A stretch of 64,000 nt of DNA, taken from the NCBI RefSeq assembly GCF_000177235.2, contig NC_014829.1:2666001-2730000 (forward strand). The letters are read 5' to 3'. Source of the stretch: Evansella cellulosilytica DSM 2522. GTDB lineage: Bacteria > Bacillota > Bacilli > Bacillales > Salisediminibacteriaceae. Of this stretch, positions 1 to 64,000 are shown one piece after another. Both the position numbers and the translations under genes were made by a program. The notes beneath the pieces are model-generated. The model saw nothing but the letters and a program-made list of their open reading frames with translations, did not search any database and was not told the DNA's origin. Positions within the stretch are counted from its first letter, which is position 1, and each line of letters begins with the position of its first letter.

Positions 1-986
1 ATGGTTTTTAAGAACTTTTTAGTTTCTTCTTCTGTTGCAAGCGAGACAAGTTGCGCATCGAATAAATTTTTCACTTTTATATCGTTAACCTCATGATCTC
101 CTCTAACGAGTACGAGAACTGGTTTTTCATCTACGATAAAAAGTATCGACTTAATTAACTTTTGACGTTCAACCTGTAGAAATTCAGCTACTTCATCGAT
201 TGATTTCTTTTCTGGTGTGTTAACTAACTCTTTTTCCTTTAACAATTCATTAGTAGTTTCGTACTCAACGTTAACAGGTGCAATTTCAATGTTCGCTGCA
301 AAACTAGAAGAATCAGAGTACGCGATAGTGTCCTCACCAATCTCGGATAACACCATAAATTCATGAGTATCCTTTCCTCCCATCGCTCCGGAATCAGCTA
401 CCACGGCCCGGAAGTCAAGGCCACATCTCGTAAATATGTTTGTATATGCTTCATACATTTTATTGTAGCTTTCATCTAACCCTTCTTGACTAGTATCAAA
501 AGAGTAAGCATCTTTCATTAAGAATTCGCGTGAACGAAGCACCCCAAAACGAGGTCGGCGTTCGTCACGAAACTTTGTTTGGATTTGGTATAGTGTCATC
601 GGAAGTTTTTTATACGTTTTTACGTCATCTCTAACAACGGTTGTAATAACTTCTTCGTGTGTTGGGCCTAAAGCAAACTCTCTTCCATGGCGATCGTGCA
701 ATCTCATTAATTCAGGTCCATAAGCTTCCCACCTGCCAGACTCCTTCCAAAGTTCAGACTGTTGAATAGCTGGCATGAGCATTTCCTGTGCACCTGCTCG
801 GTTCATTTCTTCACGAACGATAGCTTCGACTTTTTTTAGTGCTTTTAACCCAAGTGGTAATAATGAATAAACACCGGAAGTACTTTGACGGATCAGCCCT
901 GCTCTCAGCATAAGCTGGTGACTAGTAACTTCTGCATCACTAGGTACATCTCTTAATGTTGGCGCTAAAAACGTACTTTGTTTCAT
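1..986 (-). CDS. proS: Prolyl-tRNA synthetase, N-terminal part (cut by window edge)
   Basis: This gene charges tRNA-Pro with proline in the cytoplasm. The 328 codons visible begin [15 protein letters not shown] and include class II synthetase motifs such as [20 protein letters not shown] and [18 protein letters not shown]. They run into the start of the editing (YbaK-like) insertion that is typical of bacterial-type ProRS. The ATG at 984-986 follows GAGGTG at good spacing. The family is usually about 565-570 residues, so roughly the last 40 percent lies outside the window. It follows rseP with a 70-bp gap and no visible terminator, so co-transcription is likely. Confidence 0.95.
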
Positions 987-1056
987 CTATGTCACCTCAA
1001 CATTTTCATTCATAATAAACACGCAGCGTTTCATCACATTTATATAACCTTATCAT

Positions 1057-2316
1057 CTATAGGAAAAATTTGTTAATATCATTCCAAGTTACAACTAACA
1101 TAAGGAGCATGAGCAACGCAAAACCAATAAAATGAACTAGCCCTTCTTTTTGCGGGTCAATTGGTTTTCCTCTTAGAGCCTCAAGTCCTATAAATAATAG
1201 ACGTCCTCCATCAAGTGCTGGTAAAGGTAGTAAATTAATTATCCCTAAGTTTACACTTAAGATAGCCGTCCATTGCATAAGCATAAGGAATCCCAATGTA
1301 GCTACCTCATCTGTATAACTGTATATACCAACTGGTCCTGCCAAGTGATCTAGTGAGAACTGACCTGTTATTAACATTCCTAGAGATTCAAAAATTAACT
1401 TCGTAAACTCATATGTTTGTGTAAATCCAAATGCTACAGCACCAATTAAGGATTTTTCCGTTTGTTGATATATTCCAACTACCCCTTGTACTTGTTCGTC
1501 TGGGCCTACTCTTTCATCTGGAGTTATCGTAACTTCAAATTGATTCGTTCCTCTCTGTACAAGAAAATCTAAAGGCTCATTAGGATTAGATTGGATTATA
1601 GCCGTCATTTCTTGCCATGTCTCGACTTGTTGTCCATCAATCGCTAATACTTCATCACCTTTTTCAAGTCCTGCTTCGATTGCGGCACCATCCTCTATTA
1701 CATCTCCAACAACAGACTCGTTTACCGGTGTTCCTGCAAGCCATGCATACATGGCTAAAATAACAATTGCTAATAAAAAGTTCATCATCGGTCCTGCAAA
1801 CAAAGCCATTGCTCTTTGAGACTTTGTTTTAGACCCAAATTGTCTGTCTAACGGTGCTATTTGTGTAGCTTGTTCATCATAAATAAATTCTGCCTTATCG
1901 TCAATGGAGTAAGTTATTAAGTCTTCTTGATCATCAATATAGCCAGAGACGAATAGTTTGTCTTCTAAATCAATTTTTTCTACTTGAATAACTTTACAAT
2001 CAGGATGCTTTGACTTGTTATTAATAATTAATTGACGTACTTTCCCTTGGTTATTAAAAAGTAATCCTATCTCATAGCCGGGCTTTATTTGTATCATTTC
2101 GGGGTCTTCGCCAGCCATTCTAACAAACCCACCTAGAGGTAATAAACGAATAGTATAAACAGTTTCAGACCGCTTAAATGAAAAAATTTTAGGTCCGAAT
2201 CCAATTGCAAATTCCCTACATAATATCCCTGCTCGCTTAGCGAAGATAAGATGTCCAAATTCATGGATAAAAACAAGCAAACCAAAAATAACAATAATAG
2301 AAATGAAAGTATTCAT
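1057..2316 (-). CDS. rseP: RIP zinc metalloprotease RseP/RasP (site-2 protease)
   Basis: This is an intramembrane protease that cleaves membrane-anchored anti-sigma factors and remnant signal peptides (RasP/YluC in B. subtilis). The zinc site HEFGH is at residues 18-22 inside the first membrane helix. A PDZ domain lies around residues 190-280, and the second metal-ligand motif ALDGG sits near the C-terminus between hydrophobic helices. At 419 residues it matches the family. It lies 13 bp downstream of dxr in the conserved uppS-cdsA-dxr-rseP-proS order. Confidence 0.95.
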
Positions 2317-2329
2317 AACAACACAACCT

Positions 2330-3478
2330 TTAGCTTATATAGGATAGTATTTTTTCTCTCGTATCTTTATCAACGGAGACAATTTCCTCAAGAGAGGGAG
2401 AATTACTAGTGCGATGCATCATCAACGCTTTTTCTACTATTTCTTCAATTTGTAAAAACGTGATTTTACCTTGTAAAAAGAGTGATACTGCTATTTCATT
2501 AGCTGCATTGAGTACCGTTGGTGCTGTTCCACCGATTTTACCAGCTTCATAAGCCAAGTGTAAGCATCGAAATCTTTCGTAATCCACCTGTTGGAAATGT
2601 AGTGCACCTAGTTCCCATAAATTTAATTTTTTCCCTTCATACATATCAAGTCTTTCTGGCTTTGTTAAAGCATATTGAATTGGCACCCTCATATCTGGAC
2701 TACCTAAATGGGCTAGTACACTACCATCAATATATTCAACCATGGAGTGAATGATACTTTCTTTATGTAAGATTACATCAATTTTTTCATATGGAATATT
2801 AAATAACCATTTCGCTTCAATCACTTCTAATCCTTTATTCATCATTGTAGCTGAATCGATTGTTATTTTTGCCCCCATATTCCAATTAGGGTGATTTAAT
2901 GCATCTTCAATCGTAACAGTTTTTAATTCTTCTATAGACCTGTCACGAAAACTTCCACCTGAAGCAGTTAATATAATTCTTGATACCTCTTTTTCTATAT
3001 TACCTTCTAAGCATTGGTAAATAGCTGAATGTTCACTATCAACAGGGATAAGCTCTACTCCCATTTTTTCCGCCAATTGGGTAACCAAATGACCTGCAGT
3101 GACTAACGTCTCTTTATTTGCAATAGCAACATCTATACGAGACTCAATAGCTGCTAACGTTGGTTTAAGCCCAACGCTCCCCATCACCGCATTCACTAAC
3201 AGATCCATTTTATGATAAGTTGCTACTTCAATGATGCCTTCAGCGCCATATACGAGCTTGACATGTGAAGGTAACTGGTGAGCAATTTGATCCGCTATTT
3301 CCTTCGTTTCGACACTAACAATATAAGGTTGAAATTCATTTATTTGAGCAAGCCCTTTTTCAATATTTTTTCCGAAGCTCATCGTAACTAATTGAAATGA
3401 AGATTTATGAGCTCGAATAACATCTAAAGTTTGAACTCCAATCGATCCCGTTGATCCTAACAAACCAATTTTTTTCAT
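2330..3478 (-). CDS. dxr: 1-deoxy-D-xylulose 5-phosphate reductoisomerase
   Basis: This enzyme converts DXP to 2-C-methyl-D-erythritol 4-phosphate with NADPH, the committed step of the MEP isoprenoid pathway. The NADPH-binding loop GSTGSIG is at residues 8-14. The NKETLVTAG and SEHSAIYQ segments carry conserved metal and substrate residues. The length of 382 residues is normal. The ATG follows a GAGGAG ribosome-binding site. Its position beside uppS makes sense because both act on isoprenoid precursors for undecaprenyl phosphate. Confidence 0.96.
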
Positions 3479-3519
3479 AAAAGTCTCCTCTTTTATTTCT
3501 CTTAGTCTATTGTATGAAT

Positions 3520-4311
3520 TTATATAAGATTAAGTAAATAAAGAATTGGCATCACATAGATTAAACTATCAAAGCGGTCGAGAATGCCACCGTGTCCCGG
3601 CAAAACTTGTCCAGAGTCTTTTACTGAGTAATATCTTTTTAAAGCTGATTCAACGAGATCACCTAATTGCCCTGTTATAGATACAACTATAATAAATATT
3701 ACTGTCGTAACGAAAGAAACAAAAAGGGGTATAAACAACGTATAGATTACACCAACAGTAAACGCTAAAATGATGCCTCCAATTGCACCTTCTATTGTCT
3801 TTTTAGGGCTAATTTCCGGCCACAATTTATGTTTACCAAAACTTCTACCAGCAAAGTATGCACCCGAATCTGTCGCCCATACTAATATTAATATAAAAAA
3901 TATTAGCTCTAAACCTTGATCTAAAAACCTCGTATAGATGAAAAAGTGAAATCCAAAGCCGATGTAAACTGAAGATAAAATAACAAAACCCGCTTCATCA
4001 AAAGTAAATGAATTTTTTGTAATGACTGTTAAAGCTAATAAAAGAATAATAAGTAATAAGAACATCTCAAACTTATTAATATGTAGCCAGTCAGTAGACA
4101 TAATTGCTTCTGGAACGAGCAGTAACCACATTAGAAAAAAGCTTAACAACCCTATTGGAGAAAAGTAATTGATTTGTTTCATTTTTAATAGTTCACTCAT
4201 AGCAATAGTGGCAAGGGCTACCATTAATAGAGTAAAAGGCCAACTCCCAATGATAATTAATGATAAAAAACCTGCCCCTGCAATAACAGCGGTAATAATT
4301 CTTTGCTTCAT
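3520..4311 (-). CDS. cdsA: Phosphatidate cytidylyltransferase (CDP-diglyceride synthase)
   Basis: This integral membrane enzyme makes CDP-diacylglycerol from CTP and phosphatidic acid, the precursor of bacterial phospholipids. The 263-residue protein is a series of hydrophobic helices. It ends with the diagnostic signature [13 protein letters not shown] followed by [13 protein letters not shown]. It starts 15 bp downstream of uppS with a GAGGAGG site, and the order uppS-cdsA-dxr is standard for Bacilli. Confidence 0.95.
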
Positions 4312-4326
4312 TGGCTTTCCTCCTCT

Positions 4327-5097
4327 CTATAAACCTCCATACCTACGCGCTCTATTTTGGTATACTCTGATAGCTTCTTCTAAACTTTCTTCCGAGAAAT
4401 CAGGCCATAATACTTCCGTAAACCAGAACTCCGTATACGCAAGTTGCCATAACATAAAATTACTTAACCTAATTTCTCCACTTGTTCGAATGAGTAGATC
4501 TGGATCATCAAGTTCCGATGTCATTAAGTATTTCGCAAGACTTTCTTCTGTAATGTCATCAATCGAAGTACCTTCGTTGTCGATAGTCGAATATAGCTTT
4601 TTAACAGCTTCAATAATTTCTGAACGAGAACCATAATTCAATGCAAAATTTAAAATTAATCCGTTATTATCTTCTGTATCTTTTATTGCCTTATCGATTG
4701 CGCGAAGAGTGTGTATAGGAAGGTTCTCTTTCGTCCCTGTTAACCGTACCTTTACATTTTCTTTTATAAGCTCAGGTAATTCTTTATTTAAGAACAACTC
4801 AGGTAAACGCATCAAAAAATCTACTTCACCCTTAGGCCGTTTCCAATTTTCTGTGGAGAATGCATATAGCGTCAACACTTCAACACCTAAATGATTGGCA
4901 TGTTTAACTATTTTGCGAACAACATTCATACCTTCTCGATGTCCTGCGATTCTAGGAAGTCCTCTTTTTTTCGCCCATCTTCCATTCCCGTCCATGATGA
5001 TTGCAATATGTTTTGGTATATTATCTTTGTCAATCTCATCAACTGTTCTTATGGAATTAGTTTTTTGCTTTCTCAATTCGGCTAATCTTTTTAACAT
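4327..5097 (-). CDS. uppS: Undecaprenyl pyrophosphate synthase (cis-prenyltransferase)
   Basis: This enzyme condenses isopentenyl units onto farnesyl diphosphate to form the C55 lipid carrier for cell-wall synthesis. The cis-prenyltransferase motif MDGNGRWAKKRG holds catalytic Asp36. The HREGMNVV and YAFSTENWKRP segments and the C-terminal RTSGEIRLSNF motif are present. Its 256 residues fit the family. It is the first gene after the frr terminator; no confident promoter was found in the gap. Confidence 0.95.
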   Translation of the reverse strand: MLKRLAELRKQKTNSIRTVDEIDKDNIPKHIAIIMDGNGRWAKKRGLPRIAGHREGMNVVRKIVKHANHLGVEVLTLYAFSTENWKRPKGEVDFLMRLPELFLNKELPELIKENVKVRLTGTKENLPIHTLRAIDKAIKDTEDNNGLILNFALNYGSRSEIIEAVKKLYSTIDNEGTSIDDITEESLAKYLMTSELDDPDLLIRTSGEIRLSNFMLWQLAYTEFWFTEVLWPDFSEESLEEAIRVYQNRARRYGGL

Positions 5098-5202
5098 ACC
5101 TTTTCCCCCAAATGGCCAAAAGAAGTTCTCTCATTAAGCATGGTTTTTTCTATCTAAATTTAAACCTCATTAATTCTTATATTCGAAATTAGTTAAAAGT
5201 GT

Positions 5203-5236
5203 AAAAAACCCCCATTGGAAGGAAGAGGGTCTTTTA
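5203..5236 (-). terminator. Intrinsic terminator after frr
   Basis: On the minus strand a short stem (ACCCTC pairing with GGGGGT across an 11-nt loop) is followed by TTTTTT. It sits 27 bp past the frr stop codon, so it probably ends the pyrH-frr transcript before uppS. Confidence 0.7.
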
Positions 5237-5262
5237 CAACGTTAATTTTACATGTTTTTCAA

Positions 5263-5820
5263 TTATACTTCCATTATTTCTTGCTCTTTTGATTTTGCAA
5301 TTTCATCGATGTCTTTAATGACACCATCTGTCAGTTTTTGTACTTCATCTTGGTTCCATCGAAGATCGTCTTCTGTTAACTCTCCATCTTTTTCTAACTT
5401 TTTCAATTCATCATTTGCATCTCGACGGATATTCCTAACAGCTACTTTTGCTTCTTCTGAGTAACGTCCAACTAGTTTAACGAGTTCTTTTCTTCTTTCT
5501 TCAGTTAGCGCAGGTATTGCGATACGAATGATATTTCCATCATTTGTAGGAGATAACCCTAAGTCTGCTTTTTGAATCGCTCTTTCAATATCTTGTAATG
5601 AAGACTTGTCAAAAGGTTGGATTGTAAGCATTCGAGCCTCTGGCACTGCAATCGATGCTAATTGATTTAATGGTGTCATCATTCCGTAGTATTCTACTTG
5701 CACTTTATCTAGTAATGATGGGTTAGCTCGACCAGCCCTTATAGTAGCTAACTCTTTTCGAAATGCTTCTACTGACTTACTCATTTTCACTTCTGCTTGT
5801 TTGAGTGCTTCGTTTGACAT
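5263..5820 (-). CDS. frr: Ribosome recycling factor
   Basis: RRF works with EF-G to split post-termination ribosomes. The 185-residue protein has the family pattern throughout, including [28 protein letters not shown] and [15 protein letters not shown]. Its start codon shares one base with the pyrH stop (TAATG), which indicates translational coupling. A terminator follows. Confidence 0.97.
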
Positions 5821-6545
5821 TATTCTTTCCCCCTTATTATTGTACCAATTTCTTCACCTAAAACAGCGCGTTTAATATTACCTTCTTCCATGATAGAAAA
5901 AACAATTAACGGGATGTTGTTATCCATACAAAGAGAGGATGCTGTTGAATCCATTACCGCTAATCCATCCTTCAAAATGTCAAGATATGTTAACGTCTCA
6001 TACTTAAATGCTGTAGCATCAACAGATGGGTCTGCACTATATACACCATCCACTTTATTTTTAGCCATCAAGATAACATCTGCTTCAATTTCAGCCGCTC
6101 TTAATGCTGCCGTAGTATCTGTTGAGAAATATGGATTCCCAGTCCCTGCAGCAAAGATAACTACTCTTTTCTTCTCTAAATGCCTTATGGCTCTACGTCT
6201 TATGTAAGGCTCAGCAACTTGTCTCATTTCTATTGAGCTTTGAACGCGTGTTTGAACGCCGATTGTCTCAAGACTATCTTGTAAAGCTAATGAGTTCATA
6301 ACAGTAGCTAGCATTCCCATATAATCTGCTGTTGCTCTATCCATCCCTTTAGCGCTACCAGCCATCCCTCGCCAAATATTACCACCACCGACAATAATCG
6401 CTACCTCGACATTTAAATCAATAATATCTCTTATTTGCTCGGCTATGGATTGGATGACAGATGGATCAATTCCATACCCTTGATCTCCTGCTAATGCTTC
6501 ACCACTTAATTTTAACACAATTCGACTGTATTTTGGTTTCTCCAT
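5820..6545 (-). CDS. pyrH: UMP kinase
   Basis: This hexameric amino-acid-kinase-fold enzyme phosphorylates UMP to UDP. Recognisable parts are [13 protein letters not shown] near the N-terminus, VGGGNIWRG, the [16 protein letters not shown] helix and [17 protein letters not shown] chose the ATG at 6543-6545 (241 residues) because a GGAGGG site sits just upstream. An in-frame TTG four codons earlier overlaps that site and is unlikely. The gene lies between tsf and frr as in other Bacilli. Confidence 0.96.
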
Positions 6546-6612
6546 AATACCCTCCAAAATCTCATTCAGCAGCTGCTGTTAATATTCTTTCATTGGCTTA
6601 TTACTACTCTTA

Positions 6613-6638
6613 GTAAAAAGGGACACAATGTGCCCCTT
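6613..6638 (-). terminator. Intrinsic terminator after tsf
   Basis: A 9-bp stem on the minus strand (AAGGGGCAC pairing with GTGTCCCTT, loop ATT) is followed directly by TTT. It lies 14 bp past the tsf stop and separates tsf from pyrH. Confidence 0.85.
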
Positions 6639-6651
6639 CTAGATATTATCA

Positions 6652-7536
6652 TTATTTTTTTACTTGAGACATAACTTCTTCTGCAAAGTTTTCCTCACGC
6701 TTCTCGATTCCTTCTCCAACTTCAAAACGATAGAATTCTTTTACAGAAGCACCTTTAGAAGATAAGAATTTACCAACTTTTTGGTCGCTATCTTTTACGA
6801 ATGCTTGATCATTTAAACATACATCTTCGAAATACTTACCTAAACGGCCTTCAACCATCTTTTCAACGATTTTTTCTGGTTTACCTTCATTTAAAGCTTG
6901 TTGCTTTAATACTTCACGCTCATGCTCAACTTCCTCTTGGGAAACTTGATCACGGCTAATGTATTTAGGGTTAATAGCTGCAATATGCATAGAAATATCC
7001 TTTGCTAAATCCGCATCTTGCGTACCGTCAAGAAGCGTTAATACAGCAATTCTTCCCCCCATATGATGGTAAGCACCAAATGCTTCATTGTCAGAACGCT
7101 CTACTACCGCAAAGCGGCGTAGTGAAATTTTTTCTCCGATTTTTGCAATTTGATTATTAATATAGTTATTTAAAGTATCTGCATCACCATCAAAGTCTTG
7201 TGCTAAAGCAGCTTCAACATCACTTGGTTTATTATTCAAAAGATGGGAAGCAACAGTATCCACTAAACTAATAAAGTTTTCATTTTTCGCAACGAAGTCT
7301 GTCTCTGCATTAATTTCAACAATTACCGCAGTGTTTCCTTCTACTTTAATATGCGCTAGACCTTCTGCTGCTACGCGGTCTGCCTTTTTAGCTGCACTAG
7401 CAATTCCTTTTTCACGTAAAAAATCAATTGCTTTTTCCATATCACCATCAGTTTCTGTTAAAGCTTTCTTACAATCCATCATTCCTGCACCAGTTTTTTC
7501 ACGTAACTCTTTTACCATCGCTGCTGTTATTGCCAT
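6652..7536 (-). CDS. tsf: Translation elongation factor Ts
   Basis: EF-Ts is the nucleotide exchange factor that reloads EF-Tu with GTP. The N-terminal UBA-like domain reads [19 protein letters not shown], and the core has the conserved TDFVAKN motif. It is 294 residues long, and its ATG follows AAGGAGG. It is separated from rpsB by a strong terminator and a 149-bp gap with palindromes, so it may be transcribed independently or by read-through. Confidence 0.97.
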
Positions 7537-7599
7537 GGGTAATTCCTCCTTAAATTTGAGTATGTAATTATGTGGTTAAGATACTTTTACTAGTATTAA

Positions 7600-7621
7600 G
7601 CTATTAAATACATTTAATAGC
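7600..7621. repeat. 22-bp perfect AT-rich palindrome in rpsB-tsf gap
   Basis: Two 10-base arms (GCTATTAAAT and ATTTAATAGC) flank a 2-base centre. The palindrome lies between the rpsB terminator and the tsf ribosome-binding site. Flanking AAGATA and TATCTT segments could close an outer stem. It may be a cis-regulatory element of tsf; that function is inferred only. Confidence 0.45.
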
Positions 7622-7634
7622 GAGAATATCTTTT

Positions 7635-7675
7635 AAAAAAGGGTGATAAAGGGTCAAGCCCTCTATCACCCTTTT
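7635..7675 (-). terminator. Strong intrinsic terminator/attenuator after rpsB
   Basis: A 17-bp stem (AAAAGGGTGATAGAGGG with its complement) closes a CTTGA loop and runs into a T tract on the minus strand. It starts 11 bp past the rpsB stop. It is the strongest terminator in the window and probably reduces transcription into tsf. Confidence 0.9.
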
Positions 7676-7685
7676 GGACAACATT

Positions 7686-8384
7686 TTAAGCAGTTGTTTC
7701 TTCACCTTGGTTAGCTTCAATAATAGCATCTGCCATTTTTGCAGTTAACAAACGTACAGCGCGAATTGCATCATCGTTTGCAGGAATAACGTAATCAATT
7801 TCATCCGGGTCACAGTTAGTATCTACAATACCAACGATAGGAATATTTAATTTACGTGCTTCTGCAACAGCAATACGTTCTTTACGAGGATCAATGATAA
7901 ATAAAGCGTCTGGAAGTTTATCCATATCTTTAATTCCACCTAGGAATTTTTCTAAACGATCCATTTCTTTCTTCAGTAGAACAACCTCTTTTTTAGGTAA
8001 AACTTCAAACGTACCATCTTCTTGCATACGCTCAAGGTCTTTTAAACGACCGATACGTTTGCGAATTGTATCAAAATTCGTTAATGTACCACCTAACCAA
8101 CGTTGGTTAATAAAGTACATACCACAACGTTCAGCTTCTTCTTTCACTGCGTCTTGTGCTTGTTTTTTTGTACCTACAAAAAGCATTGTTCCGCCTTGAC
8201 CAGCTAAGTCACGAACATAATTAAATGCTTCGTCAACTTTTTTTACTGTTTTTTGTAAGTCAATAATGTAAATACCGTTTCTTTCTGTGAAGATGTAGCG
8301 ATCCATTTTTGGGTTCCAGCGACGTGTTTGATGTCCGAAATGTACCCCTGCTTCTAATAATTGTTTCATGGATATCACTGCCAT
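7686..8384 (-). CDS. rpsB: 30S ribosomal protein S2
   Basis: S2 bridges the head and body of the small subunit. The protein (232 residues) begins [20 protein letters not shown] and has the family's [18 protein letters not shown] and [12 protein letters not shown] segments. The ATG at 8382-8384 follows AGGAGGTG at 6-base spacing; a GTG three codons upstream overlaps that site and is rejected. The gene has its own promoter and a leader with a stable hairpin. Confidence 0.97.
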
Positions 8385-8433
8385 ACTACACACCTCCTAT
8401 TTGGTTTTATTAGCCTCCGTTCCTATCTTCTTC

Positions 8434-8465
8434 AAGTGGAACTGCTTTTTGCAGCACCGCCACTT
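8434..8465 (-). promoter_or_regulatory. Leader hairpin of rpsB mRNA
   Basis: In the roughly 110-nt untranslated leader of rpsB an outer stem (AAGTGG/CCACTT) encloses an inner stem (CTGC/GCAG) with an AAAAA loop. Ribosomal protein leaders of this kind often bind the encoded protein for feedback control. I see the structure; binding of S2 is inference. Confidence 0.5.
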
Positions 8466-8503
8466 AAATCTAGAAACGTGTGTGATGATTAACACCGAGA
8501 AAT

Positions 8504-8532
8504 AATATACCACATTGTCAGAGTGATGACAA
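8504..8532 (-). promoter_or_regulatory. Sigma-A promoter of rpsB
   Basis: TTGTCA and TATATT are separated by 17 bp, with TG one base upstream of the -10 box (extended -10). The predicted start lies near 8497. The -35 box forms one arm of an inverted repeat, TTGTCA-N6-TGACAA, at 8515-8532. Confidence 0.75.
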
Positions 8533-8546
8533 GTGGTGTCGAATGA

Positions 8547-9068
8547 TTATTTATGAAACTTTAATAATAGCTCCACTTCTCCGACTCCCATATCTAATTT
8601 CTTAGCAATTTCATTTATTGATAAACCTTGTTGATGAAGCGACAAGATTTTAGATGTAGATGACGTATCAACCTCCACTTGATCTTCCTCTGGAAAAGGT
8701 GGAGAATAGTCATTATAATTTTCATCACCCAATACTTGATTAAGTAGATCATTCGCTCCCGTCTTATTTATATCCTCTGTAGATGTTTCAACTTTTTTAT
8801 TATTGATTACATTTTCCTTCAAAGTAACTTCTTTTATATGTTTAACATTGTTGGTATTTTTTGTTTTTTCTTTATTTATTAATTCTTGATAAAGTCTTTC
8901 ATTATCTTCTTTCATTTCTGTCGTATAAGAAATCAAGATATCTTCCATCTCTTTTATTACTTTTTCATTATTTATAGGCTGTTCTTTTGATTGTCTCTGA
9001 TATAAGATAATCATAAAATAAATACTTACAAAGTGAAGCATAAAGCTAATAATTAGTAAATAGAACAT
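8547..9068 (-). CDS. swrB: SwrB-like swarming motility protein (YlxL family)
   Basis: This is the last gene of the fla/che cluster, exactly where B. subtilis has swrB, between sigD and rpsB. The 173-residue protein has one N-terminal membrane segment (about residues 2-22), a charged coiled region rich in Lys, Glu and Asn, and a C-terminal helix-turn-helix-like tail (ILSLHQQGLSINEIAKKLDMGVGEVELLLK). SwrB is known to promote activation of the flagellar export apparatus. Assignment rests on position, size and topology rather than strong sequence identity. Confidence 0.75.
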   Translation of the reverse strand: MFYLLIISFMLHFVSIYFMIILYQRQSKEQPINNEKVIKEMEDILISYTTEMKEDNERLYQELINKEKTKNTNNVKHIKEVTLKENVINNKKVETSTEDINKTGANDLLNQVLGDENYNDYSPPFPEEDQVEVDTSSTSKILSLHQQGLSINEIAKKLDMGVGEVELLLKFHK

Positions 9069-9082
9069 CTAGCAATACTCCT

Positions 9083-9412
9083 TTACCATTTTAAGTCCAC
9101 GTGCTTTCCTTTATACGGATGAGAATCTCTTTTATGTTCATCTCCACGTAATTCTTTCTCACTCCATTTATCTCTATGTTGGTTATCTTGCTGTTGTTTT
9201 TGCTTTTTATTACTTTCTTCTTTAACTTTTTTGTTTACTACTGTCTCGGACTCTGCTACTCGTTTTTTCATTCGTTCTTGTTCTTTCAGCTGTTTTTGTT
9301 GAAGCTGTTCTTGTGTAATTATTCCCCTTTGCTGTAACTGCTCTTGGATCTGTCCTGCTGTTTGTGAACGTGGAACTGCAACTTGAAGCTCGATTGATTT
9401 TAAGCCGCTCAT
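9083..9412 (-). CDS. Uncharacterised Gln/Lys-rich protein of the motility operon
   Basis: I do not recognise a named family. The first 30 or so residues (LKSIELQVAVPRSQTAGQIQEQ) look conserved and ordered. The rest is a highly charged, low-complexity tail rich in Gln, Lys and Glu, ending HVDLKW. There is no signal peptide or membrane helix. It has a good AAAGGAG ribosome-binding site, lies 14 bp before swrB, and is preceded by a hairpin terminator after the FapA-like gene. A motility-linked role is suggested only by location. Confidence 0.65.
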   Translation of the reverse strand: MSGLKSIELQVAVPRSQTAGQIQEQLQQRGIITQEQLQQKQLKEQERMKKRVAESETVVNKKVKEESNKKQKQQQDNQHRDKWSEKELRGDEHKRDSHPYKGKHVDLKW

Positions 9413-9456
9413 CTCTTACGCTCCTTTATACACCTTTATCTTAATGAAAGATATTA

Positions 9457-9488
9457 AAAGCGCTCGCCATAGCATTTGCAAGCGCTTT
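9457..9488 (-). terminator. Hairpin terminator/attenuator after the FapA-like gene
   Basis: AAAGCGCTTGC pairs over 11 positions (one G-T) with GCGAGCGCTTT around a 10-nt loop, followed by TAATAT on the minus strand. It starts 23 bp past the upstream stop codon and may limit transcription into the 109-residue gene and swrB. Confidence 0.65.
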
Positions 9489-9510
9489 ATTACAATTCGT
9501 TAATAAATGA

Positions 9511-10887
9511 TTATAAAGTTTGAAGTACGATTTCCCCTTGGTCTAATTTAAACATAACATAATGATGCTTTGAAACTATTTTTCTGCGATATTTTCCAAA
9601 AAATATATCACAATTAGTAAAGATATCTTTATAAATTCGAATAGATGCTTCATTTTGCGAGTGAAGTACATCCTGCAGTTCTAATAATTCTTCATTAATT
9701 TCATCTATATTATTCTTTGATTCTATCATTGTATTTCGTATTCTTAGCTTCATTATTCTTTCTTGAGGTTTTAATAAACCTGCTTTTTCTTTTTCTGTAA
9801 GCTTTAATTGTAACAATTCCAACTTCCCATTTTCGTCATTTAGTTGCTTTAATTTTTTTTCTAATTGTTTTTGCTTTTGTAGCATCTCTTGACTAATACC
9901 TAAATAAAGAGATGTAGGAGTACTCATCGAATTACCTACTTCATTCACTTCAATTCCTTTAACAGCAGATATATTACCACCAACGATATTACCTCTACGT
10001 TCTTTACAATATACATTACCTTGCGCATGAATAGTACTATGTAGAATAGATTGTGATACGTGAACATCTCCTTCTACCTTTACTATCCCTTGATTAATGA
10101 AAGACGTGTGTAAATCACCTTTTGCTTGTAACAAGCCTTTCCCTTGTGCAACTATTCCTTGTTCAACAAAAATAGAGCCTCCCGCTATTAATTCTGCTGC
10201 TTCTACTGAACCTCTTACACGTATGTCACCTTTTGCTACTATTTTAAAACCGGCTGGTACGTTTCCCCTTATATTAACATTTCCTACAAAGTCTATGTTT
10301 CCTACCTTCAAATCTAAATCGCCATTTACCTCGTATACGGGATAGACATGAATAACTTTCGGCTCTATGCTCAGTTGACCATCTAAAGTAGCTACAATCT
10401 CTTTTCCATCTTCACTAACTCGTGTATTTTTACCTTGCCGCAGCTTTAAATCGCGTCCTGGTTGTGCTTTTATTTCTTGGCCTAACACATTAGTTCCGTT
10501 AATTTCAGCTGTTCTTTCTACTTTAACCCCAATCACAGTACCTTTTGAAACAGAGGGTATCTCCATTACTTCTCTTAAATTGATAGGTTCATCATCATCA
10601 ATCTCTTGAAGCTGTTTTTCTTTTGTAAGAATCTCAGGCTTTAAAAAGGCATCTTCTCCTTTTATAGGAGGTGTTCCTTCTGCTATTAATATCTTTTCTT
10701 GTAAATCACTCTCTATGATAGTCCCTAAAACGTCTTCCTTCACCCCAAAACAAACACCACATTCACGAATAAACGCCTTTAATTCATCCACACTTACTGG
10801 ATCTTCTCGTTTATTAGACTGTTTTAAAAATGCTTTTAGTTTATCGTCAGTTATTTCTATTTCATAAACATCATGAAGTGACTGCAT
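9511..10887 (-). CDS. FapA/DUF342 family protein
   Basis: This is a cytoplasmic protein of the FapA (DUF342) family, which has been linked to flagellar assembly and polar targeting in some bacteria. The middle third (roughly residues 115-315) is a repetitive beta-rich region (NVNIRGNVPAGFKIVAKGD, IRVRGSVEAAELIAGGSIFV) typical of the family's right-handed beta-helix. The region after it is a Lys/Glu-rich coiled coil. I prefer the ATG at 10885-10887 (458 residues) because AGAAGG sits 9 bases upstream. It lies directly after sigD, where B. subtilis has no such gene. Confidence 0.8.
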   Translation of the reverse strand: MQSLHDVYEIEITDDKLKAFLKQSNKREDPVSVDELKAFIRECGVCFGVKEDVLGTIIESDLQEKILIAEGTPPIKGEDAFLKPEILTKEKQLQEIDDDEPINLREVMEIPSVSKGTVIGVKVERTAEINGTNVLGQEIKAQPGRDLKLRQGKNTRVSEDGKEIVATLDGQLSIEPKVIHVYPVYEVNGDLDLKVGNIDFVGNVNIRGNVPAGFKIVAKGDIRVRGSVEAAELIAGGSIFVEQGIVAQGKGLLQAKGDLHTSFINQGIVKVEGDVHVSQSILHSTIHAQGNVYCKERRGNIVGGNISAVKGIEVNEVGNSMSTPTSLYLGISQEMLQKQKQLEKKLKQLNDENGKLELLQLKLTEKEKAGLLKPQERIMKLRIRNTMIESKNNIDEINEELLELQDVLHSQNEASIRIYKDIFTNCDIFFGKYRRKIVSKHHYVMFKLDQGEIVLQTL

Positions 10888-10953
10888 CGTCATCAACCTT
10901 CTTTCTGTAAAAGGCCTAATGTTCTTTATTATAGTTTCATTTGAAGTATTACA

Positions 10954-11718
10954 TTATTTAGACAATAACTTTTGTTGAAGCTTAAAAATTGTTTTTGAGT
11001 GTATTTGAGAAACTCTAGAGGTTGACACATTTAGAATTTCACCAATTTCTGTTAGTGTTAATTCCTCAAAGTAAAACAAGCTTATGATCAGTTGTTCTTT
11101 CTCGTTAAAGGTTTTTATTATTTCTGCGAGCTCTTCCATTTGTCCTTTTTTGTCTATATGTTGCTCCGGAGTTAACGTTTTCTCATCCATTATTGTAGCA
11201 GTAAAGGAATCCTCTTTTTCTGAATCTTGTGCTGGTTCATCGATAGATAGTTGGTGTGCTAAATAGCTTTCATTAATCGTTTTATAGACATCTTCTTCAT
11301 TCATCCCTAAATAGTCTGCTACTTCTTTAGGGTTAACGTAACGTCCATACTGTTGCTCAAGCTTTTCTGTAGCCTGATCAATTTTTTTCGTCTTCTCCCT
11401 TACGGACCTTGGCAACCAATCCATTTGTCTTAAACCATCAATGATTGCTCCTCTTATACGAAAAGATGCATATGTATCAAATTTCAGTTCTCTTTTTTCA
11501 TCAAACTTCTCTAATGCATCATATAGACCTAACATTCCATTGCTCCGTAAATCATCAAGCTGGACATTTCTAGGAAGGTTTGCACCTATACGTTGAACAT
11601 GGTAGTCTACTAACGGTAAATATGCTTGTACTAATCGATCACAAGCAACTTCGTCACGATCCTCACTCCAACGCGACCAATCATGTTGTAACTGTTTAGT
11701 TGCATTAATTTGTGGCAT
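10954..11718 (-). CDS. sigD: Flagellar/motility sigma factor SigD (FliA)
   Basis: This RNA polymerase sigma-28 factor directs late flagellar, chemotaxis and autolysin genes. The 254-residue protein has region 2 (LPLVDYHVQRIGANLPRNVQLDDLRS, then YASFRIRGAIIDGLRQMDWLPRSVR) and region 4 with the helix-turn-helix LTLTEIGEILNVSTSRVSQIHSK. It sits near the 3' end of the operon; in B. subtilis this position makes SigD level depend on transcript reach. Confidence 0.96.
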   Translation of the reverse strand: MPQINATKQLQHDWSRWSEDRDEVACDRLVQAYLPLVDYHVQRIGANLPRNVQLDDLRSNGMLGLYDALEKFDEKRELKFDTYASFRIRGAIIDGLRQMDWLPRSVREKTKKIDQATEKLEQQYGRYVNPKEVADYLGMNEEDVYKTINESYLAHQLSIDEPAQDSEKEDSFTATIMDEKTLTPEQHIDKKGQMEELAEIIKTFNEKEQLIISLFYFEELTLTEIGEILNVSTSRVSQIHSKTIFKLQQKLLSK

Positions 11719-11771
11719 TTAGGGCTCCTCCTATCATCCTAAAATGAAGTACAGGTCAATGCTTATCTCGT

Positions 11772-12017
11772 TTAGTCTATCTCTTCATTAGCATTGTTAT
11801 TACTATGTTTACCTGGTTCTATAGTCTTTGCAGAAAAATCAATAGCAATCCAAGTCCAAATACAATAAAAAAAGTAGCCTATAAAAGTTCCTATAATAAG
11901 GGAAATACTAGCTCGAAAAACTGTAGTATATATAGCATTTACAGAAAAGGAGCTAACAAAAACGATAATGAAACTCAACAATCCAAAGACAAAAATCCAT
12001 TTGGTTTTTTGTGACAT
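11772..12017 (-). CDS. Small two-helix membrane protein in the motility operon
   Basis: The product is 81 residues with two predicted membrane helices (about 7-30 and 37-60), a short basic N-terminus and a polar acidic tail (NNNANEEID). I do not recognise the family. Its ATG overlaps the cheD stop by one base (TAATG), so its translation is coupled to chemotaxis genes, and sigD follows 53 bp later. A role in motility or in membrane anchoring of regulators is possible but purely positional. Confidence 0.65.
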   Translation of the reverse strand: MSQKTKWIFVFGLLSFIIVFVSSFSVNAIYTTVFRASISLIIGTFIGYFFYCIWTWIAIDFSAKTIEPGKHSNNNANEEID

Positions 12018-12523
12018 TAGATCATCTTCACTCCTTTATTTACAGTTCTTATTTCTAGCATACAAGTTTGAGGATCGAATTCAATTGTTCTACCACTATT
12101 TCCACCAACATCCTCACTCAAAATTTTTACATTGTAGTTTTTTAATACACTTCTTACCGCTTCTACGTTTCTAGGCCCAATTCTCATCGTATCGTTATTT
12201 GACGAGAACTGAAACATTTGTGCACCACCGGCTATCTTAGCTTTTAATCTAAACGGAAGGGCACCGTCAGTAATAAGTGTTTTAATTAAATCCTCCAATG
12301 CAGTATCAGCATATTTCGCACGTTGAATTTTTCCATTACGGGCGATCGACGATTCAGGTAACATCACATGTGCCATACCACACATTTTTGAATATTCATC
12401 ATAAATAATGATGCCTACGCAAGAACCTAATCCAGATGTTCGTATCTTATTCGGTGGATTCGCAAAATTTAAGTCCGCCATGCCAACTTTAATAACCGTT
12501 CCGGTGAGTACAGTATTATTCAT
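12017..12523 (-). CDS. cheD: Chemoreceptor glutamine deamidase CheD
   Basis: CheD deamidates Gln residues on chemoreceptors and stimulates the phosphatase CheC. The 168-residue protein keeps the Thr29-Cys35-His52 catalytic set, with the same spacing as characterised CheD proteins (TSGLGSCVG and GMAHVMLP). It overlaps cheC by 8 bp. Confidence 0.95.
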   Translation of the reverse strand: MNNTVLTGTVIKVGMADLNFANPPNKIRTSGLGSCVGIIIYDEYSKMCGMAHVMLPESSIARNGKIQRAKYADTALEDLIKTLITDGALPFRLKAKIAGGAQMFQFSSNNDTMRIGPRNVEAVRSVLKNYNVKILSEDVGGNSGRTIEFDPQTCMLEIRTVNKGVKMI

Positions 12524-13157
12524 TCACAGTTACCCCTAATGATTTAAATATTTTGCCAAATGAGTCTGGATCAGGGAGTAAAAAGAAATGCCCTTGTGTT
12601 TGTGTAACATTTTGCTCATCTTTTTCACTTATCTTCGTATCAATAAAAATGGCATAATCAGCTATTGGAGATATTTCAATTAAGCCGTGGCTTAATATAG
12701 CTACCGTCATATCTACAGCAAAAGCAGGTGGTGTTGGCTGTAAGTTCAAGGACGTAAAATCGGATAATGCTGACAGATAAGAGCCTGCCAAAATATTTCC
12801 CATTTCATTAAATGCAGAAATTCCCATTTCAGGTACTTCATTTGTTGAAAAATCAAATGAAGCGTCCTTAGTTAGGTGACGGATAAGTATGGACGCTTCA
12901 TTAACAGGAAGCATGAAAAATAAGCTTCCTGTTACCTCGCCTTGAATTCTTAAAAATATTGAAGCAACTACAGCCTCATCACCGCCAACAAATTCGCTTA
13001 TTTCATGGAAAGGAACTACTCGAACTGCAGGAACATGCATATCTATTGTTTTGTTTAACAATTTAGAAAGAGCTGTAGCGGCGTGAGCGGCTCCAATGTT
13101 CCCCACTTCTTTTAGTACATCTAAATGCTGGGAGTGAATTTGGCTATAATCGCTCAT
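12516..13157 (-). CDS. cheC: CheY-P phosphatase CheC
   Basis: CheC dephosphorylates CheY-P and is the adaptation partner of CheD in Bacilli. Both active-site motifs of the CheC fold are present: EVGN (Glu17, Asn20) and EMGN (Glu118, Asn121). The length is 213 residues. Its start overlaps the cheW stop as TAATG, and it overlaps cheD by 8 bp, forming a coupled cheW-cheC-cheD unit. Confidence 0.95.
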   Translation of the reverse strand: MSDYSQIHSQHLDVLKEVGNIGAAHAATALSKLLNKTIDMHVPAVRVVPFHEISEFVGGDEAVVASIFLRIQGEVTGSLFFMLPVNEASILIRHLTKDASFDFSTNEVPEMGISAFNEMGNILAGSYLSALSDFTSLNLQPTPPAFAVDMTVAILSHGLIEISPIADYAIFIDTKISEKDEQNVTQTQGHFFLLPDPDSFGKIFKSLGVTVNE

Positions 13158-13636
13158 TATGCTTTTGCCTCGATATTTCTCATTTCACTTATCTCCTCAG
13201 TACTAAGTACTTTATCAAGGTTCAAAATGATTAATAACCTTTTTTCTAATTTCGCAACACCACGAATATAATCAGCTTGTACCCCACCAATCACTTCAGG
13301 TGGTGGGACAATTTCACTTTCTGGTATATCAATTACATCATTGGCTGCATCAACTATTAGACCAACATCCATTTCGTCAACAGAAACAATGATAATTCTA
13401 GTATTATCCGTGTGGTCGATTTCATCCATATCAAACCTACTTCTAAGATCAATGATCGGAGTAACTATCCCTCTTAAATTGATTACCCCTTTTACGAACT
13501 CAGGTGCTTTTGGCACTCGTGTAATTTGTTGTACTCTTTCTATGGATCGAACTTGTTCTACACCTACTCCATACTCTTCATTTTTCAACTGAAATACAAT
13601 AATTTTACTATCTTGAATCATTGTTTGATCATTCAT
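13157..13636 (-). CDS. cheW: Chemotaxis coupling protein CheW
   Basis: CheW links receptors to the CheA kinase at the membrane. The 159-residue protein is one CheW domain (IVFQLKNEEYGVGVEQVRSIER, then VINLRGIVTPIIDLRSRF). It follows cheA after a 92-bp gap that holds a hairpin, and GGAGGG precedes the ATG. Confidence 0.95.
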   Translation of the reverse strand: MNDQTMIQDSKIIVFQLKNEEYGVGVEQVRSIERVQQITRVPKAPEFVKGVINLRGIVTPIIDLRSRFDMDEIDHTDNTRIIIVSVDEMDVGLIVDAANDVIDIPESEIVPPPEVIGGVQADYIRGVAKLEKRLLIILNLDKVLSTEEISEMRNIEAKA

Positions 13637-13692
13637 ATCTTACCCTCCAATTAATAGCATATTTCGACAGATTTTAATCATATTATTACATG

Positions 13693-13716
13693 GAACTACA
13701 TATCCGTACATAGTTC
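13693..13716 (-). other. Hairpin in the cheA-cheW gap
   Basis: A 10-bp stem (GAACTATGTA pairing, with two G-T pairs, to TATGTAGTTC) has a CGGA tetraloop. There is no following T run, so it looks more like an mRNA processing or stability element than a terminator. Confidence 0.4.
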
Positions 13717-13728
13717 TTTATTGTACAT

Positions 13729-15765
13729 TTATAGAATAATAGAATTACAATCTACAATTAGTGCCACTTGTCCGTTCCCTAAAATGGTAGCGCCAGAAAT
13801 AGCAAAGGCTGATGTTAAATACTTACCTAGAGTTTTCAATACGATTTCTTGCTGTCCGATAAATGAATTGACTTGTAAAGCTGCCATTTTATCACCTTTT
13901 CGAACAACAACAATGGAATAATATTCATTTTGCTCTTTTGTAACTGGAACCTCGAATAATTCGGTCATATCAATTAACGGTACGACACTACCTCTAAAAT
14001 CTATTACCCTTTGATTGTGCGCGTGCATAATTTCTTCTTCTTTTATAATTGCTGTCTCAATAATTGACGATAATGGTATCGCATAAATTTCATCTTGGAT
14101 TTCTACTAGCATGACAGAAATTATCGATAAAGTTAATGGCAATTGAATAGTAAACAAGGTACCAGTTCCTCTTGTTGACTCAACTGAGACAGATCCTCCA
14201 AGGGATTCTATCTTACTTTTTACAACATCTAGTCCAACGCCACGTCCTGAAATGTCTGATATTTGGTCAGCTGTACTCAATCCACTTGCAAATAACAATT
14301 CGTATACTTCTTGATCTGTTAATGTTTTTCCAACTTCAGCAGAAACTACACCACTGTTAATTGCTTTTTCTAAAACTTTTTCCGCATTAATCCCTGCACC
14401 ATCGTCTGCAACTTCTATAAACACGTGATTTCCACTATGATATGCTTTTAGTGATATTGTTGCTTGTTCACTCTTCCCTGCGTTTCTTCTTACGTCTGGC
14501 GTTTCTACACCATGATCTAAAGAATTCCTTAGAAGGTGTACTAGAGGGTCACCAATTTCATCTATAAACGTTCTATCTAATTCTGTATCTGCACCCGTTA
14601 TTTCGAGATTAATCTTCTTATTTAGTTCCTTTGCTAAACCTCTTACCATCCTAGGGAAGCGATTGAATACTTGTTCTACTGGAACCATCCTCATGTTAAG
14701 GATAATATTTTGTAGGTCACCTGAAATTCTGGACATATGCTCTACCGTATCTGTTAAATCGTTATTATTTAGATCATGGGAAATTTGTTCTAATCTACCA
14801 CGATCTATAACTAATTCTTCAAATAAATTCATTAAGCGATCCAATCGTTCAATATTTACGCGAATCGTTTTATTTGAATTGCTTTTTCCATTACTTTGGT
14901 TCTCTTCTCGTTGTACTTGTGTAGTAGCAGGTTTTTCATTATCTATTTCGTTGCTGTCTTTTTTCACTTTTTCTGCTTGTTCTTTTTCTGGTGAATTCAA
15001 TCTTTTAATATCAATATCCGATACTTCAACAGTATCTACTTCAGAAACCTTTAATACTTTCCCTTGTACATCATTAGCACTTTCTTTTGATACTAATGTG
15101 ACAGAAAAATTAAGATCAAAGTTTTCCTCTTCTAATTGATCCACAGTTGGGATTGATTTAATTACTTCCCCCATTTTTTCTAACACTTCAAAAACCATAT
15201 ACACTCTTGCAGCTTTTAAAATACAATCTTCTCTTAAGCTAATCGCTACTTGGTATGCATAAAAGCCTTGCTCTTGAGACTGTGTAAGAACGGTTACTTC
15301 AAACGGATCAAAAGCTGGAATTCCACTTGATTGAACAGTTTCAGCATCGACTTCATGTAATGTTGCTGCAACCTCTTCTAGCGGTGCGCCTGATTCAATT
15401 CTAGCTAGTTTTGAAACTACCTCTTTTACATTTCGCTTGCCTTCTCCTCCAGAAGCTATATCTTCAACCATAGCTTCTAAATGATCCACAGACTCAAAAA
15501 CAACATCTAGTAATTCACTTGAAGCCTTTACAACACCATTTCTAATTTGGTCTAAAACATTTTCCATTTGATGGGTTAAACTTGCTAAATCTTCGTACCC
15601 CATCGTAGCAGACATTCCTTTTAACGTATGTGCAGATCGGAACACTTCGTTTACAATTGATTCATTTTCTGGATTTTCTTCTAGTTCTAACAAATGACTA
15701 TTCATCGCTTGCAAGTGTTCTTTACTTTCCTCAATAAACATATCTAAGTATTCATTTTTCTCCAT
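13729..15765 (-). CDS. cheA: Chemotaxis histidine kinase CheA
   Basis: CheA autophosphorylates and donates phosphate to CheY and CheB. In order the domains are the Hpt domain with His46 (RSAHTLKGMSATMG), a CheY/CheB-binding region, the dimerisation helices (RLDRLMNLFEELVIDRGRL), the HATPase domain (HLLRNSLDHGVETP and ISGRGVGLDVVK) and a C-terminal CheW-like domain. The length of 678 residues fits B. subtilis CheA. It lies 13 bp after cheB. Confidence 0.97.
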   Translation of the reverse strand: MEKNEYLDMFIEESKEHLQAMNSHLLELEENPENESIVNEVFRSAHTLKGMSATMGYEDLASLTHQMENVLDQIRNGVVKASSELLDVVFESVDHLEAMVEDIASGGEGKRNVKEVVSKLARIESGAPLEEVAATLHEVDAETVQSSGIPAFDPFEVTVLTQSQEQGFYAYQVAISLREDCILKAARVYMVFEVLEKMGEVIKSIPTVDQLEEENFDLNFSVTLVSKESANDVQGKVLKVSEVDTVEVSDIDIKRLNSPEKEQAEKVKKDSNEIDNEKPATTQVQREENQSNGKSNSNKTIRVNIERLDRLMNLFEELVIDRGRLEQISHDLNNNDLTDTVEHMSRISGDLQNIILNMRMVPVEQVFNRFPRMVRGLAKELNKKINLEITGADTELDRTFIDEIGDPLVHLLRNSLDHGVETPDVRRNAGKSEQATISLKAYHSGNHVFIEVADDGAGINAEKVLEKAINSGVVSAEVGKTLTDQEVYELLFASGLSTADQISDISGRGVGLDVVKSKIESLGGSVSVESTRGTGTLFTIQLPLTLSIISVMLVEIQDEIYAIPLSSIIETAIIKEEEIMHAHNQRVIDFRGSVVPLIDMTELFEVPVTKEQNEYYSIVVVRKGDKMAALQVNSFIGQQEIVLKTLGKYLTSAFAISGATILGNGQVALIVDCNSIIL

Positions 15766-15778
15766 TTCAGTTCCCTCC

Positions 15779-16843
15779 CTATGTACAATGCTTCAATATT
15801 GTTTGTGTGATATCTTCTAATTTAACCACTTCGTCAACCAAATTTGTTTCAACCGCGGTTCTTGGCATTCCATAGACAATCGCTGTTTCTTTAGACTCTG
15901 CAATCGCAATTGTTTTTGTATTCCCCTTCAGCTGCACTAGACCTTTCGTACCATCAGATCCCATACCTGTTAAAATTATTGCCATAACATCGACATTTCT
16001 TAATGCAGATAATGAATAAAATAATGCATCAACTGCAGGTCGATGTCCTTTCACTAATTCCGATTGATCCAAATGAACTGCTACAGAAGTCCCAATACCT
16101 CTTACTTTTAAATGGTATCCTCCAGGAGCGATATAGGCAACACCTTTTTTTATAATTTCTCCATCCTCTGCTTCTTTCACCTTAATTTTTGATAATTTAT
16201 CAAGGCGCTCACTTAATGATTTCGTAAAGCCTTTTGGCATGTGCTGTACAATTAATATTGGGTAAGGAAGATCAGACGGTAAATTAGTTAAAACTGTTTG
16301 AAGCGCTTTCGGACCTCCTGTTGAAGTTCCAATTGCGATAATACCCTTTTCTGTTAACTTGTTTTTGCTATTATTATTAATTTGTTGCAACTGTTTTTCA
16401 TCTATCGAAGGTGCACGACATTCAACATCCTTTTGTAATTTAGCGATCGGGACTTTTGACGCATAAATCACCTTCTCAACTAATTCTTTTTGGACTTTAT
16501 AAATATCTAACGAAATAGAGCCCGAAGGCTTTGAAACAAAATCAAAAGCACCGTATTCCATTGCTTTTATTGTTGTTTCAGTTCCTTCCTTTGTAATGCT
16601 TGACAGCATAATCACTGGTACAGGAGATTCACTCATAATCCGCTTTAACGCTTCGAGTCCATTTAATATTGGCATTTCAACATCTAGTGTTACTACATCT
16701 GGCTGTAACTTCTTTATTTGTGTTACTGCTTCGTTTCCATTACGAGCTTTACCAATTACTTTGATTCGTGCGTCTTTTTCTAGTAAATCGCTGATCATCT
16801 TTCTCATGAATGCTGAATCATCCACTACTAGAACTTTAATCAT
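15779..16843 (-). CDS. cheB: Chemotaxis methylesterase/response regulator CheB
   Basis: CheB removes methyl groups from receptors when phosphorylated by CheA. The receiver domain has Asp54 as phosphorylation site (VTLDVEMP). The catalytic domain carries the Ser174 (IGTSTGG), His201 (VQHMPKGF) and Asp297 (GMGSDGTKG) triad. The 354 residues match the family. It is positioned between flhG and cheA as in B. subtilis. Confidence 0.96.
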   Translation of the reverse strand: MIKVLVVDDSAFMRKMISDLLEKDARIKVIGKARNGNEAVTQIKKLQPDVVTLDVEMPILNGLEALKRIMSESPVPVIMLSSITKEGTETTIKAMEYGAFDFVSKPSGSISLDIYKVQKELVEKVIYASKVPIAKLQKDVECRAPSIDEKQLQQINNNSKNKLTEKGIIAIGTSTGGPKALQTVLTNLPSDLPYPILIVQHMPKGFTKSLSERLDKLSKIKVKEAEDGEIIKKGVAYIAPGGYHLKVRGIGTSVAVHLDQSELVKGHRPAVDALFYSLSALRNVDVMAIILTGMGSDGTKGLVQLKGNTKTIAIAESKETAIVYGMPRTAVETNLVDEVVKLEDITQTILKHCT

Positions 16844-16862
16844 GAGAGATCTCCTTTCTACT

Positions 16863-17756
16863 TTACGATTTGAAAAAACTTTTTAGTTTAGAAACAAAGC
16901 TATGGCCTACAGTGGCAGTTGACTCCATTTTCTTATTTTTATTTTCAAAGAATTTTGCTGTGTTTCTCATGACAATTGCAGGTTTTGATTTTGGAAATTT
17001 CAACACAAATGGTGTTTGAGACCTTACAGCTTTCCACACTACTTCATCATCAGGAACCGAAGCGATATGATGTAGATCTTTTTTTAGAAATTGTGAACAT
17101 ACTGTTATCATATTTTGTGCGGTCGATTCACCGTCCCTAGAGTTTCTCGTTCTATTTACAACGAGTGAAACAGGAATTTGATCATCTTGAAGTGTGATAT
17201 GTTTCACGGCTGCATATGCATCTGTCACTGAAGTAGGCTCTGGCGTTGTTACAATAATAATTTCATGAACAGACAACAAGAAGCTAAGACTATTTGTTGA
17301 AATACCAGCAGCCATATCAAAAAGTATATAATCAAATTGTTTTTCTAACTCGGACAGCTTTGATAAGAAGTCATTTACTTTCATTTGATCCATTTCAAAG
17401 ATTTCTGCAAGTCCTGATCCCCCTGAGATATAAGATAGCCCTTCTGGACCATTCTCTACAATATCTTTTAAGGATAGCTCTCGTTCTAACAAATCAACAA
17501 TGGAATGATAAGATGTTTTACCAAGTAATATGTCAACATTCGCCATTCCTATATCAAGATCGATAATTAATACGCGCTTACCTAATCTTTGTAACGAAAT
17601 TCCAAAATTGACTGAAAAGTTAGACTTACCTACTCCACCTTTACCACTTACAACCGCAATTACTTTGGCATTTTTTTCAATAACATTAACATTATTTATT
17701 TTATTATTTGCTGATAGCATCTTTTCTCTTAAAACGTCCGCTTGATCTTTCACCAT
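16863..17756 (-). CDS. flhG: MinD-like ATPase FlhG (YlxH)
   Basis: FlhG is a ParA/MinD-type ATPase that controls flagellar number and position with FlhF. The deviant Walker A motif GKGGVGKS is at residues 38-45, and the DLDIGMANVDILLG and DMAAG segments are present. The 297-residue protein starts 4 bp after the flhF stop codon. Confidence 0.95.
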   Translation of the reverse strand: MVKDQADVLREKMLSANNKINNVNVIEKNAKVIAVVSGKGGVGKSNFSVNFGISLQRLGKRVLIIDLDIGMANVDILLGKTSYHSIVDLLERELSLKDIVENGPEGLSYISGGSGLAEIFEMDQMKVNDFLSKLSELEKQFDYILFDMAAGISTNSLSFLLSVHEIIIVTTPEPTSVTDAYAAVKHITLQDDQIPVSLVVNRTRNSRDGESTAQNMITVCSQFLKKDLHHIASVPDDEVVWKAVRSQTPFVLKFPKSKPAIVMRNTAKFFENKNKKMESTATVGHSFVSKLKSFFKS

Positions 17757-17760
17757 TCAT

Positions 17761-18876
17761 TCAGCTCCCCAAAAGTTGTTCAACTACTTTTTCTTTTGTA
17801 GCTAAAGCGATATCATCCGGTACGTTTTGTCCAAATGTAATATATGATGATCCAATGCCATAGTTTAATGCAACATTTAACATAGCCCCGTGGGACTGTG
17901 TTTCATCAGCCTTTGTAAAAATTACTTTATTAATATTTATAGCCTGAAATTGATCAATAATTTTTTTCATATCATTATATTTAGATGTAAGAGACAAAAC
18001 GAGGTGTGTCTCCATTTCTTCGTTAAAATCAATCACTTCCCCGAGTTGCTTCACATATAAATCATTTAAAAAATTCCTACCGGCGGAGTCAACTAAAATG
18101 ACGTCATACTCACTTAAGCGGTCCTTCGCATTTTTAAAGTCTTCAATGGAATAAACTACTTCGACAGGTACGTTTAATATTTTTGCATATGTTTTTAATT
18201 GTTCAATAGCAGCAATCCTGTATGTGTCTGTAGTGATAAACGCCACTTTTCTTCCATCAGAAATTGCTATTTTAGCAGCTATTTTAGCTAAAGTTGTTGT
18301 TTTCCCTACACCGGTAGGACCGACAACATTTAAAAAACGTTTTTTATAGTTAAAAGGACTATAATCAATGTGAGAAAGAAGATCATTAATAATCTCCTTG
18401 GTCCATTCATGAATCGTCTCTTTTGATTTTTCGTCGCCATTCTCGGAATACCAACGTTTTAAAAGCTGCTTCATCACTTGTAGCCTTGAAACATCCTCAA
18501 CATCTATAGAGTTGAGAAGTTCATTAATCTCTTTTAAATGGCCAGGGTAGTCTCCACTATCTGTGCTGTTGGCATAAGTTGTTAGTCTTTGCTCTATCAA
18601 TTGTTTTATTTGATTAATTTCTTGCGCTAATTCAGATTTTGAAGCGACTTGACTTTTGGGAACTCTCTCTCTGTTACTCGTTTTTCTTTTAACAGATTGT
18701 TTTATCTCAGGGTCTATAGCAGCTATTACTTCAATCATTGACTTTGTAAAGAATCCTAAAAAACCGCCACTATCTACCCTTTTTGAATTTAAAATTACTG
18801 CATCATTGCCTAGCTCTGCTCTTATTTTAGCCATTGCTTCTGGCATATTTTTTGCTGTATACTTTTTTACCTTCAC
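17761..18876 (-). CDS. flhF: SRP-type GTPase FlhF
   Basis: FlhF is an SRP-family GTPase that helps place flagella. Its 371 residues comprise a variable N-terminal domain and a NG domain with P-loop GPTGVGKT at 186-193, DSAGR and the TKAD specificity loop. Translation starts at GTG, which overlaps the flhA stop as GTGA; a GGGGTGG site lies upstream. Downstream flhG is its regulatory partner. Confidence 0.96.
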   Translation of the reverse strand: MKVKKYTAKNMPEAMAKIRAELGNDAVILNSKRVDSGGFLGFFTKSMIEVIAAIDPEIKQSVKRKTSNRERVPKSQVASKSELAQEINQIKQLIEQRLTTYANSTDSGDYPGHLKEINELLNSIDVEDVSRLQVMKQLLKRWYSENGDEKSKETIHEWTKEIINDLLSHIDYSPFNYKKRFLNVVGPTGVGKTTTLAKIAAKIAISDGRKVAFITTDTYRIAAIEQLKTYAKILNVPVEVVYSIEDFKNAKDRLSEYDVILVDSAGRNFLNDLYVKQLGEVIDFNEEMETHLVLSLTSKYNDMKKIIDQFQAININKVIFTKADETQSHGAMLNVALNYGIGSSYITFGQNVPDDIALATKEKVVEQLLGS

Positions 18877-20912
18877 GAAACATTCACCACCCCTACACTT
18901 TGCACCTCAACATGGGCTTCTAACTCGTTATAGGATAAAACAGGAACTTGTGGTATATACCTTTCAATTAAGTGTCTAAAGTACATACGTACTGCTGGAG
19001 AACATAAAATGATCGGCATTTGCCCTGTTTCTTGCATTCTTTCTACTTCCTGCACCGTCGCCTCGATAATGGATTGCATCATGTTCGGGTCCATATTTAA
19101 GAATCCGCCATGTTCTGTTTGCTGAATCGCATCTGCTATATGCTTTTCAACAGACCCACTAACAGTAATGACGTAAAGCGGTTCTCCTTCTGAAGCATAC
19201 TGCCTAGAAATTTGTCTCGATAGCGATTGACGCACATATTCAGTTAGTAGATCTGTATCCTTCGTCATTTGTCCATAATCTGCCAACGTTTCAAAAATAA
19301 TTGGTAAATTTTTTATTGAAATTTTTTCTTTTAATAAACGACTTAAAACCTTTTGTATCTCCCCAGTCGATAGTGGATTAGGTGTAACATCTTCTACTAG
19401 CGTAGGATAAGATTCATTTAGGTGATCAATAAGCTGTTTCGTTTCTTGTCTACCTAAAAGTTCATGTGAATGTCTCTTGATTACTTCTGTTAAATGGGTA
19501 GAGACTACGGATGGTGGGTCTACAACCGTATAGCCTGCTAATTCTGCTTGGTCCTTTATGTCTTCACCTATCCAAAGTGCCTGTAAGCCAAAGGCTGGCT
19601 CCACAGTTTCAATTCCTGTAATGTTCTCATCTTCTACACCTGGACTCATCGCCATAAAATGATCTAAAAGTAACTCCCCTTTTGCTACTTCATTCCCTTT
19701 TATTTTTATCGAATATTCGTTAGGTTGAAGCTGAATATTATCCCTAATTCTAATAACTGGCACAATCATGCCCATTTCAATCGCTAATTGACGGCGAATC
19801 ATTACCACTCGATCAAGTAAATCTCCGCCTTGGTTTGCATCAGCTAACGGTATTAAACCATACCCAAACTCAAATTCAATCGGGTCTACTTGAAGTAGGT
19901 TAACTACACTTTCTGGTGATTTAATATCCTCTTCTTGATCCTCTATTTCTCCTTCAGCATCTTCCATTTGCATAGCTTGCTGTTCCGTTCTTCCGAGCAT
20001 AAACCCACCAATCCCGAGAACGATAGCAACAGTTGTTGTTACAATTGCTTCAATTGGAGTTGCAAAACCCAATAGTGCAATCGTCCCACCTGCCACATAC
20101 AACATTTTAGGATATGCAAATAACTGTTTCGTAACATCATGACCTAAATTACCTTCAGAGGCAGCTCTTGTTACTACAATTCCAGTTGCTGTTGATATTA
20201 ATAGTGCGGGAATTTGACTTACTAATCCATCCCCAACCGTTAATAGAGTGTATTTTTGCGCAGCCTCAGCGAGTGGTAGTCCTTGCTGCACCATTCCGAT
20301 TACGAGTCCGAAAATAACATTAATTAGTACGATTACAATTCCAGCAATCGCATCCCCTTTTACAAATTTACTCGCTCCATCCATAGAACCATAAAAGTCA
20401 GCCTCTTGTTCTATTTTTTTTCTTCTTTCCCTTGCTTCAGTGTCAGATATCATACCTGCATTCAAATCAGCATCAATACTCATTTGTTTACCAGGCATCG
20501 CATCTAACGTAAACCTTGCGCCAACCTCTGAAACTCGCTCAGCACCTTTTGTGATTACCACAAATTGAATAACAACTAAAATAATAAATACGACAAACCC
20601 TACAAGTGCATTTCCTCCTACAACAAATTGTCCAAATGTATCAATTACATTCCCCGCATCACCTTTATCAAGAATAGATCTCGTAGTAGATACATTTAAT
20701 CCGAGACGAAATAAAGTAATTAATAATAACAAGGTAGGAAAAATAGAAAATTGTAGTGGTTCTCTCGTATTCATTGAAACTAGAATAATTAATAGCGCAA
20801 TCGTTATATTTACTATTATTAAAAAGTCAATAATCCCTGTTGGTAAAGGGATTATGAGCATGATAACGATAAGAATAACCCCGAGCAATATACTAAAATC
20901 TTTAATAGGCAT
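18873..20912 (-). CDS. flhA: Flagellar export gate protein FlhA
   Basis: FlhA forms the nonameric export gate and docking platform of the flagellar type III system. The N-terminal half is membrane-embedded with about eight helices and contains the LFRLGLNVSTTRSIL and RFTLDAMPGKQMSID segments typical of the FHIPEP family. The C-terminal half is the large cytoplasmic domain. The length of 679 residues is normal. Confidence 0.97.
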   Translation of the reverse strand: MPIKDFSILLGVILIVIMLIIPLPTGIIDFLIIVNITIALLIILVSMNTREPLQFSIFPTLLLLITLFRLGLNVSTTRSILDKGDAGNVIDTFGQFVVGGNALVGFVVFIILVVIQFVVITKGAERVSEVGARFTLDAMPGKQMSIDADLNAGMISDTEARERRKKIEQEADFYGSMDGASKFVKGDAIAGIVIVLINVIFGLVIGMVQQGLPLAEAAQKYTLLTVGDGLVSQIPALLISTATGIVVTRAASEGNLGHDVTKQLFAYPKMLYVAGGTIALLGFATPIEAIVTTTVAIVLGIGGFMLGRTEQQAMQMEDAEGEIEDQEEDIKSPESVVNLLQVDPIEFEFGYGLIPLADANQGGDLLDRVVMIRRQLAIEMGMIVPVIRIRDNIQLQPNEYSIKIKGNEVAKGELLLDHFMAMSPGVEDENITGIETVEPAFGLQALWIGEDIKDQAELAGYTVVDPPSVVSTHLTEVIKRHSHELLGRQETKQLIDHLNESYPTLVEDVTPNPLSTGEIQKVLSRLLKEKISIKNLPIIFETLADYGQMTKDTDLLTEYVRQSLSRQISRQYASEGEPLYVITVSGSVEKHIADAIQQTEHGGFLNMDPNMMQSIIEATVQEVERMQETGQMPIILCSPAVRMYFRHLIERYIPQVPVLSYNELEAHVEVQSVGVVNVS

Positions 20913-20956
20913 TTTGCGCTTCTCTCCTAACTAGTTTCCATCTATAAAAAAATAAC

Positions 20957-22036
20957 TTAAAGTTTATTTTGTATTCGATATACATAAGCAAGCACTTCTG
21001 CTACTGCTTTAAATAAATCCTCTGGTACAGGATCTCCAATATCAGCTTGAGCGTACAAAGCTCTAGCTAATGGTCTATTTTCAACTGTCATCACATTATT
21101 GTTTTTAGCGATGTTAATCACTTTTAATGCAATGAAGTCAACTCCTTTAGCTACAATAATAGGTGCGGCCATATTTTGGTCATCGTATTTAAGTGCAATG
21201 GCATAGTGAGTAGGGTTCGTTATTACAACGTCTGCCTTTGGAACTTCAGCCATCATTCTACTCATTGCCATTTGGCGTTGTTTCTCTTTTATCTTTGATT
21301 TTATTAGAGGGTCACCCTCTGTTTTTTTGTATTCATCTTTCACATCTTGTTTCGACATTTTAATATTTTTTTCATGATCGTATTTTTGATATAAGTAATC
21401 AAAAACGGATAAAAAGATGAGTAGAAATGCTACAGCTAACCCCATCATAATGAGTAAATTTCCGATGAGTCTTACACTTTCACCAACAGAATATAGTGAT
21501 AGCATTAAAATATCATCAATAGCTATCCAAATTACTGTAAAACCTGCAAATCCAACACATACTATTTTTAATAATGATTTTAAAAACTCCACTAGTGCTC
21601 TTACAGAAAAAATTCGTTTTGCCCCTTGAATTGGATCAAGTTTGCTTAACTTCATTTTTATAGCTTCTGGAGCAAATAAAATACCTACTTGTAAGTAATT
21701 ACTAAAAATAGCCGCTAGCATCGCAATAAACATAAATGGCCCTACTACAATTGCTGCTTGTATGCTGAAGTTAATAAACATAGAATAAACATTTGCTTCC
21801 GTCAGCTCCATCAGCAAATACTCCTGAAACGAATACCTTGTAATACCAATTAACTGATCAACCGAGAAGCTCCCCATTAGCCAAAAAGCTAAAAATACGA
21901 ATAAAAGTATAAAGGAAGTATTCACATCTGAGCTTTTCGAGACTTGTCCTTTTTGTCTAGATTCTTTCCTCTTTTTAGGTGTTGCTTTTTCTGTCTTTTC
22001 TTGAGCAAAATACTGTATGTCAAGCTTGATGTACAT
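20957..22036 (-). CDS. flhB: Flagellar export switch protein FlhB
   Basis: FlhB changes export specificity from hook to filament after self-cleavage. The autocleavage motif NPTH is at residues 274-277, followed by YAIALKYD. Four membrane helices precede the cytoplasmic domain. The 359-residue gene starts immediately after fliR (no gap). A stand-alone paralogue of its C-terminal domain lies at about 50 kb in this window. Confidence 0.97.
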   Translation of the reverse strand: MYIKLDIQYFAQEKTEKATPKKRKESRQKGQVSKSSDVNTSFILLFVFLAFWLMGSFSVDQLIGITRYSFQEYLLMELTEANVYSMFINFSIQAAIVVGPFMFIAMLAAIFSNYLQVGILFAPEAIKMKLSKLDPIQGAKRIFSVRALVEFLKSLLKIVCVGFAGFTVIWIAIDDILMLSLYSVGESVRLIGNLLIMMGLAVAFLLIFLSVFDYLYQKYDHEKNIKMSKQDVKDEYKKTEGDPLIKSKIKEKQRQMAMSRMMAEVPKADVVITNPTHYAIALKYDDQNMAAPIIVAKGVDFIALKVINIAKNNNVMTVENRPLARALYAQADIGDPVPEDLFKAVAEVLAYVYRIQNKL

Positions 22037-22816
22037 TTAAGTTACCCCTCCATACAGTTCCATTAACGTCCTCATTGTGATGATCATCGTTTCAATAAGC
22101 TGATTTACTACCATAAAAAATGGAGCCATTACAAGCAATAACAAAATAAAACCAACTAATACTTTCAACGGCATCCCTACTACAAACACGTTTATTTGTG
22201 GTACCGCTCTTGAAACCATACCTAAGGCTAAATCTACAAGAAAAATGGACCCAACTATAGGCATTGCCATTTGAAAAGCAATTAAGAACATCGTACTGAA
22301 GGTGACTACAACATGGTCTAAAATAGCCTCATTACCAAATGGAATAAACAGTTGATCCATTGGTATAAACTGATAGCTGTAAAAGACTCCGTCTAACAAT
22401 AGATGATGTGCGTCTGTAGCTAATAAAAATAAAATAGAAAACGTATATAAATAACTTCCTGTCAATGGACTTTGTGCCCCAGTTTGAGGGTCAATGACAT
22501 TGGCAATCATCAATCCCATTTTATAGTCAATAATTCCACCAGCTACTTGAATGGCGTATAATAAAATCATGGCTATTAGACCAACAGTAAGACCAACAAG
22601 CGCTTCTTTTATAATGAGTAAATAAAAATGATAGTTTATTTCAAGTGCTGGCCAATCACCAGCAAAGAACATAATCCACGATATAAAAAGTGCTAAACCT
22701 ATTTTTAGTGGTGCTGGAATGTTTTGATATGAAAAAAAAGGTAGGGTAATTAGGAAAGCAGATACCCTAACTAAAACTAACATAAAGGCAGGTAGCCACT
22801 GTATGATTTCAATCAT
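22037..22816 (-). CDS. fliR: Flagellar export apparatus protein FliR
   Basis: FliR is part of the FliPQR export channel. The 259-residue protein is almost entirely hydrophobic helices, with the family segments IGLALFISW and the C-terminal NVFVVGMPLKVLVGF. It follows fliQ with a 6-bp gap. Confidence 0.95.
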   Translation of the reverse strand: MIEIIQWLPAFMLVLVRVSAFLITLPFFSYQNIPAPLKIGLALFISWIMFFAGDWPALEINYHFYLLIIKEALVGLTVGLIAMILLYAIQVAGGIIDYKMGLMIANVIDPQTGAQSPLTGSYLYTFSILFLLATDAHHLLLDGVFYSYQFIPMDQLFIPFGNEAILDHVVVTFSTMFLIAFQMAMPIVGSIFLVDLALGMVSRAVPQINVFVVGMPLKVLVGFILLLLVMAPFFMVVNQLIETMIITMRTLMELYGGVT

Positions 22817-22822
22817 TTATCT

Positions 22823-23092
22823 TCACCCTATAAAATGGTGCAAGTTACTAAAAATTTGTTCTGCAAACGATATGATTATAGATAACATCCAAGGTCCAAA
22901 TACGATTAACGCAACTAATACACCAACTATTTTCGGTATAAAGGCAAGTGTTTGTTCTTGTATTTGTGTAGTTGCTTGAAATATACTTACTAATAATCCA
23001 ATAGCTAATGCAGTAATTAATAGTGGCCCTGCTATCATAATAACCGTATATACACCACGTTCAGCTAAGGAAATAACCGTTTCTTGATTCAC
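22823..23092 (-). CDS. fliQ: Flagellar export apparatus protein FliQ
   Basis: FliQ is an 89-residue two-helix subunit of the export channel. The loop between helices reads IFQATTQIQEQTLAFIPKI, the family's most conserved stretch. Initiation is at GTG after AAGGATG. It lies between fliP and fliR. Confidence 0.95.
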   Translation of the reverse strand: MNQETVISLAERGVYTVIMIAGPLLITALAIGLLVSIFQATTQIQEQTLAFIPKIVGVLVALIVFGPWMLSIIISFAEQIFSNLHHFIG

Positions 23093-23105
23093 ATTTCATC
23101 ATCCT

Positions 23106-23774
23106 TTAAAAGCTAAGTAGCAATGAGCGCACTACTAAGTGCCACCCATCAACCATAACAAACAGTAATATTTTAAATGGTAATGCGATCATGACTGGTG
23201 GTAGCATCATCATCCCCATAGACATTAGTACACTAGCAACGACCATATCTATCACTAGGAAAGGAATAAATATCATAAATCCAATTTGAAAAGCCGTTTT
23301 TAGTTCACTAATTGCAAAAGCAGGAACTAGTGCGGTAAGCGGTATATCATCCAATGTCTCTGGCCTAGGTAAGCCTGCATACCCCATAAATAAAGCTAAA
23401 TCCTTTTCTCTAGTATGCTGAGCCATGAACTCTTTCATAGGAAGTGCCGCAGCATCAAAAGCTTCTTCTTGTGTCATTTCTCCAGCGAACATTGGCTGTA
23501 AAGCTTGCTCATTCACTTCTGAAAAAACAGGTGCCATGATAAAAAATGTAATAAATAATGCTAATCCGACTAACACCTGATTTGGTGGCATTTGTTGTGT
23601 AGCCAATCCTGATCGAACGAATGATAAAACGACAACAATACGAGTAAAGCATGTCATTAATATTAATATACTAGGTGCGATGGAAAGAACTGTTAACAGT
23701 AATAACAATGATACAGTAGTAGTTAAATTGTTAGGATCCTCACTAAAAATATCAAGTGCTGGTATTTCAATCAT
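23106..23774 (-). CDS. fliP: Flagellar export apparatus protein FliP
   Basis: FliP forms the core of the export channel. The 222-residue sequence has the family motifs CFTRIVVVLSFVRSGLATQQMPPNQVL and FMIFIPFLVIDMVVASVLMSMGM. No separate long signal peptide is present, unlike some Proteobacterial FliP. Its start overlaps fliZ by 8 bp. Confidence 0.96.
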   Translation of the reverse strand: MIEIPALDIFSEDPNNLTTTVSLLLLLTVLSIAPSILILMTCFTRIVVVLSFVRSGLATQQMPPNQVLVGLALFITFFIMAPVFSEVNEQALQPMFAGEMTQEEAFDAAALPMKEFMAQHTREKDLALFMGYAGLPRPETLDDIPLTALVPAFAISELKTAFQIGFMIFIPFLVIDMVVASVLMSMGMMMLPPVMIALPFKILLFVMVDGWHLVVRSLLLSF

Positions 23775-24459
23775 TGTTCTTCTCCTTCAAAGCTTGGTTA
23801 ATCCTATCCTTGGATTCCTTTACTTCTTTTAACTCTCTATTAAGAAGGTGCTGAAAATTTTTCTTTTCGTCCGTTGAAGGAGTAGCGCCATTAAGCCGTT
23901 CTTTAAACCAAGTTGATAGCTTCATCATTGGTTCATCAAAAACCTCTTTTGGTTTATTTTCTTGAATAACTCTTTCTACTTCCTCTTGATCTTCAATTTC
24001 CTTCAATAATTGAATAGAATCCCCAACGCCTAATACAAACAACTTATCTCCTACACGTACCACTTGTACTGACCGGTTTGAACCAAGTGAAATTCCACCA
24101 ATACTTTCTAAAGTACTGTGCTGACGGAATGATTTACTTTTACTATTTACAAACTTTAGTAATCCATATATGAGGAAAATAATAAATCCAAGTGCGAGAA
24201 ACATTTGTATAGTTAGCCATAAAACACTTTGATTGTTTTCCACTGTGAATGTCTCATCATCCTCAGTACTATCTACAATTGCAGGTGAGCCTTCTTCTTG
24301 ATCACTATTAATTGGCTCATGTTCAGTTCTATTGAGCATGTCACCAACATTTCCGTTCCCCTCGCCCCAATCATCTGCTAAGTAAGTAGAGGGGAGTAAC
24401 AAGAACACTCCTACAATGGTTAATAAAAACACTCTTTTTAGTTGCACGAATAACAACAC
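23767..24459 (-). CDS. fliZ: Flagellar biosynthesis protein FliZ/FliO
   Basis: This FliO-type protein stabilises FliP during export-channel assembly. It has an N-terminal signal-like helix, an acidic extracytoplasmic stretch, one strong membrane helix near residues 75-100 and a cytoplasmic domain with LGVGDSIQLL. The start is uncertain: the TTG at 24459 is very close to GAGGGG, while the GTG at 24447 has wider spacing. Confidence 0.9.
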   Translation of the reverse strand: MLLFVQLKRVFLLTIVGVFLLLPSTYLADDWGEGNGNVGDMLNRTEHEPINSDQEEGSPAIVDSTEDDETFTVENNQSVLWLTIQMFLALGFIIFLIYGLLKFVNSKSKSFRQHSTLESIGGISLGSNRSVQVVRVGDKLFVLGVGDSIQLLKEIEDQEEVERVIQENKPKEVFDEPMMKLSTWFKERLNGATPSTDEKKNFQHLLNRELKEVKESKDRINQALKEKNND

Positions 24460-24474
24460 CCCTCTAATGATAAC

Positions 24475-24837
24475 CTACCCAAGTGTTTTATTAATCGCTT
24501 CTAGTACACGTTCAGCTTGGAAAGGTTTTACAATAAAGTCTTTTGCTCCTGCTTGTATCGCATCAATTACCATCGCTTGTTGCCCCATAGCAGAGCACAT
24601 AATGACTTTTGCATTTGGATCCACTTTTCTAATTTCTTTCAGAGATGTGATACCATCCATTTCTGGCATTGTTATATCCATTGTGACAAGATCAGGCTTA
24701 TGCTCTTTAAACATCTCCACTCCTTGTGCACCATCTCCAGCTTCACCAACTACCTCAAAACCATTTTTAGTCAATATATCTTTAATCATCATTCTCATAA
24801 ATGCAGCATCATCTACTATTAATACTTTTACCGCCAT
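24475..24837 (-). CDS. cheY: Chemotaxis response regulator CheY
   Basis: CheY-P binds the flagellar switch; in Bacilli it promotes smooth swimming. The single receiver domain (120 residues) keeps the acidic pocket Asp9-Asp10, phosphoacceptor Asp54 and Lys104. It lies between fliY and fliZ, the usual Firmicute position. Confidence 0.97.
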   Translation of the reverse strand: MAVKVLIVDDAAFMRMMIKDILTKNGFEVVGEAGDGAQGVEMFKEHKPDLVTMDITMPEMDGITSLKEIRKVDPNAKVIMCSAMGQQAMVIDAIQAGAKDFIVKPFQAERVLEAINKTLG

Positions 24838-24871
24838 GTTAATGCCTCCCCTTATTCGTGTAGTAATTATA

Positions 24872-26068
24872 TTATAAATTATTTAGTCTCTCTCGTTTAC
24901 TAACAATATCTGTCACTCGAACTCCAAAGTTTTCATCGATGACAACAACTTCACCTTTAGCAATCAATCGCTGGTTTACAAGTATATCAACTGGTTCTCC
25001 AGCAAGTTTATCCAATTCGATAATAGACCCTTGAGTAAGCTCTAATATATCTTTAATAGACCTTTTTGTTCTTCCAAGCTCAACAGTCACTTCTAATGGA
25101 ATATCGAGTAGCATGTCGAGGTTTTTTGCCTCATTATTTCCTAATTGTGGTGTTTCAAAATTAGAAAAAGCTGCTGGTTGCACTTCTGCAGACCGATCTG
25201 GAAGCCTTGAACCATTCGAAACAAATTGAGGCTCTTGTCTTGCAGATTGATGTTGATTAGTCGCATCCATTTGTGGCTGTTCGTTTGTCTGTGGGAATGC
25301 TTGCTGCGTAACTGTTTCCTCTACAGGTTGAGTGTTCACATTAGCATCCTTTTCTGTAATGTCTTCAATTGGTTCAGGATTTAATAACTGGTCAACCATA
25401 TCTTTAGCAAATTCAACGCTTACTAATTGCATAATCTTTGAATCTATTAAAGTTCCTACTTTTAAATCAAATGATATTTGTAACATAACGTCATCGTCTG
25501 GAAATGTAACTTTATCAGGATCCTCTTTTAAATTTAATTGCTCTACATCCGGAGGAGAAATATCGACTCGTTTATTAAATATTTGTGACATAGAGGTAGA
25601 AGCAGATCCCATCATTTGATTCATCGCTTCCTGAACTGCACTAATTTGCATTTCCCCTAGTTCTTCACCAGCATTCGTACCGTCATTCCCTAACATTAAA
25701 TCCGCAATGATTGCAGCATCAGTATTTTTAATTACTAATAAGTTCATTCCTTCAAATCCTACAGTGTACTGAACTGAGACGGCGATGTGTGGTTTTGGAA
25801 ATTGTTGATCAAGTTCAGAGCTTTTTACAATAGATACTCTAGGTGTTGTTATATCAACCTTTTGATTTAATAATGTCGACAGAGCTGTTGCCGAACTTCC
25901 AAAAGAAATATTCCCAATTTCTCCTAGTGCATCCTGTTCAATACTAGAGAGATAGTCCTCTATATTAATTGTACTCTCTTGTTTTTCTTCTGTATCTTTG
26001 TCATCCTCGTCTAAGTTAATACCATTTAGAAGTGCATTAATTTCTTCTTGCGATAGCATATCACTCAT
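24872..26068 (-). CDS. fliY: Flagellar switch protein FliY (CheC-FliN fusion)
   Basis: FliY is a C-ring protein with CheY-P phosphatase activity that replaces FliN in Bacilli. In order: a FliM-like N-terminal peptide (LSQEEINALLNGI), a CheC-type domain with EIGN and EAMN active-site motifs, a Pro/Gln-rich linker, and a C-terminal FliN (SpoA) domain ending near VRVTDIVSKRERL. I chose the ATG at 26066-26068 (398 residues), which gives an 8-bp overlap with fliM. Confidence 0.95.
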   Translation of the reverse strand: MSDMLSQEEINALLNGINLDEDDKDTEEKQESTINIEDYLSSIEQDALGEIGNISFGSSATALSTLLNQKVDITTPRVSIVKSSELDQQFPKPHIAVSVQYTVGFEGMNLLVIKNTDAAIIADLMLGNDGTNAGEELGEMQISAVQEAMNQMMGSASTSMSQIFNKRVDISPPDVEQLNLKEDPDKVTFPDDDVMLQISFDLKVGTLIDSKIMQLVSVEFAKDMVDQLLNPEPIEDITEKDANVNTQPVEETVTQQAFPQTNEQPQMDATNQHQSARQEPQFVSNGSRLPDRSAEVQPAAFSNFETPQLGNNEAKNLDMLLDIPLEVTVELGRTKRSIKDILELTQGSIIELDKLAGEPVDILVNQRLIAKGEVVVIDENFGVRVTDIVSKRERLNNL

Positions 26069-27059
26069 CGTCACTCTCACCTTCCTTCACAATACTGTCG
26101 GTAATTTGTACAGCGAGCTTACCTTTCACCTTTCCAGGTTGCGAATAGTATTTTGGCTCGTTTCCTAATTTAACAAGCAGTGGGTCATCAATAGTTTGAT
26201 TTAGCTCGATAACGTCATTTTCACCTAGTTGTAAAAACTCTGCTATAGAAATTTGCGATTGACCAAGCTCTACTATCACATCTAATGGTGCCTGTTTTAA
26301 GTTCTTTTCAAGTGCTGACAATTCACCTGGCTGTCTATCCTTTTTCTTTTGCTGCATCCATAAATGGATCGATAGCTTCGGTAGGATAGATTCTATTACA
26401 ACGTGTGGTAAGCAAATATTCATCATTCCCGATGCTTCTCCGATAGTCGTCGAAAGCGATATAACTACAACCGTTTCGTTTGGTGATACTAGCTGTAGAA
26501 ATTGCGGGTTGACCTCGATTTCATCCATTACAGGGTCTAAATCCACAACCGACTCCCATGCTTCCCTTAAAGTTTCAAGTGACCTTTGAAATAGTTGAGA
26601 AAGTATTTTCGTTTCTATTTCCGTTAAACTTTCGACTTTATTTAATGCTTCTCCTTGGCCACCTAGCATACGATCAAGCATAGCGTAAGCGATATTAGGG
26701 TTGACCTCGATAACAAAGCGCCCATCTAATGGAAAAGGCTCAAATACATTTAATATCGTCATTTTAGGTACGGAACGAATGAACTCATCATATGGTAACT
26801 GGTCAACAGAAGCTACCGCTACTTGTACATATGTTCTTAATTGAGCTGATAATTGAGTCGTTAATAACCTAGCATAATTTTCATGGATTCTCGTTAAACT
26901 TCGAATCTGATCTTTTGAAAACCGGAGGGCTCGCTTAAAATCATATACTTTTATTTTTTTCTGCGTTTCTTCTTTTTTTAATTCATCAGCGTCCATCTCA
27001 CCTGTAGATAGTGCTGATAATAAGGCATCAATTTCACCTTGTGATAAGACATCTGCCAA
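26061..27059 (-). CDS. fliM: Flagellar motor switch protein FliM
   Basis: FliM is the C-ring subunit that binds CheY-P. The N-terminal binding peptide LSQGEIDALLSA is at about residues 5-16, followed by the middle CheC-like domain and a C-terminal SpoA domain (LGQSQISIAEFLQLGENDVI). The length is 332 residues. It lies downstream of fliL and overlaps fliY by 8 bp. Confidence 0.96.
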   Translation of the reverse strand: MADVLSQGEIDALLSALSTGEMDADELKKEETQKKIKVYDFKRALRFSKDQIRSLTRIHENYARLLTTQLSAQLRTYVQVAVASVDQLPYDEFIRSVPKMTILNVFEPFPLDGRFVIEVNPNIAYAMLDRMLGGQGEALNKVESLTEIETKILSQLFQRSLETLREAWESVVDLDPVMDEIEVNPQFLQLVSPNETVVVISLSTTIGEASGMMNICLPHVVIESILPKLSIHLWMQQKKKDRQPGELSALEKNLKQAPLDVIVELGQSQISIAEFLQLGENDVIELNQTIDDPLLVKLGNEPKYYSQPGKVKGKLAVQITDSIVKEGESDDE

Positions 27060-27119
27060 AGGAGCCTCACCTCTCTTTACTTACTTTCATGTAGCTTAAT
27101 ATAGTGTACAAAGTAGTTG

Positions 27120-27551
27120 TTATTGAATCATTCGTTTATTCATATAAACTTCGACTACTTCACCACTCTGCATTATTTCATTTATTCTTTTCTTTATACC
27201 ATTTTGCATCTTTACTATTCCCTCAGACCCTCTAAAGTCGCTTTCTCTCATATCTGAGAGCTCTTGTATAATAATGTTTTCAACTTGAAAATCTCTTTTT
27301 TGGAACTCATTTACAGCATCATCATTATCTAGCTGAATAACAAATTGCGTTCGAATAATATGATTTGACAATAAGTTTGTCGTTATTTCTTCCGTTTCCA
27401 CAGAAACCTTTAAAATATCGTCTATTGTTGGTTCCCCTTCAGCTCTCGTTTCCTGAAAAACTTGCGTATACAATACTGTTGCTAACACACCAATAAGAGT
27501 CAGGGTGATTAATATGATTAACATAATATTGACTAAGCGATTTTTCACCAT
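27120..27551 (-). CDS. fliL: Flagellar basal body-associated protein FliL
   Basis: FliL is a single-pass membrane protein near the stator. It has a short basic N-terminus, a membrane helix (about residues 7-30) and a periplasmic-type domain ending NKRMIQ. I chose the ATG at 27549-27551 (143 residues), 8 bases after AGGAAGGG. An in-frame GTG three codons earlier is too close to that site. Confidence 0.93.
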   Translation of the reverse strand: MVKNRLVNIMLIILITLTLIGVLATVLYTQVFQETRAEGEPTIDDILKVSVETEEITTNLLSNHIIRTQFVIQLDNDDAVNEFQKRDFQVENIIIQELSDMRESDFRGSEGIVKMQNGIKKRINEIMQSGEVVEVYMNKRMIQ

Positions 27552-27556
27552 TTTCT

Positions 27557-27781
27557 TCACCCTTCCTCAGATTGTTGTATTGATTTAACATTTAAGGATG
27601 TAAGCCCTATATTTTGATAAAAAAGATTTGCCTTTTCCAACACTTCACATTCTTTTTCTTGCACAACAATCTTTTTACCATTTGTAAGTGAAATAGTTGT
27701 GTCTGGAAATGCTTGTATTTGCTCGATATATAATGCATTCAATATAAATTTGTCATTGTTTAAACGTGTTAATTCAATCAT
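27557..27781 (-). CDS. swrD: FlbD/SwrD family small motility protein
   Basis: This 74-residue FlbD-family protein (YlzI/SwrD in B. subtilis) sits between flgE and fliL. It starts MIELTRLNNDKFILNALYIEQIQ and contains SLTNGKKIVVQEKECEVLEK, the family pattern. SwrD is reported to raise flagellar power in swarming B. subtilis. No membrane segment is present. Confidence 0.9.
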   Translation of the reverse strand: MIELTRLNNDKFILNALYIEQIQAFPDTTISLTNGKKIVVQEKECEVLEKANLFYQNIGLTSLNVKSIQQSEEG

Positions 27782-27872
27782 TTATTCATTGGCGAACTGC
27801 CACATTCACCTCCTTAAAAAGGGAGAAGATGTACCAAAGTAAATGGCGCTTGATACACCTCCTTAACCTATA

Positions 27873-29066
27873 TTAACGCTTCAGATTTACTAATTCTTGC
27901 AGTATTTCATCAGAAGTAGTGATCATTCTTGTATTTGCTTGAAAACCACGTTGCGCTACGATCATTTCAGTAAATTCTTCAGAAAGATCAACATTTGACA
28001 TTTCAAGAGATGCACCTGTTAACATTCCTCTCCCTCCATCACCAGCTAAGCCAACTTGAGGGTTACCAGAGTTGTTTGATACCATATACAAATTATTCCC
28101 AGATTTAGAAAGACCACCAGGGTTATTGAAAGTTGCTAAAGCAATTTGTCCTAATAAGCGAACTTCACCATTAGAGAAAACACCCATAATTTCTCCAGCT
28201 TGGGATATGCTATAGCTTTCTAGGGTACCATCCACATTACCTGAAACGTAATGAATATCTGCTGTTGAATTTCGAGCATATTGAGACATTCTTGAAAAGT
28301 CTAATTCGATATTTAAAGGATTGGCGTTGTTTCCAGGATTAAAGTTAACCGTCATATCATCTGCCGCTACAAATGAACCGTCATTACCAAAATTCACATT
28401 TCCTAAAGCTTGTCCTCCAGCTTGAACTGTCCATTCATTTCCAGCTTGCTTTTGAAATGTTAGTTCTAAATAATGCATATTCCCTAAGGAGTCTATTACT
28501 GGATAAGGTACATTCACTGTTTCTCCAACCTGTGTTTCTGAATTTAAATTACCTTTAAACTGCGCTTCATCCGTCGCTTGTGGAGGAATTAATTGACCAG
28601 AAGCAATCTGTAATGGCCCTAAAGTGTTTGTGTCTAACTCGCCATCTACTACAGAATAGCCTTGAACTCTTAATCCATTAGCATTTACTAAGTCTCCGTT
28701 CTCGTCTAAGTAGAAGTTACCTGCACGTGAATAATATGATTGTCCTCCATCGTTGACGATGAAAAATCCATCTCCAGTAATCCCTATATCTAAGTCTCGT
28801 CCTGTTGTCTGGAGTGAGCCTTGCGTATGAATAGTATCTATTGAACCCATTGAAGTACCTAGTCCTACCTGCATTGGGTTAATACCACCACGATTGTCCG
28901 TTGGTGTTGCTGCTCCTGACATTTGTTGACTCACTAAATCTTGAAAAGTCACCCGTCCTTTTTTAAATCCTGAAGTATTTACATTTGCAATATTGTTTCC
29001 GACAACATCTAGCTTCGTTTGAAAGCTTTTCATACCACCAATTCCTGCATACATTGCTCGAATCAT
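27873..29066 (-). CDS. flgE: Flagellar hook protein FlgE
   Basis: FlgE polymerises into the hook. The N-terminus MIRAMYAGIGGMKSFQTKLDVVGNNIANVNTSGFKK and the C-terminus EMIVAQRGFQANTRMITTSDEILQ form the axial D0 helices. The ATG at 29064-29066 is preceded by AAGGGG; a longer frame upstream adds 14 residues with no support. At 397 residues it is clearly longer than the 264-residue B. subtilis protein, consistent with extra exposed hook domains. Confidence 0.93.
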   Translation of the reverse strand: MIRAMYAGIGGMKSFQTKLDVVGNNIANVNTSGFKKGRVTFQDLVSQQMSGAATPTDNRGGINPMQVGLGTSMGSIDTIHTQGSLQTTGRDLDIGITGDGFFIVNDGGQSYYSRAGNFYLDENGDLVNANGLRVQGYSVVDGELDTNTLGPLQIASGQLIPPQATDEAQFKGNLNSETQVGETVNVPYPVIDSLGNMHYLELTFQKQAGNEWTVQAGGQALGNVNFGNDGSFVAADDMTVNFNPGNNANPLNIELDFSRMSQYARNSTADIHYVSGNVDGTLESYSISQAGEIMGVFSNGEVRLLGQIALATFNNPGGLSKSGNNLYMVSNNSGNPQVGLAGDGGRGMLTGASLEMSNVDLSEEFTEMIVAQRGFQANTRMITTSDEILQELVNLKR

Positions 29067-29150
29067 TTTTTTTACCCCTTCCATCAAATGTGTTTTTGCT
29101 GTCTCCATCGTTTAACAGCATATGACTTCCTTACGGTCCAGCCATTTTAT

Positions 29151-29531
29151 TTAATCCATTAATATAGCACCATTTATATTTGTGAAAATTTGAGATTGTG
29201 CTTCACTTCTATCCATTGCAGTAATTACTGTTTCATTTTTCGCACTGACAACTAATGCAATATCGTTAGTTAAAACTAATGAGTCATTAACACCTTTTGT
29301 TTGTGCTTCCATCACTTTTGAGTGAATTTCATCCCATTTTTCGCTAGGAATTTGAATCCCTCTTTCTTGAAGTCTTTTTTCTGCATGTTTACTTATTTTT
29401 AACGAGCTTTGATCAAGAGATTGATTCAAGATTGTTTGGAATGACACATCAGACTTATTTACTTGCTTTTGCTTCGATATTGGCTTATGCAATAATTGCT
29501 GCATATGGTGAGGCATGATCTTGTGATTCAT
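29151..29531 (-). CDS. Flagellar operon protein (TIGR02530-like)
   Basis: This 126-residue cytoplasmic protein resembles the uncharacterised 'flagellar operon protein' family found between flgD and flgE in many Firmicutes. It has the segment ISKHAEKRLQERGIQIPSEKWDEIHSKVMEAQ and a C-terminal beta-rich part with AMDRSEAQSQIFTNINGAILMD. The ATG at 29529-29531 lies 5 bases after GGAGGGG. The function is unknown; hook assembly is suggested by position. Confidence 0.8.
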   Translation of the reverse strand: MNHKIMPHHMQQLLHKPISKQKQVNKSDVSFQTILNQSLDQSSLKISKHAEKRLQERGIQIPSEKWDEIHSKVMEAQTKGVNDSLVLTNDIALVVSAKNETVITAMDRSEAQSQIFTNINGAILMD

Positions 29532-29549
29532 AAATACCCCTCCAAACAT

Positions 29550-29999
29550 TTATTTCGCCGATTTAATCACCTGTATATCCTTTGTTGAAACTGTATGCTG
29601 ATCATCAATAACTAAAGATGCAGATCCATTTTGAAATTTAACAGATGTTACAACACCTTCTACAACTTCCATCCTTTTAGATCCGTCCTCATTTACTCGT
29701 TCTCTCTCCCATTGAACTTCTTTCCCGATTAACTCGCTATGGGAAACAAATTGGTTTTGATGGGAATCAAGGAACTTTTGTAAATTCGTATTCATATTTG
29801 TCATTTGTTCAAGTGATGTAAATTGCGCCATTTGTGCAATAAACTCTTTGTCTTCCATTGGGTTAAGTGGGTCTTGATTTTGTAGTTGTGTAATTAAAAT
29901 TCTTAAAAAAGCATCCTTATCTAAATCACCAGTATTTCTTGCTTTTTGCTGTTTTTGAAAGTCTGATAAATACAAACTATCATTAATAGTATTAGGCAT
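29550..29999 (-). CDS. flgD: Flagellar hook-capping protein FlgD
   Basis: FlgD is the cap that guides hook assembly. The conserved N-terminus has [35 protein letters not shown], diagnostic for the family. The protein is short (149 residues) and lacks the large C-terminal domain of enterobacterial FlgD, as is usual in Bacilli. It lies directly after fliK. Confidence 0.95.
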
Positions 30000-30008
30000 A
30001 AAAACCTC

Positions 30009-31211
30009 CTAAGCATTCATGTTTATCGTTTCTTCTAACAATTCTAGAAAGCTCTCTAATTCTTCTTCCCCTTCATCCTGTTCAGTTGTTTGAGGGGAAT
30101 GTTCGCCCTGCTGATGTCGTTCTTCAGGATTGTCTTTAGCAGCTTGATTTTGTGTATGTTGCTGCTGTGTTATCTCAATTCGTTCTACTTGGATATTTTG
30201 TGATTGTAAAGCATGCTTTAATTGGTGCAATTGGCCTTCCATTAATTCACGAGCAATTGCTGTTGTTGTCATCATTTTTGCTACTAACACACCATTCAGC
30301 TGTTGAATCGTTATATCTAGTCTACCTAAAGATTGCGGATGAAGCTTTAAGCTTAATTGTTGCATGCCATTACTTAGATTTTTAAATTGACTTCGAGAAA
30401 GTAATGTTTCTATCTGTCTAATAAACTGTTGCTCTGTAGGTGTTGCGTTGTTAGCTTGTCCATGTTGAACAACCATTTGCTGCAAACGAGACATGTGGCT
30501 ATTACTTAAGTCGAATGCTAGAACAGGTGTACTACTAGCCACCCCTTGATCCGTTTGCTTTAATGAAGTGGCATAAACTTGCGCTAATAGCTTATTTTCA
30601 TCGAATGCATGGTTTAAATTATTCAATATCGAACTAACTGTATGATCAGATCTGACAGCATTATTAAATTTCTCATATTGAGACGCCATTTGCCTTAACA
30701 TGTCTTGCCACGACTTTACACTTTCATCATGTAGCGTAACTTTAAACACATCTTCAACTGTCTTTATCACGTTCTCGCTCGGTAGTAGTTGATTTTGTTG
30801 GATTTGCTCGTTAATGACACCAGATAGAATCATGTCGACGAATTTTTCAACCTGAAAATCTACATCTATAACCGTCTTCGCTTCATCTAAAGTCTCTTTT
30901 GCAACATCTGAAGTATTCCTCAGGACATCGATAAAGTCACTTATCGTTAAATCATGAAATAATTGACTATCATAATCGTCTACTTTTGATTCGTTATTTT
31001 TTGCATACAACAGTAATAACTCTCTTAAAGCGTTTATTTCATCTGAGAGTTTCATTGAACTACCATTTGGCAAGTTTGAATCACCTTCACCATGCAAAAG
31101 AGATGACAGAAGCTCATCAAAACTGACTACAGTATTGCCCTCAACCATCGAATCCTTTTCAGGGATTTTTGAGTTAACTTGATTCATCAGTTGCATTTGT
31201 GGAATGATCAC
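30009..31211 (-). CDS. fliK: Flagellar hook-length control protein FliK
   Basis: FliK is the secreted ruler that triggers the FlhB switch. The N-terminal two thirds are low in conservation. The C-terminal Flg_hook domain (about residues 280-350: LSLKLHPQSLGRLDITI and LMEGQLHQLKHALQSQNI) identifies it. The tail is Gln/Glu-rich. It starts at GTG after GGGAGGTG. Confidence 0.92.
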   Translation of the reverse strand: MIIPQMQLMNQVNSKIPEKDSMVEGNTVVSFDELLSSLLHGEGDSNLPNGSSMKLSDEINALRELLLLYAKNNESKVDDYDSQLFHDLTISDFIDVLRNTSDVAKETLDEAKTVIDVDFQVEKFVDMILSGVINEQIQQNQLLPSENVIKTVEDVFKVTLHDESVKSWQDMLRQMASQYEKFNNAVRSDHTVSSILNNLNHAFDENKLLAQVYATSLKQTDQGVASSTPVLAFDLSNSHMSRLQQMVVQHGQANNATPTEQQFIRQIETLLSRSQFKNLSNGMQQLSLKLHPQSLGRLDITIQQLNGVLVAKMMTTTAIARELMEGQLHQLKHALQSQNIQVERIEITQQQHTQNQAAKDNPEERHQQGEHSPQTTEQDEGEEELESFLELLEETINMNA

Positions 31212-31243
31212 CTTTTCTCACCTCCCTTCAATTAATGACTGTT

Positions 31244-31816
31244 CTATTCAGACAATATCGTTATTATCTCTGCTGCATCAGCTGGGTCTAATCTACTAAT
31301 GATTTGAGACTTTGTATCTACTTTCATCATTCTTAAATACGTAGCAGCTTCCTCGTTCGTCATTTCACTAAGAATATTTGCGGCTTTTGAAGCTGACATT
31401 GCTTCTAATGTTCGGATAATCTCTTTTATATCAGTTACAACTATATCTTCGTCAATAACATCTTCCCCGTGTTCCTCCATTGTGGATAATTGATCTTCTA
31501 GGAGTGTAATCTGAGCTTCTCTATCTTCTAAATCAAGCTCTAATTGGTAAATTTGGGAAGCGTAACTAGATACCTCACGCTCTAAGTTTGCAATTTCTTC
31601 TTCTAAGGAAAAGCCCTCTTCATCTTCACCTTCTTCAACCTGCTCCTCGCTATCAATAAAAGGTAAGAAAGAAACAGTTTGTTGTAGGCGTTCACCAACA
31701 TTCATTATACCTGTCGTATGCAATAATACACCTGCTAAAATAATGGCAAAAATAATAGGAATTAATATCACCATTAAGAAATATTGCCATTTACTCTCCT
31801 TGTGGTTTTCACTCAT
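31244..31816 (-). CDS. ylxF: YlxF/MotE family protein
   Basis: The 190-residue protein has one N-terminal membrane helix (about residues 13-33), an acidic linker, a coiled coil (about 65-115) and a C-terminal domain (TLEAMSASKAANILSEM, then IISRLDPADAAEIITILS) similar to the MgtE N-terminal and FliG-like repeat fold. MotE-like proteins act in motility of other bacteria. It sits between fliJ and fliK as in B. subtilis. Confidence 0.85.
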   Translation of the reverse strand: MSENHKESKWQYFLMVILIPIIFAIILAGVLLHTTGIMNVGERLQQTVSFLPFIDSEEQVEEGEDEEGFSLEEEIANLEREVSSYASQIYQLELDLEDREAQITLLEDQLSTMEEHGEDVIDEDIVVTDIKEIIRTLEAMSASKAANILSEMTNEEAATYLRMMKVDTKSQIISRLDPADAAEIITILSE

Positions 31817-31829
31817 ATGTTCACCTATT

Positions 31830-32267
31830 TCATCGTTTCATAAATTGCTGTATAGATAACTCATCCAAAAATGAATTATCTAATCTAGCTTCATTCAATT
31901 TATATAACTCAAACTTTCGTTCTTTCATTTTTTCATATTTTTTTACATCGACAGTTTTTAATGATAGCTTTTGCTGCTTTGCATTCATCACATCTCTCGT
32001 TCGTTGTGTCTCTCTTTGTAAATGATTAATTTCTTTTTGCAGAAACTGAAGGGTATCTTGTATATGCTGAATATTTCCAATTGGAATGCCGCTCTTTAAT
32101 TTTTCGTCATACGCCATTAATAAATCTTCTTTTTTTTTCAGCTGATGATACAACTCTGTTGCAACATTTTCAAAATGGTTCATTGAGTCTCTATATGCAA
32201 GTTCAGCTTCTGTCTTTTCATGCTCTTTCACTTCAAGCACTTTTTGTAATCCATATTGAAAAGGCAT
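31830..32267 (-). CDS. fliJ: Flagellar export chaperone FliJ
   Basis: FliJ is the central coiled-coil stalk of the export ATPase. The 145-residue protein is almost wholly helical coiled coil and begins MPFQYGLQKVLEVKEHEK, typical for FliJ. The ATG at 32265-32267 lies 7 bases after GGAGGA and one base past the fliI stop; an upstream in-frame ATG would overlap fliI and lacks support. Confidence 0.92.
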   Translation of the reverse strand: MPFQYGLQKVLEVKEHEKTEAELAYRDSMNHFENVATELYHQLKKKEDLLMAYDEKLKSGIPIGNIQHIQDTLQFLQKEINHLQRETQRTRDVMNAKQQKLSLKTVDVKKYEKMKERKFELYKLNEARLDNSFLDELSIQQFMKR

Positions 32268-32268
32268 A

Positions 32269-33594
32269 TTATTGTCCTCCAAATTCACTAATTAAATGTC
32301 TTACAGCATCATCAATAGTAATTTGTTCATGTAGATCTTGCTTTATATAATTGATTACTTGAGGGTATAGTTTAATTGCCTCATCCAAATCTTTATTAGT
32401 ACCTCTTTTGTATGCGCCAATACTAATTAGATCTTCAGAATCATAATATTGTGATAAGTAGTTTCTAACTTTATCGGCAGCTAACTTATGTTCAGGTGTA
32501 ACAAGATCGTTCATAAGTCGACTTATACTTGTTAATACGTTAATAGCTGGAAACTGCCCTTTGTTTGCGAGCTTTCGGTCTAACACTAAGTGCCCATCTA
32601 ATATACCTCTTACTGTATCGGCAATAGGTTCATTTAAGTCATCGCCATCTACTAATACTGTATAAAATGCAGTTATTGTCCCGTATTCATTTGTACCACT
32701 TCGTTCTAGAAGCTTTGGAAGAGTAGCAAATACTGATGGCGTATACCCTTTCGTAGTTGGCGGCTCACCAACAGCTAAACCAATTTCACGCTGTGCCATC
32801 GCCACTCTTGTTACAGAATCCATCATAAGATTGACGTTTAACCCCTGATTTCGAAAGAATTCAGCTATCGCTGTTGCTGTCATAGCCCCTTTTATTCTCA
32901 TTAACGCCGGTTGATCAGAAGTCGCAACAACAACAATTGTGTTTTTTAAACCGTCCTCGTTTAAATCTCTTTCTACAAAATCACGAACTTCGCGCCCCCG
33001 TTCGCCAATTAATGCTATGACGTTAATATCAGCCTCTGAGTTCTTGGCAATCATTGCCATTAATGTACTCTTCCCCACACCACTTCCAGCAAAAATCCCA
33101 ATTCTTTGGCCTTTACCTACGGTGAACAAGCCATCAATAGCTCTTATTCCTAAGCTTAACGCTTCCGTAATTCTTGGCCTTTTTAATGGATTAGGTGGCG
33201 TATTATCCGTAGGGAAGTTTGTTAAGCCATTCTTCAACTCAGTATGATCTAATGGACGCCCTAATCCATCAACAACTTGACCTACTAAACTTGTGCCTAT
33301 TTTTATTTGTAAAGGCTTGTTTGTTGCTTCCACTAAGCTTCCAGGAGCAATTTCAGTTGTTGCATCAAATGGCATAAGTAATACATTTTCGTCTCTAAAC
33401 CCGACAACCTCAACCATAATTTTTCGAAAAGGTTTCGTTTTTCCGACTAATATATAACATATATCACCTACGGATACACGAGGTCCTTTTGACTCAATCA
33501 TTAAGCCAACAACTTGTGAAACTTTTCCATAATGCTTAAAAGATGATAAGTTGTCCACTTCTTGAATTAAATTGTTAAACACGGTTACCTTCAC
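32269..33594 (-). CDS. fliI: Flagellum-specific ATPase FliI
   Basis: FliI powers and chaperones type III flagellar export. The P-loop GSGVGKST is at residues 170-177, followed by ALIGERGREVRDF and VMMDSVTRVAMAQREIGLA-type motifs of the F1-beta family. It starts at GTG; a second GTG at 33582 has better-placed AAGG and would remove four residues. The frame overlaps the fliH 3' end by 8-20 bp. Confidence 0.96.
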   Translation of the reverse strand: MKVTVFNNLIQEVDNLSSFKHYGKVSQVVGLMIESKGPRVSVGDICYILVGKTKPFRKIMVEVVGFRDENVLLMPFDATTEIAPGSLVEATNKPLQIKIGTSLVGQVVDGLGRPLDHTELKNGLTNFPTDNTPPNPLKRPRITEALSLGIRAIDGLFTVGKGQRIGIFAGSGVGKSTLMAMIAKNSEADINVIALIGERGREVRDFVERDLNEDGLKNTIVVVATSDQPALMRIKGAMTATAIAEFFRNQGLNVNLMMDSVTRVAMAQREIGLAVGEPPTTKGYTPSVFATLPKLLERSGTNEYGTITAFYTVLVDGDDLNEPIADTVRGILDGHLVLDRKLANKGQFPAINVLTSISRLMNDLVTPEHKLAADKVRNYLSQYYDSEDLISIGAYKRGTNKDLDEAIKLYPQVINYIKQDLHEQITIDDAVRHLISEFGGQ

Positions 33595-34366
33595 CTTCTT
33601 TGAGCTTTTCTAGTAACCCTATTTTTAACTGTGACAACTGGTTATCAATGCTAGCTTCCATTAGCCCGAATGGCGTTTCCACTAGACAGCCATCCTCATC
33701 TAGGTCCTCTCTCGGGTATATATATAATTGTCTAGTATGTGTTGCTATTTGCATTAACTCTTCTTTATGCTGTAATGTTTTTTCATATCTTTCTGGATGT
33801 ACATATACTCTAATCTCTTCTTGTAACCGTACTTCTGAAATGGCTTCTTTTAATACATACAACCAAGATTCTTGATTAGATTGTATAGTAGAGCCGACAA
33901 TTTTCTGTGCTACTTTAATCGAAAGATCTAACATTATTTTTTCGGCATGCTCAATATGGTTTAGGGCATCTTCTTTTGCTTTTGAAACTATGCTTCTAGC
34001 TTTTTCTATTTTCTCTGCATATTGTTGATGTGCTTCTTGAAGGCCAATTTCATACCCTTGTCTTCTGCCATTTTCCTCAGCCTCTTGAAATCGTTGCTCT
34101 GCCTCTACTTGCATATTTGCTTCAGCCTGCTTTAAATCTTCCTGCCATCTCTCCACTTCATTTTTAGCATTTGCAAGAATTTGCTCAGCCTCTAAATTAG
34201 CATCTGTAATCTTCTGTTCTAAATAGTGAACGTCACTTGCTGAATCATTATTATCTGGTGTCAGCGAAGATTGATTTTTACGCACATAAGAGATAGTACG
34301 AAGCTTTATTTCTTTTCTACTCTCATCTATTTGCTTGGCATTTTTAGACTTAATTAATTTAGACAA
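33575..34366 (-). CDS. fliH: Flagellar assembly protein FliH
   Basis: FliH regulates the FliI ATPase and tethers it to the C ring. The 263-residue protein has a long charged coiled coil with AEQRFQEAEENGRRQGYEIGL and a C-terminal domain (DLSIKVAQKIVG, then EIRVYVHPE). I prefer a TTG start at 34364-34366, 9 bases after GGAGGAG, giving an 8-bp overlap with the fliG stop; other in-frame GTG/TTG codons lie up to 34393. Confidence 0.92.
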   Translation of the reverse strand: MSKLIKSKNAKQIDESRKEIKLRTISYVRKNQSSLTPDNNDSASDVHYLEQKITDANLEAEQILANAKNEVERWQEDLKQAEANMQVEAEQRFQEAEENGRRQGYEIGLQEAHQQYAEKIEKARSIVSKAKEDALNHIEHAEKIMLDLSIKVAQKIVGSTIQSNQESWLYVLKEAISEVRLQEEIRVYVHPERYEKTLQHKEELMQIATHTRQLYIYPREDLDEDGCLVETPFGLMEASIDNQLSQLKIGLLEKLKEGEGNRV

Positions 34367-35369
34367 TGATATCGTCTCCTCCACCACGAGCAATGACTAT
34401 CTCTCCAGTTTCTTCTAATCGTCTAATTACCGCAACAATTCTCGTTTGTGCTTCTTCAACATCTCTCAACCTGACAGGTCCCATAAATTCCATCTCTTCT
34501 TTAAATGTTTCTACCATACGTTGAGACATGTTATTGAAGACGACTTCCTTCACTTCATCACTAGAAACTTTTAATGCTAATTGTAGATCTTCATTTTCAA
34601 CATCACGAATCACTCGTTGAATAGATCGGTTATCAAGCGTCACGATATCTTCAAATACAAACATACGCTTCTTAATTTCCTCAGCAAGCTCTGGATCTTG
34701 AATTTCCAATGCATCTAGAATCGTTCTCTCAGTGCTTCTATCAACGCTATTTAACACTTCCACAACTGCTTCAATTCCACCAGCCTGTGTATAATCTTGT
34801 GTAACAGTTGTTGAAAGTTTCCTCTCTAAAATACTTTCCACTTCGCTAACGATCTCTGGAGATGTACTGTCCATTACTGCAATACGTTTTGCTACATTAG
34901 CTTGTACTTCTTGAGGTAAAGCTGAAAGGATTTGTCCGGCCTGTTCACTATCCAAATAAGATAATATAAGTGCAATTGTCTGTGGGTGCTCATTTTGTAT
35001 AAAATTCAAAATCTGCGCTGGATCTGCTTTTCTAGCAAAGTCAAATGGACGGACTTGTAAAGTAGATGTTAATCTACTAATAATTTGCATTGCCTCGTCT
35101 TCACCTAAAGCTTTTTCAAGCACATCTTTTGCATACCCAATACCACCTTGCGTAATATACTCCTGCGCCATTGCTAACTGGTGAAATTGATCCACGATGT
35201 CTTCCTTCGTATCATTATCTACTTTTCGAACACCAGCAATTTCAAGCGTTAACTTTTCAATCTCTTCTTCTGATAAGTGCTTATATACTTTCGCAGATAC
35301 ATCAGGACCTAAAGAGATTAGTAAAATGGCGGCTTTCTCTCGTCCTGTTAATTGCTTCTTTTTCGCCAC
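34359..35369 (-). CDS. fliG: Flagellar motor switch protein FliG
   Basis: FliG joins the MS ring to the C ring and transmits torque. The 336-residue protein has the N-terminal FliF-binding domain (LTGREKAAILLISLGPD), the middle armadillo domain with the EHPQTIALILSYL motif, and the C-terminal torque helix with charged residues (VFEDIVTLDNRSIQRVIRDV). It lies 13 bp after fliF. Confidence 0.97.
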   Translation of the reverse strand: MAKKKQLTGREKAAILLISLGPDVSAKVYKHLSEEEIEKLTLEIAGVRKVDNDTKEDIVDQFHQLAMAQEYITQGGIGYAKDVLEKALGEDEAMQIISRLTSTLQVRPFDFARKADPAQILNFIQNEHPQTIALILSYLDSEQAGQILSALPQEVQANVAKRIAVMDSTSPEIVSEVESILERKLSTTVTQDYTQAGGIEAVVEVLNSVDRSTERTILDALEIQDPELAEEIKKRMFVFEDIVTLDNRSIQRVIRDVENEDLQLALKVSSDEVKEVVFNNMSQRMVETFKEEMEFMGPVRLRDVEEAQTRIVAVIRRLEETGEIVIARGGGDDIIV

Positions 35370-35382
35370 TCCGCTTCCTCCT

Positions 35383-36981
35383 TTAGTCCTCAGATAACCA
35401 TGTTCTTATAAGCTTTGAAAACTCTTCCGGCTTATCTTTAGCCAATTTTTCAAGTTGCTTTCTTCGTTGGTTTCCTTCAGTATCTTTTTCTTTAATTGGT
35501 TCTATCTCATTGTTTCCTGATTGCTCAACTACCTCCATCATATCTAACTCTTCTGATGGCTTTCCTTTACGGAATAACAAAATAATTAATATTAAAATAA
35601 GAAGTACTAAACCACCAACAATGTAATACCAAAAAGGAATATTGCTTGGAGGCTCTGGTATATCTGGTTTCCCAAAGAATTGCTGTGAAGATACAAAAAT
35701 ACGTGAATCTATATCTTCCTCTTCCCACTGTGCAGTATATTCTGCGTCAATAGATGTACGTACAATTTGCCCAAGCATCTGTTGTACAGCATTCACTCTT
35801 TCTTGCTCTTGCTGTAACTGCTCAGGTGTAGCATCTTCGAGTACTTGTGGTTCAAGCATGACTTGAATTGCAATATCTCTTATTTTATATGGACTTTCAA
35901 CAATTTCTCTTTGGATACGGTTAACATCGTTGTTAATTCGCTCTTCCATTTTCTCATAGTCGCCTACTCCACCGTTTCCAACTCCTGGATAACCTGGTAT
36001 ATCAGTTTCACCAGTTCCTGCTACACCACCATCAGCTAACTCTTGGCCTGTATATGTTTCTGTAATTCGCTCAATACTCACTGCAATTCCAGACATATCT
36101 TCTTCATTTACTGGCGTCACTAATTGTTCCTGGCGATTTTCTTGAGTAAAATCCAAGTCAGTCGAAACAGTAACTAGCACTTTATCTGTCCCAACCATTG
36201 TTCCTAGCATTTGTTGTACTTGTCGTTGCAAGTCTCGTTCAATATCCCGTTGAATTTGTCTTTGCTGTTCATATATCGTCAAAGATGAATCTACAGTAGT
36301 CGTCTGATCATCTAACTCTAAATAACGAGACATTTGATCCATCATGACTATGTTTTCAACTGGTAGATTCGGAATACTACGCGATACTAAATGATACAGT
36401 GCTCGCACTTGGTTCTGATCTAAACTATAACCGTGATCAAGGTTTAATAAAACTGATGCTGTAGCAGCTTCTCGGTCATCCGAAAGCCAAACACTTTCTT
36501 CGGGTAGTGTAATCATTACTTGCGCATTTCTTACACCATCGATATTCCTTATTAGATCTTCAATTGAAGTTTGTAAAGCTGCACGCTCTAAAAGGTTAAA
36601 TGTATTGTCTGTCGTTCCGAATCCCATATTTTCACTAAACGTTGAATAGTCGATTCTTCCACTATTAGGTAATCCTTCCGCAGCTAAGCTCACTTTTAAT
36701 TCGTTCACTTGTGCCTCTGGAACTAAAATTGATGTACCATCACTACTTACCTCTGAAGGTACACCTCTGGCATCAAGGGTATTCTTAATCTCCCCTGTCT
36801 CCTGAACAGTCAAGTTTGAATAAAGAGGTACATAATTAGTACGAGAACCAAACCACATGAACGCCAGGAAAACTAACAGGATAAGTAAAATAGTAGTAAC
36901 TAAAAGGCCTCGTTGTCTCTTTGTTCTTCCCTGCCAGAATTCTATTGATTTATTTTTGTATGTTACTATCTTTTCGTTCAT
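35383..36981 (-). CDS. fliF: Flagellar MS-ring protein FliF
   Basis: FliF forms the MS ring in the cytoplasmic membrane. It has an N-terminal membrane helix (about residues 21-42), two ring-building motifs with TSIEDLIRNIDGVRNAQVMI, and a second membrane helix followed by a cytoplasmic FliG-binding tail (about residues 450-532). The ATG at 36979-36981 follows GGAGG; 532 residues is normal. Confidence 0.96.
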   Translation of the reverse strand: MNEKIVTYKNKSIEFWQGRTKRQRGLLVTTILLILLVFLAFMWFGSRTNYVPLYSNLTVQETGEIKNTLDARGVPSEVSSDGTSILVPEAQVNELKVSLAAEGLPNSGRIDYSTFSENMGFGTTDNTFNLLERAALQTSIEDLIRNIDGVRNAQVMITLPEESVWLSDDREAATASVLLNLDHGYSLDQNQVRALYHLVSRSIPNLPVENIVMMDQMSRYLELDDQTTTVDSSLTIYEQQRQIQRDIERDLQRQVQQMLGTMVGTDKVLVTVSTDLDFTQENRQEQLVTPVNEEDMSGIAVSIERITETYTGQELADGGVAGTGETDIPGYPGVGNGGVGDYEKMEERINNDVNRIQREIVESPYKIRDIAIQVMLEPQVLEDATPEQLQQEQERVNAVQQMLGQIVRTSIDAEYTAQWEEEDIDSRIFVSSQQFFGKPDIPEPPSNIPFWYYIVGGLVLLILILIILLFRKGKPSEELDMMEVVEQSGNNEIEPIKEKDTEGNQRRKQLEKLAKDKPEEFSKLIRTWLSED

Positions 36982-37038
36982 GTTTCCTCCCACATTTTGC
37001 AGTCAATAATCAATTTGTAAAAAAAATCAAAAATTGTA

Positions 37039-37065
37039 TTAAAGTAGCAAGCAAAAAGTCCGATA
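37039..37065 (+). promoter_or_regulatory. Sigma-D-like promoter on the antisense strand (fliF-fliE gap)
   Basis: TAAA, 15 bp, then TCCGATAA matches the Bacillus sigma-D consensus (TAAA-N15-GCCGATAT) at 10 of 12 positions. It points away from fliF and would transcribe antisense to fliE, flgC and flgB. It lies in non-coding sequence, so the match is not forced by codons. Activity is inference. Confidence 0.4.
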
Positions 37066-37095
37066 ATAGTTATATAGATATGAATAGCACTAAAA

Positions 37096-37404
37096 TTAAA
37101 CTTGCATTCTCATAATCTCTTGGTAAGCTTCAATTGCCTTATTCCTAATTTCTACCGTTGTTTGAAGTGTTACACTAGCTTTTTCTGCGGTAATTAAAAC
37201 ATCATGGAGATCAACATTTTCCCCACGTACTAATCGTTCAGTCATCATCTGTGAATTAACTTGAGCATCGTTTGTATTTTGAATTGCGTTACTTAGCATT
37301 TTCTTAAAGCTATCTTGTGCCTCATAAGGCTTTATATCCGGTTTCATTGTTTGTTGCGGCTTCATAATTGAGTTCAAATTTTGTAGTGCTGCTAATTCCA
37401 ACAT
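37096..37404 (-). CDS. fliE: Flagellar hook-basal body protein FliE
   Basis: FliE connects the MS ring to the rod. The 102-residue protein has the C-terminal family motif DLHDVLITAEKASVTLQTTVEIRNKAIEAYQEIMRMQ. The ATG at 37402-37404 follows AAAGGAAG; an in-frame GTG two codons earlier is less likely. It is third in the operon. Confidence 0.95.
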   Translation of the reverse strand: MLELAALQNLNSIMKPQQTMKPDIKPYEAQDSFKKMLSNAIQNTNDAQVNSQMMTERLVRGENVDLHDVLITAEKASVTLQTTVEIRNKAIEAYQEIMRMQV

Positions 37405-37421
37405 TTTCACTTCCTTTTATA

Positions 37422-37868
37422 TTATCTGCCGATTTCAAGTGCTTTTAATAACATATTTTTATGTGCATCCAAAGTCGTTACATTTGCTTCATAACTTCTA
37501 GTAGCACTCATTAAGTCAATCATTTCTTTAAGTGGATCAACATTCGGCAGTTCAACATACCCATCTTCATTAGCATCAGGATGATCCGGTTGGAATACTA
37601 ATCGAAAAGGCGTTTCGTCTTCAACAATTTCTCTCACCTTCACACCGTTACCATGTGTTTTTCCCATCGCTTTATCTAAATGGGATGAAAACCCACTACC
37701 ATTTTGTTCTAGAACTACCATTTTTCGTCTATATGGTTGCCATTCACCATCTACTAATCTTGCTCTTGTTGTATCCGCATTAGCCATATTCGAAGAGACA
37801 ACATCCATTCTAAGTCTTTGGGCCGTTAACGCAGATGCAGATGTATTAATTCCATGAAAGATAGACAT
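37422..37868 (-). CDS. flgC: Flagellar basal-body rod protein FlgC
   Basis: FlgC is a proximal rod subunit. It has the rod-family N-terminus (FHGINTSASALTAQRLRMDVVSSNMANADTT) and a C-terminal helix (MIDLMSATRSYEANVTTLDAHKNMLLKALEIG). The length is 148 residues. It starts 5 bp after flgB ends. Confidence 0.96.
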   Translation of the reverse strand: MSIFHGINTSASALTAQRLRMDVVSSNMANADTTRARLVDGEWQPYRRKMVVLEQNGSGFSSHLDKAMGKTHGNGVKVREIVEDETPFRLVFQPDHPDANEDGYVELPNVDPLKEMIDLMSATRSYEANVTTLDAHKNMLLKALEIGR

Positions 37869-37873
37869 TCCTA

Positions 37874-38278
37874 TTACCTCCCTTGTCCAATTGCTGTCCT
37901 AATTGAATTAAATCTTCCGTTCATGCGATCAATAAGCGTATTGTAATAAATTTGATTTTTTGCTAGCTCTGCCATTTCTAAATCGACATCTACATTGTTA
38001 CCGTTGTGGTTATATTGTGTATTGTTCCTCTCTATTACTTGAACCTCGTCAGTGCTATTTCTTGAACTGAACTCTATGTGCCTTGCATCAGTACGGTTTG
38101 CCGCTAAACGTTGATTATTCATAGCTGAATTTAGTTCATGCGAGAATACTGCTTTTTTCGCTTTATAGTTTGGTGTATCCACATTTGCAATATTTTGCGC
38201 AATAGTATTATGGCGTGTCATTGATGCTGACAAAGCGGTTTCGAGTAAAGAAGTGGTAGAATTGTTAAATAAATTCAT
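37874..38278 (-). CDS. flgB: Flagellar basal-body rod protein FlgB
   Basis: FlgB is the proximal rod protein and first gene of the fla/che operon. The N-terminal helix (ALSASMTRHNTIAQNIANVDTPNYKAKK) and C-terminal helix (KNQIYYNTLIDRMNGRFNSIRTAIGQGR) are typical. It has 134 residues, and the ATG follows AAGGAGG. A 386-bp non-coding region separates it from codY. Confidence 0.96.
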   Translation of the reverse strand: MNLFNNSTTSLLETALSASMTRHNTIAQNIANVDTPNYKAKKAVFSHELNSAMNNQRLAANRTDARHIEFSSRNSTDEVQVIERNNTQYNHNGNNVDVDLEMAELAKNQIYYNTLIDRMNGRFNSIRTAIGQGR

Positions 38279-38346
38279 TACGTCCTCCTTGAAATCTAAT
38301 AAATGCTTTTTCTACAAATTACGATATTTTTCTCGTTTCTAGACAT

Positions 38347-38397
38347 ATTTTATCTTAAAAATGACTGTTGTGTATCAAACTTATTAAATTGTGTTTA
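38347..38397 (-). promoter_or_regulatory. Candidate proximal promoter(s) of the fla/che operon
   Basis: TTGATA and GATAAA are 18 bp apart (38378-38349), a weak sigma-A pattern. Overlapping it, TAAA, 14 bp, then TTTGATAC (38397-38372) keeps only the GATA core of a sigma-D -10 box. Either could drive flgB; neither is a close match. Confidence 0.3.
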
Positions 38398-38561
38398 GGT
38401 TAATATAAAAGGCCTACTTCTAATGTATGAATATAGTCATAGTAACTAGTCATTTGTTATCAAATAGTCTATTCTTACTAGTCCGTTGCTTTATACTTCG
38501 TATAACACAAACATCATTATAATCGAAATAAAGTGTTTTATGTCGTTTTTTAGGAAAAAAA

Positions 38562-38591
38562 GTTATATTTTTTACAAGAAAATAATTACAA
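38562..38591 (-). promoter_or_regulatory. Candidate distal sigma-A promoter of the fla/che operon
   Basis: TTGTAA and TATAAC are 18 bp apart, about 285 bp upstream of flgB and just downstream of the codY terminator. If used, it gives a long AT-rich leader containing small palindromes (TTATAC-TTC-GTATAA at 38491-38505 and ATTTG-TTAT-CAAAT at 38452-38465). Confidence 0.45.
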
Positions 38592-38624
38592 CTTGTGAAC
38601 ATATTAGTTAAAAGTACATTTTCA

Positions 38625-38655
38625 AATAAAAAAACTCGCTGCGAGAGCGAGTTCA
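38625..38655 (-). terminator. Intrinsic terminator after codY
   Basis: The stem AACTCGCT/AGCGAGTT with a 5-nt loop is followed by TTTTT on the minus strand, 10-15 bp past the codY stop. It separates the codY operon from fla/che. Confidence 0.9.
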
Positions 38656-38664
38656 TAATATTTA

Positions 38665-39441
38665 CTAATTTTTTAATTTATCTAATTCAAGCAAAAATTT
38701 ATTGTTTAATACTTTTATATACGTACCTTTCATACCTAGTGACCTTGATTCAATTACACCAGCACTTTCAAGTTTTCTTAATGCATTTACAATTACCGAG
38801 CGAGTAATTCCTACTCTATCGGCTATTTTACTTGCAACTAAAAGACCTTCATTACCATCAAGTTCTTCAAAGATATGCTCAACAGCCTCTAACTCACTAT
38901 ATGATAAAGAACTAATCGCCATCTGCACAACGGCTTTACTACGGGCTTCTTGCTCAATTTCCTCTGTTTTCTCATGTAATATTTCCATTCCAACTACAGT
39001 TGCTCCATATTCAGCAAGGAGAAGATCATCATTATCAAAAGATTGCTCTAACCTCGCCAAAATTAAAGTTCCTAAGCGTTGCCCTCCACCACTAATAGGA
39101 ACAATAGTAGTCAATCCTTTTGCAAATAGGTCTTTATTTTCTACCGGGAATGCGGTAAATTGACTATTAATATCTAAATTTGAAGAAGTCTCTTCCACTT
39201 TGAATAATCCATTTGTATATTCTTCAGGAAACTGTCTTTCTTCTAACATTTGCTTCATACGCGGATTTTCGATTTCTTGCTTGATCGAGTATCCTAATAG
39301 CTTCCCACGCCGACTAACAATAAAAATATTAGCTTCAATAACATCTCTAAGTGTTACAGCCATATCTTTAAAGTTTACCGATTGTACACCACTCTTTTGA
39401 AGTAAATCATTTATCTTTCTTGTTTTTGATAATAAATCCAT
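38665..39441 (-). CDS. codY: GTP/branched-chain amino acid sensor repressor CodY
   Basis: CodY is the global nutritional regulator of low-GC Gram-positives. The N-terminal GAF domain binds branched-chain amino acids. The C-terminal winged helix reads [21 protein letters not shown] and [18 protein letters not shown]. It has 258 residues, 18 bp after hslU. In B. subtilis CodY represses the neighbouring fla/che promoter, so the adjacency may matter here too. Confidence 0.97.
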
Positions 39442-39459
39442 TTCTTCTCCTCCTAAAGG

Positions 39460-40857
39460 TTATAAAATATATTGACTAAGATCGCGATTTTTTGCTACAT
39501 CTTGTAATTTTTCCTCTACATATTCACTCGTTATGACTACCTCATCTAACGTAACCTCTGATGCTTCGAATGATAAGTCTTCAAGAAGCTTTTCCAATAT
39601 CGTATGAAGTCGTCTTGCACCTATATTTTCAGTCTCTTCGTTAACTTCTGTGGCGATCAAGGCAATTTTATAAATAGCATCGTCAGAAAATTTTAATTTT
39701 ATTCCTTCCGTTTCTAAAAGTGCCTGATATTGTTTAATAAGGGCGTTATCAGGATCAACAAGAATTCTAACAAAATCTTCTACTGTTAAACTTGATAACT
39801 CTACACGAATCGGAAAGCGTCCTTGCAGCTCAGGGATTAAATCTGATGGCTTTGAAAAATGGAATGCTCCAGCTGCAACGAATAAGATATGGTCTGTTTT
39901 CACAGGTCCGTACTTTGTAACAACTGTTGATCCTTCAACGATAGGTAAAATGTCCCTTTGCACTCCTTCTCGTGACACATCAACAGATTGTTGTTGGCTT
40001 TTACCAGCAACCTTATCAATCTCATCTATGAAGATAATACCCAATTGTTCAGCTTTAGAAACTGCATCTTGTGTTACTTCCTCCATATCAATCAACTTCT
40101 GAGCTTCATCGACTGTCAGTACTTTTCTCGCTTCTTTCACTGTCAGTTTTCTTTTTTTCTTCTTTTTAGGCATCATACCGCCTAGCATCTCTTGCATGTT
40201 CATTCCCATTTGCTCCATGCCAGAGCCAGAGAACATATCTAAGAAATTTGATTGTTGTTCGTCTACTTCCACTGTTACATATTCTTCCTCAAGCTCTCCA
40301 TTCGCTAGCTGTTGCGTTACCCGTCTACGACGATCCTTAACAGATTCTTCTTCTCTCTCATCTTCAGTATCTTGATCTTCAGTTTGATTTCCTTGGAAAA
40401 GCATCTCTAAAGGATTTCGATAATTTGATTCTTTCTTTTGTGTTGGCACTAATAATGCCACTAGTCGATGATTAGCATTTCTTTCTGCCTGTACTTTGAC
40501 ACGAGCCATTTTTTCCTCTTTAACAATACGAATCGAAGTTTCTACTAAATCACGAACCATTGATTCAACGTCTCGGCCAACATAGCCTACTTCCGTAAAT
40601 TTTGTAGCCTCAACTTTTACAAATGGCGCCCCAACTAACTTTGCTAGCCTTCGAGCAATCTCTGTTTTACCAACACCAGTAGGTCCAATCATAAGAATAT
40701 TTTTAGGGGTAATTTCCTCTCTAAGCCCTTCATCTAATTGACTCCGACGATAACGATTTCGTAGTGCAACAGCAACAGATTTTTTTGCTTTATCTTGACC
40801 TACAATAAATTGGTTTAACTTTTCTACAATTTGACGTGGTGTTAACGTTTCACTCAT
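39460..40857 (-). CDS. hslU: HslU/ClpY protease ATPase subunit
   Basis: HslU is the AAA+ unfoldase of the HslUV protease. The Walker A motif GPTGVGKT is at residues 58-65 and Walker B is IIFIDEIDK. The intermediate I domain contains an acidic Asp/Glu/Arg stretch and a Lys-rich run. The length of 465 residues is normal. It lies in the order xerC-hslV-hslU-codY. Confidence 0.97.
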
Positions 40858-40918
40858 TTATGTTTTCCTCCCTTTATAATGAGGTAGGTTTTATTGATGA
40901 TCACTTTAACCTTTTATT

Positions 40919-41461
40919 CTAGTTCAATTCCTCAACAATAATTTCACTATTTGTATACACACAAATGTCTGCAGCTGTTTTAAGAGCTGCATAAGCTATT
41001 TCCTTTGCTGTTAAGTGTTGAGCATATTCTTTTAATGACCTTCCTGCTGCTAATGCGTAATGACCACCCGATCCTATTGCTAATATGCCGTCATCTGGTT
41101 CAATTACCTCACCAGTACCAGCAATTAGGTATAAGTTAGATTCGTCCATTACAATTAGCATCGCTTCAAGCTTTCGCAGAACGCGATCACTTCTCCAATC
41201 TTTTGCCATTTCAACAGCAGCACGCTGTAAATTACCACTGAACTCTTCTAATTTTTGCTCAAATTTTTCAAAAAGCGTAAACGCATCAGCTACGGAGCCA
41301 GCAAAGCCAGCTACAACTTTACCACGGTATATTTTACGAACTTTTTTTGCCGTGTGTTTCATAACTACAGCATTACCAAATGTGACTTGCCCATCTCCTG
41401 CCATTGCACATTTCCCTTGATGCTTGACTGCAAAAATAGTCGTGCCTCTAATTTGTTCCAT
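40919..41461 (-). CDS. hslV: HslV/ClpQ protease peptidase subunit
   Basis: HslV is the proteasome-like peptidase partner of HslU. The 180-residue protein begins MEQIRG then [24 protein letters not shown]. The Thr-Thr after residue 6 aligns with the catalytic Thr of typical HslV. In B. subtilis the orthologue (ClpQ/CodW) has been described as an N-terminal serine protease, but no Ser precedes the Thr here. The ATG follows GGAGG with 6-base spacing, so the start is secure. Confidence 0.95.
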
Positions 41462-41491
41462 GGAATGCCTCCTTTTAAAAACTATGTACCA

Positions 41492-42385
41492 TTATGCTCT
41501 TGGGTGTGCGGAGCGATAAACATCTCTTAATCGATCTTTTGTTACATGTGTATATACTTGAGTGGAGGAGAGTCTACTGTGACCTAAAAGTTCCTGAACA
41601 GTTCTAAGATCTGCCCCCTCATTTAACATGTGTGTTGCAAATGTATGCCTGAGTACATGTGGACTAATCCGAGATGCGGTTGACGCGTCACGTACAATAT
41701 TGTTTAGAATAGTACGAATACTTCTATCAGAAAGCCGCCCACCTCGGTAATTTACAAATAATGCGTCTTTGTTCGTTTGATTAGACCTGAGATGTGGTCT
41801 ACCATTGTTTAAATAATCATTTAACGCTTCCATTGCAAAGCTTCCAACTGGCACATATCTCTCTTTCTTCCCTTTTCCTCTAACAAACAATGTACCTATA
41901 TCATTGTCATAATCCATCAAGTTCAAACTAACACATTCACTAACACGAATTCCCGTAGCATATAACAATTCTAAAATGGCATTATTTCTCTTACCTAATG
42001 GTTTTGATGTATCAGTAGAATCAAACAGCTTCGCTAGCTCCTCTTCAAAAAAGAAGGTAGGAAGTCTTTTTCCCCCTTTTGGTGTTGTTACAGATTGAAA
42101 GGGGTTTTCTTTTACAATTTCTTCTCTCATTAAAAAAGAATAAAACGACCTCAAAGCTGATATTTTTCTTGCAATACTATTTCGAGAATATGCTTTTTGA
42201 TGGAGCACAGTTAAATAATCTCTAATATCATTGTATGACACATCTACAAAAGTAGAAATTTTTAGAGATTTTGTGAATGCATAAAAATCTAATATATCGT
42301 TTTTATAATTCAAAGTCGTGTGATTAGATGCTTGTTTTTCTAACTGTAAATAAGTGATAAATTGCTTTATTAATTCTGAAACCAT
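41492..42385 (-). CDS. xerC: Tyrosine recombinase XerC
   Basis: XerC resolves chromosome dimers at dif with XerD. The 297-residue protein has the SAM-like N-terminal DNA-binding domain and the catalytic set Arg147, Lys171 region, His243-x-x-Arg246, His269 and Tyr278. It stands between trmFO and hslV, as in B. subtilis (CodV). A 14-bp hairpin precedes it. Confidence 0.95.
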   Translation of the reverse strand: MVSELIKQFITYLQLEKQASNHTTLNYKNDILDFYAFTKSLKISTFVDVSYNDIRDYLTVLHQKAYSRNSIARKISALRSFYSFLMREEIVKENPFQSVTTPKGGKRLPTFFFEEELAKLFDSTDTSKPLGKRNNAILELLYATGIRVSECVSLNLMDYDNDIGTLFVRGKGKKERYVPVGSFAMEALNDYLNNGRPHLRSNQTNKDALFVNYRGGRLSDRSIRTILNNIVRDASTASRISPHVLRHTFATHMLNEGADLRTVQELLGHSRLSSTQVYTHVTKDRLRDVYRSAHPRA

Positions 42386-42410
42386 GCCAGTTTCACCTCA
42401 TTACACCTTT

Positions 42411-42447
42411 AAGAGCTACTAAATCTTATCATAATTCAGTAGCTCTT
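42411..42447 (-). terminator. Hairpin between trmFO and xerC
   Basis: A 14-bp stem (AAGAGCTACTGAAT with ATTTAGTAGCTCTT, one G-T) closes a 9-nt loop 11 bp past the trmFO stop. Only TT follows, so termination may be partial, or the element may protect or process the mRNA. Confidence 0.5.
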
Positions 42448-42457
42448 TCAATAAACT

Positions 42458-43762
42458 TTACATTTTTTTCACAAAATTCTGAATTGTCTCCAATGCTCTA
42501 TTAGCATGCTTCTCATTACGCTCTTGTTTGTTTTTAATTCGTTGTTCAAATGGTGGTAAGAGACCGAAGTTAGCATTCATAGGCTGAAAATTTTTGTGAT
42601 TAGCTGTAGTAATGTATTGTGCCATTGAGCCTATGACAGTTTCATTTGGAAAAGTAACGGTTTCTTTCTCTTGTATTAAGCGTGAAGCGTTAATGCCCGC
42701 AACCAGGCCCGCTGCTGCAGATTCCACATACCCTTCAACGCCTGTCATTTGACCGGCAAAAAACAAATCGTCTCTATCTCTATACTGATATGTCGGTTTT
42801 AATAAGTTTGGTGAATTTATAAATGTATTTCTATGCATAACACCAAACCTAACAATTTCAGCATTTTCTAATCCAGGAATGAGTTGAATCACTTCTTTTT
42901 GTGGCCCCCATTTCATATGTGTCTGAAATCCAACAATATTAAAAAGTGTTCCTGAACTATTATCTTGTCGCAACTGAACAACAGCAAAAGGTCGTTTATT
43001 TGTTTTCGGATCTTCTAGACCAACTGGCTTCATCGGTCCGAATAATAACGTTTTACGCCCTCTCTTTGCCATAACCTCTACAGGCATACATCCTTCAAAG
43101 AACATTTCTTTTTCAAATTCCTTTACAGGAACTGTTTCCGCTTCAATAAGCGCATCGTAAAACGTATTAAACTCTTCTTCAGTCATCGGACAATTTAGAT
43201 AGGCAGCTTCGCCTTTATCGTAACGCGATTTCAAGTAAACTTTATTACGATCTATGGAATCAGCATCGATTATTGGGGCTGCTGCATCGTAAAAGTATAA
43301 GTACTCTTCTCCCGTCAGTTCCTTTAGGCGATGAGATAAACTTTCTGAAGTTAATGGTCCCGTACAAATAATCGTCGGTCCTTCTGGTATTTCAGTAACC
43401 TCGTCCTCAAAAACTGTTACTAATTCATGGTTTTTGACTCGCTCTGTTACAAGCGCTGCAAATTCATGACGGTCAACTGCTAGCGCACCTCCAGCAGGTA
43501 CAGAACAATCGTCAGCTGACTGAATAATGACAGAATCAAGAATTCTCATTTCTTCCTTAAGTACACCAACGGCATTTGTTAATGTATTAGCTCGGAGCGA
43601 GTTACTACATACAAGCTCCGCAAATTTATCAGTATGATGTGCTGGCGTCTGCTTTTTAGGGCGCATTTCATATAAGTGCACTGGAATACCTCTTTTTGCA
43701 ATTTGCCAAGCTGCTTCACTACCAGCTAAACCAGCACCTATAACATTCACATGTTGTGTCAA
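42458..43762 (-). CDS. trmFO: tRNA uridine-54 methyltransferase TrmFO (folate/FAD-dependent)
   Basis: TrmFO makes 5-methyluridine at position 54 of tRNA using methylene-tetrahydrofolate and FAD. The FAD-binding GAGLAG is at residues 9-14, and the segments [18 protein letters not shown] and [19 protein letters not shown] are diagnostic. I chose a TTG start at 43760-43762 (434 residues) because AGGAGG lies 7 bases upstream; a longer ATG frame would run through that site. Confidence 0.95.
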
Positions 43763-43785
43763 CAGAATACCTCCTATGTAGACAA

Positions 43786-43813
43786 GTGCAAGCACCCTTT
43801 AAGGTACTTGCAC
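43786..43813 (-). other. Leader hairpin immediately upstream of trmFO
   Basis: GTGCAAG and CTTGCAC form a stem extended by inner pairs (ACC/GGT) around TTAAA. It ends about 8 bases before the AGGAGG site of trmFO. It lacks a T tract and could influence trmFO translation. Confidence 0.4.
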
Positions 43814-43823
43814 GATCGCTTAA

Positions 43824-43855
43824 AATCATGTATCCGTTGGAAACTATACATGATT
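43824..43855 (-). terminator. Hairpin terminator after topA
   Basis: A perfect 10-bp stem (AATCATGTAT/ATACATGATT) with a 12-nt loop is followed by TTAAG on the minus strand, 21 bp past the topA stop. The T run is short, so termination may be partial. Confidence 0.55.
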
Positions 43856-43875
43856 ATCTATACAATTTCAACTAC

Positions 43876-45948
43876 TTAGTTTTGATCCTCTCTATAGTCA
43901 CATTTTGAGCATTGAACATGTATGCCTTTTTTCGTTTTCTTTTCCACAAGCATATGTTCGCATTTCGGACATTTTCTTGCGATTGGTTTGTCCCAAGAAA
44001 TGAATTCACATTCTGGGTAACGGTCACATCCATAAAAAATTCTTCTTTTCTTACTTTTACGTTCTACAACATTTCCCTCTTTACATTCAGGACACTTTAC
44101 CCCTATATCCTTAACAATCGCTTTAGTATTACGACAGTCAGGGAAGTTTGAACAAGCCATGAATTTCCCAAAACGGCCCATTTTATAGACCATTTCATGT
44201 CCACACTTCTCACAATCTTCTCCTGCTGGCTCATCTTTTATTTCAACTTCTTTCATTTCTTCTTCAGCAGTTTTTAATCGTCTTTCAAAATCACTATAAA
44301 ATTCATCAATGACCTTTACCCACTCTTCTTCTCCATCCTCTATAGAGTCTAAGTCATTTTCCATCTTTGCAGTAAATGTTACATTTAAAATTTCTGGGAA
44401 AAATTCTTCAATCAATTCAAGTACAATTTCTCCTAATTCAGTCGGTATAAAACGTTTATCCTCAAGTGCAACATAGCCTCTTCTTTGAATTGTATCTAAT
44501 GTTGGTGCGTATGTGGATGGACGTCCTATGCCTAGCTCTTCCATTGTTTTCACAAGTCTTGCTTCTGTATATCGTGGTGGTGGTTGTGTAAAGTGTTGAT
44601 TAGGATCAATCGCTTCCGCTTTTGCTTGTTCACCCTCGCTCATCTCTGGAAGTAGACGATCCTCTTCTTTTTTCCCATCATCGTTTCCTTCAATATATAC
44701 TTTCATAAAACCTGCAAATTTTAATTTAGACCCAGTTGCTCTAAAAGCTACCCCATTATTAACAAGATCTACGGACATTGTATCTAATATGGCTGGTGCC
44801 ATTTGACTAGCAACCATTCTTTCCCAAATGAGTTTGTATAAACGCAATTGGTCCCTGCTTAAATACGATTTTACAGATTTAGGGTCTAAATCAACTGACG
44901 TTGGTCGAATAGCCTCATGGGCATCTTGAGAGTTTGATTTTTGCTTTGTTTTTGCTTCTTGCTGGTTAACATACTCTTTTCCATAATGAGATTCTATATA
45001 CGTCTTAGCTTCAGCTTTAGCTGTTTCGGAAAGCCTTGTAGAATCAGTTCTCATATACGTGATTAAACCGACAGTTCCAAGTTTCCCTATATCTATACCT
45101 TCATATAACTGTTGAGCAAGCATCATCGTTTTCTTGGCACGGAAATTAAGCTTACGAGCTGCTTCTTGTTGTAATGATGATGTTGTAAACGGAACGACAG
45201 GATTTCTTTTTCTTTCACGCTTTTTTACCTTTTCTATTTGGAAACTTTCCCCTGACAAGGCTTTCAATACTTCCTTGACATCATTTTCTGATTTTAATGA
45301 AAGCTTCTCCCCATCTTTAGAAATGAATTTCGCTTCAAAAGCTTCCCCATCTTTTTCAAATTTTGCATCAATAGACCAATATTCTTCTGGTTCGAATGCG
45401 TTTATTTCTTTTTCACGGTCAATAATCATCTTTACAGCTACTGATTGTACTCGACCAGCACTTAAACCTTTTTTAACTTTCTTCCATAATAGTGGACTTA
45501 TGTTATACCCTACGAGACGATCTAATACACGTCGGGCTTGCTGTGCATCTACTAAGTTCATGTTAATAGTTCTAGGACGTTTAAACGAATCCTTAATCGC
45601 TTGTTTAGTTATTTCATTAAATACAACTCTGCACTCAGATTTTTCATCAATGTTTAAACTGTGTGCCAAATGCCAAGCGATAGCTTCCCCTTCACGATCA
45701 GGGTCGGCTGCAAGGTAAACGCGTTTTGCTTTTTTAGCTGCAGCCTTTAAGTCCTTTAGAATCGGCCCTTTCCCACGAATCGTTATGTATTTAGGTGTGA
45801 ATCCCTCTTCAACATCAACACCCATTTGACTTTTTGGTAAATCAATAACATGTCCCATGGATGCTTTGACAGCATATTTTTTCCCTAAGTATTTTCCAAT
45901 CGTTTTCGCTTTAGCGGGTGATTCCACGATCACTAAGTAATCGGACAT
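43876..45948 (-). CDS. topA: DNA topoisomerase I
   Basis: TopA relaxes negative supercoils. The Toprim domain has catalytic Glu9 ([15 protein letters not shown]) and DPDRE at 82-86. The active-site Tyr298 is in [10 protein letters not shown]. Three C-terminal four-Cys zinc-finger modules follow residue 580 or so ([24 protein letters not shown]). The length is 690 residues. It has its own strong promoter and lies downstream of dprA as in B. subtilis. Confidence 0.97.
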
Positions 45949-45998
45949 ACCCTACTTCCTCTCCCTTCAGAGGTAAATTATTATTAAAATCTTCCCTA

Positions 45999-46027
45999 TT
46001 ATTAAACACAATTTCCTTGTTTGTCAA
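45999..46027 (-). promoter_or_regulatory. Sigma-A promoter of topA
   Basis: A consensus TTGACA and TAATAA (TAATAAT) are 17 bp apart, about 50 bp upstream of the topA start. The -35 box lies inside a 13-base palindrome (TGTTTG-A-CAAACA, 46020-46032), which could be an operator. Confidence 0.75.
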
Positions 46028-46164
46028 ACATTTATTGTCTACATACAGCAAAAATAATGGTGATAAAGCTTGTCAGATCAACATATTTTATCTATAAAAT
46101 ATATTTTGAATTTTTCGAACGGTTGTTACTATACTGTTTATTTATAAGTCTTTTACGTTTATCT

Positions 46165-47034
46165 TTAAAAATATTCCTCTAAAATATCTTTTGCTTGTAA
46201 AATCATTTTAGCACCATCTTGAATTAGTTTATTTGTTCCAACAGAAGTAACTTCAAATATTCTTCCTGGAAGTGCAAAAATATCTCGATTTTGCTGTACA
46301 GCCAAATCAGCTGTAATAAGTGAGCCACTTTTATCTTGTGCTTCAACAACAAATGTTGCCTTTGAAAACCCACTTATAATTCTATTCCTTTCTGGGAATT
46401 GCCACCTCTGGGGCTTTACATATGGGGGATACTCTGTCAGTACAAGGTGTTGGTGTTTAATATCGTTTAATAATTGCTCATTTGACTTTGGATATACCCA
46501 ATCCAAACCATAGCCCAATACTGCGATTGTACGGCCTTTTTTCTTCATGGTCAATTCATGTGCCATGCTATCTATACCTATAGCTAATCCACTCACTATC
46601 GTAATACCAGATTTTACTACTGGCTCCAGTATTTCCGTTAATTCTCGATAGACAATTTCACTTGGATGTCTTGTGCCAACCACACTTAAACAAGTATTAG
46701 ACAAATATTGACTGTTGCCCTGATAATATAGAATCCACGGTGGGTCGAAAATTTCTTTTAATAATTTGGGATAATCATCGTCAAAAATTGTTACATAATG
46801 GATATTCTTATTTTTGTATTCCTCTTTCAATTTCTCTATACTGACATTTCGTAACAAATATATAATTTGTCTTGCTCTCTTTAATGGAATTTTCAATTGT
46901 TCTATTAAGTGTTTTTCTTCTAATGTTGAAAGGGATAAAAAAGTGGGATTAATAGTAGAGATTTTTTTGACGAGGTGATAGTTCCCATGGCAGCAATAAT
47001 GCAAGAGAAGAAGGTTTTCTTTCATTTTATTCAT
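46165..47034 (-). CDS. dprA: DNA processing protein DprA (Smf)
   Basis: DprA loads RecA onto incoming single-stranded DNA during transformation. The 289-residue protein has an N-terminal helical domain and the Rossmann-like core with SVVGTRHPS, SGLAIGIDSMAHE, LGYGLDWVYPKSN and PERNRIISGFSKATFVVEA. The ATG follows AAAGGA. It lies between sucD and topA, the standard Bacillus position. Confidence 0.95.
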   Translation of the reverse strand: MNKMKENLLLLHYCCHGNYHLVKKISTINPTFLSLSTLEEKHLIEQLKIPLKRARQIIYLLRNVSIEKLKEEYKNKNIHYVTIFDDDYPKLLKEIFDPPWILYYQGNSQYLSNTCLSVVGTRHPSEIVYRELTEILEPVVKSGITIVSGLAIGIDSMAHELTMKKKGRTIAVLGYGLDWVYPKSNEQLLNDIKHQHLVLTEYPPYVKPQRWQFPERNRIISGFSKATFVVEAQDKSGSLITADLAVQQNRDIFALPGRIFEVTSVGTNKLIQDGAKMILQAKDILEEYF

Positions 47035-47090
47035 TTTTTTCTTCCTTTCAAGAGGATGTATTTTGAGGTGAATGAGGCAAACTTAAAAAA

Positions 47091-47108
47091 GGAGGCTGTC
47101 CCAAAAGC
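47091..47108. repeat. Fragment resembling an insertion-sequence end
   Basis: The 18-base string GGAGGCTGTCCCAAAAGC resembles inverted-repeat ends of IS-derived elements common in Bacillus intergenic DNA. No matching opposite end or transposase is nearby, so it is at most a relic. On the minus strand it is followed by a T6 run. Confidence 0.3.
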
Positions 47109-47128
47109 AATTAGTATTGTTTAGAGAT

Positions 47129-47160
47129 GACTCAAAAGGTCAATTTCGACCTTTTGAGTC
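47129..47160 (-). terminator. GACTCA-armed hairpin after sucD
   Basis: A perfect 13-bp stem (GACTCAAAAGGTC/GACCTTTTGAGTC) with a 6-nt loop lies 27 bp past the sucD stop. No T run follows at once, although TTTTTT occurs about 40 bases later. It shares its arm sequence with the hairpins at 54421 and 54570. Confidence 0.6.
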
Positions 47161-47186
47161 AACCTCGAGATGTTTAGATTCGTTTA

Positions 47187-48092
47187 TTATTTATGGGTAA
47201 CACATTTTTCATAAATATTTTTCTCTTTTAAAACTGAAATTAGTGTTTCACCCATAACTGCTGGAGTCTCTGCCACTTTAACACCTGCGTTCTCAAGCGT
47301 TTTTATTTTTTCTGATGCAGTTCCTTTTCCTCCAGAAATAATCGCACCTGCGTGACCCATACGCTTACCAGGAGGAGCTGTTTGACCACCGATAAACCCA
47401 ACAACCGGCTTCGTCATGTTTTCTTTAATCCATTCAGCAGCTTCCTCTTCTGCAGTTCCACCAATTTCACCTATCATAATTACTGCATACGTATCTTCAT
47501 CTTCATTAAAAAGCTTCAATACGTCAATAAAATTAGTGCCGTTTACCGGATCTCCACCAATTCCTACAGCAGTAGATTGGCCTATTCCTTCGGTTGATAA
47601 TTGATGGACTGCTTCGTACGTTAAAGTACCAGATCTAGATACAACACCGACATGACCCTTTTTATGAATGTATCCTGGCATAATACCAATTTTACACTCT
47701 TCGGGCGTAATCACACCAGGACAATTTGGGCCTATTAGACGTGTATTTTTTCCTTCTAAATAGCGTTTTACTTTTATCATATCTGTTACTGGAATACCCT
47801 CAGTAATGGTGATCACAAGTTCCACACCAGCATCCGTTGCTTCCATAATTGCATCTGCCGCAAACGGTGGTGGCACATAAATTACAGAAGCATTTGCACC
47901 AGTAGCCTCTACTGCCTGTGATACTGTATCAAAAACAGGAACACCTTCAACCTCTGTTCCACCTTTTCCAGGAGTTACACCGCCAACTACATTCGTTCCA
48001 TATTCAATTGCTTGTTTAGTATGAAAAAGCCCTGTTGCACCTGTAATACCTTGCACAATTAGCTTTGTGTCCTTATTAATCATGATGCTCAT
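47187..48092 (-). CDS. sucD: Succinyl-CoA synthetase alpha subunit
   Basis: With SucC this TCA-cycle enzyme interconverts succinyl-CoA and succinate with nucleotide phosphorylation. The CoA-binding fold starts at [11 protein letters not shown], and the phosphorylated His247 lies in [13 protein letters not shown]. The 301 residues match the family. It follows sucC by 15 bp. A second in-frame ATG three codons in is an alternative start. Confidence 0.97.
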
Positions 48093-48107
48093 TTTTACCC
48101 CGCCTTT

Positions 48108-49271
48108 CTATCCTTTAACTAGAGAAACGATTTTTTCTGCACCATCAGCCATTGAATCCGCGGCTGTAATATCTAGTCCAGATTCTTCTAAGATTTTCTT
48201 TCCTAGATCAACATTAGTTCCTTCTAATCGAACAACAAGTGGAATTTCTAAGCCTACTTCTTTTGTTGCGGCAACAACACCTTCTGCAATCACATCACAT
48301 TTCATAATTCCACCGAAAATATTTACGTAAATACCTTTTACGTTTTCGTCAGATAGGATAATTTTGAATGCTTCAGTTACCTTTTCTTTCGTTGCACCAC
48401 CGCCAACGTCCAAGAAGTTTGCAGGGTCACCATTATAATGTTTAATAATGTCCATTGTTGCCATTGCTAGACCTGCACCGTTTACCATACAGCCAATGTT
48501 TCCATCTAGCGATATGTAGCTTAAGTCATATTTAGAAGCTTCAATTTCCTTTGGATCCTCTTCATCGAGATCACGATATTCTAAAATTGCTTTTTGACGA
48601 TAGAGCGCATTTGAATCAAAGTTAAGTTTTGCATCTAGCGCCATTACTTTACCATCACCAGTCGTTACTAGTGGATTGATTTCAGCAATGGAACAATCTT
48701 TGTCTGCAAATACTTGGTAAAGCCCTAACATAAATTTTACTGCCTCACGAACTAAATCCTTCGGAATATTAATGTTAAATGCAAGTCTTCTTGCTTGGTA
48801 TGGCATGAGACCAACTACAGGATCGATTACTTCTTTAAAGATCTTCTCAGGTGTCTCTTCTGCAACTTCCTCGATTTCTGTTCCGCCTTCCTCAGAAGCC
48901 ATCATCACAATGCGATCAGTTGCTCTGTCAACTACAAGGCCTACGTAATACTCACTTTTAATATCGCAGCCCTCTTCTATTAACAATCTTTTTACCTCTT
49001 TACCCTCAGGACCAGTTTGATGAGTAACTAACGTTTTCCCAAGAATTTCATCAGCGTATGTACGTACCTCGTCTAAACTTTTAGCTACTTTTACACCGCC
49101 CGCTTTCCCGCGTCCACCTGCATGGATTTGAGCTTTGACAACGTTTACTTCTGTTCCTAACGACTTGGCTGCTTCAACTGCTTCATCAACAGAAAAAGCT
49201 ACTTTACCATTTGGAACAGCAACCCCGTAGCTTCTTAGTATTTCCTTACCTTGATACTCATGGATATTCAT
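48108..49271 (-). CDS. sucC: Succinyl-CoA synthetase beta subunit
   Basis: This is the ATP-grasp subunit of succinyl-CoA synthetase. It begins [17 protein letters not shown] and contains [22 protein letters not shown] and [12 protein letters not shown] motifs. I chose the ATG at 49269-49271 (387 residues), 6 bases after AAGGGGG; the ATG at 49277 abuts that site. The gene heads the sucCD operon. Confidence 0.97.
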
Positions 49272-49377
49272 CGTCATCCCCCTTACAGAGTAATTGAAGT
49301 TTGTGCGTGTTACTACCACTATAATTTATTCGATAAAACAGTCACAAACCCTTTTAAAAATAAGATAGTGATAAAAA

Positions 49378-49409
49378 TGTGACTTTTAAAACTAATATAA
49401 ATAGTCACA
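49378..49409. repeat. Inverted repeat upstream of sucC
   Basis: Arms TGTGACT and AGTCACA are separated by 18 AT-rich bases, and another GTCACA copy lies at 49341-49346. They occupy the 246-bp gap between the orphan gene at 49.5 kb and sucC, so a regulatory role for sucCD is possible. No clear sigma-A promoter stood out. Confidence 0.35.
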
Positions 49410-49478
49410 ATGCTTATTTTACTATACTTTCCGACAATTTTGTGAATAAATGCTCAGAAAAGTATTAGAAAATAGTGA

Positions 49479-49511
49479 AGGAGCCTCCAAGTCATATGCT
49501 TAAAGGCTCCT
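49479..49511 (-). terminator. Hairpin after the 80-residue orphan gene
   Basis: AGGAGCCT and AGGCTCCT pair around a 17-nt loop, 7 bp past the stop codon. The following sequence (TCACTATTTTC) has only a weak T run. It is likely the end of the lepB-side transcript before sucC. Confidence 0.6.
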
Positions 49512-49517
49512 GAACCA

Positions 49518-49760
49518 TTATTCCTCATCTTTATTCCAATTTTTTTCACCTACATTATGAGTAGGATGCATAAACTGCTCCGTTTGAAAATGTTTTCCCA
49601 TCCTCGTACTCAATTTAATTTTTGATGAGTCACTGTCCGAAATAGGAGCTTCCTCTTCTTCTACCCAGTGATCACCTGACATAATTGCAGGATCAATATT
49701 AATACTCCAATGATCCAACGGTGTTTCAGGATTCGCTTCGAATTCCCTCTTTTTCTTCAT
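49518..49760 (-). CDS. Small acidic protein of unknown function
   Basis: The 80-residue product is hydrophilic and acidic, with no signal peptide, membrane helix or cysteine. It begins MKKKREFEANPETPLDHWSINIDP and includes GDHWVEEEEAP. I do not recognise its family with confidence. It has a strong AAAGGAGG ribosome-binding site and is the last gene of the lepB-rbgA-rnhB group, ending in a hairpin. Confidence 0.7.
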   Translation of the reverse strand: MKKKREFEANPETPLDHWSINIDPAIMSGDHWVEEEEAPISDSDSSKIKLSTRMGKHFQTEQFMHPTHNVGEKNWNKDEE

Positions 49761-49812
49761 TTAGGACACTCCTCCTTTAACATTAGAGTGACCAAAATGG
49801 TGAATTGTCATA

Positions 49813-50115
49813 TTAGGAACTTTTTCCACGATAGGATTGATCAACACGGTAAACGAATGAAAACACTTCAGCAACGACCCCATATAATGCTGTAGGTATC
49901 CGTTCATTCATCTCTAATTGCGATAATATTTCCACTAAAGAAGAATCTTCTTGTATCGGTATATTATTCTCTCTTGCTCGTTTTATAATCTCATCAGCTA
50001 CATAACCCTTTCCCTTTGCTTTCACGACAGGAGCCTCATCTTCACTTCGGTTATAACCTAAAGCTACAGCTCGTTTATTTATGATATTTTGATAAGATTT
50101 TTCTCCATTGTTCAT
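49813..50115 (-). CDS. ylqH: Stand-alone FlhB C-terminal-domain protein (YlqH/FhlB type)
   Basis: The 100-residue protein matches the cytoplasmic domain of FlhB/EscU: KAKGKGYVADEIIKRARENNIPIQED and LYGVVAEVFSFVYRVDQ correspond to the FlhB region after the cleavage site. It lacks membrane helices and an NPTH motif (the site reads NKRA), so it cannot self-cleave. It overlaps the upstream FliK-like gene as ATGA. In other bacteria such proteins can partly substitute for FlhB's C-terminal part. Confidence 0.88.
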   Translation of the reverse strand: MNNGEKSYQNIINKRAVALGYNRSEDEAPVVKAKGKGYVADEIIKRARENNIPIQEDSSLVEILSQLEMNERIPTALYGVVAEVFSFVYRVDQSYRGKSS

Positions 50116-51419
50116 ATACGAATGTCCACTCCTTGATAACTTATTCCTTGTGACCCGTAGCTTCCTTCAGATTTTATCAACTTTCTGTTACCTTCATTTG
50201 GATGATACCAATTGATTGTTGATAATTGATAATCCATTTCCTCTAATTTCTCTTTTATTGACGGAAAAAGGCTATTAATTATCAGATGTGGTTTTGGATT
50301 TTCATTATATATTTTAATGGATACGATTCGATTTTGAATTTGCAAATCTACAGCAACATCTTTTAAATGTGTCATATTTAAATAAAACAATATTCTACAA
50401 TGTTCTTCTGAAATTGTCCCGTCTGCTTGCTGTTTCCCTTCCCATTGTATCGTTACGTCTCGGTATTTCTGATCGAAATAGACTGGTATTTGTACGAGAG
50501 TTCGGTGTAATAGGTCGTGGCTATCTGATGAAAGTAATTGGTAAGCTGTGAGGCGATGCAATAAAAATTCAGCTTGCTCCCTTACACTAACCAACCTTTC
50601 AGGTACATTTTCCAAAAAGCTCATTAAAAGTGGTTTTAAATCCTGAGTTGACTGATTTAGTTGCTGAATGTCGTTGCTTTTATTTAAATTAAACTCATAT
50701 TGAAGTCCTAACTGAGATATTATTTGCTTTAAAAACGAATAAGGTGGTTGACCATTATTTAATAATGCATTTTGGGATATAGGTTGCTCATAGGCTCGTA
50801 AAACTTCAACGAGCTTAGGAAAAGATTGATGTAATCCATAATCGTTTATCCCCTTCAGTAACTGACCTATTCCTTCACCGATCGAAGTACTTGATTGTAA
50901 TGTAGCTATACTATTGAATACATCTACCGTTTTGGGCAATCCTTTACTATGTATCTGTAAGATCGTTTTCAACGTGTCCTCTAAAGGCATTCTAGATTGC
51001 TCCATTAACATTACCGCTTCACGAATATCATTTTTTAAAAATGGGACGCTTTCCTTTATATACCTTTGTAGAATTACTTCCGCTTCCCCTCCTGGAGGGA
51101 TGGCTAATTGTTGCATCAAACTTTGCAACGGTGAAGATGAGCCTCTATCCATGGATGAAAAAGGTTGTGATTGTAAAACCTTTAATTGTGGTAGTCCGTC
51201 CCCTTTTAACACTTGAAAAAAGTATTTATTGCCCTTTTCCAGCTGCGCTTCTAGCTTTGCCGTTAAAGTTAAAGGGCCTAGCTTTAACTGTGCTAACTGT
51301 CCTGGATATAAATGAGTGATCGTACCTTGAAATACTTGACCTGGTCTTAGCTGAACCGATTTACCATGTATAGGATCTAAACCATTGATAAGGCTATTCA
51401 ATACAGTAGATTGAAACAC
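50112..51419 (-). CDS. ylqG: FliK-like protein (YlqG type)
   Basis: The 435-residue protein is not clearly similar to characterised enzymes. The N-terminal region (LRPGQVFQGTITHLYPGQLAQLKLG) is a beta-rich domain seen in Firmicute proteins related to hook-length control. The C-terminal part (MTHLKDVAVDLQIQNRIVSIKIY) resembles the Flg_hook fold. It starts at GTG after GGGGGAGG and overlaps the FlhB-like gene by 4 bp, so the pair looks like a mini FliK-FlhB module. Confidence 0.75.
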   Translation of the reverse strand: MFQSTVLNSLINGLDPIHGKSVQLRPGQVFQGTITHLYPGQLAQLKLGPLTLTAKLEAQLEKGNKYFFQVLKGDGLPQLKVLQSQPFSSMDRGSSSPLQSLMQQLAIPPGGEAEVILQRYIKESVPFLKNDIREAVMLMEQSRMPLEDTLKTILQIHSKGLPKTVDVFNSIATLQSSTSIGEGIGQLLKGINDYGLHQSFPKLVEVLRAYEQPISQNALLNNGQPPYSFLKQIISQLGLQYEFNLNKSNDIQQLNQSTQDLKPLLMSFLENVPERLVSVREQAEFLLHRLTAYQLLSSDSHDLLHRTLVQIPVYFDQKYRDVTIQWEGKQQADGTISEEHCRILFYLNMTHLKDVAVDLQIQNRIVSIKIYNENPKPHLIINSLFPSIKEKLEEMDYQLSTINWYHPNEGNRKLIKSEGSYGSQGISYQGVDIRI

Positions 51420-51433
51420 ACGTACCTCCCCCT

Positions 51434-52216
51434 CTAAAATAAAGACAATGATTCTTTAACTGGTGCAAAGGAACGACGGTGTTCTTTTGTAATTCCATGC
51501 TGTTCAATTGCATGTAAGTGTTCTTTCGTTCCATAGCCCATATTTTTTTGGAAACGATACTCCGGGTATGTTTGCGCTATCTCTTCCATATAATTATCTC
51601 TCGTAACCTTTGCAATAACAGAGCTCGCTGCAATAGAAACACTTTTTGTATCTCCTTTAATAAGTGACATTTGTGGTAAACCTATAGGTAATTTCATTGC
51701 ATCTAATAATAGATAGCTTGGTTCAATACTCAATTTATGTATTGCTCTTTTCATTGCTAGTTTCGTAGCTTCATATATGTTTATCTGATCTATCTCTTCC
51801 GAGGTAGCGATACCAATACCTACAGAAATAGCCTCTTCCATTATATTACAATAAAATTCTTCTCTTTTTTGTTTCGATAGTTGTTTAGAATCCGTTAATC
51901 CTGCTAAATAAAATTCTGGAGATAAAATAACACATGAAGCAACAACCGGTCCTGCTAGTGGACCTCTTCCGACCTCATCTACTCCACCAATGTAATGGTA
52001 ACCTTCTTTCCATAAATCTTCTTCATACGTCCTCATCTCATAGAACATTTTTTCTAATTCATGTTGTTTTTCTTTCTTCCTATTCCATGTTTGTAAAAGC
52101 TTCTGAGCACCCACACGATCATCTATATGTAATTCCTTAATAAAAGGGTTATTTTCATCAGTAATTCCATCTAATTTTTTCTTTATTTCTGATAGTGGTA
52201 AAGACTTTGTAATCAT
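51434..52216 (-). CDS. rnhB: Ribonuclease HII
   Basis: RNase HII removes ribonucleotides and RNA from RNA-DNA hybrids. The catalytic Asp80-Glu81 lie in GGVDEVGRGPLAGPVVASCVI; later acidic residues are in LLLDAMKLP. An N-terminal helical extension of about 70 residues is typical of Bacilli. I chose the ATG at 52214-52216 (260 residues), preceded by AGGAG; a longer frame adds 19 unsupported residues. Confidence 0.95.
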   Translation of the reverse strand: MITKSLPLSEIKKKLDGITDENNPFIKELHIDDRVGAQKLLQTWNRKKEKQHELEKMFYEMRTYEEDLWKEGYHYIGGVDEVGRGPLAGPVVASCVILSPEFYLAGLTDSKQLSKQKREEFYCNIMEEAISVGIGIATSEEIDQINIYEATKLAMKRAIHKLSIEPSYLLLDAMKLPIGLPQMSLIKGDTKSVSIAASSVIAKVTRDNYMEEIAQTYPEYRFQKNMGYGTKEHLHAIEQHGITKEHRRSFAPVKESLSLF

Positions 52217-52306
52217 TGTAACCAACTCCTTATTTATATTATCGGTCCTTTTTCGTAATATATTAATACTCAATGCATCTACTATCTCATCTATAGAAGA
52301 TAATAA

Positions 52307-52335
52307 GGTCCAAAAAGCACAATGCCTTTTGGACC
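52307..52335 (-). terminator. Hairpin terminator after rbgA
   Basis: GGTCCAAAA and TTTTGGACC form a 9-bp stem followed by TTATTATCTT on the minus strand, 6 bp past the rbgA stop. It probably ends or attenuates the lepB-rbgA transcript. Confidence 0.65.
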
Positions 52336-52340
52336 AACAA

Positions 52341-53189
52341 TTAATTTGGAGGATATTCTAAAGTTATATTGCCTAGCATACCTGATCTAAATTCTCTAAA
52401 AAGTATTTCAGAAACACGATCATAATCAATCAACCCACCACTCATTAATGTTCCTCTTAGTTTACCGATATGATCGTATATCTCGACTATATTTTCTGGT
52501 ATATTCTCTAATTTATATCGATCTTTTAATCGTTCAGGGTATTTTTCTGCCAAGTAACGTAGTAAAAACAAGGTCGTCTCGTTAAAGTCAAATAACTCTT
52601 CCTTTATGGCTCCTGTTAATGCAAGTCTGAAGCCTACAGACTCATCTTCAAACTTTGGCCATAAGATACCAGGCGTATCTAATAATTCCATTTCTTTACC
52701 GACCTTTATCCATTGTTGTGCTTTAGTAACACCTGGTTTATCACCAACAGTGGCTATCCTTTTATTTGCAAGTCGATTAATGATCGTTGACTTCCCAACG
52801 TTTGGAATTCCTAGTATAAGTGCTCTGACTGCTCTTGGATTCATTCCTTTTGCACGCATTTTATCCGTTATTGGTTTTGCAAGTTTTTCCACTATGGCAG
52901 GAATTTTTTTTACACCTGTTCCTTTTTGCGCATTTATTTGTTGCACAGCAAAACCTTTAGTTTCGAAATATTTTACCCACAAGTCTGTCACCTTTTGATC
53001 AGCTAAGTCCGATTTATTTAGTAGGATTAATCTTGGTTTGCTTTTTACTAACTCGTCAATCATAGGATTTCGAGAGGAGAGTGGTACTCTAGCATCCACT
53101 AACTCGATTACTACGTCTATCACTTTAAGCTTTTCCTGAACTTGTCGCTTCGCCTTAGCCATGTGACCTGGAAACCATTGAATTGACAT
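52341..53189 (-). CDS. rbgA: Ribosome biogenesis GTPase RbgA (YlqF)
   Basis: RbgA is a circularly permuted GTPase needed for late 50S assembly. Motif order confirms the permutation: NKSD (G4) at residues 58-61 precedes the P loop GIPNVGKS (127-134) and DTPG (G3). The 282-residue length is normal. It lies between lepB and rnhB as in B. subtilis. Confidence 0.96.
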
Positions 53190-53204
53190 TACTTTATGAA
53201 CCTC

Positions 53205-53750
53205 CTAGTTAACTACCCCAAAATCAGAAATTGGCCAAAATACAATATTTGCCTTTCCAACAATTTCTTCATAAGGAATAACACCGATATGTCTACTATC
53301 TTTGCTATGTTGTCGATTATCACCTAATACAAAAACATGTCCATCCGGAATAACATCATAACCATAATCTTCCTCAAGATTGAAATCACCAGTAAAAGGA
53401 AGTCTTGTTGCTTCTTTTTTAAATTCATCTAAGTACGGCTCTTCAACAGCTTGTCCATTAATATAAAGTACATCATTCTCATAATATAAAGTGTCCCCTG
53501 GTAGACCTATTACTCTTTTTATATAATCTTTATTTTGAGGGGCATGAAACACCACTATATCAAAGCGATCTGGTTCGCCAATGGTATAACTTATTTTGTT
53601 AACAATCATTCGATCATTGTGGCCTAACGTAGGCATCATCGATTGACCATCTACAACTATTGGTGCAAAAAAGAAGTATCGGATTACAACTGCTAGTAAC
53701 AAAGCTACAACTACTGCTTTAACCCATTCCCAAGATTCTGATTTAGCCAT
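53205..53750 (-). CDS. lepB: Type I signal peptidase
   Basis: This membrane-anchored protease removes signal peptides from exported proteins. An N-terminal membrane helix (about residues 10-28) is followed by the Ser-Lys dyad Ser37 (DGQSMMPTL) and Lys78 (YIKRVIGLPGD), plus GDNRQHSKDSRHIG. The 181 residues fit the Gram-positive SipS/T class. A candidate extended -10 promoter lies upstream. Confidence 0.95.
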   Translation of the reverse strand: MAKSESWEWVKAVVVALLLAVVIRYFFFAPIVVDGQSMMPTLGHNDRMIVNKISYTIGEPDRFDIVVFHAPQNKDYIKRVIGLPGDTLYYENDVLYINGQAVEEPYLDEFKKEATRLPFTGDFNLEEDYGYDVIPDGHVFVLGDNRQHSKDSRHIGVIPYEEIVGKANIVFWPISDFGVVN

Positions 53751-53827
53751 TACGTATATCCTCCACCAATCATCAAAATCAAAAATAATAATCTCTAAAA
53801 GCTTTTCTACTTATTTCGTGTATGATT

Positions 53828-53833
53828 ATTCTA
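53828..53833 (-). promoter_or_regulatory. Candidate extended -10 promoter of lepB
   Basis: TAGAAT preceded by TGT forms an extended -10 element about 80 bp upstream of lepB. No good -35 box is seen 16-18 bp upstream, so this is tentative. Confidence 0.35.
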
Positions 53834-53947
53834 ACATATAATTCCCTTTTTTACTTATTCCATTTATGTATTTATTCAGTACAAATAGTATAGGATTGTT
53901 TTTGTTCAGGAATGACTACACTCCCAACTAGATTCTTTAACTACTCG

Positions 53948-54322
53948 CGTGTCATTGGCCTCGTATGACACGTATTATTTCAGTTATTGTGCTCTCTCGT
54001 GTGTCATTGACCTCGTATGACACGTCTTATTTCAGTTCTTCAGCTTTCTTGCGTGTCATTGCTCCCGTATGACACATCTTATTTCAATTTTTCAGATTTC
54101 TCGCGTGTCATTGATCCCGTATGACGCATCTTATTTCAATTCTTCAGCTTTCTCGCGTGTCATTGATCCCGTATGACGCATCTTATTTCAATTCTTCAGC
54201 TTTCTCGCGTGTCATTGACCCCGTATGACACGTCTTATTTCGGTTTTTCCGCTTTCTCGCGTGTCATTGACCCCGTATGACACGTCTTATTTCGGTTTTT
54301 CCGCTTTCTCGCGTGTCTTTGT
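53948..54322. repeat. 52-bp tandem repeat array (seven units plus a partial eighth)
   Basis: Units begin at 53948, 54000, 54052, 54104, 54156, 54208 and 54260, an exact 52-bp spacing; a partial copy starts at 54312. Each unit carries an inverted repeat CGTGTCAT-N9-ATGACACG (arms partly eroded in units 2 to 5) and a T-rich half. Units 4 and 5 are identical, as are 6 and 7, which indicates recent duplication. 52 is not a multiple of three, and no gene spans it. Confidence 0.95.
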
Positions 54323-54420
54323 ATTCGACTATCGAGAGAACATAAATAGCTTGTCTTTACCTTACTTTTAGTAATCTTTATTCAAAAGCAGCAACTATGG
54401 TGGCTTCTATTTAGTTATAA
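54323..54420. other. Remainder of the lepB-rplS gap without recognised genes
   Basis: Together with 53751-53947 and 54460-54569 this is the rest of the 870-bp gap. I see no coding sequence, tRNA or promoter pointing to a gene here, only AT-rich DNA between the repeat array and the two hairpins. Confidence 0.6.
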
Positions 54421-54459
54421 GGTGACTCAACAGGTTAGGAACCACCCTTTTAAGTCACC
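54421..54459. repeat. GACTCA-family hairpin, degenerate copy
   Basis: GGTGACT and AGTCACC arms enclose an inner GGTT-AGG-AACC stem. It aligns with the rplS hairpin 110 bp away and with the sucD hairpin, so it looks like a duplicated or dispersed element that here has no adjacent gene end. Confidence 0.55.
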
Positions 54460-54569
54460 CTATACCTGTTAAAATGGTTGAAAATTACTCTATTGATTTT
54501 TAAATGGTTCTAACACAATTGTATGTACTGATTATTTCTATGAAAATAAGTTCCGTCATAAGACTAGAA

Positions 54570-54608
54570 GGGTGACTCATTAGGTAATATTCACCTTTTG
54601 AGTCACCC
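54570..54608 (-). terminator. GACTCA-armed hairpin after rplS
   Basis: A perfect 10-bp outer stem (GGGTGACTCA/TGAGTCACCC) with an inner GGT/ACC pair lies 12 bp past the rplS stop. The trailing TTCTAGTCTT is only moderately T-rich. It is probably the rplS terminator. Confidence 0.65.
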
Positions 54609-54620
54609 TCCCTTTGTTTA

Positions 54621-54962
54621 TTATCTTTCTTTAATACGAGCCGCTTTACCGCGAAGATCACGTAAGTAATAAAGCTTCGCACGACGTACTTTACCGCGGC
54701 GAGATACTTCAATTTTATCAATACGTGGTGAATGAACTGGGAATGTACGTTCAACACCAACACCGTATGATACCTTACGAACAGTGAACGTTTCACTAAT
54801 TCCAGATCCTTTTAGTTTAATAACTACCCCTTCGAAAACCTGAATACGCTCACGAGTACCCTCAACAACTTTAACGTGTACTTTAACCGTATCCCCAGGA
54901 CGGAATGCTGGAAGATCTGATTTTAATTGATCCTTCGTAATTTCACGAATAATATGTTCCAT
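54621..54962 (-). CDS. rplS: 50S ribosomal protein L19
   Basis: L19 lies at the subunit interface. The 113-residue protein begins [18 protein letters not shown] and has [22 protein letters not shown] and [20 protein letters not shown]. The ATG at 54960-54962 follows GGAGG; an in-frame upstream extension is in the leader. It has its own promoter and leader. Confidence 0.97.
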
Positions 54963-55052
54963 TATCTGTTCGCCTCCTTCCCTCCAGACATTCATGTCTC
55001 TTACAAGCCAATGACAGCGGAACGTCTTGATAACATAGCTTTAAAAGCCACA
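54963..55052 (-). promoter_or_regulatory. Probable L19 ribosomal protein leader
   Basis: The roughly 90-nt leader between the predicted transcript start and rplS has a TCTTG/CAAGA stem and a small AGACA/TGTCT hairpin just upstream of the ribosome-binding site. An autoregulatory L19 leader RNA is known upstream of rplS in Bacilli; a match to that family is likely but not verified here. Confidence 0.5.
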
Positions 55053-55058
55053 AGATTT

Positions 55059-55087
55059 ATAATACCACAACATAGCAGCCATCTCAA
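55059..55087 (-). promoter_or_regulatory. Sigma-A promoter of rplS
   Basis: TTGAGA and TATTAT are 17 bp apart, with TG one base upstream of the -10. The -35 overlaps the trmD stop codon. The promoter would give rplS a transcript separate from trmD. Confidence 0.65.
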
Positions 55088-55827
55088 CTATTCTCTTCTG
55101 ATTTATTCAAAGTTTTTAAGTATAATTTATCTTCTTCACTTAACTCCATATTTTCTAATAAATCTGGCCTTCTCTCATACGTCCTTTTTAAAGATTGCTC
55201 TCTTCTCCATTTGTCAATCCGCTCATGATGACCAGAAAGGAGTACGTCTGGAACTTCATAATCTAAAAATTTTGAAGGTCTAGTGTAATGCGGATATTCT
55301 AATAAGCCTGTACTATATGAATCAGTAACCGCTGATGTTTCATTTCCTAATACACCTGGTAATAACCTCGTTACGCTATCGGCAATCACCATGGCTCCAA
55401 TTTCTCCACCTGTAAGAACATAATCACCAATAGAAATTTCATCTGTTACAAGATGTTCTCTAATTCGCTCATCGTATCCCTCATAATGACCACAAATAAG
55501 AATTAAGTGTTCCTCATTCGCCAATGCCTCTGCCTTCTTTTGGCTATACCTTTCACCTTGTGGACAGAGCAATATAATTCTGGGCTCAGTTTTGGACTCA
55601 GTCTTAATTGAATTGACAGCATCAAAAACTGGTTGAGGAGTTAACACCATCCCCCCGCCACCACCATAAGGATAGTCATCTACACGATTATGCCTATCTT
55701 CAGTGTAATCACGGAAATTAACAACATCATATTGAACAGCACCTTTTTCTTGCGCATTTTTTAAAATAGAGCTTTGAAAAACTCCATTAAACATGTCAGG
55801 AAAAAGGGTTAAAACAGAGATTTTCAT
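55084..55827 (-). CDS. trmD: tRNA (guanine-37-N1)-methyltransferase
   Basis: TrmD methylates G37 next to the anticodon and prevents frameshifting. The 247-residue SPOUT protein has LTLFPDMF at the N-terminus and the trefoil knot segments [10 protein letters not shown] and [23 protein letters not shown]. It overlaps rimM by one base (TAATG). Confidence 0.97.
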
Positions 55828-56351
55828 TAGTCAAGCAATCCTTCCATCGGATGAATAACTACTTTTTTACTTTTAACATCAACTTGCTTTACAACATCAT
55901 CGATATAGGGGATTAACATGTCTTTTTTTCCTTTTGTATTACTTTGAACAACCCATACATCGTTTGCTCCTGGAGATAATATTTCCTTAACGTGACCAAG
56001 CACTTCTCCAGATTGTAAGTAAACAGTTGATCCTATAATTTCATGATAATAAAACTCACCTTCAGATAACTCATCCGAAGCATCGTTTTGATGGATTTGT
56101 AATAAAGAGCCCTTAAACTTTTCTACTTCATTAAGATTGTCTAACCCTTTAAATGTGAGTAGATCAAATTGTTTATGCTTACGCCATGAAGTAATTTCGA
56201 CTGGTGTTCTAACATCAGTATCACTAGTAACATATAGTGTATTCCCTATGGCATATCTTTCTTCAGGAAAGTCTGTACGCGATATTACACGCACTTCCCC
56301 ACGTACTCCATGAGTGTTTACAATTTTACCCACATTTAACCAATCAGTCAT
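55827..56351 (-). CDS. rimM: 16S rRNA processing protein RimM
   Basis: RimM helps mature the 30S head with S19. The protein starts [22 protein letters not shown], and its C-terminal PRC barrel includes [13 protein letters not shown] and [10 protein letters not shown] chose the ATG at 56349-56351 (174 residues), which overlaps the upstream ylqD stop by 8 bp and follows AAGGAGG. Confidence 0.95.
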
Positions 56352-56760
56352 CCTCCATGCCTCCTTGGCGGATCTCATGAACGACACCATCTTTAATGAC
56401 AATTTCCGTTCCCTTCATCAATTCTTCCCAATTATCTCCTTCTTCAACCTGTTCAATCATTTGTATTGTACCTTCTCGAAGCTCTGAGCCAAGCTCTAAC
56501 TCATCTAATTGACCAAGTTTCAACTCAAGCTGTCTACTCTTTTCTTTTCGTCTTAACACTTCACGGTTAAAGCTTTCTTTCAAGGAAGTTTGGTACTTTA
56601 CGTTATTCTTATTTTCCTTTATCTTTTTATGTAAAACGAATTCTAGTTGTTGAATTTCTTTGTTTAATTGGTATTGCTTACTTAAAAATTGTTCTTTTAA
56701 TCTCGTTCTACTATTTTCAGTGAGAATTTGCTTTACTACAACTTTTTTTATTATTTCCAA
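56344..56760 (-). CDS. ylqD: YlqD family protein
   Basis: This is a 138-residue mostly helical, charged protein of unknown function found between khpA and rimM in Bacilli. It has a long coiled coil ([20 protein letters not shown] onward) and a beta-rich C-terminus ([14 protein letters not shown]). I favour a TTG start at 56758-56760, 8 bases after GGAGG; a GTG three codons earlier overlaps that site. Confidence 0.85.
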
Positions 56761-56851
56761 TGCTCCCACCTCCGGTTATTTATGTAGCATTATTATTAAC
56801 ACATTGATCCATTCTTATATACGGAAAAAGGGAGAGGACATACCTCACCCT

Positions 56852-57088
56852 TTACCCAATTTCTAAATTAATGCGTTTGTTTTGATTCGTTCCAGCTGCG
56901 TTTACAACAGAGCGAATCGCTTTCGCTATTCGACCTTGCTTGCCAATCACTTTCCCCATGTCGTCCGCATGTACTTCAAGCTTCAGTGTGAGTGATCGAC
57001 CATTTTCAACTTCTGTTACACGGACGTCATCTGGGTGATCAACAAGGGCCTTTGCAATTGATTCCACTAGTTCTTTCATGTCACTCAC
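56852..57088 (-). CDS. khpA: KH-domain RNA-binding protein KhpA
   Basis: The 78-residue single KH domain has the GxxG loop as GKQG within GKVIGKQGRIAKAIRSVVNAAG. KhpA proteins bind RNA, often with KhpB, and affect cell elongation in some Gram-positives. It lies between rpsP and ylqD. Confidence 0.93.
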   Translation of the reverse strand: MSDMKELVESIAKALVDHPDDVRVTEVENGRSLTLKLEVHADDMGKVIGKQGRIAKAIRSVVNAAGTNQNKRINLEIG

Positions 57089-57117
57089 CTTTAAGGATTA
57101 TTTCCACGCGAATTACA

Positions 57118-57390
57118 TTACTTTACGTTCTTCGCATTGTGAAGTTTTTCCATTAAACCAACGTTTGAGAACAAGTTGCGAACTGTGTCAGAAGGTTTTG
57201 CACCATCTAACATCCATTTCAATGCTTTTTCTTCATCTACGTTAAATTCCACCGGATTTTTCAAAGGATTGTAAGTTCCGATTTCTTCAATAAAACGACC
57301 ATCACGCGGAGAACGAGAATTAGCAACGACTACGCGATAGAACGGAGATTTCTTAGCTCCCATTCTTTTTAAACGGATTTTAACTGCCAT
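57118..57390 (-). CDS. rpsP: 30S ribosomal protein S16
   Basis: S16 is an early-binding small-subunit protein. The sequence begins [38 protein letters not shown], which is diagnostic. The ATG at 57388-57390 (90 residues) follows GGAGGTG. A promoter lies directly upstream. Confidence 0.97.
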
Positions 57391-57426
57391 GTGTTTCACC
57401 TCCAAAATTCATTCACACAATTAAGT

Positions 57427-57455
57427 ATATTACCATAAACTATACTGAAGGACAA
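57427..57455 (-). promoter_or_regulatory. Sigma-A promoter of rpsP
   Basis: TTGTCC and TAATAT are separated by 17 bp, with TGG just before the -10 box (extended). It sits between ffh and rpsP, about 40 bp before the start codon. A small hairpin (GTAAAGT/ACTTTAC, 57461-57480) lies just upstream. Confidence 0.7.
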
Positions 57456-57490
57456 CCCCAGTAAAGTAAAAAAACTTTACACCCTACATT

Positions 57491-58840
57491 TTACATAAAT
57501 GGAAGCTTAAATCCACCCTTTTTCTTCCCTTTACCTTTTTGCATACCAGCCATTTGTTTCATCATTTTTTTCATTTCTCCAAATTGCTTTATTAGTCGGT
57601 TAACCTCCTGAATTGAGGTACCACTTCCTTTTGCAATTCTTCTACGACGGCTAGCATTCAAAATAGATGGATCTTCTTTCTCAGCTTTTGTCATCGATTG
57701 TACTATTGCTTCAATATGACCAAGCTGCTTATCATCTACTTGGATATTTTTAAGACCTTTCATTTTGCCTGCACCTGGCATCATACTTAAAATTTCATCA
57801 AGTGGCCCCATACTTTTCACTTGATTTAACTGTTCTAGAAAATCATCGAAAGTTATATCATTTGAAAGCATTTTCTTTTCTAATTCTCTGGCCTTCTTCT
57901 CATCAACATTTGTTTGTGCTTTTTCAATAAGGGTTAAAACATCACCCATACCTAAAATACGTGACGCCATTCGGTCAGGATGGAAAGGCTCTAATGCATC
58001 TACTTTTTCACCCATCCCAGCAAATTTAATAGGTGTATCAGTGACAGATCTAATCGATAACGCTGCACCACCTCTTGTATCACCGTCTAGCTTCGTTAAA
58101 ACGACACCTGTAATACCTAGACGCTCGTTAAAGCTTTCTGCAACATTAACAGCATCCTGCCCAGTCATAGCATCAACTACGAGGAGTATCTCATCTGGAG
58201 ATGTTAAAGCTTTTATTTCCTCAAGTTCTCCCATGAGTTCTTCGTCCACATGTAAACGGCCAGCAGTATCAATTAGGACATAATCATGATGTTCTTCCTT
58301 TGCCTTTTCCATTGCATTTTTAGCAATTTCTACTGGACTCACTTGATCACCCATTGAAAAAACTGGCATATCTAACTGTTTCCCTAACGTCTCTAATTGC
58401 TTAATTGCAGCTGGTCGATAAATATCTGCAGCAACCATTAACGGTTTTCGATTATGCTTTTTTCTCAAATGATTCGCAAGTTTACCAGTTGTCGTTGTTT
58501 TACCTGCACCTTGTAAGCCGACCATCATAACAACTGTCGGTGGCTTTGATGCCACTGCAATCTTACTTTGTTCTCCACCCATGAGAGATGTTAGTTCTTC
58601 ATTAACAACTTTTATTACTTGTTGTCCTGGTGTTAAGCTTTCTAGAACCTCTTGACCGACGGCTCTTTCCTTCACACTTGAAATAAACTGTTTAACTACT
58701 TTGAAGTTTACGTCCGCCTCTAGTAACGCTAGACGAACTTCACGCATCATTTCTTTTACATCTGCCTCGGAGACTTTTCCTTTACCACGGATTTTGTTCA
58801 ATGTCCCTTGCAGACGCTCGGCTAATCCTTCAAATGCCAT
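57491..58840 (-). CDS. ffh: Signal recognition particle protein Ffh
   Basis: Ffh (SRP54) binds signal sequences and 4.5S/6S-type SRP RNA. The NG domain has P loop GLQGAGKT (108-115), DTAGRLHVD and TKLDGDTRGG. The Met-rich M domain starts near residue 325 and ends KKGGFKLPFM. The length of 449 residues is normal. It is translated after ylxM. Confidence 0.97.
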   Translation of the reverse strand: MAFEGLAERLQGTLNKIRGKGKVSEADVKEMMREVRLALLEADVNFKVVKQFISSVKERAVGQEVLESLTPGQQVIKVVNEELTSLMGGEQSKIAVASKPPTVVMMVGLQGAGKTTTTGKLANHLRKKHNRKPLMVAADIYRPAAIKQLETLGKQLDMPVFSMGDQVSPVEIAKNAMEKAKEEHHDYVLIDTAGRLHVDEELMGELEEIKALTSPDEILLVVDAMTGQDAVNVAESFNERLGITGVVLTKLDGDTRGGAALSIRSVTDTPIKFAGMGEKVDALEPFHPDRMASRILGMGDVLTLIEKAQTNVDEKKARELEKKMLSNDITFDDFLEQLNQVKSMGPLDEILSMMPGAGKMKGLKNIQVDDKQLGHIEAIVQSMTKAEKEDPSILNASRRRRIAKGSGTSIQEVNRLIKQFGEMKKMMKQMAGMQKGKGKKKGGFKLPFM

Positions 58841-58853
58841 TCACCTTTGCCCC

Positions 58854-59192
58854 CTATTCCAGTTTCTCGAGAGATTCGACAATCTCGATCATCGTATCGG
58901 GACTCCCGTTTTCTTTTACTAATATCTTTAAGTTATTTAATAGCTCTTTCCGCTCTTGATAGCGCTGTAAAAGCATCAATTTTGTTTCATATTCCTCTAA
59001 CAAAGATTCTGTACGTTTTATATTATCATAAACGGCTTGACGACTAACCTCAAATTGGTCTGCAATTTCACCTAACGACAAATCATCTAAATAATACATC
59101 GTCATATAGTGATTTTGCTTATCCGTTAATAACACTTGGTAAAAATCGTACAAATAGTTCATGCGGATTGTTTTTTCAATCAACAATTCCAC
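58854..59192 (-). CDS. ylxM: YlxM family helix-turn-helix protein (SRP-associated)
   Basis: This is a 112-residue sigma-70 region-4-like protein ([21 protein letters not shown]) that modulates SRP in streptococci and sits upstream of ffh in Bacilli. The start is uncertain: GTG at 59192 overlaps the AAGGCGG site, and TTG codons at 59186 or 59183 are better spaced; the latter gives an N-terminus like the B. subtilis protein. Confidence 0.9.
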
Positions 59193-59227
59193 CGCCTTTG
59201 TTAAGGTTTTTTACTTTACACTAAATA

Positions 59228-59257
59228 ATGATACTAGAACGAGAACAACTATGTCAA
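59228..59257 (-). promoter_or_regulatory. Sigma-A promoter of ylxM-ffh
   Basis: A consensus TTGACA is followed after 18 bp by TATCAT, 36-65 bp upstream of ylxM and just past the ftsY stop. It would drive ylxM and ffh independently of smc-ftsY. Confidence 0.65.
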
Positions 59258-59264
59258 GGGAATA

Positions 59265-60263
59265 CTATTCCTCAGCTAGTTCTTCAGACTTCTCTAGCAC
59301 CTCCGCAAACAAACCATGTACATATTGGTCTGCCTGAAACTCTTGTAAATCATCCATTCCCTCTCCTAAGCCAACAAACTTCACTGGGATATCTAGCTCA
59401 TGGCGGATTGCTAGGACTATTCCTCCCTTTGCAGTGCCATCTAGCTTTGTTAATACTATCCCTGATACATCAGTTGCTTTTCCAAAAGTTTTTGCCTGAC
59501 TCATTGCATTTTGTCCAGTTGTTGCATCTAATACTAATAATACTTCGTGTGGTGCATCTGGTATCTCTCTAGTAATCACTCTTTTCACTTTCTCTAACTC
59601 ATTCATCAAATTAACTTTATTTTGCAATCTTCCAGCTGTATCACAAAGGAGAACATCTGCTTCTCTTGATTTTGCCGATTGAATGGCATCATACATCACT
59701 GCAGCTGGATCTGATCCTTCATGCTGTTTTATAACATCCACTCCAACACGTTCTCCCCAAACCTCTAGCTGCTCAATTGCCCCTGCACGAAAAGTATCTC
59801 CAGCAGCTAATAAGACTTTTTTTCCTTCTTGCTTAAACTTGTTTGCTAACTTCCCGATCGTTGTCGTCTTCCCAACTCCATTTACACCGACAAACAGTAT
59901 GACTGTTAAACCATTATCTTGCATATTAAGCTTTGTTTCTTCCTCAGACTTTTGCAATAACTCCGCAAGCTTTTCAGAAATAAGTGGTTGTATATCAACT
60001 GCATCGCTAATTTTTCTTGATTTCGCCTCGTCTTTTAGTTCATCAATTAAGTCCATTACCGTATGGACGCCAACATCAGCAGATATTAAAATATCTTCTA
60101 GTTCCTCAAAAAATTCCTCATCTACTTTTCGGTAATTTTTTACGAGATCATTCATTTTTCCAACGAAAGAATCTCTTGTTTTTGTTAAGCCATCTTTAAA
60201 TTTTTCTGTTACGCTCTCTGTTTGACCAGTAATTTTTTCTTTTAGTTTCTTAAAAAAACTCAT
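59265..60263 (-). CDS. ftsY: SRP receptor FtsY
   Basis: FtsY docks the SRP-ribosome complex at the membrane. The 332-residue protein has a short charged N-terminal region, an N domain and a G domain with GVNGVGKT (126-133), DTAGRLQNK and TKLDGTAKGG. The ATG at 60261-60263 follows GGAGG; an in-frame extension of six residues upstream is rejected. It follows smc by 32 bp. Confidence 0.97.
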   Translation of the reverse strand: MSFFKKLKEKITGQTESVTEKFKDGLTKTRDSFVGKMNDLVKNYRKVDEEFFEELEDILISADVGVHTVMDLIDELKDEAKSRKISDAVDIQPLISEKLAELLQKSEEETKLNMQDNGLTVILFVGVNGVGKTTTIGKLANKFKQEGKKVLLAAGDTFRAGAIEQLEVWGERVGVDVIKQHEGSDPAAVMYDAIQSAKSREADVLLCDTAGRLQNKVNLMNELEKVKRVITREIPDAPHEVLLVLDATTGQNAMSQAKTFGKATDVSGIVLTKLDGTAKGGIVLAIRHELDIPVKFVGLGEGMDDLQEFQADQYVHGLFAEVLEKSEELAEE

Positions 60264-60295
60264 CGTTAACGCCTCCAACAATTGTGTACTTCTTT

Positions 60296-63200
60296 CTATT
60301 TCACACCAACCAACGCTTTACTTTCTTCAAGCTTTACAGACATCATAGTTGATACACCTGATTCTTGCATCGTTACCCCATATAGAACATCCGCTTCTTC
60401 CATCGTTCCTTTTCTATGAGTGACGACGATAAATTGTGTTTCATGACTAAAATCTTTTAAATACTGTGCAAATCTAACAACATTTGCATCATCTAATGCT
60501 GCCTCCACTTCATCTAACACACAGAAAGGAACTGGACGCACTTTTAGAATTGCAAATAGTAAAGCAATTGCTGTAAGTGCACGTTCACCGCCGGATAATA
60601 AAGCTAAATGCTGAAGTTTTTTACCAGGTGGTTGAGCCACTATTTCTACACCAGTATTTAATAAATCCTCAGGGTCCGTTAACCGCAAGTCAGCTTGTCC
60701 ACCCCCGAACAGCTCTTTAAATACTACATGGAAGTGGCTTTGTATTTGATCAAAGCATTCCTTAAATCGCTTTGTCATTTCTTCATCCATTTCTGTAATA
60801 ACTTGGTGTAAAGTGGCTTTTGCATCTTCTAAGTCTTCTTTCTGTTCTAGTAAAAACTCATATCGTTCTTTTACACGATCATATTCTTCAATTGCACCAA
60901 CATTTACATTACCTAGCTCCTCAATTGCTAACTTAATCAATTTCACCTTTTTACGAGCATCATCTAAATCTACAGTTAGTGGATATTCTCCTTTTGCTGC
61001 TTCATATGAAATCTCATATTCACCTTGAAGTTTGCTAAGTCGGTTGTCTAAATCAACATCAAGACGGTTCACCCTAACCTCTGTTTCATGTAATGTGCTA
61101 GATACAAACCTCAATTGTCGTTTATGCTCTTTTAACTCTCTCTCAGCATCATCATGCTCTTGCTGTAATGACAAGCGATCAGACCTACGTCTAGAAATTA
61201 ATTCAATTGTTCTATCCTTTTCAATTCTCCGCTTTTCAATTACTTCTTCTAACGAATCAGCACTTTCTGATTGTGTTGATAAATCCCTCTCTAATGCATG
61301 AAATTCATTTTCTTTAAGCGAAAGTGATTGTACGATATTTTCTAGCGATTTCTGTATACGAGTATACATTTCCAGTGCATAATTTAACTGTTCTTCTTCT
61401 TTCGCTAAATTAATCTTCGTATTTGTAATTGTTGTACTTAGCGTTTCTTTCGAAGCTTTTGCTTTTTCCTGCTCAGTAGATAAATAGTCAATTTCCTTAT
61501 TTAGCGTTGAAATTTTCTCATCACATTGTATAATCGCGCTTCTCAACTGCGAAATTCGCTCTTGCTTTTCTTTTACATCTTCTTCAAAATCATTCTTTTC
61601 TAAGTCATACAACTTTAAACGTTCATTAATTGTTTCTTCAGAAAGCTCTAATTCCTTAAAACGAGATTTTTTTTCTTGTTCTTTTTCCCGAAGTTCTTCT
61701 CCTTGCTCTTGTAGCTCCTTCATCTCAAGCTGAATTGAAGATAACTTTTGTTTTAAATGACTTACATCCTTTTGTAGCTTCATTGCTTCATTATCTAACT
61801 GTTCTAGCTTAGACGATACTCTTTCCAGCTCTTGCTGTCTTCCTAAAATTTGACTTTGCTTTTGTTTAATACTTCCTCCAGTCATCGCACCACCAGGATT
61901 AATGACATCCCCTTCTAAAGTTACTATTCGAAATCGAAACCTAACTGCGCGAGCAATGTTATTTGCTGACTTAATATCTTTTGCTACAATAATATTACCA
62001 AGTAAATGTGACACTATATTTTCATATTCAGTTTCATACTGAACGAGTTCCTTCGCAACACCTACAAAACCCTGCTGTTGTTGAGCTTCAATTACGTCCT
62101 GACCTTGTATATGGCGAGGTTTAATAACAGTCATTGGTAAAAAGGTTGCTCTCCCTAATTTCCTTTGCTTCAAAAATTGAATAGCACTTCTACCAGTTGC
62201 TTCATCCTCTACAACCACATGCTGCTGAGCAGGCCCTAAAGCTATATCAATAGCTGTTTGAAACTCTTTAGAAACATCAATTAACTCAGCTACTGCTCCT
62301 TTAATACCTTTAAATTGTCGATCACGTTCTTTTAAAATTTCCTTTACTCCAAGGAAAAAACCAGAATAATCATTTTGCATTTCTTCTAATACTTCTTTAC
62401 GTGATTTTAACTGTTGCACATGGCGAAATGCTTCATATAAAAAGTTTTCCTTCTTTTCATACTCTCTTTCAGTTTCACCATATTGCTGCTTTTTCAATTG
62501 AAAAGCATTAATTTTCTCTTCTATCACCGATTTTTCTGTTTTCCATTCCTGCTGTGCTTCTTGAAGTTTAACCCTTATTTGTTCACGTTTTGTTAGAAGC
62601 TCTTGATTGTCCTTGTCCATTCTCTCTTGTTTATTTTCTTGCTTCGATAACTGTTCTTCTAAATACCGTATCTCATTCTTTTGAGACGCTTTTTCATTCA
62701 ACCATTCTATGTAATCCGCCTTTAGTTGCTCTAAGCGTTCCACGGTATTTTGCTCTAATAGTGTCATTTCTTTCTCTTGTTGTACCAAAAGCTCTTTTGT
62801 ACGTTTAACTTTATCTTTATTTGTATTTACTTCGTGTTCATATTTCACTACTTCTTTAGATATCGATTCTTTTTGACTTTTTAGCTCAGACATCTCTTCG
62901 ATAAACTGTTCACGATGCTGTGCAAAGTTTTTCTTACGCTCTTTCCAAACTTCTTTTTGCCCTTCTTGCTTTTCTAGTTCTTCACTCGTTTTTAAAAGAA
63001 GATCTTGTAATTCATTAATAGAATTGTCTAACGTTTGCATATCTGTCCGTAAACGCTCAATTTTAGCCTCATATTGCTTAACAGTAGCTTGTGAACTAGC
63101 TTCCTTGTCCTGCAGATCCTCAAGCTGTTTTTTCTCTACATCCCACTTCGTATGCATTTCCTCAATTTCTTTTACAAGTACACCAACCTCAAAGTCTTTC

Positions 63201-63871
63201 AGCTCTGCTTTTTTTTCTAAGTACTCTTTTGCAATAGAGGATTGCTCCTTTAGTGGTTCTACCTGCCCTTCTAGTTCGTAAATAATATCCTTGACACGAT
63301 TTAAGTTTTCCTGTGTGTCATTAAGTTTTTTTTCGGACTTCACTTTTCTATTTTTATATTTCAATACACCAGCAGCTTCTTCAAAAATCATGCGGCGCTC
63401 TTCTGACTTACTACTTAAAATTTCCTCTACTCTACCTTGTCCGATGATAGAAAAAGCTTCTTTTCCTAATCCGGAATCCATAAATAAATCAACAATATCT
63501 TTTAACCTACAAGGCTGTTTATTTATTAAATATTCGCTATCTCCAGAACGATAAACTCTTCTAGTAACAGCTACTTCACTATAATCAATCGCTAAATGCT
63601 GGTCTTCATTATCTAATACAAGTGTGATTTCAGCCATATTTAATGGCTTCCTACTATCACTTCCTGAGAAAATAACATCCTCCATTTTTGCACCACGTAA
63701 ATTTTTAGCAGATTGTTCTCCTAACACCCACCGTATTGCATCAGATATATTACTTTTTCCACTTCCATTAGGACCAACAACAGCAGTTACACCTTTTACA
63801 AAATCGATTGATAATCTTTCTGCAAAAGATTTAAAGCCAACGAGGTCTAGTCGTTTAAGGAACAATGTCAT
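60296..63871 (-). CDS. smc: Chromosome condensation and segregation protein Smc
   Basis: Smc, with ScpA and ScpB, organises and separates the chromosome. The 1191-residue protein has Walker A GPNGSGKS at 33-40, two long coiled coils flanking a hinge around residues 510-670 (Gly-rich PGGAMTGGSI), and the ABC signature LLSGGERALTAIALLFAIL with Walker B CVLDEVEAALDDANV near the C-terminus. The upstream 129 bp to the window end hold no gene start. Confidence 0.98.
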   Translation of the reverse strand: MTLFLKRLDLVGFKSFAERLSIDFVKGVTAVVGPNGSGKSNISDAIRWVLGEQSAKNLRGAKMEDVIFSGSDSRKPLNMAEITLVLDNEDQHLAIDYSEVAVTRRVYRSGDSEYLINKQPCRLKDIVDLFMDSGLGKEAFSIIGQGRVEEILSSKSEERRMIFEEAAGVLKYKNRKVKSEKKLNDTQENLNRVKDIIYELEGQVEPLKEQSSIAKEYLEKKAELKDFEVGVLVKEIEEMHTKWDVEKKQLEDLQDKEASSQATVKQYEAKIERLRTDMQTLDNSINELQDLLLKTSEELEKQEGQKEVWKERKKNFAQHREQFIEEMSELKSQKESISKEVVKYEHEVNTNKDKVKRTKELLVQQEKEMTLLEQNTVERLEQLKADYIEWLNEKASQKNEIRYLEEQLSKQENKQERMDKDNQELLTKREQIRVKLQEAQQEWKTEKSVIEEKINAFQLKKQQYGETEREYEKKENFLYEAFRHVQQLKSRKEVLEEMQNDYSGFFLGVKEILKERDRQFKGIKGAVAELIDVSKEFQTAIDIALGPAQQHVVVEDEATGRSAIQFLKQRKLGRATFLPMTVIKPRHIQGQDVIEAQQQQGFVGVAKELVQYETEYENIVSHLLGNIIVAKDIKSANNIARAVRFRFRIVTLEGDVINPGGAMTGGSIKQKQSQILGRQQELERVSSKLEQLDNEAMKLQKDVSHLKQKLSSIQLEMKELQEQGEELREKEQEKKSRFKELELSEETINERLKLYDLEKNDFEEDVKEKQERISQLRSAIIQCDEKISTLNKEIDYLSTEQEKAKASKETLSTTITNTKINLAKEEEQLNYALEMYTRIQKSLENIVQSLSLKENEFHALERDLSTQSESADSLEEVIEKRRIEKDRTIELISRRRSDRLSLQQEHDDAERELKEHKRQLRFVSSTLHETEVRVNRLDVDLDNRLSKLQGEYEISYEAAKGEYPLTVDLDDARKKVKLIKLAIEELGNVNVGAIEEYDRVKERYEFLLEQKEDLEDAKATLHQVITEMDEEMTKRFKECFDQIQSHFHVVFKELFGGGQADLRLTDPEDLLNTGVEIVAQPPGKKLQHLALLSGGERALTAIALLFAILKVRPVPFCVLDEVEAALDDANVVRFAQYLKDFSHETQFIVVTHRKGTMEEADVLYGVTMQESGVSTMMSVKLEESKALVGVK

Positions 63872-64000
63872 TCACCTCTAACTAAATTTATAAAAAATGA
63901 ATCGTATATTAACTTATTTATTTTACCATAAACAAGATGATCTCATAACCTTGAAAGTTAATATAGAGTGGAGTTTTTATATTAGAATGGTACAATAATA

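Follow-up and report, generated by a model that had tools for sequence, protein, structure and literature searches.

The window is a 64-kb stretch of the genome of Evansella cellulosilytica DSM 2522 (a single contig of 4,681,672 bp, here G000). TRF found a single tandem array in this window, with 7.3 copies of a 52-bp unit, 91% matches and 0% indels. The array lies between two minus-strand genes, which we take to be rplS and lepB, following the original prediction. The position between these genes, as originally predicted, was borne out. The positions of the features are collected in Table 1.

Table 1. Features in and around the 52-bp array (positions in the 64-kb window).
Feature	Position	Strand	Remarks
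52-bp tandem array, 7.3 units	53944..54321	-	TRF period 52, 0% indels; leading-strand sense via GC skew
Array unit, leading-strand sense (= minus strand of the window)			AAAGCTGAAGAACTGAAATAAGACGTGTCATACGGGGTCAATGACACGCGAG
Unit 1 stem-loop	53948..53972	.	Perfect 8-bp arms, 9-bp loop
Unit 2 stem-loop	54000..54024	.	Arms with one departure
Unit 3 stem-loop	54052..54076	.	Arms with one departure
Unit 4 stem-loop	54104..54128	.	Two departures; unit 4 = unit 5 in sequence
Unit 5 stem-loop	54156..54180	.	Two departures
Unit 6 stem-loop	54208..54232	.	Arms perfect; unit 6 = unit 7 in sequence
Unit 7 stem-loop	54260..54284	.	Arms perfect
lepB-like signal peptidase gene	53205..53750	-	ORF call; downstream of the array at a distance of about 194 bp
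rplS coding part, 113 aa	54624..54962	-	ORF call; upstream neighbour of the array
Imperfect hairpin AGGGTGACTCA.../...TGAGTCACCCT	54569..54609	.	3' of rplS, outside the array

The palindrome-bearing segment gave seven matches in exact 52-bp steps (starts in Table 1), against a maximum of 0 stepped matches in 100 dinucleotide shuffles, which together with the TRF result bore out the predicted seven units of exact period. The 8-bp inverted repeat with a 9-bp spacer had been claimed for each unit; it is perfect in units 1, 6 and 7, and units 2-5 carry one or two departures in the arms. The two pairs of identical units (4-5 and 6-7) were found as described. Their linkers are identical as well and the whole 52-bp unit repeats, so the spacers do not differ as they would in a CRISPR, again in line with the original prediction. 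The consensus stem of the array scored 8, compared with a maximum of 6 in 60 shuffles. As single-stranded DNA the array folds on either strand (-7.5 and -7.1 kcal/mol; z of -3.4 and -4.1).

On its rplS side, the array is separated from the gene by two GGTGACTCA hairpins. These two related imperfect hairpins (GGTGACTCA...TGAGTCACC) lie at 54421-54461 and 54569-54609 of the window, 148-150 bp apart. Between the rplS match and the next open frame (at least 120 aa) lay 873 nt here, compared with 75-469 nt in 18 relatives, among which the 8 of the same genus had 158-469 nt. TRF analysis of the rplS loci of 29 relatives revealed no repeat with a period of 20 or more. The longer gap and the repeat-free loci of the relatives indicate that the array is special to its own species or strain among those examined. 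An Rfam search of the window at 53700-54700 gave nothing above the curated score; two weak microRNA-model matches lay outside the array and far below the gathering scores, and no terminator-like site was found in the same interval.

The stem pattern (at most 3 mismatches) occurred 73 times in G000, compared with 0 times in the 8 other genomes of the genus. A doubled-unit search of G000 gave 108 matches at E<=10, the last few being chance-like. The unit recurred in arrays with unchanged spacing and not as the ordinary scattered single copies that had been named as the case against a special site. The main family in G000 occupied at least 24 loci, comprising 28 arrays and their neighbours. Two main subfamilies with a common centre, CGTGTCAT-N9-ATGACACG and (in leading-strand sense) GGTCATCAT-N9-ATGCTACCC, share the core TCATA-N7-CnATG and adjoin at several places. 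The 28 array consensuses, a set that omits three main-family arrays (18854, 2556152 and 2730988), aligned over 52 columns without gaps, and the core columns were invariant or nearly so. The ends of the arrays in this set were scattered over the phases of the unit, with no fixed end, and a fixed end as the sign of a cut site was rejected for that reason.

At 7 of the 10 16S genes, an array starts about 3.6 kb past the gene end on the 23S/5S side (3' side of the rRNA operon); the placement was read from the 16S genes, and the rRNA operon would be expected to end there. No neighbour gene was recurrent, the top family accounting for 3 of the 81 flanking proteins scanned (of 106 listed). The repeat had no match in plasmid and phage collections. 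The stem pattern was found in 2 of 59 other genomes, with one chance-like 3-mismatch match each, and was rejected there. Over 84,980 species genomes, a set possibly leaving out the window's genome and very near ones, it gave one chance-like match, in Alteromonadaceae. The pattern of the second subfamily gave 24 matches in the 8 other genomes of the genus, all with 3 mismatches, scattered and forming no arrays; a reversed control pattern gave 7.

To estimate how frequent such arrays are, 20-kb stretches were picked regardless of repeats, except that those of G000 avoided the targeted loci. TRF analysis showed 10 period-52 arrays in 54 stretches of G000 (1077 kb; 0.42% of bases), 20 arrays of period 51 or 52 in 20 stretches of G002 (400 kb; 3.95%), and 7 arrays in 20 stretches of G004 (0.69%). 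Scaled to the genome, these counts correspond to about 43, 244 and 86 arrays, respectively; the G000 values (0.42%, about 43 arrays) are biased low because the spaced stretches were set away from the targeted loci. When the targeted stretches (281 kb) were added to the 54 spaced ones, the count for G000 came to 40 arrays (period 52 or 104), distributed over 33 loci, so that the array counts are not all independent. Period 52 was also found at two loci of G006 (2.1 and 4.6 copies), and G003 had matches stepped by 52 among the matches listed. The genomes G001, G005, G007 and G008, probed only with the units of other species, had no match among those listed. Ten TRF stretches each of G016 and G009, from other genera of the family (400 kb in all), had no such arrays. 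A satellite-like kind of repeat is therefore present in five species of the genus (G000, G002, G003, G004 and G006). An assembly artefact is an unlikely source of the window array, since the genome is one contig and the same period occurs in other genomes of the genus. A literature search, lying mostly outside subscription papers, turned up no account of such arrays.

The unit length was nearly constant. Spacings were counted in 58 of the 65 arrays, the seven whose consensus had a different length being omitted, with units at least 30 bp apart and a consensus match of at least 62%. Of 550 spacings, 532 were exactly 52, the others being 51 (6), 53 (5), 56 (2), 79 (1) and 103-105 (4). A stricter unit fit, which covered spacings of 48 to 77 only, gave exactly 52 in 543 of 560. 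In the 51-bp arrays, 61 of 62 spacings were exactly 51. The G002 sample (L175-L194) contained six period-51 arrays alongside 14 of period 52; period 51 may have arisen when a unit changed by one base and the change became fixed in some families.

The sequences of the units were diverse. Comparison of 57 units in all rotations and on both strands gave 12 single-linkage families at an identity of at least 30/52, the null maximum being 29 in 1500 trials; this set held no G003 unit and omitted 12 of the 65 period-51/52 arrays, whose consensus was not 52 letters long. One family in this comparison spanned two species, joining the array at 494293 of G000 with a G002 family (up to 32/52). The remaining cross-species pairs reached at most 29/52, which is near chance. 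Among the matches listed, a G004 family was common to G003, and the repeat sequences were otherwise species-specific. The near-chance similarity between species, one family pair excepted, would not support inheritance of the length from one ancestor. These results showed that the arrays are a satellite-like kind of repeat, with many families of unrelated sequence, one length (52 bp; 51 bp in one set) and an A-rich linker. Of the 67 arrays with a period of 51, 52 or 104, 10 overlapped a long open frame according to a simple ORF caller (at least 80 aa), which also supplied the gene contexts given below.

Period 52 is the main but not the sole one; other recurring periods were 91, 101, 116 and 82. 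A 116-bp unit with hairpins formed two G000 arrays, L085:520-872 and L127:1-437 (294519 and 1680000), whose units appeared related by eye. In G004, the stretches L156, L158, L159, L165 and L167 contained arrays of periods 101, 82 and 185 as well as degenerate 21-bp arrays with TTGTTGCGA-like motifs. Arrays of 21/42 bp were found also in G016 and G009.

The consensus stem was examined in the 65 arrays of period 51 or 52. It was matched by at most 3 of 60 shuffles in 24 arrays and by none in 18; nearly all second-subfamily arrays of G000, and several first-subfamily ones, had a poor consensus stem. A clear stem-loop is thus present in only part of the families. Where it was clear, it was conserved: among the arrays that scored 7 or more for the stem and had 6 units or more (19 in all; 4 from G000, 14 from G002 and 1 from G004), conservation was 95.5% in the arms, 86.1% in the loops and 87.2% in the linkers (p 2e-5 and 4e-4). 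The arms exceeded the loops in 18 of these arrays and the linkers in 17.

In the 28 consensuses, 77.2% of the cells of the 8-pair stem were paired, compared with 68.3% after shuffling, and 25 cells were double-changed, compared with 13.7. The covariation score was 0.253, against 0.119 in shuffles (sd 0.020; 0 of 500 reached it) and at most 0.113 for slid stems; two of five covariation measures (pairs changed on both sides; further pair types) did not exceed the shuffles. As the signal came largely from two subfamilies, it represents few independent events. It is also a signal between arrays and not within them, since 7 double stem changes were found within arrays, compared with 272 broken pairs. 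Among the stem departures, G-T (81) outnumbered A-C (49), leaning to one strand, which mutation bias could explain equally well.

The arrays were oriented with respect to replication. The GC skew of G000 changes sign at about 2.40-2.48 Mb; the locus at 2455 kb lies at this change and was counted as past it. The purine-rich strand coincided with the leading strand in 36 of the 40 G000 arrays, in 7 of 7 of G004 and in 15 of 20 of G002. Other intergenic segments had a purine share of 0.51-0.53, and in G000 their A skew was 0.03, compared with 0.32 in the arrays. The strand of the families pointed the same way: 21 of 24 G000 loci were consistent with the leading rule (14 of 17 when the rRNA loci were left out, p 0.013). 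Among the matches listed, the same held for 17 of 17 G004 clusters, not counting the 4492-kb cluster because the terminus is not finely placed; for 18 of 19 in G003, where the switch points were fitted and not placed by skew; and for 15 of 19 and 12 of 18 (the latter p 0.24) in two G002 families. The orientation rule holds strongly in G000 and G004 and probably in G003; in G002 it is weak to moderate. The observation made in the window was confirmed, and the recurrence over the genus and the replication orientation lie beyond the view of one window.

Two motifs were considered as general content of the arrays and rejected. The motif GAGAAGGG, presumably of SpoIIIE type, occurred 7 times on the leading and 0 times on the lagging strand in 39.5 kb of arrays, which is too few; the remaining stretches (2118 kb) had 68 leading and 11 lagging. 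AGCGG, which we take to be a Chi-type motif, occurred 70 times on the leading and 26 times on the lagging strand and was likewise not general.

Where both neighbour genes were head-on to the fork, the purine-rich strand was leading in 6 of 6 arrays of G000 and 6 of 6 of G002, G004 having no such context; in these 12 contexts it is antisense to both neighbours. This result, the presence of arrays in all gene contexts, and the Rfam and terminator results given above argue against an element acting at the RNA level, such as a terminator or mRNA stabiliser at 3' ends. Many arrays do come after a gene or an rRNA operon; even so, such a function is very improbable.

Several arrays had two-unit (104-bp) higher-order periods with 95-96% matches. 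Together with the identical unit pairs, these agree with the array expansion in the original prediction as far as tandem amplification in general is concerned. Mean unit identity within 42 arrays was about 0.85 at each distance from 1 to 6 (0.848 at distance 1 and 0.851 at 6; in-register fit, p 0.20). Because identity does not fall with distance, stepwise one-unit slippage was not supported. A fall had appeared under fixed stepping; it came from loss of register and was gone with the in-register fit.

The same data bear on plain minisatellites, in which an inherited 52-bp repeat would change by unequal recombination or slippage and the hairpin and the fork would be irrelevant. Such a process would be consistent with the identical neighbouring units of the window array, the two-unit periods, and sequences that are species-specific except for one family common to G003 and G004 among the matches listed. 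It is opposed by the conservation of the arms above the rest of the unit, the covariation between arrays, the replication orientation, and an A skew that is absent from other intergenic DNA of G000, and plain minisatellites are accordingly judged quite unlikely.

Arrays of functional sites were considered as a further explanation. A 52-bp step, which corresponds to five helical turns of 10.4 bp, would place the sites on one face of the helix, where they could serve chromosome organisation, supercoiling or segregation, and the families would track changes of a binding protein. The five turns had been proposed originally and the arithmetic holds for 52, but most other palindromic periods of the genus (91, 101, 116 and 143) do not fit whole turns, 116 being close to 11. 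The constraint on arms and spacing, the near-invariant core columns of the 28 consensuses, the replication-strand orientation and the arrays past 16S genes, where the rRNA operon should end, are consistent with functional sites. The unrelated families within one genome would, however, need several proteins, and no neighbour gene recurs, so that this explanation appears rather unlikely. For the special protein-binding site of the original prediction, some constraint on the arms was found, but a single sequence-specific protein cannot account for the shared length of unrelated families. The choice between binding site and minisatellite, as it was posed, is an interpretation that was partly supported.

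The arrays might also be REP/BIME-like and owe their mobility to a REP-associated tyrosine (RAYT) transposase that acts on single-stranded DNA of the lagging-strand template. Y1_Tnp genes were found in 9 of 9 genomes of the genus, compared with 5 of 14 control genomes. In G000, a 91-bp palindromic array is preceded, about 212 bp away, by a RAYT-like gene (L150:3361-3936), and a 143-bp unit is similar (77% over 79 nt) to sequence flanking a Y1 gene of G006. Such a transposase would also fit the tandem REP arrays of Pseudomonas fluorescens SBW25, which are forward near 2 Mb and reverse near 4 Mb (PMC3116915), and the lagging-strand template as the site of IS200/IS605 transposase action (PMC6006769). 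At 20 Y1 loci (L215-L234, at most about 1.5 kb per side), however, no 52-bp consensus of G000, G002 or G004 was found at E<0.01, and the three Y1 proteins of G000 scored 49, 70 and 76 bits, below the REP_Tyr_transpos cut-off of 80. Mobilisation of the 52-bp class by a RAYT is thus considered unlikely. A Y1 gene with an internal stop does occur about 1.2 kb away from one 52-bp array (G006, L220). The 91-bp array itself has 16.5 copies with AACCCGGGTT palindromes (L150:4149-5652; together with the RAYT-like gene, G000 4383360-4385651), and its unit recurs at three further sampled loci (878785, 1527390 and 3762033).

The explanation tentatively preferred is that these satellite-like repeats spread at the replication fork in the form of hairpin DNA and that register keeps their length. 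The hairpin-prone unit, and a strand that follows the fork and not transcription, point to copying or movement of single-stranded DNA on the lagging-strand template; the identical neighbours and two-unit periods point to duplication of blocks of units. A fork-driven satellite without a named enzyme is preferred because of the absence of a 52-bp consensus at the 20 Y1 loci. Single-stranded, hairpin-prone DNA exposed on the lagging-strand template would be the form in which the unit is amplified and moved, by template switching or by a step resembling transposition of single-stranded DNA. One to a few units would be duplicated as a block to lengthen an array, and existing arrays would seed new loci. 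Well-folding units would be copied more, which would retain the stem. Only units in register would be duplicated or homogenised, so that the 52-bp step would be inherited and the sequence would drift fast. Counting against this fork-driven spread are a stem that is not universal, scattered array ends, the weak orientation in one G002 family, and the lack of an enzyme tied to the 52-bp class.

A ruler is a possible but doubtful version: a fork process of the genus would make or keep the 52-bp step whatever the sequence, with length, strand and partly the palindrome set and the sequence free. The constant length could also come from such a ruler or from selection for five helical turns. Any advantage for the host, such as a putative role as chromosome landmarks, would be secondary.

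It is a common view that bacterial genomes purge satellite-like DNA. Here, dozens to perhaps hundreds of arrays per genome have one length, unrelated sequences and a replication-linked orientation, and they look like a fast-evolving bacterial counterpart of satellite DNA. They offer a tractable system for asking how the length of a repeat stays conserved when its sequence does not, and whether the amplification of hairpin DNA on the lagging-strand template is self-driven. If the arrays vary between strains, they might serve as strain-typing markers.

Eukaryotic satellite DNA has a constant monomer length and a fast turnover of sequence between species, and the 52-bp arrays resemble it in both. 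They are likewise tandem and mostly non-coding, and the likeness is one of functional analogy. They differ in lying on a bacterial chromosome, as many short arrays of partly hairpin-prone units with a replication-strand orientation. CRISPR arrays share the regular palindromic repeat and the segment of fixed length; here, however, the segments between the palindromes are themselves repeats, and in the window array they do not differ from unit to unit in the manner of spacers.

Similar to the 52-bp arrays in being dispersed non-coding repeats of a Bacillaceae genome are bcr1 and further MITE-like repeats, which PMC3733652 describes as elements bearing terminal inverted repeats and not as arrays of fixed step. 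A MITE would have terminal inverted repeats and a target duplication at discrete ends; the phases at which the 52-bp arrays end were scattered.

The 52-bp arrays resemble REP/BIME/REPIN arrays with RAYT (TnpA_REP), such as the tandem REP arrays GI-GIII of P. fluorescens SBW25 (PMC3116915), in being mostly intergenic, in part palindromic, head-to-tail and opposite in orientation at two places of the chromosome. As for the many copies of a palindromic intergenic unit that are typical of REPs, the copies here were many, a clear stem was present in 24 of 65 arrays, and 10 of 67 overlapped a long frame. A GTAG or CGTC tag at one stem foot is a further REP/RAYT feature (PMC3733652). No cognate RAYT flanked by the unit was found for the 52-bp class at the 20 Y1 loci (E<0.01), and the SBW25 arrays have a step of 184 bp (112 + 72). 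The arrays described here differ further in having one unit length over unrelated families and in making up as much as about 4% of a genome sample. By analogy, the 52-bp class may work like REP tandem arrays or satellite DNA.
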